A stretch of 42,660 nucleotides of DNA from Deltaproteobacteria bacterium (GTDB taxonomy: Bacteria; Myxococcota_A; UBA9160; UBA4427), in the NCBI GenBank assembly GCA_019310975.1, contig JAFDDH010000082.1, positions 1 to 42,660 on the forward strand. Reading direction: 5' to 3'. Under the pieces are notes generated by a model that was not told the DNA's origin, ran no database searches, and worked only from the letters and a program-made list of their open reading frames with translations. Position 1 is the first letter of the stretch; every line of letters begins with the position of its first letter. This document shows positions 1 through 42,660 of this stretch, piece by piece. A program made the translations under genes and the position numbers.

Positions 1-2731
1 CGAGGTCGACATCGACGCCCGTTGCACCCGCGAAGGCCATCTCACAGATCGTCGCCAGCAGTCCGCCATCGGAGCGGTCGTGGTAGGCGAGCAAGAGACC
101 CTCGGCGCGCAGCGCCTGTACGGCATCGAAGAAGGCCCGCAGGCGCGCGGGGTCATCCACGTCCGGCGGCTCGCTGCCCACGCCGCCATGGACCTGCATC
201 AGCGCCGAGCCGCCGAGGCGGCAGCGTCCAGCGCCGAGGTCGACGAGCACGAGCAGTGTGTCACCGACATCGCTGCGAAGCTGCGGGGTCGAGGCGGCCC
301 GTGCATCGTGGATGGCCGCGAAAGCGCTCACGATCAGACTGACCGGCGCCGTCACACTCCGCTCGCCGTTTTCGTCGTCCCAGACCGTGCGCATCGACAT
401 GGAGTCCTTGCCGACCGGCACGGCCAGCCCGAGTGCGGGACCGAGCTCGAGTCCCACCGCGCGGACGGCATCGTAGAGACGCGCGTCCTCGCCCGGGTGT
501 CCAGCCGCGGCCATCCAATTGGCCGAGAGCTTGATGTGGCTGGTGTCGTGGATCGGTGCGGAGGCGATGTTCGTGAGCGCCTCGCCCACCGCCATGCGGG
601 CGGCCGCGGCCGCGTCGAGCAGCGCGATCGGAGTGCGCTCGCCCACGGCCATTGCCTCACCCGCGTAGCCGTCGTAGCCCGCGGTGGTGACGCCCGCATC
701 AGCGACCGGGACCTGCCACGGGCCCACCATCTGGTCACGCGCGATCAAGCCGCTGACCGTTCGATCTCCGATACTGATCAGGAAGGTCTTGTCGCCCACC
801 GTCGGCAGCTGCAGGACGCGCAGGGCCGCTTCGCCGAGATCGATGCGGTCGAGGTCGAGTGCGCGGGGCCGGAACGCGATCCGCTCGGCGGTGCGCTGCA
901 TGCGTGGCGGCTTGCCGAAGATCACGGAGAGGGGAAGGTCGATCGGTGTGTTCTCGAAGTGGGCATCCGTGACCACCAGGATGCCCTCATCGGTGGTCTC
1001 GCCGACGACCGCGAAGGGGCAGCGCTCGCGCGCACAGAGCGCCTCGAACTCGGGCAGGCGCGCTGCATCGATGCCCAGCACGTAGCGCTCCTGGGATTCG
1101 TTGCACCAGAGCTCCATCGGGCTCATGCCGGGCTCGTCGTTGGGGATGCTGCGCAGCTCGAAGCGGGCGCCGCGTCCACTGTCGTGGACCAGCTCGGGCA
1201 GCGCGTTGGAGAGCCCGCCGGCGCCGACATCGTGAATGGCGATGATGGGATTGTCGGCCCCCCGCGCACAGCAGGCGTCGATCACCTCCTGACAGCGTCG
1301 CTCGAGCTCGGGGTTGTCGCGCTGCACGGAGGCAAAGTCGAGATCTTCCTGGCTGGTTCCGGACGCCATCGAGGAGGCGGCGCCGCCGCCAAGGCCGATC
1401 AGCATGGAGGGCCCGCCGAGCACGATGATCTTCGCATCGGGAGGGATTCTGCCCTTCTCGATGTGCTCGGGGCGGATGTTGCCGAGCCCGCCGGCCAGCA
1501 TGATGGGCTTGTGGTAGCCGCGCACCTCGTCGCCGGCGGGGCCGGGCACCTTTTCCTCGAAGGTGCGGAAGTAGCCGGCGATATTCGGCCGGCCGAACTC
1601 GTTGTTGAAGGCAGCTCCGCCGATCGGTCCCTCGAGCATGATGTCGAGCGCGGATGCGATCCGGCTGGGCTTGCCGAAGTCCTTCTCCCAGGGCTGCACG
1701 GCACCGGGGATGCGCAGGTTCGAGACCGAGTAGCCCGTGAGTCCCGCCTTCGGCTTGCCGCCCCGTCCCGTCGCACCCTCGTCGCGGATCTCGCCGCCCG
1801 AGCCCGTGGCGGCCCCAGGATGGGGCGAGATGGCGGTCGGGTGGTTGTGGGTCTCGACCTTCATGAGGATGTGGACCGGCTCGCTGTGGGCGCCGTAGAT
1901 CCCGCTCTGCGGATCCGGGAAGAAGCGTGCCGCCGGGCTGCCGCACATGACGGCGGAGTTGTCCGAGTAGGCGGAGAGGACGCCGTCGGGCGATTGCTTG
2001 GTGGTGTTGCGGATCATTTGAAAGAGCGAGTCGTCCATGCGCTCGCCGTCCAGCACCCACTTTGCATTGAAGATCTTGTGCCGGCAGTGCTCCGAGTTCG
2101 CCTGCGCGAACATCATCAGCTCGATGTCGCTCGGATTGCGCTCGAGGACGCGGAAGCTATCCACCAGGTAGTCGATTTCGTCCTCGGCGAGTGCGAGGCC
2201 GAGCTCTTTGTCGGCCTGCACCAGCGCCTCGCGCCCACTGCCGAGCACATCGACGAGGGTGAGTGGCATCGGCTCGGCGCGATCGAATAGGCGCGCCGTC
2301 GACGCCAGGTCCTCGAGCACGGTCTGCGTCATGCGGTCGTGCAGGAAGGGGCGCACGAGGGCCATGTGCTCGCCCTGCAGATCGCCTTCGAGGTGGTAGG
2401 CGATGCCTCGCTCCAGCCGCACGACCTTCTCGAGCCCGCAGATGTGGGCGATATCCGTGGCCTTGGAGGACCAGGGCGAGATCGTGCCGAGGCGCGGCAC
2501 CACCAGCTGCAGCTTTCCGCTCGGCGAGCCCGTCTGCTCGCTCCGCGGCCCGTAGTCGAGCAGGCGCTCGAGAACCTCGAGCTCGCGCTCATCGAGGGGC
2601 TCGGAGAGCTGCGCGAAGTGCACAAACTCCGCTTGAAGCGCGCGGAGAGCGGGGACCTCGGCCTGGATGCTCCGTTGCAGACGCAGTGTGCGCGACGGCG
2701 AGTGTGCTGGGGCACCGCGCAGATGGAGCAT
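1..2731 (-). CDS. purL: Phosphoribosylformylglycinamidine synthase, large single-chain form (partial, C-terminus outside window)
   Basis: This enzyme converts FGAR to FGAM with ATP and glutamine, the fourth step of cytosolic purine synthesis. About 910 codons are visible from ATG at 2731, and the frame is still open at base 1. The N-terminus ([14 protein letters not shown]) resembles that of E. coli PurL. Family blocks seen are [47 protein letters not shown] with a following Gly-rich stretch, [18 protein letters not shown] and [12 protein letters not shown]. These belong to the roughly 1300-residue proteobacterial form, so the C-terminal glutaminase domain should lie just beyond the window. 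It starts 27 bases after the biotin carboxylase stop on the same strand, so co-transcription is likely. Identification is secure; the missing C-terminus is inferred from family length. Confidence 0.96.
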
Positions 2732-2758
2732 CCATGTCCTCCGTGATTCGGGCGGGGG

Positions 2759-5506
2759 CTAGTCGCCCAGCAACTCCAGGGTCACCGTCATGCGGCGATC
2801 CCGGATCTCCTCCTCGGACTCCTGGTGAACGATCTCATCCGGTTCGATCTCGAAGATCTTCTCTCCCTTGGCCACCACCGACCCGTCCGAATCCGCGAGC
2901 AGGTTCTTCGTCACCGTTCCGGCGAAGGGTGCCAGGATCTTGTTGAACATCTTCATTACTTCGATGATGAAGAGTGGTTGCCCCGCCTCGAAGTGCATCC
3001 CCTCATCGGCCAGGATCGGCAGGTGCGGCGCCTCGCGGGCGAAGAATACGCCTCCCGTGGGCGTGACGATCTCGTTTGCGCTCTGCTTGGGCGGTGGCGC
3101 CAGTGCGCGCAACAGATCCTTGGCGATGTCTGGATCCGTGTACGCGTCGGGGAAGACCGGCTCCAGCTGCTCACTGACGCGAATCTCTGTGAAGCCCGAG
3201 CGCAGGCCGATCCGCCCGATCACCAGCAGGAGCTCGAGCCCGAGCTGGTGACCTCGATGTGCGGCCTGGCAGCGTGCCCACAGCTCGGGGTCGCCCGGCG
3301 CAATGGCGTCGTTCGAATCGGCCTCGAAGATTCTGCGGGTCTCTTCCCAATCATCCACCGCAGTCAGCTTCGCGACCTGTGCGTAGAAGCCGAGCGCGTC
3401 GGTGAGCGCTGTCTCATCGTCCTGCCAGATCATCTCCGAGGCTGGCTTCCCCACGTCCCAGTCCATGTGGAGATAGTGGTAGAGATCGCTGAGGAGCTCG
3501 ATCGGGTTGGCGGTGAAGACGACGTCATTGCCCTCTTCGCGCCAGAGCCGCCGACCAAAGCGTCCGATGAAGCCGGCCAGCCCGTGCGGATCCGAGAGCA
3601 GGCGTACCAGGGGTCGCAGCAGGAGGGTTCTCTTGGCCGCGAATACCTGCTTCGACTCGGCGTTGGACAGGCGCTTCATGAGCTCGCCGGCGGCCAGCTC
3701 CACGTCGACGTCGCGCGCGATCACCTGCAGCGAGCCCACTGCCGCGAGGTAGTGGCCGAGGAAGCGCGTATTGGGCTTCATCATCGGCTCGAGGCCGAGC
3801 GTCCAGTTGATCAGTCCGTACTGGACAGGGATGTTGGTCTCGAGGTCGTCGCCTCGGATCTCAGCCTGGCGCAGTATTTCGGCGAGGCGATCGAGATTGT
3901 GCTTGCGGCTCTCGCCGTGGGTCAGAATGAGCGTGATGTTCGAGTCGTAGGCGCCGGCCAGGTTGTAGTACATGAAGGCGCCGGTATCCGGGTTGCGCCT
4001 GCCGATGCCCTGGTCATCGCGGATCTCGTAGGGGAGCGGCTCCGACCACTGGCGGATCATCCCACCCGCGTGCGGCTGCAGGGCCGAGTTGGTGGCGTTC
4101 ATCCGGATCTCGGCACCGGAGACGTAGCGTGGTGTGCGCTCGGGTCTGGCCAGGCGCTTGCCGTGCAGGCTCATCAACACCATGGCCTCGATCAGGCGCT
4201 CCACATAGAAGTGCTCGGTCGGATCGTCGGCATTCGTGAACTTCAGCCGGTAGGCGAGCTCAGTCACACCGTGCTCGACCTGGATTCGCGTGTTCATCTC
4301 CATGAAGAAATGGTCGAAGCCTTCAACGATGCACTCGAAGGTGGAGACGCTGTCCAGACCGACGCCCACGCCGAATCGCTCGGCATCGCGCTCCATCGCC
4401 TGTAGCGTGGCCTTGTCCCCTGCCAGAGTGTCGCGCTGGCTGCCTCCGTAGCGCTGGCTGGACTCGTCGAGCAGCTCCTCGGTGAGCGAGAGTTCGAGCT
4501 GCTTCTGCTCGTGCATCTGGATCGAACAATCACGCCCGCCCAGCGCCAGCGTCCACTCCCCGTTGCCGATTACCTGAATCTCGTTGTGGCGGGTGGTTTC
4601 GAGGTTGAGCTCGATCAGGAAGTTCCGGTTGGAGCCGGGCTCCACGACTTTCTGTTCCGCCAGGATCTCCATTACCGCACCAGCGATCTCGGACGGCTCG
4701 GAAGCCACGCGCTGGCCCTTGCCGCCGCCGCCGCCAATGCACTTCACGCGGATTCGTTTGCCGGGGTGCTGCTGCCAGATCTTCTCACACACGCGCTCGG
4801 CGGTGCGCTGCAGATCCTCGATGGTCACGAGCTCGACCATTTCGGCGTAGCCCGCTTGAAGCAGCCTCTCCGCATTCTCGTCGAGCGGGGCGCTCTCGTC
4901 CCATTCGAATTCCAGCGAACGCTTCTTCGCCAGCTTGGCGAGCGCCTTCCTGTCCTTCGCCTTCTCGAGGAGCGCGAGCGCCGAGACGTTGTCGACGCCG
5001 GGGATGACTGCATTGCCGAGGTTGCGCGCGAGCTTCTTGGCCTCGTCCTTCGCACCAGCGCGCCGGATGACCGCCGCGGATGGGCCGAAGAAGCCCAGGC
5101 CGGCATCCTCGATGGCCTGGACGAAGTCTGCGTCCTCGGCCATGAAGCCGTAGCCTGCGAAGACGTGGGTGTAGCCGTGGTAGCGGGCGATCTCGATGAT
5201 CTCGCCGATACGCTCGATCTTCTCTTCCTGTCCGACACCCATATAATCGGGCACGCGGTGGATGTTGGCCGGAAAGCGAATCGAGCGGATCTCCGGCGCC
5301 AGGCAGCGCGGATAGACGATGGAGTCCTTCTCCGAGAGCAGCATCCCATACTCGCGGATGCCGATCTCCTCGAAGATCTCGAAGGCCTCCATGCGCACCG
5401 GCCCGCGGCAGACCACCAGGCATTTCACGTCCTGGAGCGATAGGGAGCGGAGCCAGTCCGAGTCCATCTCGTGGAAGCGGGCGGGGCTCAGATCGGGAAG
5501 CAACAT
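2759..5506 (-). CDS. Acyl-CoA carboxylase alpha chain: divergent biotin carboxylase fused to biotin carboxyl carrier domain
   Basis: Predicted to carboxylate biotin with ATP and bicarbonate and carry it to the partner carboxyltransferase for an acyl-CoA substrate (acetyl-, propionyl- or longer; not decidable here). About 915 residues. The biotin carboxylase part shows AGYGFMAEDADFVQAIEDAG, the ATP-binding CIGGGGGKGQ near residue 255, and EMNTRIQVEHGVTE, which keeps the family E-x-N-x-R-x-Q-V-E pattern. The C-terminus is a biotinyl domain with EVMKM, the biotinylated Lys near residue 852. Two oddities: about 60 extra residues precede the Gly-rich loop, and a region of roughly 300 residues between the two domains matches nothing I recognise. 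ATG at 5506 overlaps the upstream stop (TGATG), implying translational coupling; a GTG at 5542 is an in-frame alternative. Confidence 0.9.
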   Translation of the reverse strand: MLLPDLSPARFHEMDSDWLRSLSLQDVKCLVVCRGPVRMEAFEIFEEIGIREYGMLLSEKDSIVYPRCLAPEIRSIRFPANIHRVPDYMGVGQEEKIERIGEIIEIARYHGYTHVFAGYGFMAEDADFVQAIEDAGLGFFGPSAAVIRRAGAKDEAKKLARNLGNAVIPGVDNVSALALLEKAKDRKALAKLAKKRSLEFEWDESAPLDENAERLLQAGYAEMVELVTIEDLQRTAERVCEKIWQQHPGKRIRVKCIGGGGGKGQRVASEPSEIAGAVMEILAEQKVVEPGSNRNFLIELNLETTRHNEIQVIGNGEWTLALGGRDCSIQMHEQKQLELSLTEELLDESSQRYGGSQRDTLAGDKATLQAMERDAERFGVGVGLDSVSTFECIVEGFDHFFMEMNTRIQVEHGVTELAYRLKFTNADDPTEHFYVERLIEAMVLMSLHGKRLARPERTPRYVSGAEIRMNATNSALQPHAGGMIRQWSEPLPYEIRDDQGIGRRNPDTGAFMYYNLAGAYDSNITLILTHGESRKHNLDRLAEILRQAEIRGDDLETNIPVQYGLINWTLGLEPMMKPNTRFLGHYLAAVGSLQVIARDVDVELAAGELMKRLSNAESKQVFAAKRTLLLRPLVRLLSDPHGLAGFIGRFGRRLWREEGNDVVFTANPIELLSDLYHYLHMDWDVGKPASEMIWQDDETALTDALGFYAQVAKLTAVDDWEETRRIFEADSNDAIAPGDPELWARCQAAHRGHQLGLELLLVIGRIGLRSGFTEIRVSEQLEPVFPDAYTDPDIAKDLLRALAPPPKQSANEIVTPTGGVFFAREAPHLPILADEGMHFEAGQPLFIIEVMKMFNKILAPFAGTVTKNLLADSDGSVVAKGEKIFEIEPDEIVHQESEEEIRDRRMTVTLELLGD

Positions 5507-7167
5507 CACTCGTGCTCCCGATGCGGGCCGCTCATCGGGCACGGTTGGTATTTCCGCATCAGAAAGGAGAGGTTCTCGGCCAGCACGCGCCGGCTCTCGC
5601 CGGGCATTACGATGCTGGACACGGAGCCCAATGACAGGGCCTCCATGGGATTCATCAGCTTCTTTTCGTAGCGTGTCGTCAGCAGGGCGAGACCGTCGTC
5701 GCGCAGCTTGCGGGCGGATTCCTCGGAGTCGCCGCGATCGATCGCCTCTCGGTACTCACGCTCGAGGGTGCGGATTTCGTCCTTGTAGACGAAGTCCTTG
5801 CCCGCCGTCCCCATCACCGCGATGCGGGCCATGGGCATCGTAAAGACGCGGTCGGCGCCCGTATAGTACGAATTCCAGCTCGCATAGGCGCCGCCGAAGG
5901 CGTTGCGGATGATCATCGTCATGCGTGGCGTGCGCACGTCGATGATTGCATCGAGCAGCTTGCGCCCGGCCAGGATGATGCCGCCGCTCTCCTGCTCGGT
6001 GCCCGGCCGGAAGCCGGTCGTATCCTCGATGAAGATGAGTGGAATGTTGTAGAGGTTGCAGAATCGAATGAAGCGCGTGCCCTTGAGTGCGGCGTCGATA
6101 TCGATCTGCCCCGAGCCGACCGCCGAGTTGTTCGCCACGAAGCCGACCACGTGCCCGCCGAGCCGGCCGAAGGCCGTGATCAAATTGCGCGCACGCTGCG
6201 GCTGCAGCTCGAAGTATTCGCCGTAGTCGACGAGCTGCTGCAGGTAGAGCGTGATGTCCATTGGGGCATTCATGGCTGCGGGCGTCGCGAACGTGCGCCG
6301 AAAGAGGAGGTCCTCCTCGGTGGTGTGCACATCCACGGGATCCGAAGTCTCGCTGAAGCGGGCAAAGCTCCGATTGTCGTTGGGCAGGTAGCTGAGCAGC
6401 CGGATCGCCTGGCGGAGTGAGGCGAGTTCGTCGGCGGTCGTCAGATCGCAGACACCGTTCATCGCATGCACGCTCGGGCCACCGAGATCTTCAGCGCTCA
6501 CATCCTCGCCGAGCACCGACTTGACTACACCTGGCCCGGTGATGCCGGTGAAGGTGTCCTTGCACTGGATCATGAACGAGCCCTGGCGCGGAAGGTATGC
6601 ACCGCCACCCGCGTTGTAGCCAAACATCAGGCTGATGCTGGGCACGAGGCCACTGATCTTTCGCAGTGCAGTGAACGCCTCGCTATAGCCGTCGAGCCCG
6701 CCGACCCCGGCCGGTACGAAGGCGCCCGCGGAGTCGTTCATGCCGATCAAGGGCATGCCGTGCTCGCCGGCCATATAGATCAGGCGTGCGAGCTTGGCTC
6801 CATTGGTGGCATCCATGGAGCCGGCACGCAGTGTGAAGTCGTGGCCGTAGAGGGCGACGTCGCGGCCGCCGATATCGAGGATGCCGGTAACGATGGAAGC
6901 GCCGTCGAGCGCCGGACCCCAGTTGCGCCAGAGGATGCTGGGCTCGCGATTCGTGAGGACCTTGATGCGCTCCCAGACGGTCATGCGCCCCTTCGCATGC
7001 TGGGTACGCACGCGATCGGCACCGCCGCCGCGAAGCGGTCGCTCGGTCAGCTCTTCGCCGAGCGCGAGCGCGTCATGGTAGAGGCCCTCCCCGACGCTGT
7101 CCGAGGGTCGCTCGGCCAGCACTTCGGTGGAGAGGGGATTGTCGACGCTGTACTTCGGCTTGCTCAT
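5506..7167 (-). CDS. Acyl-CoA carboxylase carboxyltransferase (beta chain, PccB/AccD5-like)
   Basis: Transfers the carboxyl group from carboxybiotin to an acyl-CoA. About 553 residues from ATG at 7167 ([10 protein letters not shown]). The crotonase-like N half contains [31 protein letters not shown] and [20 protein letters not shown]; the C half contains [40 protein letters not shown] and [18 protein letters not shown], the usual oxyanion-loop regions of the family. It heads the operon and overlaps the biotin carboxylase start by one base. The frame is open upstream to 7590, but that extension is Arg/Pro-rich and unlike the family, so the inner ATG was chosen. Substrate length is not predictable from these motifs. 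Confidence 0.93.
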
Positions 7168-7576
7168 GTCTGGGGCAGGGGCCTCGGGCTCACGGGGACT
7201 CCGGCGGGCTGGGTTGCGATTCGGGGGCGCCGCCGGTTCGTGCTCGCGATTCACTCCAGGTTGTCGGGCAGGGCGTCCGGGCCGACGCGAGTTCACAGGG
7301 ATCGGCCATTCGCACTCTACTACGGTCCGTTTCCAGGGACTCCCGTATCGGATCCGGTACGGCGCACTCCCCCCCTCGCCCCAGGTCCGACTAGAACTGA
7401 CCAGAACCCGGCGCCCCATGGGGACGAGAGGCTCTCCGTCGGAGGTGGGCCAGTCTAGCCGGTTTGAGGGCCTGCATCGATACGCTTCACGCGGCCACGT
7501 CGCCCCCCGATACGCGTGCAGCCGAGAGGCGGTAGGGTCCCGGCCCCGACCTGGCAGCCGTGGAGAGGAGTCCCGC
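7168..7576. promoter_or_regulatory. Divergent intergenic region between the carboxylase operon and the phosphotransferase gene
   Basis: About 410 bases separate two genes pointing away from each other, so promoters for both must lie here. No convincing gene is seen. The clearest structure is the near-palindrome at 7343-7362. GGAGAGGAG at 7562-7570 is a strong ribosome-binding site for the phosphotransferase ATG at 7577. Confidence 0.5.
7343..7362. promoter_or_regulatory. Candidate operator: 20-bp near-palindrome CCGTATCGGATCCGGTACGG
   Basis: The two halves are reverse complements around GGATCC except at one pair of positions. The size and symmetry suit a TetR-family dimer, and a TetR gene lies 1.4 kb away at 8797. 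It sits in the shared upstream region of the carboxylase operon and the phosphotransferase gene. The link to that TetR protein is inference. Confidence 0.4.
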
Positions 7577-8656
7577 ATGCCCCAGCCCAAAGGACGCGAC
7601 CTCGACGAGGCCCGCCATCAACTCGTCCGCTGGCTCGAGTCCCGATTGCCCGATGCAGGGGACCTGCGGGTCTCCGATCTGCGCGGGCCCAAGGACACCG
7701 GCTTCTCGAGCGATACGCTGATGTTCGATCTCGACTACACCGAAGCCTCGGGCATGGAGCAACATCGCGAGCTGGTGATCCGCCTCGATCCCGTCGCGGA
7801 GTTCGGTGTCTTTCCCGAGTACGACGTAGCACTGCAATTCAAGATGATGCGTGCGCTCGCCAACACCGCCGTACCCAGGCCGCAGATGCTCTGGCTCGAG
7901 GAAGACCCCGGCGCCTTCGGTGCGCAGTTCTACGTGATGGAGCGGGTCGACGGACAGGTGCCCAGCGACAGCCCGCCCTATCACTCCGAGGGCTGGATCT
8001 GCGAGCTTTCGCCGGCCGATCGCGAGAAGTTGTGGACGAGTGGCCTGGACGCCATGGCGGAGGTTCACAAGCTCGACTTCGCGGCGCCGTGGCTGGACTT
8101 CTTGCCCAGACCGTCGACGGGCGTCTCTCCCATTCAAGCACAGATGGATTATTGGCAGCGATACATCGACTGGGGGATGGACCGCTCGCGCTACGACCTC
8201 ATCAACAAGGGCTTCGAGTGGCTCTGCGCCAACCAGCCGGTGAATGAGCCCGTGGGCGTGTGCTGGGGTGATGCGCGAATCTCGAATCAGATCTTTCGCG
8301 ACTGCGAGGTCGTGGCCGTGATCGACTGGGAGATGGTCTTCATCGGCAATCCGGTCGCGGATCTCGCCTGGTTCATCACGATGGATCGCGTATTCACCGA
8401 CGGCATCGGGCTCGAGCGACTTGCGGGCTTCCCGGACCCCGCGGCCAGCATCGCCCATTGGGAGCGGCGCGTGGGCCGCAGTGCCGATCACTTCGCGTAC
8501 TACGAGGTGTTCGCGGCGTGGCGCTTCGCGTGCATCATGGCGCGCGTCTTTCTGCAGATGAAGTTCTACGAGATTCTGCCCGAGGAGGCGCAGGTGGACG
8601 TGGAGAATCTGTCGACGCCGGTCCTCGAGGCGCTGCTCGCCGGCGTCGGCGCCTAG
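7577..8656 (+). CDS. APH/ACAD10-type phosphotransferase family protein
   Basis: A 359-residue aminoglycoside-phosphotransferase-fold kinase. The N lobe has ELVIRLDP; the catalytic loop reads [13 protein letters not shown] (Brenner-type Asp then Asn four residues on), and the metal-binding motif is AVIDWEM, followed by DLAWFITMD. In bacteria, proteins with this WGDARxxN signature often sit in fatty-acid or CoA gene sets and resemble the kinase domain of ACAD10/11; drug resistance is not implied. The ATG at 7577 has GGAGAGGAG six bases upstream. Its neighbours (divergent carboxylase operon, downstream TetR gene) suggest a role in acyl or hydroxy-acyl metabolism, but the substrate is unknown. 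Confidence 0.85.
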
Positions 8657-8737
8657 CGCGGTCGGCTGATCGCGCCGCGCGAGCGACGGGGGCCCGGCAC
8701 CGACCGGGACGCCTACTGGACGCAGTGGAGCTGCAGT

Positions 8738-8752
8738 TTCCCCCGAGGGGAA
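8738..8752. promoter_or_regulatory. Inverted repeat TTCCCC-CGA-GGGGAA upstream of the TetR gene
   Basis: Perfect 6-bp arms with a 3-base spacer lie 44 bases before the TetR ATG, in the 140-base gap after the phosphotransferase gene. It may be an autoregulatory operator or simply a hairpin. It differs in sequence from the 7343-7362 palindrome, so the two are unlikely to be bound by the same protein. Confidence 0.3.
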
Positions 8753-8796
8753 GGTTTTGCTTGCCAGGCCGCGCCCGAGTGGCGCATTCTGCGGCC

Positions 8797-9486
8797 ATGA
8801 GCGCCGATCGGGAAGAGCCTGCGAAGCGCAATCGGCGCGGTGGGGCCGTCGTCGAGGAGCCCCCGCCCCGCGATGGCCGCGCAGCGCGCGCGCAGCGAAC
8901 CCGCCGTGCGGTGGCCGATGCCCTATTGGCCCTGATCGAGGAGGGCGATCTCCGGCCCACCTCCAAGAGCATCGCCGAGCGCGCCGGTGTCTCCGAGCGC
9001 ACGATCTTCCAGCACTTCGAAGATCTGGAAACTCTCTTCCGCGTCGCGGCGGGTCGCGTTGGCGACCACCTCAAGCGCGACCTCGAGTACATCTCCGAAG
9101 AGGGGCCCTTCGAGGAGCGACTGAATCGCTACCTCGACGAGCTGTCCTTCCTCCACGAGTCGATGACGCCAGTGCGCCGGGCCTCTCGCCTCCACGAGCC
9201 CTTCTCGCCCGTGCTCGAGCAAGCGCTCGACTGGTGGCGGGATACGCTGCGGCGCGGCATCGATCGCGTCTTCGGGCAGGAGCTCGAGCACTGGTCGAGC
9301 GACGAGCGTCGCGATGTCGTCGAAGCGCTGGCGCTGATCGTCTCCTGGAGTAGCTGGGAGAATATGCGCAAGCACTCGGCCTTCTCGACGGACCGCGCGC
9401 GGCACGTGATGGATCTGGGCTTCCGCTCGGTGCTCGGCAAACCTCCCGCCAGCGCGCGCCGGGCGCCTACGCAAGCGGACCGCTAG
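8797..9486 (+). CDS. TetR-family transcriptional regulator
   Basis: A 229-residue DNA-binding repressor-type protein. After a charged N-terminal tail of about 30 residues, the helix-turn-helix reads TRRAVADALLALIEEGD, then PTSKSIAERAGVSERTIFQH and FEDLETLFRVAAG, a clear TetR_N domain. The C-terminal helical region (from DELSFLHESMTPVRRASRL) would bind a ligand and dimerise; the ligand is unknown. It follows the phosphotransferase gene on the same strand by 140 bases and is followed after 10 bases by the zinc dehydrogenase, so it probably sits in one transcription unit with that gene. ATG at 8797 gives the usual family length. Confidence 0.9.
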   Translation: MSADREEPAKRNRRGGAVVEEPPPRDGRAARAQRTRRAVADALLALIEEGDLRPTSKSIAERAGVSERTIFQHFEDLETLFRVAAGRVGDHLKRDLEYISEEGPFEERLNRYLDELSFLHESMTPVRRASRLHEPFSPVLEQALDWWRDTLRRGIDRVFGQELEHWSSDERRDVVEALALIVSWSSWENMRKHSAFSTDRARHVMDLGFRSVLGKPPASARRAPTQADR

Positions 9487-9496
9487 GCCAGCCAGG

Positions 9497-10432
9497 ATGC
9501 GCGCAGTTCGATGCGATGATGGGGGCGTCCGGGTGGTCGACGTTCCGGTGGCTCGGCACGAGGGAGTGCGCGTGCGCATCCGCTCGGCGGGCATCTGTGG
9601 ATCGGATCTCCAGCTCGTCGAATCGGCCTTCGCGCCAGAGGTTACGCTGGGTCACGAGATGGCCGGCGAGCTCGATGACGGCACGCCGGTGGCCATCGAG
9701 CCGCTGGTCACCTGCCGTACGTGCGATTGCTGCGAGCGGGGCGATTACAACCTGTGTCGGGAGGGGCCGAAGAGCGTCATTGGCGTTGGGCTCGACGGCG
9801 GAATGGCCGAGGAGATCGTCGTGCCGGAGCGCTGTCTGGCGCCGCTTGCTCCGGGTGTGTCGGTGGCCGACGCCAGCCTCATCGAGCCGCTCGCGGTCGC
9901 GGTGCACGGGATCCGGCGCGTGGGTGTCGGGCCGGGCGCGCGCGTGGCCGTGATCGGCGGAGGCAGCATCGGCCTGTGCGCGCTGGCGGCCGCGCAGGCT
10001 GCCGGTGCCGAGGTCGCCCTCGTGGCCCGCCACGATGCGCAGCGTGCCGCTGGCGAGCGCTTGGGTGCGGGCTCGGTGAAGGGCGAGTACGACGTCGTCG
10101 TCGACTGCGCGGGCAGCGCGAGTGCGCTCGGGGAGGCGGTCAGTGTGGCTCGTCCCGGTGGCACCCTGCTCCTGCTCGGCACGTATTGGAGCGGGATGGA
10201 GATGCCCGGCATCCCACTCTGCATGAAGGAGATCCGAGTCGTGCCGTCGAGTATGTATTCGCGCCAGGGCATGGTACGCGACTTCGACGTGGCGGCCGGC
10301 TTGCTCGCCGCGCGTTCGGCGATCGCAGACGCGCTGATCACGCATCGCTTCCCGCTAGCTGAGGCTGTGCGGGCCTTCGAGACCGCGCGCGACCGCGCGG
10401 CCGGCGCGATCAAGGTCGTGCTCGAAGCTTGA
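9497..10432 (+). CDS. Zinc-dependent medium-chain alcohol dehydrogenase
   Basis: A 311-residue NAD(P)-dependent alcohol/polyol dehydrogenase, slightly short for the family. The catalytic zinc region shows AGICGSDLQL (Cys34) and GHEMAGE (His53, Glu54). The structural zinc lobe has Cys73, Cys76, Cys79 and Cys87. The Rossmann fold follows with VAVIGGGSIGLCALAAAQAA. The region after the Rossmann motif is shortened compared with typical 340-residue members, accounting for the size. It starts 10 bases after the TetR stop, so it is probably co-transcribed and a likely target of that regulator. The substrate cannot be inferred. Confidence 0.9.
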   Translation: MRAVRCDDGGVRVVDVPVARHEGVRVRIRSAGICGSDLQLVESAFAPEVTLGHEMAGELDDGTPVAIEPLVTCRTCDCCERGDYNLCREGPKSVIGVGLDGGMAEEIVVPERCLAPLAPGVSVADASLIEPLAVAVHGIRRVGVGPGARVAVIGGGSIGLCALAAAQAAGAEVALVARHDAQRAAGERLGAGSVKGEYDVVVDCAGSASALGEAVSVARPGGTLLLLGTYWSGMEMPGIPLCMKEIRVVPSSMYSRQGMVRDFDVAAGLLAARSAIADALITHRFPLAEAVRAFETARDRAAGAIKVVLEA

Positions 10433-10462
10433 TCGCCAAGGGTCGAGCGTGTAGCGACTCGC

Positions 10463-11437
10463 TCACTCGACCTGGCGCAAGAACTCCGACAGCCCGTAGC
10501 CCACCTGATCGCCGCAGCGCCACTCCGTCATCCCCTCGCCGATGTGGGTCATCATGTCGCCACGCCGATTGCGAAGTGGAATGAAGCCCTTGACGTCGCC
10601 GCGGATATCGAGAGTCTCTCCGTCGTGGGTCTTCAGGCGCACGTTGAGGGCGCTGTGGTAGAGGCCGTTCTCCTCGTACTCGACATCGATCTCCGCGTCG
10701 GTGATGAGCACGAGCTCTCCGTCGCGCACGAGCACGCCACCGCGCCGCACGTGGTCCTTATCGCGGGCTAGGACGGAGACCATCGCGCCGAAGTTCGGGC
10801 CAAAGTTCATGGTGAGCCACTCGTAGCGCTCGATGGCTTGCCAATGGCGCGGGCCCCACGAGTGGTCGCGCAGACCGTATCCATCGATGTGAAGACTCTC
10901 GTCGTCGATGTGGATCGTCCCCTTCACCGCCATATGCTGCTCGTAGTGGGCCTTGGCGAATTGGTGCTCGGCGTCCTCGGGCGATTCATCTTTGTTCTTC
11001 GTGCCGCCGTACATCGGGCCGCTCGCGGTGTGCACGAGATCGATCTGGACCTCCCGGCGCGGGCTTTCCTCGAATGCTCTGGAGGGATCCGCCATGGCTC
11101 GCGGCTCCTTCAGCTCGGCGAGGCGCCCGCTGAAGGTGGTGCGCAGGCGCTCGGTGGGCTCCTCGACCTCGAAGCGCAGGCCACCCGCGTCGAAGCCGTC
11201 GTTGTCGTCGATGGGCGCGCGATTGAAGGTGAAGAGCACGCGGCCGTCGGCCATGAAGAGACAGACGGTCATCTCCGCTCGGCCCTCGTTGGCGCGGTTG
11301 CCGAGCCGCACGAAGCCGCCGATTCCCTGCTCGGGATCGAAGAAGTTGAAGTACATGCTTTCGTTGAAGTTGGGCTCGGGGCCGAGGGGGTGCGTGAAGT
11401 CGTCCTCCGGGACGAGATTGCCGACGATCTTTGCCAT
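10463..11437 (-). CDS. CrtC/AttH lipocalin-like protein (DUF7064/DUF7065 type)
   Basis: A 324-residue protein without signal peptide or membrane segments. It has two beta-rich halves, the second containing GYGLRDHSWGPRHWQAIERY, which matches the signature of hydroxyneurosporene-synthase/AttH-like lipocalin proteins found in terpenoid and steroid catabolic gene sets. The ATG at 11437 is preceded by AGGAGA at a good distance, which decides it over upstream in-frame starts. It converges on the zinc dehydrogenase (30-base gap) and diverges from topA. A hydrophobic-ligand or hydratase-like role is possible; the specific function is unknown. Confidence 0.7.
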   Translation of the reverse strand: MAKIVGNLVPEDDFTHPLGPEPNFNESMYFNFFDPEQGIGGFVRLGNRANEGRAEMTVCLFMADGRVLFTFNRAPIDDNDGFDAGGLRFEVEEPTERLRTTFSGRLAELKEPRAMADPSRAFEESPRREVQIDLVHTASGPMYGGTKNKDESPEDAEHQFAKAHYEQHMAVKGTIHIDDESLHIDGYGLRDHSWGPRHWQAIERYEWLTMNFGPNFGAMVSVLARDKDHVRRGGVLVRDGELVLITDAEIDVEYEENGLYHSALNVRLKTHDGETLDIRGDVKGFIPLRNRRGDMMTHIGEGMTEWRCGDQVGYGLSEFLRQVE

Positions 11438-11906
11438 CCGAGGTCTCCTGCAGGGGGGGCAGGGATGCGCGCTGCGCGCCTCGCCCCGGCGGAATTCCAG
11501 CTTCGCGGAAGCCCGCGGCGCGGTCAATCGAATCGGCCGCGCGCCGGGCGCCCACCCCGACAGGGTTGGGCTCTGTCAGGTTGCCAGGTCGGGGTGTGTC
11601 CTAACCCCATCAAGCTATCTCAGGACACTCTGCTGAAATTTTTTTTGGTCTGGTGATTCGACCCCATCCATATGGTGAGGCGTTGATCAGAAGCCGACCG
11701 CGGCCGCCACAGTCCCTCTGCCTCCGGGGCGAGACGAAATCGCGATGCGCTGAAAAGCGTGCTTCACCCGTGGGGCGATTTTTCTCTGCCGTGAGTGTTG
11801 TGCTACACGGGTCCGCCTTGGGATCGCTGGCGGCGCGTGAATTTACAGCCTGCTCTCAAGAAAGTTGGTTCTGCTTCCGATCGGCGCCTTGTCGACCAGG
11901 GGGAAC
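11438..11906. promoter_or_regulatory. Divergent gap upstream of topA with nested inverted repeats
   Basis: About 470 bases with no convincing gene. It contains CACCCCGAC at 11553-11561 paired with GTCGGGGTG at 11588-11596 (perfect 9 bp), then GTGTCCT at 11596-11602 paired with AGGACAC at 11622-11628 (perfect 7 bp), then a run of eight T at 11639-11646. The second stem plus T-run looks terminator-like, but ten bases separate them. Promoters for topA and for the lipocalin-like gene must lie in this region. Confidence 0.45.
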
Positions 11907-14717
11907 ATGGGAAAGTCGCTCGTCATAGTCGAGTCGCCGGCCAAGGCGCGGACCATCAACAAATATCTCGGGCGCGACTTCATCGTGAAGTCGAGCGTCG
12001 GGCACATCCGCGATCTGCCCGTCTCGGGCTCCGGCAAGAAGGTCGACGGCAAGGCGCGCGCCAAGGCTGCTGCCTACACACGCGCGCTGCCCCCGAAGAA
12101 GCGAGCGGCACACAAGAAGAAGAAGGCGCGGCAGGCGCTGATCGCGCGCATGGGTGTGGATCCCGAGAAGGGCTGGAAGGCGAATTACGAGGTCCTGCCC
12201 GGCAAGGAGAAGGTGGTCACGGAGCTGCGGCGCCTCGCCAAGGATGCCGACACCGTCTATCTGGCCACGGATCTAGATCGCGAGGGCGAAGCCATCGCCT
12301 GGCATCTGCGCGAGGTGATCGGTGGCGCCGACTCGCGCTTCAAGCGCGTCGTATTCAACGAGATCACGAAGTCGGCCATCCGGCAGGCCTTCGAGGAGCC
12401 GGGCTCGATCGACCAGGCCAGGGTCAACGCTCAGCAGGCGCGGCGTTTCCTCGACCGCGTGGTGGGTTATATGCTTTCGCCGCTGCTCTGGTCAAAGGTG
12501 GCTCGGGGGCTCTCGGCCGGCCGCGTGCAGTCGGTGGCGGTGCGTCTGCTCGTCGAGCGCGAGCGAGAGATCCACGCCTTCGTGCCCGAAGAGTTCTGGG
12601 AGCTCTACGCCGATACCGTGCGGCCCGAGACCGGCGAGCCGCTGCGCCTGCAGGCAATGAAGCGGGCGGGCGAGGAGTTTCGCCCGACGAGCCAGGCGGA
12701 CACGGACGCCGCAATGGCGGTGCTGCGCGAGCACGGACTCGAGGTCGCCGAGCGCAACGACAAGCCCACGAAGACGAAGCCCTCGGCGCCGTACATCACT
12801 TCGACCCTACAGCAGGCCGCCAGCACGCGACTCGGCTTCAGTGTGAAGAAGACGATGATGTTGGCCCAGCGCCTCTACGAGGCGGGCCACATCACCTACA
12901 TGCGAACCGACTCGACGAACCTATCCGCCGAGGCCGTGCAGGCATGTCGAGAGCATATCGACGAACACTACGGCGAACGCTACCTGCCCGAGGAGGCGCT
13001 CAGCTACGCCAGCAGCGACGGCGCCCAGGAGGCCCACGAGGCCATCCGGCCCTCGAATGTCAATGTAGAGCCCGGCAGCATCGGCAAGCTCGAGCGCGAC
13101 CAGCAGCGTGTTTACGAGATGATCTGGAAGCAGTTCGTCGCCTGTCAGATGCCGCCGGCCGAGTATCTCAGTACAAACGTCGTCGTTCGCGCTGGCGATT
13201 TCGAGCTGCGCAAGCGCGGCCGCATCCTCGTCTTCGACGGCTATACGAAGGTGCAGCCGCCCACGGGCAAGGGCGACAAGAACGGACCTCTACCCGACGT
13301 GCAGGTCGGCGAGGTGCTGAAGTTGGTCCAGCTCGACCCGGTCCAGCACTTCACGAAGCCGCCGCCGCGCTATGGCGAGGCCAGCCTGGTCAAGGAGCTC
13401 GAGAAGCGCGGCATTGGCCGTCCGTCGACGTACGCATCGATCATCTCGACGATCCAGGACCGCGGCTACGTGCGCCTCGAGAATAGGCGTTTCCATGCCG
13501 AGAAGATCGGCGACATCGTGATCGAGCGACTGGTGGAGAATTTTGGCGAGCTGATGGACTTCGGCTTCACGGCGGAGCTCGAGGAATCGCTCGATGAGAT
13601 TGCCATTGGCAAGAAGAATTGGAAGAACGTTCTCAGCGAGTTCTACAAGGATTTCAAGGCCAAGATCGAAGAAGCCGGCGCCGAGACGGGCGGCATGCGG
13701 ACCAATGAGCCAACCGATACCGACATCGACTGCCCCGCGTGCGGTCGTGCACTGCAGGTGCGTACCGCCTCCACCGGTGTCTTTCTCGGATGCTCCGGCT
13801 ACGCGCTCCCACCCAAGGAGCGCTGCAAGAGCACGATCAACTTGATCCCCGGCGAAGAGGCCGTGAGTGCCGATGCCGAGGATCAGGAGGAAGGCGAGGC
13901 GCGGCTATTGCTCGAGCGGCGCCATTGTCCCAAATGCAAGACGTCGATGGACAGCTACCTGATCGACGAGACCCGCAAACTTCACATCTGCGGCAACAAC
14001 CCCGACTGCGCCGGCTTCGAGGTGGAGCAGGGGCAGTTCGTCATCAAGGGCTATGACGGTCCGGTTCTCGAGTGTGATAAGTGTGGGGCGGACATGCAGC
14101 TGAAGTCCGGCCGCTTTGGCAAGTATTTCGGTTGCACCAGAGACGAGTGCAAGAACACGCGCAAGCTGCTCCGCAGCGGAGAGCCGGCGCCGCCGAAGGT
14201 CGACCCCATCCCCATGCCGCACTTGCTCTGCGAAAAGTGCGACGACTTCTATCTACTGCGGGATGGAGCGGCCGGCATCTTCTTGGCGGCGAGCCAGTTT
14301 CCCAAGCATCGCGAGACGCGCGCGCCGCTGGTGGAAGAGATCGTCGTCGTGCAGGACCAGCTCGACGACAAATACAGATTCCTGGCCGATGCGCCCGGCG
14401 CGGATCCGGAAGGCAATAAGGCGATGGTTCGTTTCCTTCGCAAGACGAAGGAGCAGTACGTGATGACCGAGGTCGATGGCAAGGCCACCGGTTGGCGCGC
14501 GTATATGCGCGACGGGCGCTGGGTCGAGGAGATCCCGGAGAAGAAGAAGGCGCCCGGACGCAAGGTGGCGGCCAAGACCAAGACGCCGCGCAAGCGAAAG
14601 GGCAGCGCGGCCAAATCACCCGGGCGCGCCGTCGGTGTCAGCAAGAGCGGCCGCTCCGGCTCCAAAACCGCGCGCAAGCGGGCCAAAACGACACGCAAAC
14701 GCGCCGCCAGCAGGTAG
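11907..14717 (+). CDS. topA: DNA topoisomerase I (type IA)
   Basis: Relaxes negatively supercoiled DNA by single-strand passage. 936 residues from ATG at 11907, preceded by GGGGGAAC. The TOPRIM domain begins [14 protein letters not shown] and contains [15 protein letters not shown]; the active-site Tyr is in [11 protein letters not shown] (about residue 331); [19 protein letters not shown] is also typical. Three C-terminal zinc-ribbon units are visible (starting CPACGR, CPKCKT, CDKCGA); a fourth, starting CEKCDD, lacks its second Cys pair. The last 60 or so residues form a Lys/Arg/Ala-rich tail like eukaryotic H1, as seen in some high-GC bacterial TopA proteins, probably for processivity. A start 14 codons earlier (11865) is open but lacks family sequence. 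Confidence 0.97.
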
Positions 14718-14884
14718 CGCGCAGCACCTATGCAAGCTCTCTTTGCCCCCGGGGCCGAGGCTGCTCTGAGCGCGCTCGTCGCGCCGTCGCATCCCTGCAG
14801 CTTCCTTGTGATAGCAAGCGCCAATACGCGGTGATATGGTGGGCTGTCCGTCGCGGCTCAAGCCGACGGGCTGCTGCTGGGTGG
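14718..14884. other. Gap between topA and the histidine kinase gene
   Basis: 167 bases with no supported gene. A 34-codon open frame from ATG at 14730 has no family resemblance or good ribosome-binding site. A CCCCGGGG palindrome near 14755 could form a weak hairpin but has no T-tract. Confidence 0.3.
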
Positions 14885-15994
14885 ATGATGGACCGCGTAT
14901 TCGATCGCGTTCTGCTGGCGAGGCATATCGCGCTCTCGACGGGTGCGATCGCCGCGTATTTGTTCCGGACTGAGCTCCGGATCGGCTACATGGCGCTGTG
15001 GATCGTTGGGATCAGCGCCACGCTGAACTTCCTCGCCTACGTGTTTCGCACCCGGCCCGGGCTCGCGAAGTTCTGCATGTTCGCATCCCCAGTAATCGGT
15101 GTGACGGGATGGACGGCGCTGGTGGCGGTCACCAATGGCGTGGCGTCGCCCTTCGTCGCTGGCCTCTGGCTCGAGATCGTGCTCTCGGCCATGGCGCTGC
15201 AACTGGGTGGGATCGTCACAGTGACTCTCGCTTGCGTGGCGGGTCTCTGGATCCAGCAGGGCTGGGTCGGTCTGGCCGGAAGCTGGCTCCCGATGGTGCT
15301 GCAATCGGGATTCCTGGTGGGCATGGGAGCCGCGACCTATCTCGTGACCCGTCGTTGGCTGCATCGGCAGGATGCCATGGCGCAGGAGAGTGTGGCGCTC
15401 GAAAAGCGGCTCGACACGCTGACGCGGCAGCTCGAGGACGAGCGCGTGGTCGCCGCTCTGGGTGAGAACGTGGCCCGCCTCGCGCACGGGCTCAAGAACA
15501 CTGTTCACAGTCTGCGCGGCTTCTCGATGCTGATCGAGCCGAGGCTCGCCGAGGCGAGTGAGGCGACGACCGCACTGCGGGGCCTGCGCTCCGCGATCGA
15601 TGACCTCGAGTCCCTCGCGCATCTGACGCTGGGCTCCGGCACCGGGGCCACGTTCACACCGGCGGCTGATGAGCGGACCGCCGATCAAGATTCCGCGCTG
15701 GAAGCGATGGGCGGGGAGGGCCACGGTCTACTCGAGAGCTATGTGAAGGACGGCACCCTCCACGTCGTCGTGGCCGACGATGGAGAGGGCTTCCGTGACA
15801 CCGATCCCGGCGAGATCTTCAAGCCGGGCTTCACCACCAAGGCGAGCGGCAGCGGCTACGGGCTCTTCCTCGCGCGGCGCATTCTCGAGGAGCACGGGGG
15901 GCGCATCGTCGCCCGTCCGCGCCCCGATGGCGGCGCCCTCATTGAGCTCTGTCTGCCCGTCGAGCCGCCGGGTGAGAGCTCGTCGGTCCACTGA
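14885..15994 (+). CDS. Membrane-bound histidine kinase with missing N-box
   Basis: Sensor kinase of 369 residues. The first 160 residues hold about five or six hydrophobic helices with short loops, and no large periplasmic domain. A coiled linker follows (VALEKRLDTLTRQLEDERVV), then an NtrB-like H-box, RLAHGLKNTVHSLRGF, with the phospho-acceptor His near 201. The ATPase domain has the G1 box VADDGEGF (near 298), the F box FKPGFTTK and the G2 box GSGYGLFLARRILEEHGG. The N-box Asn that holds Mg-ATP is not visible; the matching stretch reads DSALEAMGG and the H-to-N interval is about 30 residues short. It precedes the NtrC-type regulator by 18 bases, so the pair is one two-component system. Confidence 0.85.
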   Translation: MMDRVFDRVLLARHIALSTGAIAAYLFRTELRIGYMALWIVGISATLNFLAYVFRTRPGLAKFCMFASPVIGVTGWTALVAVTNGVASPFVAGLWLEIVLSAMALQLGGIVTVTLACVAGLWIQQGWVGLAGSWLPMVLQSGFLVGMGAATYLVTRRWLHRQDAMAQESVALEKRLDTLTRQLEDERVVAALGENVARLAHGLKNTVHSLRGFSMLIEPRLAEASEATTALRGLRSAIDDLESLAHLTLGSGTGATFTPAADERTADQDSALEAMGGEGHGLLESYVKDGTLHVVVADDGEGFRDTDPGEIFKPGFTTKASGSGYGLFLARRILEEHGGRIVARPRPDGGALIELCLPVEPPGESSSVH

Positions 15995-16012
15995 TGCGAG
16001 GTCATTGAATCC

Positions 16013-17341
16013 TTGGCGACTCACGTCCTCATCGTCGACGATGAGCGTTCGGCGTGCGCCTACCTTCGGGCCCTGCTCGAGGAGCGCGGCTTCGAGGTGC
16101 GTGCCACGACCGATGGCATCGAGGCGCTGATCGCGCTGGAGGCCGGCGCCTACGACCTCGTCATCTCCGACATCCGGATGCCGAAGATGGATGGACTCGA
16201 GCTGCTCACCCACCTGCGCCAGCGCTGGCCTGAGCTGCCGGTGATCATGCTGACCGCCAATGACGACGTCTCCGACGTCGTCCAGGCCGTACACCTCGGT
16301 GCGGTCAACTACCTCGTCAAGCCGTCGGCTCCGGCCGTCCTTGGCGCGGCGGTCGACAAGGCTCTTGCGGCGCGCCCCGCAATCAGCGAGCGAGCCAGGT
16401 CGGTGCCCGAACTCGTCGGCCAGAGCAAGGCCATCGTCGAAGTTCGCCACCGTGTGGTGCTCGCCGCACGCAGCGATGTACACGTGATGATCACGGGCGA
16501 TACCGGGACCGGGAAGGAGCTGGTCTCGCGCGCGATCCACGCCTACTCGGGGCTGGCGAATGGAGCCTTCGTCGCGCACAACTGCGCGCTGGCGCCGCAT
16601 GAGCTCTTCGAGAGCGAGTTCTTTGGGCACACCAAGGGCTCATTCACCGGGGCCGATCGCGACCATGTCGGTCTGCTTCGTCAGGCGGACGGTGGCGTAA
16701 TCTTCCTGGACGAGCTCGAGACGATGCCACCGGCCCACCAGGCCAAGCTGCTGCGGGTGATCGACGATGGCGAGGTCCGGCCCGTGGGTGCCGAGCGCAG
16801 TCATGTGGTGTCGGTGCGATTCCTGGCGGCGACGAACCGGGATCCGCGCACGATGATGGCCGAGCAGACCTTGCGTGATGATCTCTATTACCGGCTGCGC
16901 GGCATCGAGATCCAGCTGCCGACCCTGCGTGAGCGGCACGAGGACATTCCGCTCCTGGCCGAGCACTTCGCCGGGCCCGATCACGTGGGCTTCACGGCGG
17001 ACGCCATGGAGGCGCTGATCCGAGCGCCCTGGCCCGGCAACGTTCGTCAGCTGCGCAATATCGTCCAGGGCGCGCGCGCCGCGTCGGCCGGAGGCCGTAT
17101 CGGTCTCAGCCACCTCTCCCTCGAGAGCATGGATCTAGCCGACGACCTGCGCGCAGGTACGGCCGGGGAGGCGGCCGGGGACTCGCGGCTTCCGCATGGG
17201 CTCACATTGCGCGAGCTCGAGCGCCGGGCCATCGCCCAGACCCTCGAGGACTGCGATGGCAATCGGACCCGCGCCGCGAAGGTGCTCGACATCGACCGCT
17301 CCACGCTGAGACGCAAGATCCAGGAGTACGGGATCGATTGA
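16013..17341 (+). CDS. NtrC-family sigma-54-dependent response regulator
   Basis: 442 residues in three domains. The receiver (1-120) has the acidic pair DD at 9-10, phospho-acceptor Asp53 (VISDIRMPKMDG) and Lys103. The AAA+ domain has Walker A GDTGTGKE (162-169), the sigma-54 loop GSFTGA (209-214; the usual form is GAFTGA), Walker B VIFLDELE (229-236) and the R-finger region around WPGNVRQLRNIV. The C-terminal Fis-type helix-turn-helix ends NRTRAAKVLDIDRSTLRRKI. The start is a TTG at 16013 because no ATG or GTG precedes the first beta strand, with GAGGT twelve bases upstream. It would activate sigma-54 promoters when phosphorylated by the kinase just upstream. Confidence 0.95.
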   Translation: MATHVLIVDDERSACAYLRALLEERGFEVRATTDGIEALIALEAGAYDLVISDIRMPKMDGLELLTHLRQRWPELPVIMLTANDDVSDVVQAVHLGAVNYLVKPSAPAVLGAAVDKALAARPAISERARSVPELVGQSKAIVEVRHRVVLAARSDVHVMITGDTGTGKELVSRAIHAYSGLANGAFVAHNCALAPHELFESEFFGHTKGSFTGADRDHVGLLRQADGGVIFLDELETMPPAHQAKLLRVIDDGEVRPVGAERSHVVSVRFLAATNRDPRTMMAEQTLRDDLYYRLRGIEIQLPTLRERHEDIPLLAEHFAGPDHVGFTADAMEALIRAPWPGNVRQLRNIVQGARAASAGGRIGLSHLSLESMDLADDLRAGTAGEAAGDSRLPHGLTLRELERRAIAQTLEDCDGNRTRAAKVLDIDRSTLRRKIQEYGID

Positions 17342-17349
17342 TCCCTCCC

Positions 17350-17364
17350 GCCGGCTGGCCCGGC
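17350..17364. terminator. GC hairpin between convergent genes
   Basis: GCCGG and CCGGC flank a 5-base loop in the 50-base gap where the NtrC-type gene and the lipoate-ligase-like gene end. There is no T-tract, so an intrinsic terminator role is weak. Confidence 0.2.
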
Positions 17365-17390
17365 GCGGACGAACTCGACGGCTCCACGGC

Positions 17391-18221
17391 TCAGTCTGGA
17401 GCCGGGCCCACCGCCACGGTCTTCGTGCCGAGCGGGCTGTGCGCATCCGTCGATCGGTCGCCCGCCGGCTCGTGCCATGACATGAGCTCGTCTGCGCGGG
17501 CGAGAGTGGCCGCGTCGAAGCACGCCCATTCCGGGGCGTGCGTGATCCGCAGCTCCTCGACGAGGGCCTCTCGGATCGTTCCGGGTGTGGCGCCGGTCGC
17601 GACGTCGGCCACCGCGCCCGCACTGGCGGGATCCCACTCGAGCTCGAGGGCGCGGTAGACCGGCCCGAGTACTTCGCGTACCCGATTCGCATCCTCGGCG
17701 ACGATCACGCCGCCCACGTGCGCCGCACCGCGGATCACTCGCTGTCCCACGCCCATCAGCTTGATGCTTCCGCCCGCGTTCACGCTGTACTGGCCCGGGC
17801 AATACTCGCCGGCTACCTCTCCGACGCGGGCGTCCACGCCGATGCGGGTCAGCGCGGCAGCCACCCATGCCGAGAGCTGCTCGAAGCGCGCGCGGATCCC
17901 GTCGCGTGGCCGCTCGTCGGGAATCGCCCACGAGAAGGCCAGGCAGCCGCGGTGAAAGAGCGCCGCGTGGCCGCCCGCGAGCCGCAGCACGGCTCCACAT
18001 CCGTGTGCGCGTGCGGTCTCCAACGCCGAGGCGAAGCCGGGCCGCCGGGCATCGAGGAGCGAGAAGACCACGATGTCATCGGGTACATAGAGCCGCAGGC
18101 TCTCGGGCCACGCGCCCTCGGCCACGCGTCGCAGCAGTGCGTGGGTGACGGCCGTGTCGTAGACCGGCCGGCCCGGGAAGCGCTCGTCCAGGAGCTTGAG
18201 GGGGCGGCGGCCGCGATCAAT
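17391..18221 (-). CDS. Lipoate-protein ligase A-like (BPL/LplA/LipB fold) protein
   Basis: About 276 residues if read from 18221. Family features are RLAGGHAALFHRGCLAFSW, corresponding to the lipoyl/adenylate-binding loop, and VNAGGSIKLMGVGQRVIRGAAHVGGVIVA with the conserved Lys. It would attach lipoate or octanoate to carrier domains or be a non-ligase relative; this is not decided here. The start is odd: the first standard start is GTG at 18125, but the frame upstream reads LLDERFPGRP then VYDTAVTHALLRR, which looks like genuine LplA N-terminus. The only candidates upstream are rare codons: ATT at 18221, overlapping the previous stop as ATTGA, or ACG at 18227. It ends an operon of four minus-strand genes. 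Confidence 0.8.
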   Translation of the reverse strand: MDRGRRPLKLLDERFPGRPVYDTAVTHALLRRVAEGAWPESLRLYVPDDIVVFSLLDARRPGFASALETARAHGCGAVLRLAGGHAALFHRGCLAFSWAIPDERPRDGIRARFEQLSAWVAAALTRIGVDARVGEVAGEYCPGQYSVNAGGSIKLMGVGQRVIRGAAHVGGVIVAEDANRVREVLGPVYRALELEWDPASAGAVADVATGATPGTIREALVEELRITHAPEWACFDAATLARADELMSWHEPAGDRSTDAHSPLGTKTVAVGPAPD

Positions 18222-19254
18222 GACCGTCGTAGTGGCTCTCCTCGAGCGCGTCGAACTCGCGCTCTATGCGCGCGGCGTCCCGATGCTCTGCGATGCGCGC
18301 GCGAGCCAGCTCGCGCTGCTGCGCGAGGGCCAGCGCGGGCTGCTCGACCGTCGCCCAGTGGCTGATCTCCCGCCAGAACCCGTCGACCACCTCGTCGCCG
18401 TTGATGTGCCCGCCCTGCTGCGTGGGGAACGTCAGCCGACGGATTTCGCCCAGGTAGAGGCGCAGGGACCAGACGTGAATGAGCTCGTCCTGGCGGATGC
18501 GGTCCACGATCTCGGCGGCGCGCTCGGCCTCCGGGCGTCGCTCCGTGAAGAGCTCGGGATCGCGCAGCAGCTCCACGGTCTGCGCGAAGCCGCGCTCGGC
18601 CCGGAACTCGATCAGAAGGAGATTCAGCAGGAAGTAGATGAAGCGCGCGTGACCGTCCGAGATCGGCGGCATCCGCTCGAGCTCCGACTCCGGTCGCGCG
18701 ATGTTCTCGGGCACGACCGGCTCGGGGTAGTCGACGTCACCGAAGGCCAGATCGCGAAGCGCGAACCACATCTCATCGTGGCCGCCGATGCCCTTCTCAG
18801 GCTCGCCCCCCTCATCGAGGCCGTGCGCCTTGAGGAGCCCTCTGCCGAGATGGCCGACGGCCATCTCGCTCAGATCCTCGACGACGACGTCCTGGATCTC
18901 GGGGAAGGTCATGTCGGCCAGGATACGGCCGCGCGCTTCGATGTGACCCGTGATCGTGAGTGTGTTCCAGAGGCTCTTCCCGAGCCCCTCGCGCAGTAGC
19001 AGCTTGGACTGTGGGCCGTTGGGATAGCGAATGCCCGCGAGGAGTGAGGCGTCCGCCTTGAGCAGATCGCCGCCGCGGGCACGCAGCGCGCGCGTCCAGG
19101 CCTGCATGGCGGGCTCGCGCACTCGCATGCGCGGGGAGATGTATCGGCCCTCCGCGTCGAAGCCGCCGTGCAGTCGACGGCCGGCCTCGGAGTGGGGTGC
19201 CGAGTAGTCGTGCTCGCATAGGAGCTCTTCTTCCGAGTATTTCAGCTGGTCCAA
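18217..19254 (-). CDS. Ferritin-like (putative di-iron) protein
   Basis: 345 residues, all-helical by appearance, soluble. Candidate metal-ligand helices are DLSEMAVGHLGRG (E-x4-H), GGHDEMWFALRDLAFG, LLLIEFRAERGFAQTVELL and IRQDELIHVWSLRLYLGEI (D-E-x-x-H). The E-x-x-H type spacing fits a ferritin-like four-helix di-iron protein such as an oxygenase or desaturase relative, but I do not recognise a named family. Start TTG at 19254 is chosen because GAGGAAA lies just upstream and no ATG fits; further upstream the frame is out of character. It sits 29 bases after gloA and overlaps the lipoate-ligase-like gene. Confidence 0.6.
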   Translation of the reverse strand: MDQLKYSEEELLCEHDYSAPHSEAGRRLHGGFDAEGRYISPRMRVREPAMQAWTRALRARGGDLLKADASLLAGIRYPNGPQSKLLLREGLGKSLWNTLTITGHIEARGRILADMTFPEIQDVVVEDLSEMAVGHLGRGLLKAHGLDEGGEPEKGIGGHDEMWFALRDLAFGDVDYPEPVVPENIARPESELERMPPISDGHARFIYFLLNLLLIEFRAERGFAQTVELLRDPELFTERRPEAERAAEIVDRIRQDELIHVWSLRLYLGEIRRLTFPTQQGGHINGDEVVDGFWREISHWATVEQPALALAQQRELARARIAEHRDAARIEREFDALEESHYDGH

Positions 19255-19283
19255 TTGGTTTCCTCGCGCTTCGGCGCCATCGG

Positions 19284-19703
19284 CTACCACTCGCCCGTGT
19301 TCTCCATCGATGCCCAGGGCTCCTGAGGCGGCAGCGCACCACCCTTTTGCAGCAGCTCGACCGAGATTCCGTCCGGTGAGCGCACGAAGGCCATATGGCC
19401 GTCGCGCGGTGGCCGGTTGATCGTGACCCCGGCCTCCATCATTCGCTGGCAGAGCGCGTAGATATCCTCGACCTCGTAGGCGAGGTGACCGAAGTTGCGG
19501 CCGCCCGTGTACACCTCGCGATCCCAATTGTAGGTCAGCTCGACCTGCGCGTCGGTGTTGTCCGCTGCGCCGAGGAAGACGAGGCTGAAGCGGCCGGCCT
19601 CGACATCGATGCGCCTTTGCTCGACGAGGCCCAGCTGCTCGCAATAGAACTTCAACGAGGCGTCGAGATCGGTGACGCGGACCATCGTGTGCAGATATCG
19701 CAT
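19284..19703 (-). CDS. gloA: Lactoylglutathione lyase (glyoxalase I), VOC family
   Basis: Converts the methylglyoxal-glutathione hemithioacetal to lactoylglutathione in the cytosol. 139 residues, close to the E. coli enzyme. Metal ligands line up: His5 (RYLHTMVRV), Glu55 (AQVELTYNW), His73 (NFGHLAYEV) and Glu116 (ISVELLQKG). [17 protein letters not shown] is also typical. The short form without the extra loops points to the Ni/Co-dependent class. It lies 61 bases after the caspase-lipoprotein stop and 29 bases before the ferritin-like gene on the same strand. Confidence 0.93.
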
Positions 19704-19764
19704 TCCGCTCCCATCCTGCGCGCGCCTTCGCAGGGGCCAGAAGGCGGAGCCAGATTGGACCGGC

Positions 19765-21942
19765 CTAGGGGGTGCCTGCCGCGAAGACGACTTCGCCGGT
19801 CCCCTCGAGTGTACCGAAGCGGGGCGTCTGGCGACTGCTGGAGGCGTTGGTGACGTGGGGGCGCACGTACGTACCGATCTCGCTGGCCGTCACCCAGCCG
19901 TCGCCATCCAGATCCGCCTCGCCCTCGATGGCACGCAGGAAGTAGCGCGTGAACAGGCCCTGGCCGCCGCGCTCCAGGGCCTGCTCGCCCTCGGCGCCCG
20001 CGGTGATCATCTGTACCGCGCGCAGGGAGGTGATCTTCTCGATGTAGTTCTCGTTGGCCACCCGGGGGATGGACAGGCCGCGTGTCAATCCGAGGCCCGA
20101 GTAGCAGGAATCCATCGCGTAGTAGACCTGCTTGGCCGGCAGGCGGCTCGATATGCTGCGCAGGGTGTCCATCGAGATCGCGGTGGCAAAGACCTGCTCG
20201 GGGTCGCCGTCGGCCGGCACGATGTAGCCGCGCTTCTCGCCGGTTGGGAGCGTCTCGGTCTCGCCGTGACCGGCGAAGTAGATCACGGCCATCGAGTTCT
20301 CGTCGGTCTTCTGGGCCAGCTCGTTGCCGAGCACCGAGAGGATCCGACGTCGCGTGGCGTCCCGGTCGTAGATCTCGATCACCTCGTCGAAGCCGCGCGC
20401 ACGCAGTGATTCGGAGACTCGCCGGGCGTCGCGACCGGCGCCCTCGAGCCCGGGCCAGCGCGCGTAGTCGTCGATGCCCACGACCACCGCAACGCGACGG
20501 CTGTAGTATTTGCGGGCGCTCGGGGTCGGTCCCGGTCTGCGTTTCGTGGGGTGCTGGTCGGCGGAGGACTCCGTCTCGGTGTCCGCCCAGGGGTCGTCCA
20601 CGCCAGTGGGCATCCGCTTCGCTGCGTCCTCGAGGCTTGGCCTCTCGGGCGTAGCGGGTGGCGAGGATGGCTCGTCGTGCGGGCCCTTTGCCTTGCGGGC
20701 CTCCTCGGAGGCGTTCGCGATGCTGGCCTTGATGATCTGGCCGACGCCGTACTTCTCGATGAAGCCCGCCGGATCCAGGAAGGCGTCGCTCGCCTTCACG
20801 GGCGTGGCCCCGGCCGCGATCAGCATGCTCACCATGCCGCGGTCCTGGTTGGTCACGGCCACGACGATGGGCCGCGCCCCGTTCTTGTTCGGGAGGTCGG
20901 GCGGCGCGCCGTTCTCCAATAACACTTGCGCGGTCTCGTGATCACGGTTGTTGACCGAGTAGTAGAGTGGCGTATACCCAGCGGAGTCCCAGATGCGCGG
21001 ATCGGCTCCCCCGTGCATGAGCAGCTCGACGACCATCGCATCACGATTCTGGACGGCGGCCACCAGCGGCGGCCGACCGTCGCTGCCCCGCGTGTCGGGA
21101 TCGGCGCCGGCCTCGAGCAGCATCTCGCTGCTCTCGGCGTCCTGTCTGCGCACCGCGATGACGAGCACGGGATCGCGCGACGAGCTGGTGGCGTTGGCGT
21201 CTGCATTGTGCTCGAGCAGGAGCTGTGTGATCTCGCCGTCTCCGTGCTCGACGGCACGCACCAGGGGAGCCGAACCATCCCGAGTCGTCAGGTTCGGATC
21301 GGCGCCGGCCTCCAGCAGCTGCTCGACGATCTCCTGATCGCGTTGCTCCACCGCGTGGTAGAGCGGTGTGCGCTGATCGCGGTCAGGCGTATTCGGATCG
21401 GCCTTGTGGGTGAGCAGTAGCCGCACGATCTGTATGTTGCGCTTGTCGGCGGCGAGCATCAGCGCCGAATCGCGATCCTCGTCGCGCAACGACGGATCTG
21501 CACCCGCCACGAGGAGCATCTTGGCGATCTCGATCTCGCCGTCGCGCGCCGCCTGCATGAGCGGGGTGCGCCGGTCCGCGTCCGCCAGGTCCGGATTTGC
21601 CCGATGCTCGAGCAGGAGCTTCACCACGGCGACACGACGCTTCTCGACCGCCAAGAAAAGCGGGGTCTGGCTCTTGTTCGTGCGCGCGTCGATGCGTGCG
21701 CCGTGCTCGATCAGCTGACGCGCCGCGCCCAGCTGTCCCCTGCGCGCCGCACGGTGCAGGGGCGTGCGGCCGCGGGAGTCCACCGCGTCCGGGCTCGTGC
21801 CCTGGACCAGCAATGCTTCGAGCAGCGCGGAATCGCCGCGCTCGGCCGCCTGGTGGAGTGTGACCGTGCCCGCGCAGCCGACCGCCAGCGTGAGTGCCAC
21901 GCCGAGCACCGCGGCCTGCGTCCAGCGGCGATGTTGGGGCAT
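19765..21942 (-). CDS. Ankyrin-repeat caspase-like (peptidase C14) lipoprotein with EF-hand
   Basis: 725 residues in a rare domain order. A signal peptide ends in the lipobox LAVGC near residue 23, so the protein should be lipidated and membrane-anchored. About eleven ankyrin repeats follow (TPLHRAA, TPLFLAV, TPLMQAA, TPLYHAV and similar), to about residue 380. A Pro/Ser/Thr-rich linker precedes a caspase-like domain: [20 protein letters not shown], then VIYFAGHGE with catalytic His559, then [12 protein letters not shown] with catalytic Cys613. Near residues 675-690 is an EF-hand-like loop, [12 protein letters not shown]. The ATG at 21942 has GAGGAGG six bases upstream. It leads a probable operon with gloA, the ferritin-like gene and the lipoate-ligase-like gene. 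Substrate and trigger are unknown; ankyrins could sense a partner and calcium could gate activity (inference). Confidence 0.9.
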
Positions 21943-22348
21943 CACGGGCCTCCTCGGAGTTTCGGCGCCCCCCGAACCGTGAATGGTATCCCGGGGCGGG
22001 TACGCTGGCCCGCAGCGGGGATCCGGCGGACTGCTCGGACGAACGTGGGTGCCGGTTCGGGTCAGCCAGGTTCCGCGAGACCGGCTCGGGCCAGCGCGGA
22101 GTCAGCCAGGGAGTCCGAGTCAGCTCTTGCACGCGCTGTGATCGCAGTCGGCTTCGCCCGGATCTGGGCTGCGATCGGCTCCGCTGCGGCCGGCAAGTCG
22201 GCCCAGTCCCCCAGCTGTCTCAGAACGGGTGTAAAAGGACCCATCTTGTCTTTGTCTGGGATTGGAGGCAGATTCCCTCGCAATCTCGTGGGGTGGGGGG
22301 CCCCAGAGACGATCGCAACCCGCCCCGTGGTGCATGCGGAGAGGCGAC
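21943..22348. promoter_or_regulatory. Divergent gap between the caspase lipoprotein and cdaA-ybbR
   Basis: About 400 bases with no supported gene. GTCAGCCAGG-type units recur near 22060-22110. A lower-GC stretch at about 22230-22290 is the likeliest promoter zone for the cyclase gene. GGAGAGG at 22338-22344 is the ribosome-binding site. Confidence 0.4.
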
Positions 22349-23515
22349 GTGCTGCCGACGTTGGCCGAGTTGCGGCTCAGCGATCTCGTCGACATCGCCA
22401 TCGTGGCGACGCTGATCTGGGTCGGCATCGCCTGGCTGCGGGCATCGCGCGCCCGCATGGGGGTGCTTGGGCTCTCAGCCATTGCCGCGCTCTTCCTGCT
22501 GGCGCGCGGGCTCAATCTCGAGCTGACCACGCTCCTGCTGCAGGGCTTCTTCGCGGTCGCCACGCTCGTTCTGGTGGTCGTCTTCCAGGACGATCTGCGC
22601 CGCCTCTTCGAGGGGATCGCGGTCTGGGGGCTGCGTCGCACAGCGCCGCGCGCGCCGCCGGATGTCGAGCAGGCGCTGGTTCGCGTCGCCTTTCACCTCG
22701 CGCAGGCAGGGATCGGAGCGCTGATCGTCCTCCCCGGCCGCGAGCCGCTGGAACGACATCTCGAAGGCGGCGTCTACCTCGACGGGCGCAGCAGCGAGGA
22801 GCTGCTGCTGAGCCTATTCGACCCGGGAACGCCTGGCCACGATGGCGCCGTGATCGTGCACGCCAACAAGGTCGTGCGCTTTGGCGTACACCTGCCGCTC
22901 TCCACCGATTGGGATGGCATCGGTCGGGGCGGCACCCGACACGCATCGGCGCTCGGGCTGGCGGAGCGCAGCGACGCGTTCTGCATCGTCGTATCCGAGG
23001 AGCGTGGCGAGGTTTCGGTCGCCCATGCCGGCTCCATCGATCGCGTCGAAACAGCCGACGAGATGGCGGGCCGGCTGAGCGACTTTCTGGGTCGATTCAC
23101 CCGGCAGGCCGCGCCGCATGGCCCCGGCGAGTGGGCCGCGAGAGTCCGCGCCCGCTGGCGCGAGGGCGCCGTAGCGCTCGTCGCCGCCGTCGGCTTCTGG
23201 TATATCGCCGTCCCTGGCGCGGCAATCGAGACGGCCGAGCGCGTGCTTCCCGTGCTGGTCGAGAATCTGCCCGACGGCTATCGGCTCGTCGCCGTCGAAC
23301 CTCCCGAGGCGCGCGTGCGCTTCGAGGGCCGCCGCCGCGACCTCGTACTGGCCAGCGGAGGCGATCTCTCGATTCGCATCGATGTCTTCCTGGCGCAGCT
23401 CGGACGCCGCACCTTCCAGATCGGCATCGATCAGGTGCGCAGCCCAGAGACGATCCGGGCCATCGGCATCGAGCCCGAGCGCGTGCGGATCGTGGTGGAG
23501 CGCGAGGGCTCCTAG
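22349..23515 (+). CDS. cdaA: Diadenylate cyclase CdaA fused to a YbbR-like domain
   Basis: Makes c-di-AMP from two ATP at the inner membrane. 388 residues. Three N-terminal transmembrane helices (DIAIVATLIWVGIAWL, GVLGLSAIAALFLLARG, LLQGFFAVATLVLVVVFQ) precede a DisA_N domain with GHDGAVIV (Asp165) and GTRHASALGLAERSDA (Arg197, His198; the usual form is GTRHRAA). After a further hydrophobic helix (VALVAAVGFWYIAV) comes one YbbR-like domain with LPDGYRLVAVEPPEARVRFE. CdaA and its regulator YbbR/CdaR are usually neighbouring genes; here they are one chain. GTG at 22349 follows GGAGAGG closely; ATG at 22334 is an in-frame alternative. Its TAG overlaps the stop of the opposing RND gene in a shared CTAG. 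Confidence 0.92.
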   Translation: MLPTLAELRLSDLVDIAIVATLIWVGIAWLRASRARMGVLGLSAIAALFLLARGLNLELTTLLLQGFFAVATLVLVVVFQDDLRRLFEGIAVWGLRRTAPRAPPDVEQALVRVAFHLAQAGIGALIVLPGREPLERHLEGGVYLDGRSSEELLLSLFDPGTPGHDGAVIVHANKVVRFGVHLPLSTDWDGIGRGGTRHASALGLAERSDAFCIVVSEERGEVSVAHAGSIDRVETADEMAGRLSDFLGRFTRQAAPHGPGEWAARVRARWREGAVALVAAVGFWYIAVPGAAIETAERVLPVLVENLPDGYRLVAVEPPEARVRFEGRRRDLVLASGGDLSIRIDVFLAQLGRRTFQIGIDQVRSPETIRAIGIEPERVRIVVEREGS

Positions 23516-26029
23516 GTGTCGTCTCCACGTGCGTGGGTCACCGGGCGTCGCCAAGCCAACAGAGCGGGCAGAAGAATCAGGATGCACAGCACGTTGAGCA
23601 GGAGTCCGACAGCGAGCAGCTGGCCAAGGCCACTGATCCCGTTGTGGCTTGCCAGTGAGAGACTGCCGAAGCTCACCGCCGTGGTCAGTGCGCTGTAGTA
23701 GACGGCGCGGGCGGTCGCGGTCGCACGCAGATTTTCGCCGGCCTCCAGCCCCGCGTTGGCACGCGACACCAGATGGATCGCGCTGTCGACTCCGATGCCA
23801 AGGAGCAGCGGAATCACGACGACATTGGTGAAGTCGAAGGACAGCTCGAGCAGCACGGCGACAGCCGCTGTGCAGGTCGCGGCCAGGATCAGCGGTGTCA
23901 TGATCAGGGCGACGTCGGCGAGGCTGCGCCAGAGCACCCAGATCAGGATTGAGATCACGAGTACTGCCGAGATCAGCGCCTGGCTGAAGGAGGACTTCGT
24001 CACTTGACCGAACTCCACGAGGTTGAGCGGCACGCCCGCGATGTTGGGTGCCACGGCCTGCACCGAGGTCACGAAGCCCTCGAGCTCGTCGATCGTGTCG
24101 AGGTCCTGGCTCGGGTAGACCTGGAGTCGCGCGACGCCACTGGGAGCCAACATGCGGCGCACCAGCGAGGGCGGCAGGTCTTCCCGCGTGATTCCGTCGG
24201 TGGAGAGTGCGCGACGTAGGCGAGCGAGTTGTGCGGGCAGTGGCGTGAGCAGCACGGCGTCCAGCTTGGTCAGCGCCTCCTCGGGCTGGCCCTCGCGACC
24301 GGCGCGGGCCAGGAAGTCGGCCAGGTGCTCGCTCAACCGCGCCATTGCAGCAGCGAGATCCGCATCGCCTGGCTGCACGCTCGGTCCTGCGAGGTGGCGC
24401 TCCAGCTCGCGTAGGGCGTTGATCTGCTCCTGCGGGACCGGCGCTTCGGCCGCCGCCAGACCCGGTGGCTTCTCGAAGAGATAGGCGACGTCGTCCAGGA
24501 TCTCGAGCTTGTCGTCCTGATCCTCGGGCACGAAGCTCGCCAGACTCACCGTGTGGTCGACCTCGTCCAAGGCCTCGAGCTTCGCGGCCAGGGGTCCAGC
24601 CCTGGCGACGTCGGAGAGCAGCACGTTCAAATACCATGGCGAGGTGCGCGGCTCGTCGAGGAGATCCTTGAAGGCGCGCACGGACTCGGTGCCCGGATCG
24701 CGCATCTCCACCACGTTGGAGTCGAAGCGGATGCCGGGGGCGATCGTCGCCGCCATCCCGAAGAGCGCCAACGCGCTCCAGCGGATGGCCGCGGGATGTG
24801 CATCGAATCCGTGCCACCAGCCGGTGCGAAAGCGCAAATCCTTGCCCAGGTCGCGCTCCGGATCGATGCGCAGCCAGCTGCCGAGCAGCGCCGGGAAGAA
24901 GGTCAGGGTCAGGAAGAAGATCACGAACATGCTCGAGCCAGCGATCAGCCCCAGCTGCGAGACGCCTCGGTAGTCGGTGGGGAAATGCCTCCGCGTGTGG
25001 GCGTCCGCGGCGCATCCCGTCCGCGTAGCCCGTGCCCAGGTGGATTCCGAAGTCTACCCCGAGCCCGATGAAGAGGATTGCGAAGGCGAGAGTGAGCGGA
25101 TTCAGGTAACCCACGGTGGCGGCGGTGAACGCACCGGTCCACACCAGACCTACGATCAGTGTGGCGAGCGCCGCGACGACGAGCTTGAGTGAGCGCATCG
25201 CCATCATCTCGTCGTAGTTGAGAGGGGGATTTCCCGTGACGCGGACCGTGACGCCGCGTTCGGGTGTGAGCTGCAGCACCTCGGCAGCCGCGCGAATGCG
25301 TTCGATGGGGATACGGCCCTGCAGGACGTGGTGGTAGTCGAGCACTGGGTGAACGACGACGACGCGGCGAGTCGAGAGGTCGAGGGACGACCCCTGCAGC
25401 AACACCGACTCCCACGAGACGGGCACAGGGTACGTGTCCCAGGCTGCCAGCGTGGCCTCGCTCACGCGATCGAGTACCCCCACCCACTGATCGGCGTCGT
25501 CGTCCGCGGGATCGCGTTCGTCGAGTCCGTCGCGCAGGATGGTCGCCATATGCGCCAGGCTCAGGTCGGCCTCGAGCTCGCCGATCAATGGCTGGATGCG
25601 CGCCATCTCGTCCGCGAAGTCGTCGAGCTCCTCGGGGCTGCGATAGAGCAGGCCATTGCGCTCGAAAAAGTCGCCGCCGCCGGGCAGGTAGGCCTCGGTG
25701 ATGGCGTCGGGCTGACCCTGGAGCTGGTCGCTGAGCATCGTTGCGGCCTCGCGCGCGAGCTCCGGGGTCCGCGCATCGATGACGACGAAGATCGCTTCCT
25801 CCAGGTTCGGGAAATGCTGGATGAACTTCTCGTGGGCCTGGCGCGAGGGCAGATTCGCGGGGATCAGACTGAGGTTGTCGGAGTTGATGCCGAGATTCAG
25901 CGCGGTGTAGATGCCCAGCACCACGGTCAGGGCGAGGATCGCGATGGCCACGGTCCGCGGGCGCGAGTCCACCCAATCGACCCAGCGCGTCAGCGCCTTC
26001 GCCAGAGCTGAGTCGATCTGTTTCTTCAT
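23512..26029 (-). pseudogene. HpnN-like RND/MMPL-family exporter, split by a one-base frameshift
   Basis: Inner-membrane RND transporter of about 838 residues if the frame is repaired. The N-terminal half (from MKKQIDSALAKALTRWVDWV) has a first helix, a periplasmic loop starting NLGINSDNLSLIPANLPSRQ, and helices up to IGLGVDFGIHLGTGYAD. The C-terminal half has FVIFFLTLTFFPALLGSWLR, a second loop, and LGIGVDSAIHLVSRANAG with the final helices. The halves are in different frames; reading PTDYRGVSQLGLIAGSSM across the join needs one base removed from GGGG at 24979-24982 (plus strand). The arrangement resembles the hopanoid exporter HpnN, though no hpn genes are near. It is either a recent mutation or a homopolymer sequencing error. 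Convergent with cdaA. Confidence 0.85.
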
Positions 26030-26339
26030 TGGCGGAGTGGGGGGCCGGCACGGGGCGGCGCATGCGGCGGGAGTCGCGCTGGGTCGCCGGCGTCGGGGGT
26101 CGGGAGCGCGCAACGATAAATCACGCGGTCCACGCGCGCATTGGGTCAGCCCATATCGAGCGTCGGACTCGCCCCGGAGACGTCAGCGAGGTCGCATTCC
26201 CATGACGAAGGACGAAGGCGGTCCAATCGCAAGCATCACGGGACGCGGGGAGGGGGGCTCGAGTGGGCGAGGCAAGCTGGGACTCTGCGCGGCGGAGTGC
26301 CACGCATCCGCAGCCGCTCGAGATCGGTGGTCTCGCGTG

Positions 26340-26444
26340 CTAGCGGCGCGACCGGTGGTTGCGCCTTTCGCCATTCATGCCGCGCAGTGCCAGCCAGGTC
26401 AGACCCAGGAGAGCGAAGCCGATGATGTAAGCGAGCTCGTGCAA
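26340..26444 (-). CDS. Possible small single-pass membrane protein, 34 residues
   Basis: TTG at 26444 is preceded by GAGAGGGG at a suitable distance. The peptide begins MHELAYIIGFALLGLTWLAL, one hydrophobic helix, and ends in a basic tail (NGERRNHRSRR) expected to stay in the cytoplasm. The rest of the region is GC-rich without other plausible genes. It lies between the RND gene start and the SelO-like gene, on the same strand as both. No family is recognised; conservation in relatives would decide it. Confidence 0.4.
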   Translation of the reverse strand: MHELAYIIGFALLGLTWLALRGMNGERRNHRSRR

Positions 26445-26545
26445 GGGATGCCCCTCTCGATTCCCCCTACGTATCCGCGTTCCCGGGGATTCTTTCCGTG
26501 ACTCCAATCACCGGCGCAGGGATTACGCAGATTGGTGGACTTGTG

Positions 26546-26628
26546 GGGTGAAAGGGCAACGCGAGAGCGGGTGGAGCGATTCGCCGCTCAGCCACCGCCC
26601 GGGGGAGATCGCTTGGCGATCTTCACCC
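26546..26628. other. Candidate structured RNA or terminator: three nested stems
   Basis: GGGTGAA at 26546-26552 pairs with TTCACCC at 26622-26628. Inside are GGTGG/CCACC (26570-26574, 26592-26596) continued by AGCG/CGCT, and AGATCGC/GCGATCT (26606-26612, 26616-26622) with a 3-base loop. The last C-T of the inner hairpin touches the outer stem. It lies just after the SelO-like stop and upstream of the small membrane ORF on the minus strand, so it could be a transcript end or a leader. No riboswitch class is recognised. Confidence 0.35.
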
Positions 26629-26674
26629 TCGGATCCGAGTTGCAGGTAAAATCCCACACTCCAATTGGATCTGG

Positions 26675-28561
26675 CTAGAGGCTCTCGCGCAGTTCACGGG
26701 TCACGCGGAGCATGCTGCGCAGGACGCGGCGTTCCACCGAGGAGAGGCCGGTCTCGGCCAGCTCGGCGTCGTGGGCCGGGCCCGTGCCGAGCGTGTCCTG
26801 GTAGTTGGTAAATCGCATCACGAGCCGATACAGGGCCTCGGGCGGCAGAGCGCGCCGCCTTCGCAGGAGCCGCTCGCTGGCGTGATCGACGGAGTCGCCG
26901 GTGATGCGGTCATAGGGGTTCAGTCTGGCCGCCCGCTCTGCGACGCCGGTCAGCAGGTGCAGAGCCGGCGTGCGCGTACGCTCGGATTCGATGCGGATCA
27001 GCTCGAGCCACGCGCGCTGGAGTCGCGCCGCCATGCGCAGACGGTGCGGAGCCGGTCGGCGGTCGCTCCGCGATGCGTAGTCGGAGAGCGCGATGCCGAG
27101 GACCTCGACGCCGGGAACGCGTGCGCGGCGAGTGGAGAGCAGCTCTTCGTCCCCGTCGCAGCGCTCGAGCCAGTGCGCGGGTAGCTCGCGGAAGAGGTCG
27201 CGCACGCAGTAGATCGCATCCCACGTCAGTCCATCCGGGACCTTCGTCGGGCCGCGCGAGGAGCGCGCTCGCTCGAAGCGGGCGACCGCGGCCAGCATCC
27301 GCTCGACGGCCTCGGGCGCGGCCTCGAGCAGCGCCGTCGCGCTCTCCTCTACGAAGCCGATCTTCTCGAGCAAGAGCATCCGCTTGACGCGCTGGAACTC
27401 CGTGTCGAAGAGGTCCAGCACCGGATCGCGGGCGAATTGGCGCAGTGGCGCCTTGCTTCCGGTGATCAGGTAGTCACGGATCTGCGCATACTTCTGGACG
27501 ATCCCCCGGGCCTTGCGGCGCTGCTCGGGAATCGTCGTCGACATGCGATCGGTGTCTGCGAAACGATACTCGCGGTGGAAGAGGCCGAACTGCCGCACCG
27601 AGCCATAGTCGATGATGCTGCCGTCTGCGAGCACGTTGTCACCGTCCCAGTCGAGCCAGCAGAACACGTAGTCGCTCTCGAAACGGGCCGCGATGCGCGC
27701 GAAGGTGAGAGCGGCATCCTCGGCCAGGTACGCATAGCGCCGCGTAGCGCGCGCACGGGTATTGGCCTCGGGCAGGGCGGGCCAGTCGCCGTTGCCGACA
27801 CGGCGATCGATGAAGAAGTCGACCGTCTGCCGGAGGCGGTCGCGTTCGCCCTGGTGGAGGTGAACGAAGAAGTGAGAGGGGCGCAGCAGGCATCGGGCCG
27901 CCCGCACGTTGATCGCCAGGCCAGAGGGCAGCGTCAGGACCGCCAGAACGCGTTCGGTCCGGATGCCGTTGCGGTGGAAGATCTCGCTCATCACCGCCGC
28001 GTTGATGCCTTCGGCCAGCGCCGCCGTCCCGCAGCCGTAGGAGGCCATGTAGTTGCCTGTCTTGAAGAAAGTGCCGAATTCGGAGGTGGCCGGGCAGAGT
28101 CGCGTGACGCCAGTCCCGCAGCTCGATACATCCCAGGTCACGCCTTTGTGGGTTACGCTTCCGTTCCAGACGCTGCGGCCATCGCCCGACGAAAGGCCGC
28201 GCTTGTCGGGGTGTTGCAGCTGCAGGTAGCGCGTGGCCATGTAACTATTCGTGAGCATGTCGCGCTTGGGCACCTTCGTCCCGTTGAGGAAGTCGTACTC
28301 GTTCAGGATCACCAGGCCAAAGGTCTCGAGCAGCGTCTTGCGCAGGGCCGCCGTGAGGCGGTCCGGATGGCCCGCCGGGATGAGGCCCATCTCACGCGCG
28401 AGGGCGAAGTTGAAGTACGCGATCTCGGCGTCGTGCCGACGTCGAGCTCGGTAGTCGATATACGCACCCGGTGCGGCGCGCCGCAGTGGATGGCGGCCGT
28501 CGATGCGGCATATGCGTGCGTAGGGTCGCGTGCGGGCGTGGCTGTCTCGAGCGGCGGACAA
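26675..28561 (-). CDS. Divergent SelO-like (YdiU/UPF0061) pseudokinase, putative protein AMPylase
   Basis: 628 residues. SelO proteins have a kinase fold but transfer AMP to protein hydroxyls. Two regions match this family distantly: a CGTGVTRL segment followed by INAAVMSEIFHRNGIRTERV, like the SelO active-site loop and the helix leading to GIPTTRAL; and WDGDNVLADGSIIDYGSVRQ, where Asn309 and Asp318 have the same nine-residue spacing as the SelO metal-binding pair. Much of the rest, including the C-terminal 200 residues, looks unrelated to standard YdiU. No signal peptide. TTG at 28561 is chosen because GAGGAGG lies just upstream. Function is inferred from remote similarity only; a plain hypothetical protein is the alternative. 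Confidence 0.6.
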   Translation of the reverse strand: MSAARDSHARTRPYARICRIDGRHPLRRAAPGAYIDYRARRRHDAEIAYFNFALAREMGLIPAGHPDRLTAALRKTLLETFGLVILNEYDFLNGTKVPKRDMLTNSYMATRYLQLQHPDKRGLSSGDGRSVWNGSVTHKGVTWDVSSCGTGVTRLCPATSEFGTFFKTGNYMASYGCGTAALAEGINAAVMSEIFHRNGIRTERVLAVLTLPSGLAINVRAARCLLRPSHFFVHLHQGERDRLRQTVDFFIDRRVGNGDWPALPEANTRARATRRYAYLAEDAALTFARIAARFESDYVFCWLDWDGDNVLADGSIIDYGSVRQFGLFHREYRFADTDRMSTTIPEQRRKARGIVQKYAQIRDYLITGSKAPLRQFARDPVLDLFDTEFQRVKRMLLLEKIGFVEESATALLEAAPEAVERMLAAVARFERARSSRGPTKVPDGLTWDAIYCVRDLFRELPAHWLERCDGDEELLSTRRARVPGVEVLGIALSDYASRSDRRPAPHRLRMAARLQRAWLELIRIESERTRTPALHLLTGVAERAARLNPYDRITGDSVDHASERLLRRRRALPPEALYRLVMRFTNYQDTLGTGPAHDAELAETGLSSVERRVLRSMLRVTRELRESL

Positions 28562-28830
28562 GGAACCTCCTCGATGTCCCAGTGGCGGCCATCGGCGCTC
28601 CGGGACACGGTCTTGATTGCGAGTCGGTCACGCACACATCTCTCTGCACGCATGCCGTGTGCAGCGGATGGGCAGGCCGCAGGGCCAAGTCGGCGCGGGC
28701 TGGGCAGTCGCTCGATTGGATGGACTCGAGCCGCGGGTGGTGATAGCTTGCCCCGCGGGCGACAGGGGGCTCGTTCGCGCACCTGCCGCATGTCCAGAGA
28801 TCGATGGAATCGATGGGGAGGATCCGCTCG

Positions 28831-29253
28831 ATGTGGCAGCTCGAGCGCCTGGCGCCGGCGCAGAAGCGCGGCGAGTGCATCGACCTCGACGCCTCACGCG
28901 TGCGGATGAGCGTGGGTCGATCCGAGGATTGCGACGTGCGGCTCTACAGCGCGACCGCGTCGCGTATGCACGCCGAGCTGCGCCGCGAAGCCGACGGCAG
29001 CTGGTGGATCGCGCCGCTGGAGGGCTGCGAGGTGCGGGCGGACGGCGAGCCGGTCGGCGAGCGCTGCGAGCTCTGCGAGGGTCTCTCCCTCGAGCTCGGG
29101 CGCGATCGCCTGCGATGCCAGACGCCGGCTGCAGCGGGCGACGCAGCTCTGGTGCCTCCTCTGCGGCGTAGGAACCCCGCGTGGCACCGTCCGGCTATGC
29201 TGGTGGCTGCTGCGTTCGTCCTGGTACTCGTCTTCTTGCGCACCTGCGGGTGA
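28831..29253 (+). CDS. FHA-domain protein with C-terminal membrane anchor
   Basis: 140 residues. An N-terminal FHA domain has the core RMSVGRSEDCDVRLYSATAS then RMHAELRREADGSWWI, the Gly-Arg-Ser and Ser-x-x-His positions used to bind phosphothreonine. A linker leads to one C-terminal hydrophobic helix (AMLVAAAFVLVLVFL), giving a tail-anchored topology with FHA in the cytoplasm. ATG at 28831 has GGGGAGG nine bases upstream, favouring it over ATGs at 28804 and 28813. It sits 1.2 kb from a Ser/Thr kinase-FGE gene and next to a DUF4384-OmpA-like protein, so it probably reads phosphorylation by that kinase (inference). Confidence 0.85.
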   Translation: MWQLERLAPAQKRGECIDLDASRVRMSVGRSEDCDVRLYSATASRMHAELRREADGSWWIAPLEGCEVRADGEPVGERCELCEGLSLELGRDRLRCQTPAAAGDAALVPPLRRRNPAWHRPAMLVAAAFVLVLVFLRTCG

Positions 29254-29340
29254 TCGATCACCGTGCACTGCGGAACCAGCGTCTGGCCACCGGGCACACA
29301 CCCGCGAGACCAGACCCAGCAGCAAGCTCCGCCCCGATCA

Positions 29341-29364
29341 GGGAGTCGGAGAGGGAGTCGGAGA
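29341..29364. repeat. Two tandem copies of GGGAGTCGGAGA
   Basis: A perfect 12-base unit is repeated twice, followed by GGGAGG, just upstream of the DUF4384-OmpA-like gene (ATG at 29380). The purine-rich tract supplies the ribosome-binding site; copy number could vary by slippage and change the spacing. Confidence 0.6.
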
Positions 29365-29379
29365 GGGAGGCGGCCGAAG

Positions 29380-30435
29380 ATGGAATCCACATCGGCCAGA
29401 CGAGCGACGAGCACCGGGCGCCGCGCACACTTCTGCCGGTCCCTGGGGTTGGGCGCCCTGGGGTTGGGCGCATTGTTGGCCTGCGCAGCCATTGCGGCCG
29501 CCGCGTCGGACGGCGCGGTGTACCGCGATCGCACGGTTGCCGTGCTCGACGAGATCGCGTCGGCCGAGTCGGGCTTCGGGTTGCAGGCCTGGGTGAACGA
29601 CGGCTCGCTCGCCGACATCGCGATCGGCCAGACACTCCAATATCACTTCCTCGCCGATCGCAGCGCATACCTCACGGTGCTGCATGTGGACAGCCACGGT
29701 GTCCTGACGCTGATCCATCCCAACGCCATCGGTTCCGGTGGCGAGCTGCGTGGCGGAGTCGAGAAGACCTTCCCGAGTGCCGAGGACGAGTTCACCGCGC
29801 AGGCCGATCCGCCGCTGGGGCGCGACTACGTGCTCGTGGTCGCCACGCGAGAGCCCATCGATGCCGTCGCGCTGGGCGTCACACTCTCCCCCGAGCCGAT
29901 CGCCGTCGTGGAGGCTGCGGATGCGCCGGCACTGGCAGGACGTCTGCACGCACGCTACATGGCCATCGCCCCCGAGGCCCGCGCCTCGACGAATTTCGAA
30001 CAGCGGATCGTCGGTCGTTCCGCGACTGCCGAGTATGCATCCGTCGACATCGTCGACTACTTCACGACGCGCACCCGCTCGATCCGCCGACCCAAACTCG
30101 ACCTGCACGTCCACTTCGTAACGGGCTCGTACGAGCTCGACCCGTCGGCGCGCAGCAATCTCGACGCGGTCGCCGCGGCGCTGGCGGATCCGCGCATGCA
30201 GAGCATGCGCTTCAATGTGAGCGGTCATACGGACGATGTCGGCAGCACCGAGTACAACGAGGTGCTCTCGCAGCGCCGCGCCAGCACGGTCGTGAAGTAT
30301 CTGACCGAGGAGCGCAGCATCGACTCGGCGCGCCTGCGAGCCAGCTCCTTCGGCGAGACGCGTCCGATCGAAAGCAACGACTCGGCCCAGGGTCGGCAGC
30401 TGAACCGGCGCGTGGAGTTCGAGCTGATCCGGTAG
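29380..30435 (+). CDS. Secreted DUF4384-like protein with C-terminal OmpA peptidoglycan-binding domain
   Basis: 351 residues. An Arg-rich N-terminus and hydrophobic segment (LGLGALGLGALLACAAIAAA) act as signal peptide or anchor; the Cys in LLAC could be a lipobox. The middle (about 65-165) contains YHFLADRSAYLTVLHVDSHG, GVLTLIHPN and DYVLVVATREPID, as in DUF4384 domains. The C-terminus is an OmpA-like domain: HFVTGSYELDPSARSNLDAV, VSGHTDDVGSTEYNEVLSQR and SFGETRPIESNDS. It would be periplasmic and bound to peptidoglycan. DUF4384 often accompanies secreted or Ser/Thr-kinase-linked systems, fitting the FHA gene upstream and the kinase downstream. ATG at 29380 has GAGAGGGAGG at 29361-29370. Confidence 0.85.
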   Translation: MESTSARRATSTGRRAHFCRSLGLGALGLGALLACAAIAAAASDGAVYRDRTVAVLDEIASAESGFGLQAWVNDGSLADIAIGQTLQYHFLADRSAYLTVLHVDSHGVLTLIHPNAIGSGGELRGGVEKTFPSAEDEFTAQADPPLGRDYVLVVATREPIDAVALGVTLSPEPIAVVEAADAPALAGRLHARYMAIAPEARASTNFEQRIVGRSATAEYASVDIVDYFTTRTRSIRRPKLDLHVHFVTGSYELDPSARSNLDAVAAALADPRMQSMRFNVSGHTDDVGSTEYNEVLSQRRASTVVKYLTEERSIDSARLRASSFGETRPIESNDSAQGRQLNRRVEFELIR

Positions 30436-30441
30436 GGTGTC

Positions 30442-30461
30442 GCGCCCACGGACCGGGGCGC
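30442..30461. terminator. GC hairpin between convergent genes
   Basis: GCGCCC pairs with GGGCGC around an 8-base loop in the 32-base gap where the OmpA-like and kinase genes converge. No T-tract follows on either side, so termination is only possible. Confidence 0.25.
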
Positions 30462-30467
30462 TGAGCT

Positions 30468-32237
30468 TCAGCCATCCCAGACGCAGCGGAATCCAATGTC
30501 CGAGCTGGTCTCGTCGGCTGCGGCGGCGCCGATGGCGGCGGATCGGAAGTGGGCCGGGTTGCGCGTATCCCACGAGCCCCCCTTGAGAACGGGCCCGCTC
30601 TCACCTTCGCCCTCGGTCCACTCCCACACGCTGCCCGCAAGGTCCTGCACACCCTCGGGCGTTGCACCGGTCGGATGGCTGCCAACTGGCTCCAGCCCCA
30701 GTGCCAGGGTCTCGCTGAAACGCAGTCGGCTCGCATCCCAGTCGTCACCCCACGGAAATCGGCGCCGCTCCACACCGCGCGCCTGATACTCCCACTCGTC
30801 GGCGCTGGGCAGACGCCCCTCGAGGTGCCTGCAGAAGGTCCGCGCCTCCTCGAATGTCACGTGCGTGACGGGCCAGTCCGGGTGCGGCGCAGCCTCGATC
30901 GTGGCGGCGGGCTTTCGCCAGCTGAGTCCGCGTCGGCGCGTCGGACCGTCCCAGCTGTAGCCGCGCTCCTCGGCCAGAGTGGAGAGATCTGTGGCGGCGA
31001 CGAACTCGGCGAAGCGGGCGTTGGTGACTTCGAAGCGGTCCATCAGGATCGGCCTCGCCGTGTAGCGATGCGGGCGCTCGCCGGCGAGCTCCTCCGGATC
31101 GCAGAAACTCCCGTGTGCGCGGCAGAGCTCGAGCGCCGCGGCGCGATCGGTCTCGGAGCTGCCGAGCTCGGCCTGCCGGCCCCCGGGCGCGGGTATGCGC
31201 GCATCCTCCATCCAGCCAGTCGATCGCGGCCACAGCAGGAGCAGGGCCGCGACGCCTGCCGCCGCGGCGACGAGCCGGGCGACGTGGCGCACCTGGATCG
31301 CCCTTGGGCTCGAGCGGCTCGCGCTTCCGCACGCTCGCTCGAAGGCGTCTGCAAACTCACCGCACGAAGCAAATCGTTCCTCCGGATCGCGTGCGAGTGC
31401 CTGCTCGAGGACGCCGCTACAGGCCTCGGGCAGCGAAAGACTTGGGTCGATGCTGCGCAGGGGCAGCGGATCGTTCTGCGTCTTGGCCACCAGGATGGCT
31501 TCGTGGGTGCGTCCGCGGAAGGGCAGGGCGCCGCAGAGCGCAAGGTAGACGACGGTGGCCAGCGAGTACTGGTCGTAGGCCGGAGTGAACACGCGGTCGA
31601 TGGCCTCGGGCGGCGCATAGGCGGGCGAGCCTATGAACGTGCCCACCCGGGTCAGCTGATCGCGTCCGGCCTCGACGGTCGGCGCGTCGGCGTCCACCAC
31701 GTCGAGTGCCGTTGCGATGCCGAAGTCCGAGAGATAGGGATGATCGTCCTCGTCGAAGAGGATATTGCCGGCCTTCACATCGCGGTGCAGACGACCGCGC
31801 GCGTGGATGAAGTCGAGCGCCCTCGCGATCGGGAGCAGCCACTCGAGGATCTGGGCGGGGCTCTCCTGGCCGCCGCCCGCGCGCAGGCGCTGGGCGAGAT
31901 CGCCCCCGGACAGGTATTGCAGCACCGCGAAGGGCATGCCCTCGTGCTCGCCCTGGTCGAGGATGGCCAGGATCGACGGATGCTCGAAGGCCGAGAGATC
32001 GTGGATCTCGGCGAGAAAGCGCCGCCGCTGCGCGGGATCGCCCAGCCCGTCGAGGCGCGGGATCTTGATCACCACGCGACGCTCGAGTCGCGTGTCCCTG
32101 GCGAGCAGCACACTGGCCATGCCGCCCTCGCCGAGCGCCGACTCGACCCGGTAGCGCTCGTTCAGGAGCGTGCCCACCAGGCCCAGGCTGGCGCCGCCGC
32201 TCACCCCCGACGTCCCTCGGCACGGGTGCTCGTGCAT
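30468..32237 (-). CDS. Ser/Thr protein kinase fused to a formylglycine-generating-enzyme-like domain
   Basis: 589 residues. The kinase domain (about 24-300) has the Gly loop ALGEGGMASVLLA, VVIKIPR with the catalytic Lys, HRDVKAGNILFD and SDFGIATAL, then GSPAYAPPEAID; all catalytic residues are present. One membrane helix follows (LVAAAAGVAALLLLW), then an extracytoplasmic FGE-sulfatase-like domain: FEVTNARFAEFVAATDL, GRLPSADEWEYQARG, DLAGSVWEWTEGEGESGPVLKGG trimmed of its ending, and DIGFRCVWDG. This FGE-like part usually binds ligands rather than making formylglycine. Alternatives to ATG 32237 are GTG 32204 and GTG 32177. Likely works with the FHA and OmpA-like proteins nearby. Confidence 0.93.
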   Translation of the reverse strand: MHEHPCRGTSGVSGGASLGLVGTLLNERYRVESALGEGGMASVLLARDTRLERRVVIKIPRLDGLGDPAQRRRFLAEIHDLSAFEHPSILAILDQGEHEGMPFAVLQYLSGGDLAQRLRAGGGQESPAQILEWLLPIARALDFIHARGRLHRDVKAGNILFDEDDHPYLSDFGIATALDVVDADAPTVEAGRDQLTRVGTFIGSPAYAPPEAIDRVFTPAYDQYSLATVVYLALCGALPFRGRTHEAILVAKTQNDPLPLRSIDPSLSLPEACSGVLEQALARDPEERFASCGEFADAFERACGSASRSSPRAIQVRHVARLVAAAAGVAALLLLWPRSTGWMEDARIPAPGGRQAELGSSETDRAAALELCRAHGSFCDPEELAGERPHRYTARPILMDRFEVTNARFAEFVAATDLSTLAEERGYSWDGPTRRRGLSWRKPAATIEAAPHPDWPVTHVTFEEARTFCRHLEGRLPSADEWEYQARGVERRRFPWGDDWDASRLRFSETLALGLEPVGSHPTGATPEGVQDLAGSVWEWTEGEGESGPVLKGGSWDTRNPAHFRSAAIGAAAADETSSDIGFRCVWDG

Positions 32238-32248
32238 TGAGCACGCAT
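32201..32248 (-). CDS. Possible 15-codon leader ORF overlapping the kinase start
   Basis: ATG at 32248 is the only start correctly spaced from GGGAGG. It encodes MRAQCTSTRAEGRRG and stops at TGA 32203-32201, which overlaps an in-frame GTG of the kinase (32204) as GTGA. Translation of the leader could therefore control kinase translation. This rests on spacing alone. Confidence 0.25.
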   Translation of the reverse strand: MRAQCTSTRAEGRRG

Positions 32249-32370
32249 TCGAATCCTCCCGACCCGGCCTGAGCTTAGCGGCTCGCGTCGCTTGTCATCG
32301 GGGCGGCGACGCCCGAATATTGGCCGCTGCTTGAGTCGGGTGATGGGCCGGACCGGGTCGGGAGGATGGC

Positions 32371-33261
32371 ATGTCGAGCGGCGTTGTGGTGCGCCTTGGA
32401 ATCGCGGGAATGCGTCTGCTTCCCCGCAACGCGCTCTCCCGTCTGGCGGGGCGAATCGCATCCCAGCGATTGCCGCGCCCACTGCGCGCGCCCGCATGGC
32501 GGCTCTTCGGGCTCGCGGTCGGGGTCGACTTCGACGAGGTGCGCGATCCGCTGATCGAATACGCCTCGCTTCAAGCGTTCTTCACGCGAGCGCTATGCGA
32601 AGGCGTGCGTCCGGTCGACTCGGCGCCCGATGCGTTCGTGGCGCCCTGCGATGGTGCCTGGGGTGAGTCGGGCCGCGTGCAGGACGGGCTGCTGCTGCAG
32701 CTGAAGGGGCGGCCCTACTCGCTCGCCGAGCTGCTCGGGGACGCGAAGCTCGCTCGCCACTTCGAGGGCGGCCGCTTCGCGACATTCTACCTGGCTCCGC
32801 GCGACTACCATCGATTCCACACGCCCTGCACACTGCGCGTCCTGCGCGCCATTCACATTCCCGGTACGCTCTGGCCAGTCAACAGCATCGGTCTCGAGGG
32901 GGTCGACGGGCTCTTTGCACAGAACGAGCGCATCGTGGCGCTGATGTCGATGGACACCGCGGTCTCCGAAGCGGATGCGAGATCTCCGAATCTCTGTCTC
33001 GTCGCCGTCGGTGCCATGATGGTCGGGTGCGTGCGCCTGGCGTTCGACGACCTCGCGACGAATCACACCGGCGCGGCGTATAGCGAGCGCGACTACTCGG
33101 CGCGTCCGGTCGCGCTGTCCAAGGGCGAGGAGTGGGGACGCTTCGAGTTTGGCTCGACGATCGTCGTGCTCACGGCGCCCGGCGCCGCGGAGCTGGATCT
33201 ACGCCCACCGGGTGCGCCGCTGCGGCTGGGTGCGCGAATCGGGTCTCTGACGCCGCAGTAG
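32371..33261 (+). CDS. psd: Phosphatidylserine decarboxylase
   Basis: Makes phosphatidylethanolamine from phosphatidylserine at the inner membrane. 296 residues. Family blocks are YASLQAFFTRALCEGVRPVD, DAFVAPCDGAWGE, FYLAPRDYHRFHTPC, PVNSIG and NERIVALMS. The C-terminus holds FEFGSTIVVL, the GS-T self-cleavage site that generates the pyruvoyl group (the usual form is LGST; here FGST). ATG at 32371 follows GGGAGG by five bases. It is divergent from the kinase and starts a run of four envelope genes. Confidence 0.95.
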   Translation: MSSGVVVRLGIAGMRLLPRNALSRLAGRIASQRLPRPLRAPAWRLFGLAVGVDFDEVRDPLIEYASLQAFFTRALCEGVRPVDSAPDAFVAPCDGAWGESGRVQDGLLLQLKGRPYSLAELLGDAKLARHFEGGRFATFYLAPRDYHRFHTPCTLRVLRAIHIPGTLWPVNSIGLEGVDGLFAQNERIVALMSMDTAVSEADARSPNLCLVAVGAMMVGCVRLAFDDLATNHTGAAYSERDYSARPVALSKGEEWGRFEFGSTIVVLTAPGAAELDLRPPGAPLRLGARIGSLTPQ

Positions 33262-33351
33262 GCGCCCGAGAGCCCGTGCTCCGGTCTCGCCATCGGTGGT
33301 AGGCGTCGCCGGCGGCGGCGCAGGGGTCGGGCTCTGGCCCGGGTTCGCGGC

Positions 33352-33966
33352 ATGGCGACGGGGATCGTCCTCGTCGTGCTCGTGATCCTCGCCACGCCGT
33401 GGCTGGCGTGCGTGGGGAGGCCGCCCAGCAACGCCGATGACATCTGCTCCATCTTCGACGAGAAGCGCAGCTGGTATCGCGCTGCCAGGCAGTCCTCCGA
33501 GCGTTGGGGTGTCCCCGAGTCAGTGCAGCTGGCGATCATTTTCCAGGAGTCGAGCTTCCGGGCCACCGCACGCCCACCGCGCAGCAGGATTCTGTGGGTG
33601 TTGCCGGGGCCGCGTCTCTCCTCCGCCTATGGGTATGGACAGGTCGTGGATCCAACCTGGGATCGCTATGTGCGCGCCACGGGGAATCGCCGCGCGGCGC
33701 GTCACGACTTCTCGGACGTCGCCGACTTCATTGGCTGGTACGGACACAGCATCCACCGCCGCACGGGCATCGCGAAGCACGATGCCGGAAATCTCTATCT
33801 CGCCTACCACGAGGGCCCGGGCGGATTTGAAAAGGGCACGCATGCCGACAAGCCCTGGCTGAAGAAGGTGGCGCGGAGCGTGGATCATCGTGCGGGGAGC
33901 TATGCGCAGCAATATGCGGGCTGCCGGGAGAGTCTGGCGCGCGGGCGCTTCTTTGGCTTCTTCTGA
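33352..33966 (+). CDS. Lytic transglycosylase-like lipoprotein
   Basis: 204 residues. N-terminal hydrophobic stretch ends in TPWLACVG, a lipobox with Cys20. The SLT-type domain has LAIIFQESSFRATA with catalytic Glu66, SAYGYGQVVDPTWDRYVRAT and YLAYHEGPGG, so it should cleave peptidoglycan glycan strands in the periplasm. The remainder (HRRTGIAKHD) is typical of membrane-bound transglycosylase-like proteins annotated as lipoproteins. It lies between psd and the acyltransferase genes on the same strand. No clear ribosome-binding site precedes the ATG at 33352. Confidence 0.88.
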   Translation: MATGIVLVVLVILATPWLACVGRPPSNADDICSIFDEKRSWYRAARQSSERWGVPESVQLAIIFQESSFRATARPPRSRILWVLPGPRLSSAYGYGQVVDPTWDRYVRATGNRRAARHDFSDVADFIGWYGHSIHRRTGIAKHDAGNLYLAYHEGPGGFEKGTHADKPWLKKVARSVDHRAGSYAQQYAGCRESLARGRFFGFF

Positions 33967-34016
33967 GATACGGAGCCGCGCCGTGATGAGGAGCCTTTAG
34001 GTAGCGGGCCCAACGG

Positions 34017-35495
34017 ATGCTCTTCAATTCCCACGTCTTCATCCTGCTCTTCCTACCGATTACGCTATGCGGCTTCTACGCGCTTGGGCACGCGGGCCGG
34101 TCGAATTGGGCCAGGCTCTGGCTCGTGGCCGCGTCGCTCTTCTTCTATGGCTGGTGGGACGTCCGCTATGTGCCGCTGCTAGTGGGCTCCGTGGTGATCA
34201 ACCAGGCGATTGGCCGCGGTCTGGGAGGCGGTATCAAAGCTGAGGGCGCACGGCGCGGGCTGCTGTGGCTCGGCGTCACGGCGAACCTAGCGACCTTGGG
34301 TTGGTTCAAGTACGCAAACTTTCTGGTCGACGAGGCGAATCGTTCGCTGGGTGCGGGGATCACGATTCCCGCCATCGTGCTGCCGCTGGCCATCTCCTTC
34401 TTCACCTTTCAGCAGATCGCCTACCTGGTGGACGCATGGCGCACGCGCAAAGAGGAGCGCGACCCGCTCGATTACGCGATCTTCGTCACCTTCTTTCCGC
34501 AACTCATCGCCGGCCCCATCGTCCACCACCGCGAGATGATTCCGCAATTCGCGCGCGACGAGACCTACCGGCTCTCACGCATGAACGTCCAGGTTGGACT
34601 CACGATCTTCGCCATCGGCCTATTCAAGAAGGTGGTGATCGCCGACGGCATCGCACTGCAGGCAACACCGATCTTTCGAGCCGTCGAGCTCGGCGCCACA
34701 CCCGACGCGTTCGCGGCCTGGACCGCAGCGCTCGCCTATACGTTGCAGCTCTACTTCGACTTTTCCGGCTACTCCGATATGGCGATCGGTCTCGGCCGCC
34801 TCTTCGGTGTGAAGCTCCCGCTGAACTTCCACTCGCCCTATCAGGCCACCAGCATCATCGAGTTCTGGCGGCGCTGGCACATCACGCTTTCACGCTTTCT
34901 GCGCGACTATCTATACATTCCGCTGGGTGGCAATCGCCGCGGTAGGGGGCGGCGCTACGCGAATTTGATGGTCACGATGCTGCTCGGCGGGCTCTGGCAC
35001 GGTGCCGGCTGGACATTCGTGGCCTGGGGCGGTCTGCACGGGCTCTACCTGCTGATCGCGCACGTATTCCGAGCCGCAATGACGCGCGTCGGACTCTCGG
35101 GCCGCTTCGGATTTCTCGGGCGCGGGCTTGGTTGTGGGACGACCTTTCTGGCTGTCGTCGTGGCTTGGGTCGTCTTTCGCGCTGAGAGTCTGGGATCGGC
35201 TTGGACGATTCTATCCGGCATGATGGGCCGATACGGTGTCCTCTGGCCAGAGGACTGGATGCGGCCCTTCACACAGCTCGCTCTCTTGCTCGCGCTCGTC
35301 TGGTGGGCGCCGAACACGCAGTCGATCATGGGACGCTTCGACCCGGCTCTCTTGGCGCCTGGGCTCGAGCTCGAGGCACCCTACTGGCTGCAGTGGCGGC
35401 CAAGCCGCGCATTTGCGGTCGCCTTGGCGATCATCACCATCTGGGGAGTGCTGGGGATCAACCGATACAGTGAGTTCCTCTACTTCCAGTTCTGA
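34017..35495 (+). CDS. MBOAT-family O-acyltransferase (AlgI/DltB-like)
   Basis: 492-residue integral membrane protein with about ten or more hydrophobic segments, starting MLFNSHVFILLFLPITLCGF. AlgI-type motifs are FFPQLIAGPIVHHREMIPQF, YFDFSGYSDMAIGLGRLFGV, FWRRWHITLSRFLRDYLYIP and LLGGLWHGAGWTFVAWGGLH with the catalytic His. It would move acyl (usually acetyl) groups across the membrane to a surface polysaccharide. It is followed after 28 bases by an SGNH-like membrane protein, the usual partner that completes the transfer. The polysaccharide acceptor is not encoded nearby. Confidence 0.95.
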   Translation: MLFNSHVFILLFLPITLCGFYALGHAGRSNWARLWLVAASLFFYGWWDVRYVPLLVGSVVINQAIGRGLGGGIKAEGARRGLLWLGVTANLATLGWFKYANFLVDEANRSLGAGITIPAIVLPLAISFFTFQQIAYLVDAWRTRKEERDPLDYAIFVTFFPQLIAGPIVHHREMIPQFARDETYRLSRMNVQVGLTIFAIGLFKKVVIADGIALQATPIFRAVELGATPDAFAAWTAALAYTLQLYFDFSGYSDMAIGLGRLFGVKLPLNFHSPYQATSIIEFWRRWHITLSRFLRDYLYIPLGGNRRGRGRRYANLMVTMLLGGLWHGAGWTFVAWGGLHGLYLLIAHVFRAAMTRVGLSGRFGFLGRGLGCGTTFLAVVVAWVVFRAESLGSAWTILSGMMGRYGVLWPEDWMRPFTQLALLLALVWWAPNTQSIMGRFDPALLAPGLELEAPYWLQWRPSRAFAVALAIITIWGVLGINRYSEFLYFQF

Positions 35496-35523
35496 GAGTC
35501 GAGCGGTACCGGACGGCCAGCCT

Positions 35524-36642
35524 GTGATTCGGGAGAGGGACGTCTACCTGGTCTGGTACGCGCTCGGCTGCCTGGCCGCCGCGGCACTGGTCGGTCTCGT
35601 CAATTGGCGTGTCGACCCGCTTCAGTTCTATCGGCGGGCCGCCTACGCACCCGTCTTCAGCGACAACCAGCGCTACCAGAACCCTGGTCTCGCCAAGAAC
35701 TACGATTACGAGACGGTGGTGATCGGCACTTCACATGCCGAGAACCTGCTTCCAGCCGACATCTCGTCGCGGCTCGGCGAGCGGGCGATGAAGCTCGCCA
35801 TCTCGGGCTCGACGGCCCGCGAGCAGGCGCTGGTGCTGAAGAAGGCGCTGGCTACGGGCCGGGTGCGCCACGTGATCTGGGCGCTCGACAGAGTCGCGTT
35901 CGCAAAGCCCATCGCCGCCGTGAGCAACCGCGAGGGGCCTTTCCCGCATCATCTCTATCGTGAAGGCCCGCGCACGGCTGCCCTCTACCTGCTCTCCACC
36001 GACACTCTGCGACTCAGCTTCGACGTACGGGCCGGCTTCGGTCATCGCGATCTCGAGACCCTCAATGCCTGGCACGCCGACTACGACTATGGACAGGCCG
36101 TCGTGATGGCCGACTGGGAGCGGCGTGGGCGCGTGCTCGATCGGATCAATCGCAATCGATCGCGACCGCATCCGTCGCGCGAGCAGGCTCGCCAGCGCAG
36201 CCTGCGGGCCAACCTGCTCGGGCTGATCCGCACTCACTCCGGTGTGCGCTTCGATCTCTTCTTTCCACCCTATTCGATCCTCACCTACCTGGCAGATTTT
36301 CGCACCGGGGAGCGTGTCTTCGACGAGCGCCAGCGATTCAAGGCCTTCGTGGTAGAGATCACGGCGGCTCGGCCGAACGTGCGCGTCTTCGACTTCCAAG
36401 GGGCGAGCGAGATCACACACGACACGCGCAACTACAAGGATCTCGACCATTACACGCTGCGCATCAATCGCTGGATCCTCGATGCGTTGGCGAGCGGCCG
36501 CTACCAGGTCGATCCAGCCGGCTATGCGGCGGAGCTCGCGCGCCAGGCCGCGCAGGTGCAGGCGTATCGGCGCGATGTGTGCGAGGGCGATCCACGGCGC
36601 AGAATGCTCTGCCCGCGTGTGGCCACGCCCGGCTCCGACTGA
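35524..36642 (+). CDS. Membrane-anchored SGNH-like partner of the MBOAT acyltransferase
   Basis: About 372 residues from GTG at 35524; no strong ribosome-binding site is visible. One N-terminal membrane helix (VYLVWYALGCLAAAALVGLV) is followed by a soluble domain with VVIGTSHAENLLP, where GTSH resembles the nucleophile block of SGNH/AlgX-type acyltransferases, and DLDHYTLRINRWILDAL near the C-terminus, which could supply the Asp-His pair. Such proteins finish polysaccharide O-acetylation in the periplasm with an AlgI-like protein. I do not recognise a closer family. The start after the upstream stop and open frame suggest co-transcription. Confidence 0.75.
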   Translation: MIRERDVYLVWYALGCLAAAALVGLVNWRVDPLQFYRRAAYAPVFSDNQRYQNPGLAKNYDYETVVIGTSHAENLLPADISSRLGERAMKLAISGSTAREQALVLKKALATGRVRHVIWALDRVAFAKPIAAVSNREGPFPHHLYREGPRTAALYLLSTDTLRLSFDVRAGFGHRDLETLNAWHADYDYGQAVVMADWERRGRVLDRINRNRSRPHPSREQARQRSLRANLLGLIRTHSGVRFDLFFPPYSILTYLADFRTGERVFDERQRFKAFVVEITAARPNVRVFDFQGASEITHDTRNYKDLDHYTLRINRWILDALASGRYQVDPAGYAAELARQAAQVQAYRRDVCEGDPRRRMLCPRVATPGSD

Positions 36643-36650
36643 TCGGCCGA

Positions 36651-38216
36651 TCAGGCCTCGCCGAGTCGCACCGCCGACTCGAATGCGGGATAGGCGAGCT
36701 CGATCCAGTCACAGAGCACCGGCCGCGTGCGACGCGGATCGATCAGGTCGTGTACCCCGAAGGCCTCTGCGCGCGGGAAGGGACTGCGGCCGCGTGAGAG
36801 CCGCTCCTCGAGCTCGCGACGCTTCGCGTCCGGATCCTCGGCCGCCTCGATCTCGCGCCTGAAGGCCACCGCCACGCCGCCTTCGATGGGCAGCGCCCCC
36901 CCCTCGGCGGAGGGCCAGCAGTAGACCTGCCCATTCGGTCCGAAATGCGCGGCGGCCGCGACACCGTATGTCTTGCGCACGATCACCGAGACCCAGGGTA
37001 CGCGTGAACGCACCGTCGCATTGATGGCCTCGACGCCGCAACGGATCGTGCCCGACGACTCCGCGCCCGATCCGATCATGAAGCCGGGCTCGTCGACGAA
37101 GCTCACAATCGGTAGATGGAATGTGTCGCAGAGCTGGATGAAGCGGGTGACCTTGCGCGCCCCATCCGCAGTCATGCTGCCGCCATAGAAGTGTGGATCG
37201 TTGGCGAAGATTCCCACCGGAAAGCCATTCAGGCGTGCCAGTCCGGTAATCTGCGAGCGGCCGTAGAGCGCCGACATCTCGAAGAAGGAGTCCCGGTCGA
37301 GCACCGCATCGATGACCTTTCGCATCTTGTAGACCTGCCGCCGCTCGCGCGGCACGATCTCCAGCAGCACCTCCTCGCAGCGGTCGCCTGGGTCCGCGTC
37401 GGGTCGCGTCGCCGAGGCGCGTTCGGGCAAGCGCGAGGCGTTGCGCGGCAGGTAGGAGAGGAAGCGGCGGATCTGTCGCATGGCGTCGAGCTCGTCGTGG
37501 GCGAGATTGTCGACCACACCGCTCCTCATGTGGACCTTGTGGCCGCCGAGCTCCTCCTTCGTGAGCTTTTCGCCGAGCGCTCGCTCGACCACAGCTGGGC
37601 CGGCGACGAGCACCTGCGAGGTGCCCTTCGTCATCACCGAGAAGTGGGAGGCCGCCAGGCGGGCGGCCGGGAAACCGGCCACGGCGCCGACCGCCGCGGA
37701 TACGACCGGCACCGCCTCCATCACGTCCGCAATCGACTTGAAGCGCGAGCGTGAATAGACCGGGTCTCCCATCGGCCGCGCTCCGCCGCCGCCCTTGCCC
37801 CGGGTGCCCGTGACGCTGCCGCCGCCACCCTCCAGGAAGCGGATCAGCGGCAGCTGGTAGCGCAGCGCCAGATCCTCGGCGTAGACGCTCTTGCGCAGTC
37901 CCGCCGGCGTCGGTGAGCCCCCGCGCTGGGTGAAGTCCTCGCCACCGATCACACATGGGCGTCCGTCGACGTCGGCTATGCCGAGCACGTAGTTGGCCGG
38001 TGTGAAGTTCTTCAGGCGGCCGGTGTCGTCGAGCTCCGAGTAGCCGGAGAGCGGTCCCTCCTCGCGAAACGTCCCCGCGTCCGCCAGTGCGTCGATTCGC
38101 TCGCGGATGGTGAGTCGGCCGCGATCGTGTTGACGGCCGACCGCCTCTTCGCCGCCCATCTGCTGCGCCATCGCGCGGCGTTGCTCGATGCCATCGACCT
38201 CTTCGCGCCAGCTCAT
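36651..38216 (-). CDS. Acyl-CoA carboxylase carboxyltransferase, second copy
   Basis: 521 residues, a second carboxyltransferase distant from the first. It has RLTIRERIDALADAGTFREE, PCVIGGEDFTQRGGS, the Gly-rich EGGGGSVTGTRGKGGGGARP, GHKVHMRSGVVDNLAHDELD and IVSFVDEPGFMIGSGAESSG. No biotin carboxylase or carrier gene is adjacent, so it must borrow one, perhaps from 2759-5506, or act in a different enzyme. ATG at 38216 has GGAGGGG just upstream. It begins 12 bases after the phosphodiesterase stop and probably shares its mRNA. It converges on the SGNH-like gene with an 8-base gap. Confidence 0.92.
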   Translation of the reverse strand: MSWREEVDGIEQRRAMAQQMGGEEAVGRQHDRGRLTIRERIDALADAGTFREEGPLSGYSELDDTGRLKNFTPANYVLGIADVDGRPCVIGGEDFTQRGGSPTPAGLRKSVYAEDLALRYQLPLIRFLEGGGGSVTGTRGKGGGGARPMGDPVYSRSRFKSIADVMEAVPVVSAAVGAVAGFPAARLAASHFSVMTKGTSQVLVAGPAVVERALGEKLTKEELGGHKVHMRSGVVDNLAHDELDAMRQIRRFLSYLPRNASRLPERASATRPDADPGDRCEEVLLEIVPRERRQVYKMRKVIDAVLDRDSFFEMSALYGRSQITGLARLNGFPVGIFANDPHFYGGSMTADGARKVTRFIQLCDTFHLPIVSFVDEPGFMIGSGAESSGTIRCGVEAINATVRSRVPWVSVIVRKTYGVAAAAHFGPNGQVYCWPSAEGGALPIEGGVAVAFRREIEAAEDPDAKRRELEERLSRGRSPFPRAEAFGVHDLIDPRRTRPVLCDWIELAYPAFESAVRLGEA

Positions 38217-38228
38217 ATCCGCCCCTCC

Positions 38229-38714
38229 TCAGAACTTCCGCAGCCCGCATTCGAGTGTCGTGAGATCCACGATTCCCACCGAATTCAGACGCGGCCGCAT
38301 GCCCGCGCACTCCCCTGGATTGAAGACCAGCGTGCCCGCGATCTCCTCGAGCCGGTGCAGGTGAGTGTGGCCGTGGATCGCCAACGCATGATGCGGCCGC
38401 AAGTGGAGGTCGAGCTCGAGCGGATCGTGCACAACGAGTATGCGTCGCCCATGCCAATCGACCTCCAATGGACTGTCCACGATCCGCATTCGATGCCGAG
38501 TGGCCGCGGCCTCGAGGGCCTCGCGCTCCAGGTCGTTGTTGCCGTAGACCCCGTGCAGAGTGGCCTCCAGGGCCGAGAATGTATCGAGCACCTTGGACTG
38601 CGTGATGTCGCCCGTGTGGATGACGTAGGACACGCCCTCGGCATTGAATATCTCGACGATGCGCCGCACGCTGCGCAGGTTGTTGTGGGTGTCTCCGACG
38701 ACGCCGATCCGCAT
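38229..38714 (-). CDS. YfcE/MJ0936-type metallophosphoesterase
   Basis: 161 residues of the small calcineurin-like phosphodiesterase family. Metal-binding motifs are present: VVGDTHNN (Asp8, His10), HTGDITQS, VYGNNDLE, VVHDPLE (in place of the usual GH) and IHGHTHLH. It probably hydrolyses phosphodiesters in the cytosol; the natural substrate is unknown. ATG at 38714 starts the family N-terminus exactly; 18 codons further upstream are open but not family-like. It heads a two-gene unit with the second carboxyltransferase. Confidence 0.9.
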   Translation of the reverse strand: MRIGVVGDTHNNLRSVRRIVEIFNAEGVSYVIHTGDITQSKVLDTFSALEATLHGVYGNNDLEREALEAAATRHRMRIVDSPLEVDWHGRRILVVHDPLELDLHLRPHHALAIHGHTHLHRLEEIAGTLVFNPGECAGMRPRLNSVGIVDLTTLECGLRKF

Positions 38715-38836
38715 CGAGCGCTGGCTCCCTGGCGGGCGAGCCTCGCCCCGGGCGCGAGAGGCTATCACGTCCCGCGCAGGCCTGAGGCCGTCTGCCGCGT
38801 CCAGCGAGGCGTGGCCGTGCGGGTTATGCTGAGCGC

Positions 38837-39490
38837 GTGTTCATCCTCGTCGCGCTGATCGTGCTGCTTGCGTTTGCGTTCGTCCGCTTGCGGGTCGGCT
38901 ACCCGGTGCCCGACCGCCCCCTGGTGATCCTCACGCGCGCAGAGGCCGCCTTCCTGGCGGCCGCGGCCGCCACGTTCTTCCCTGCGCTGGACGAGGACGG
39001 TCGGGCCGCTTCCAAAGTTCTCAGGCCGGGCGAAGCGGTCGATCTGCCCGGTTATATGGACGACTACCTCGGGCAGCTCCCGAAACGCCAGCGCTTCCAA
39101 ATCCGAGCTCTGCTGATGCTCTTCGAACAATCCAGTGTCGTCTTTCCGGCGCGCGGGCTCGGCGCCTTCAAGCGCTTCTCATCGATGTCGCCCGCGCAGC
39201 AGCGGCACGTGATGCACGCATGGGCCGAGAGCCGGCTCTACCTGCGTCGCGTCGCCTTCATCGCCCTGAAGGCGCTGCTCGTGCTCGGCTATCTCGGCGA
39301 CGATACGAATCTGCGCGCGCTCGGGCTCGCGCCTTGGGAGATCGAGAGCCCCGTGATCGAGACCGATCTGATCTACCCATCGATCGGCGCCCGGCCCGAG
39401 CAGATCGCCTTCACGCTCGAGGATCTTGCCGCGCCCGGGGTGGACGCGCGCTCGGCCCCGCCGCTTCGCGGCGTGGAGGAGCGCACGTGA
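38837..39490 (+). CDS. Gluconate-2-dehydrogenase subunit-3-like small subunit of the GMC oxidoreductase
   Basis: 217 residues from GTG at 38837. An N-terminal membrane helix (MFILVALIVLLAFAFVRLR) is followed by LTRAEAAFLAAAAATFFPAL, which resembles the small subunit (Gluconate_2-dh3-like) that pairs with membrane-linked GMC dehydrogenases, and FKRFSSMSPAQQRHVMHAW. Its stop overlaps the GMC start as GTGA, a strong sign of coupled translation and of a complex. The small-subunit identification is by pattern and context, not full similarity. Confidence 0.7.
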   Translation: MFILVALIVLLAFAFVRLRVGYPVPDRPLVILTRAEAAFLAAAAATFFPALDEDGRAASKVLRPGEAVDLPGYMDDYLGQLPKRQRFQIRALLMLFEQSSVVFPARGLGAFKRFSSMSPAQQRHVMHAWAESRLYLRRVAFIALKALLVLGYLGDDTNLRALGLAPWEIESPVIETDLIYPSIGARPEQIAFTLEDLAAPGVDARSAPPLRGVEERT

Positions 39491-41040
39491 GAGCGGAGGC
39501 CCTGTCGACGCGCGAGGCTGAGGGCGAGATCCGTGTCTTCGCGCAGTACGAGCGCGACTTCGTCGAGGAGGCGGATGTCGTGGTGGTGGGATCGGGCCCC
39601 TCGGGCTCGGTGGTCACCTACGAGCTCGCGAAGGCCGGCCACCGTGTGCTGCTCGTCGAGGAGGGACCGCCCTTCACGCCCAAGGACTTTCGCATCGACG
39701 GCAATGTCTCGATGGCTCGGACCATGCGAGAGGGCGGACTGCGCAGCACCACGGGCACATTCATGCCGGTCATGCAGGCGATCTGTCTCGGTGGAGCTTC
39801 GCTCATCAACTCGGCCATGTGCGTGCGGCCTCCGAAATTCGTCTTCGACGATTGGTCGACGCGTTTCGATCTCGAGCGCACGACGCGCGGGGATCTCGAT
39901 CCACACTACGACGCCGTGGGCGAGTTCCTGGGCATCGCGCCAACGCCAGACGCCGTGCAGGGAAGACGCAACATGCTCTTTCGCGAGGGATGCGACGCAC
40001 TCGGCTACTCGAGCGAGCCCGTCCCACGCAATGTGCAGGGCTGCCGCGGAAGCGGCGAGTGCTTCACCGGCTGTCGCCCACGCGCCAAGCAGAGCATGGA
40101 TATCAGCTATATCCCCGAGGCCATGAAGCTCGGCGCACGGGTGCTTACGTCCCTGCAGGTACAGCGCGTGCTCGGGACGCGGCGGCGGGTCTGGGGCGTG
40201 GAGGGGCAGGTCGTCGAGCCCTTCACCGGCAGGGCTTCGCACGCCTTCAGGATCAATGCGCGCCTGGTGGTGCTGGCGGCGGGGTGCATGGCGACGCCGG
40301 TGCTCCTGCAGCGCAGCGGGGACCTCGCCAACGAATCGCGGCAGGTGGGGCAGAACCTGCAATTTCACCCCGGCTGCGCGGTAGCCGGTGTATTCCCCGA
40401 CGAAGTCGACCCGCTCTTCGGCGCGACCCAGAGCTATCACTCCCTCGACTTCCTGCGTGAAGGCTTCAAGCTCGAGACGATGTGGTCCTCGCCGGCTGCC
40501 CTCGCCGTGCGGACGCCCGGGATGGGCGCTGATCTCTTGCGCCACCTCGGCGAGCTTCCGCGCACCGTGATCTGGGATGCCATTGGCAGCACTCACCGCA
40601 GTGTCGGCAGCGTGCGTGCGCGCTCCGAAGGGCTGGATCCAGTGATTCGCTGGTCGCTGAACGAGGACGACGCGAAGCTGATGCTGCGCGCCGTGCACGT
40701 CCTGACGGAAATCTTCTTCGCCGCGGGCGCCGAGAAGGTCATGCCCGGTGTGCACGGTCTGCCCGAGGAGATCACGTCGACCCTGGGCGCGCAGGCGATC
40801 GGGGACCATCCGATCCGGCCGCGTGATCTCGTGATGGCCAGCTCGCACGTCTTCTGTACGACACGCATGCACGGCGACGCCGCGAAGGGCGTGGTCGACG
40901 AGATCGGGCGCTGCCACGGCTTCGACAATCTCTTCATCGCAGACACGGGAATCTTTCCTCGCTGCCCGTCCGTCAATCCCATGTACACAGTCATGGCACT
41001 CGCCCACCGTCAGGCGCAGGCGATTCGGGAGCAGATCTGA
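39487..41040 (+). CDS. GMC-family FAD-dependent oxidoreductase
   Basis: 517 residues from GTG at 39487. FAD motif DVVVVGSGPSGSVVTYELAK, then RVLLVEEG; substrate-side block LGGASLINSAMC; a Cys-rich stretch CRGSGECFTGCRPRAK; C-terminal signature CTTRMHGD, then DNLFIADTGIFPR and NPMYTVMALAHRQA with the catalytic His/Asn region. Such enzymes oxidise alcohols, often sterols or long-chain alcohols in lipid-rich bacteria. The start overlaps the small subunit stop and the stop is 3 bases before the thioesterase ATG, so the three genes form an operon. The substrate is unknown. Confidence 0.93.
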   Translation: MRAEALSTREAEGEIRVFAQYERDFVEEADVVVVGSGPSGSVVTYELAKAGHRVLLVEEGPPFTPKDFRIDGNVSMARTMREGGLRSTTGTFMPVMQAICLGGASLINSAMCVRPPKFVFDDWSTRFDLERTTRGDLDPHYDAVGEFLGIAPTPDAVQGRRNMLFREGCDALGYSSEPVPRNVQGCRGSGECFTGCRPRAKQSMDISYIPEAMKLGARVLTSLQVQRVLGTRRRVWGVEGQVVEPFTGRASHAFRINARLVVLAAGCMATPVLLQRSGDLANESRQVGQNLQFHPGCAVAGVFPDEVDPLFGATQSYHSLDFLREGFKLETMWSSPAALAVRTPGMGADLLRHLGELPRTVIWDAIGSTHRSVGSVRARSEGLDPVIRWSLNEDDAKLMLRAVHVLTEIFFAAGAEKVMPGVHGLPEEITSTLGAQAIGDHPIRPRDLVMASSHVFCTTRMHGDAAKGVVDEIGRCHGFDNLFIADTGIFPRCPSVNPMYTVMALAHRQAQAIREQI

Positions 41041-41043
41041 GCC

Positions 41044-41499
41044 ATGGCTGAAGCAGAGCCGGAGGACCTTCCGCCCGGGTTCTGGGGGCCCCCCGAGCCG
41101 GGCAAGCTGGTCGGGCGCGGGCACGCAGTGGGCGACTTCCTCGAGGCCTACGAGTGGGACGTACTCGAGAAGGAGCTGGGCCACGTGCGGGTTCGCGCCC
41201 ACTTGCCGCAGCAGGTCAAGAATCCGCGCGGTCAGCTCTTCGGCGGCTTCACGCCAACCTACGTGGATTTTATCGCCCTCCACACCTGTCGCGCAGGGCG
41301 CGACTCGCGGCCGGGCAGGACCTGGCTCGCGACGATGAATATGCGCGTCGACTATTACGCGCCGATCACCAGCGACAACTTCGAGATGGACTGCCGTGTG
41401 GTGAATCACCGCGGCTCCACCTTCTGGATCGAGACTCGCTTTCTGGACCCCGAGGGGAGCCTGCTCGCCTGGGCGTACACGACCTTCAAAGAGGTCTGA
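41044..41499 (+). CDS. PaaI-type hotdog acyl-CoA thioesterase
   Basis: 151 residues. Hotdog-fold features are NPRGQLFGGFTPTYVDFIAL, then TMNMRVDYYAPITSDNFEMD and CRVVNHRGSTFWIETRFLD, with a closing GSLLAWAYTTFKEV. It would hydrolyse acyl-CoA thioesters in the cytosol. The ATG at 41044 is 3 bases after the GMC stop, so it is co-transcribed and likely acts on acyl-CoA derived from the oxidised alcohol (inference). Confidence 0.85.
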   Translation: MAEAEPEDLPPGFWGPPEPGKLVGRGHAVGDFLEAYEWDVLEKELGHVRVRAHLPQQVKNPRGQLFGGFTPTYVDFIALHTCRAGRDSRPGRTWLATMNMRVDYYAPITSDNFEMDCRVVNHRGSTFWIETRFLDPEGSLLAWAYTTFKEV

Positions 41500-41514
41500 C
41501 TCCGTTCTGCCCCC

Positions 41515-41546
41515 TCACCGCAGAAGGTCCTCACCGCAGAAGGTCC
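41515..41546. repeat. Two tandem copies of TCACCGCAGAAGGTCC
   Basis: A perfect 16-base unit is repeated head to tail in the 155-base gap between the thioesterase gene and the next gene. No function is recognised; it may be a chance duplication. Confidence 0.7.
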
Positions 41547-41655
41547 TCGGCGCCGAGTCGGCCGTACGCCGACCGGTGAGTCGCCGCGCTTCACTTTCTA
41601 CCGAGACGGCCGATGAAGTCCTTGGAGCCCCAATCCGCGGGGAGGGGATCGGCCC

Positions 41656-42018
41656 ATGCTGCGATCAATCGTTTTCGTCGCCCTGATCAGTGCGCTGATG
41701 GCGCCGGCGATCGCTCATGCGCGAGACCAGCAACGAAACTACACCAACCGCCAGCAATGCCGCCGCATGACCAAGCAGATCCACCACTTCGAGGGCACGG
41801 TCCTGAAGCTGGCGAAGGACCGCGGCAACACGCTCTGGTTCGACGCGACAGCGCAGCACATCGCGCGCCTCAAGGACAGCCGCGCCGACGCCTGCCCCGA
41901 GTGGGCGAAGCAGCGGACCGCCTACGGCCGCGCCAAGATCCAGGCCGAGCAGGTGAAGCAGATGATGATCATGGCCGGCAAGATGGCACTCAAATACTTC
42001 ACCGGCGGCTGGATGTAG
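41656..42018 (+). CDS. Small secreted protein, uncharacterised
   Basis: 120 residues with a clear Sec signal peptide (MLRSIVFVALISALMAPAIA) probably cut after AHA. The mature part is Lys/Arg/Gln-rich and helical (QCRRMTKQIHHFEGTVLKLA) with two Cys. No family recognised. GGGGAGGGGA lies upstream of the ATG. It precedes the outer-membrane-like gene and could be periplasmic. Confidence 0.7.
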   Translation: MLRSIVFVALISALMAPAIAHARDQQRNYTNRQQCRRMTKQIHHFEGTVLKLAKDRGNTLWFDATAQHIARLKDSRADACPEWAKQRTAYGRAKIQAEQVKQMMIMAGKMALKYFTGGWM

Positions 42019-42139
42019 CCCGGGCTGCGAGCGATCGCGGCAGGTCACCCAGAGCCGACCGCGTCTCCACGCACCCCTCCCACACGCCCTGATCGCTGCG
42101 CTTTGGCCCCGTGCCTCGTGCCGGGCTAGCCTGCCCGCC

Positions 42140-42660
42140 GTGCACACCCCGCGAAAGCTCGCCGGCGCATGCCTGGCCCTTCTCTGCTTGCTGCCCGGGC
42201 TGGGCGCCGGGGCCGCCGATTCGGCAGTCGAGGCCGAGGCCGAGGCCGGGATCGAGGACGAGGACAGCAAGCTCGGGCAAGGCATGCCGCGCTTCCATCG
42301 TGGGCTCGACCACGCCAGTGACTTCGCACCGGTGGGCGTCATGCTCGACCACACGCATGAGAAGGGCGACTGGACGTTTCTCTACCGGTACCAGCACGAC
42401 AGCTGGCAGGGACTGATGAGTGGAGACAAATCGACACCGGCGCTGGCGCTGATTCCCGAAGCTTACGACAGCGTCCCGATCTCCGAGACCGTGCAGACGC
42501 ACCTCTTCGGCGCGATGTACGCGCCACATCGCCGCTTCACCTTTGCCTTCCTGCTGCCGTACCAGACGAAGCACGTGCGTTCAGTGGGTACGGGCATCGC
42601 GCCGTCCATGGAGAGTGACGGAATCGGTGATGCAAAGCTGATGTTCATGCTGCCCTTCGT
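42140..42660 (+). CDS. Outer-membrane transporter-like protein (partial, C-terminus outside window)
   Basis: About 173 residues visible from GTG at 42140. A signal peptide (KLAGACLALLCLLPGLGAGA) is followed by an acidic patch (VEAEAEAGIEDEDS) and then HASDFAPVGVMLDHTHEKGD, WTFLYRYQHDSWQGLMSGD and FGAMYAPHRRFTFAFLLPYQ, alternating patterns like beta-barrel strands of phenol- or metal-linked outer-membrane proteins. The frame runs off the window end, so the family cannot be confirmed. Confidence 0.6.
   Translation, partial: MHTPRKLAGACLALLCLLPGLGAGAADSAVEAEAEAGIEDEDSKLGQGMPRFHRGLDHASDFAPVGVMLDHTHEKGDWTFLYRYQHDSWQGLMSGDKSTPALALIPEAYDSVPISETVQTHLFGAMYAPHRRFTFAFLLPYQTKHVRSVGTGIAPSMESDGIGDAKLMFMLPF

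Follow-up and report, generated by a model that had tools for sequence, protein, structure and literature searches.

A putative envelope-anchored ankyrin-caspase with an EF-hand loop inside its caspase fold

Caspase relatives of bacteria are usually discussed in connection with cell death or signalling. A gene on a deltaproteobacterial contig, in the 42,660-nucleotide stretch that was analysed in full (the window), brings together in one chain a lipobox, an arm of ankyrin repeats, a caspase-like domain and an EF-hand-like loop, and it raises the question of where such a protein would work, what it would cut, and whether calcium or the adjoining genes take part in that work. The account that we prefer, with a probability of roughly 0.6, is that of an envelope-anchored protease of the caspase type, in which the ankyrin arm would recruit substrates and a Ca2+ site would stabilise the fold. 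The sequence-only reading that preceded this analysis had proposed a calcium-gated protease of the surface or periplasm at the head of a stress-related operon.

Layout of the gene and its protein

The coding sequence of the ankyrin-caspase (725 aa) extends over positions 19765-21942, stop included, on the minus strand. It starts with an ATG at 21942-21940, from which the frame stays open down to 19765, and a Shine-Dalgarno sequence, AGGAGG, can be read on the same strand at 21949-21954, 6 nt 5′ of the ATG. An orthologue in another genus is 60% identical. The earlier reading had given the coordinates of the frame correctly and had left out the strand; its order of lipobox, ankyrins, caspase-like domain and EF-hand loop was right in every structural detail and its numbering of the motifs (LAVGC at residues 19-23, His559, Cys613 and the loop at 677-688) was exact.

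The N-terminal lipoprotein signal peptide (21874-21942, minus strand), recognised by a lipobox pattern with an upstream Arg, ends with the codon of Cys23, the predicted lipid acceptor. The ankyrin solenoid (residues 26-387; 20782-21867, minus strand) matched the Pfam model Ank_2 above its cut-off when the single protein was searched (240.9 bits, 1.2e-72), and 11 units of 33 aa could be laid out by eye, in agreement with the eleven or so repeats counted previously. A linker rich in Pro, Ser and Thr (residues 388-478; 20509-20781, minus strand), whose gapped alignment with the orthologue shows 42% identity, leads to the caspase domain with its p10-equivalent part (residues 479-720; 19783-20508, minus strand), which is supported by Pfam, AlphaFold2 and Foldseek. 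The parts of the protein have changed at different rates. Between the two full-length orthologues the ankyrin part is 52% identical with a dN of 0.45, and the protease domain 77% identical with a dN of 0.13; dN/dS is about 0.44 in the ankyrin part and about 0.14 in the C14 domain, values that are rough because the Ks of the pair is near 0.9-1.0. The C14 domain thus appears to be under purifying selection and the ankyrin part to evolve faster than the protease part.

The caspase domain and the loop inside it

The caspase-like assignment was upheld by the Peptidase_C14 profile (PF00656), which matched at 58.4 bits against a cut-off of 21.4 (1.1e-15), over residues 483-710 in a numbering with one extra N-terminal codon; the ankyrin-caspase is the sole C14 protein of its genome. 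A phmmer search of the PDB with the single C14 domain gave no match, and a profile built from an alignment of 25 proteins, the ankyrin-caspase of the window among them, was required to find the caspase-fold structures of the PDB, namely GSU0716, MALT1 and metacaspases. The AlphaFold2 model of the domain made from the same alignment reached a mean pLDDT of 90.4 and a pTM of 0.89, and Foldseek matched it to GSU0716 (3bij; E 1.3e-11), to MALT1 (E 1.7e-11) and to the metacaspases of yeast and Candida. In the model the strands and helices equivalent to p10 follow without a separate linker, and because of this neither the metacaspase nor the orthocaspase label fits cleanly.

The proposed catalytic dyad, His559 (20266-20268, minus strand) and Cys613 (20104-20106, minus strand), was found retained throughout the homologues, each residue being present in 25/25 proteins of the alignment. 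Asp611, two residues N-terminal of Cys613, is likewise invariant, and Asp505 occurs in 24/25. In the trypanosome metacaspase MCA2 (TbMCA2), Asp95 and Asp211 place basic residues in the pocket (PMC6426788), and by comparison with this enzyme Asp505 and Asp611, which align with Asp95 and Asp211, are S1-pocket residues, the equivalence to Asp95 resting on a common G-x-x-x-D motif read from alignments. The conservation of the dyad together with both acidic S1 residues makes an Arg/Lys-specific protease likely, and cleavage after Arg or Lys would therefore be the expected chemistry. The ankyrin-caspase is probably a competent protease.

An alternative is that binding is the main work of the protein, with the ankyrin arm serving in the periplasm as a scaffold or chaperone and a caspase that is rarely active or only processes itself. 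The ankyrins take up more of the chain than any other part, and there is an analogy in AnkB, a periplasmic ankyrin protein of Pseudomonas that supports catalase. Nevertheless, the alternative seems improbable, given that the 25 proteins show little or no variation at the catalytic and S1 positions, that no other part of the protein has changed as slowly as the C14 domain and that the same caspase is retained in relatives with quite different N-termini.

The second element of the domain is the loop of residues 677-688 (19879-19914, minus strand), which fits the 12-residue EF pattern, with ligands at positions 1, 3, 5 and 12, Gly at position 6 and a hydrophobic residue at position 8. In the AlphaFold2 model it is flanked by helices 663-675 and 686-700, while strand 683-685 corresponds to the usual EF strand around position 8, and the helix-loop-helix geometry of an EF-hand is present. 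Across the alignment, Asp1 and Asp/Asn5 are each kept in 24/25 proteins, and V/I/M8 and Glu12 each in 25/25. Pfam EF-hand models gave no match at E<=1 against the single ankyrin-caspase sequence; positions 200-229 of the alignment profile matched the calmodulin-like protein CML18 (8rx8; E 3.5e-4), exactly at the EF segment, and when the protein was shuffled the strict pattern arose in 0.13% of cases. Conservation, shuffles and profile match indicate that the EF-hand-like loop reported earlier is real and that its pattern is not due to chance, and they come with a more precise location, inside the caspase fold. The loop lies between the last two helices, in the p10-equivalent part, and for this reason it is not an added domain; a separate EF-hand domain was considered and rejected on the basis of the model. 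The putative site is likely to bind Ca2+.

The loop extends beyond this protein. It was found by its pattern in 7/30 proteins of a first, broader sample of C14 proteins of the phylum (in one of the seven outside the expected place) and in 17/26 of a later set of relatives, which came mostly from different parts of the phylum and had two members in common with the aligned set. An EF-type loop after the catalytic Cys was also read in plasmid-encoded caspases of Deinococcus aetherius (L160), Azospirillum ramasamyi (L162) and Rhizobium indicum (L163), and it was absent from the one caspase protein of Pseudoalteromonas that was examined. The idea that EF-hand caspases are unique to this family was accordingly rejected, and because the loop is shared with these plasmid caspases it can be regarded as a subfamily trait, one that appears to mark a wide subfamily of bacterial caspases.

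Export signal and the possible role of calcium

The segment up to Cys23 combines a short charged and hydrophobic stretch with the lipobox LAVGC and so has the pattern of a lipoprotein. The full-length orthologue (L032) retains a lipobox (LSAC), nine proteins of the set, that of the window included, have the pattern, and most of the other members carry a hydrophobic segment resembling a signal peptide; two members are without a readable export segment, one of them being a contig fragment. Nothing in these N-termini speaks for a cytoplasmic location, since the lipobox is kept in the orthologue and export segments are seen in most relatives whose N-terminus can be read, which points to the envelope. 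In E. coli, Ala after the lipidated Cys directs a lipoprotein to the outer membrane; residue +2 is Ala here too and would route the ankyrin-caspase to that membrane. A cysteine protease outside the cytoplasm needs a reduced thiol, and this counts against an envelope protease.

In the mechanism that we propose for the envelope-anchored protease, signal peptidase II would cut the signal and Cys23 would be lipidated, leaving the protein anchored in the envelope, where the periplasmic side of the outer membrane is the most likely site. The ankyrin arm would bind a partner or substrate, the flexible linker would bring the protease within reach of the bound target, and the protease would cut it after an Arg or Lys residue. 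A single Ca2+ ion in the loop would fix the last two helices of the fold, which would make activity Ca2+-dependent.

Outside the cytoplasm, Ca2+ is in the millimolar range, which as a rule would be enough to saturate a single EF loop. Because the ion is normally so plentiful there, a stability requirement that keeps the enzyme inactive before export is more likely than a graded switch, and since the protein is predicted to be exported the site might equally be a permanent structural one. If this is true, the role of Ca2+ would be a simple one, the enzyme being fully folded only after it has left the cytoplasm. The calcium-gated protease of the sequence-only reading, whose activity would be switched with outside Ca2+ as the ion enters or leaves the loop, draws on the canonical loop, the modelled helix-loop-helix geometry and the match to CML18. 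It can also draw on the Ca2+ dependence of some metacaspases, but there the responsible residue is an Asp where p10 begins, and no EF-hand is involved (PMC6426788). Gating is nonetheless unlikely: after export, a lone EF loop would as a rule be fully occupied, Gly6 is missing in some tandem partners of the family, and the loop is shortened in one relative of the alignment. What stands of the earlier proposal is the protease and its place in the envelope, both supported at the level of sequence because of the C14 match, the invariant dyad and the lipobox or signal segments in relatives; gating by calcium would be the less likely part of it.

Gene neighbourhood, relatives and known systems

On the strand of the caspase gene there follow gloA (19284-19703, minus strand; glyoxalase-I-like, Pfam Glyoxalase 1.5e-21), an unnamed gene and an LplA-like gene, and cdaA, for a CdaA-like diadenylate cyclase (22262-23515, plus strand; Pfam DAC 3.2e-32 and CdaA_N), lies divergently upstream. 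This arrangement had been read as an operon with gloA, ferritin-like and lipoate-ligase-like proteins that would serve stress proteolysis. The genes do share a strand, only 61 nt lie between the stop of the caspase gene and the start of gloA, and gloA also comes directly after the caspase gene in the orthologous locus L032. Comparison of synteny told against the operon. In 15 other genomes of the same family (G008, G010, G015, G017 and G019-G029), cdaA and gloA adjoin each other in divergent orientation, with 76-310 bp and no caspase gene between them; gloA, the unnamed gene and LplA are consecutive without a caspase gene in four loci of these genomes (L122, L123, L127 and L128), as are gloA and LplA together in L124 and L131, and the orthologous locus is without the last two genes. 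The operon is uninformative on function because these pairings exist without the caspase, and as evidence for function it was rejected; gloA would not be supported as a functional partner, and a stress operon is very improbable indeed. The ferritin-like call for the unnamed gene (18217-19200) could not be sustained either, as it had no Pfam match and its match in the PDB, an encapsulated ferritin, reached only E 0.68.

The caspase gene stands between cdaA and gloA, the ancestral neighbour of cdaA, only in the genome of the window (G000) and in G011, which belong to two genera, and the interval there is 2.5 kb. One insertion in the common ancestor of the two genera, flanked by cdaA and gloA, would be the simplest account. 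No terminal repeats of a mobile element were found around the caspase gene, and no substrate or inhibitor gene was evident near it.

Three other features of this region were observed. An MMPL-family gene (23512-26113, minus strand) is split over two frames in the window and forms a single 931-aa frame in L032 (12104-14896); the split is a frameshift, arising either from a sequencing error in the assembly or from a real mutation. The CdaA-like gene at 22262-23515 is a second copy, 33% identical to the other one (G000:C426:11757-12506), and both diadenylate cyclase copies are found in most genomes of the family. The gene at 26675-28561 (minus strand) encodes a 628-aa protein with a sub-threshold match to SelO (17.5 bits) and adjoins the MMPL gene and cdaA in L032 too.

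In place of an operon with gloA, the neighbourhoods of the homologues show tandem ankyrin-caspases and a barrel gene. Tandem pairs of ankyrin-caspase genes are present in G004, G011, G016 and G021, each followed by a gene for a protein of about 185-205 aa, and in three further loci a caspase gene or its remnant precedes the barrel gene (G004:C50, G018:C54 and, with a fused remnant, G014:C141). Of the nine matches to the barrel gene within the family, seven come immediately behind a gene for an EF-hand caspase, the exceptions being G018:C74 and G007. The model of the small protein (pLDDT 76.8) has eight long strands and matches OmpA, OmpW, Ail and NspA, and the protein is probably an eight-stranded, OmpA-like outer-membrane barrel. 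The family recurs as two tandem ankyrin-caspase genes with an outer-membrane barrel gene, and this cassette is a better context for the protein than the gloA operon. The genome of the window gave no match to the barrel gene.

The tree groups the window protein with its orthologue at 99/97, and the two fall inside a clade of 20 rows from the family and the order, which holds all the ankyrin-bearing forms together with forms whose N-termini are PEGA, serine-peptidase or unknown. The window gene would thus be one branch of an exported EF-hand-caspase family with swapped N-terminal parts. A further proposal is made only tentatively, and we consider it rather unlikely: a dedicated envelope system of this lineage, made of two ankyrin-caspase paralogues (the EF loop intact in one, Gly6 often missing from the other) and of a small barrel acting as sensor, target or outlet, would carry out surface or periplasmic proteolysis with Ca2+ always present, the window gene being a solitary offshoot of it.

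Individual relatives show several departures from this layout. At L042, L045 and L046, the first paralogue of the tandem pair has Lys, Glu or Asp in place of Gly6 in its EF loop, and the second paralogue retains the canonical loop where it was read. At L041 (260-3202), the EF-hand caspase domain is fused to a prolyl-oligopeptidase (Peptidase_S9) in a protein of 978 aa, which places two proteases in one chain. A short frame at L088 (1085-1348), upstream of the barrel gene, consists of a piece of ankyrin repeat and the EF-hand end of a caspase and probably remains from a deletion that ran across a tandem pair.

With other bacterial caspase homologues, such as GSU0716 of Geobacter (3bij), the protein shares the caspase fold, the His/Cys dyad and the acidic S1 residues; compared with prokaryotic metacaspases and orthocaspases it adds the lipobox, the 11 ankyrins and the EF loop in the p10-equivalent part. 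MALT1 and the type I metacaspases (yeast Mca1, TbMCA2) have the fold and the S1 Asp before the catalytic Cys in common with it, but they are eukaryotic and 13-18% identical in structural alignments, and the Ca2+ site of metacaspases is elsewhere. The NCBIfam family NF047832 ('caspase, EACC1-associated type') matched the domain weakly, at 66 bits, far under its cut-off of 140 bits. EF-hand and ankyrin are both absent from the main text of a survey of 2012 (PMC3501461), and ankyrin is also unmentioned in that of two others (PMC4933709, PMC6426788). A related case is that of seven archaeal orthocaspases, which likewise carry a caspase homologue and an EF-hand motif in one chain (PMC6426788, of 2019); there the EF-hand is an additional N- or C-terminal domain and ankyrins are unmentioned, whereas in the window protein the loop is inside the caspase domain. 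A search for ankyrin with orthocaspase gave no paper, and the combination of an ankyrin arm and a lipobox on a caspase was not found in the literature searched, with subscription journals mostly outside it. As far as that literature goes, the parts are known and their combination, with the tandem cassette of the relatives, is new. If the account holds, an exported EF-hand caspase subfamily with swapped arms and a barrel would make the envelope a site of caspase-type proteolysis.

The plasmid caspases of Deinococcus, Azospirillum and Rhizobium, which have an EF-type loop too, are about 29-33% identical to the window protein over the domain. On the plasmid of D. aetherius (L160), the EF-loop caspase gene lies downstream of genes for a C1 peptidase and an I42-family protease inhibitor, on the same strand.
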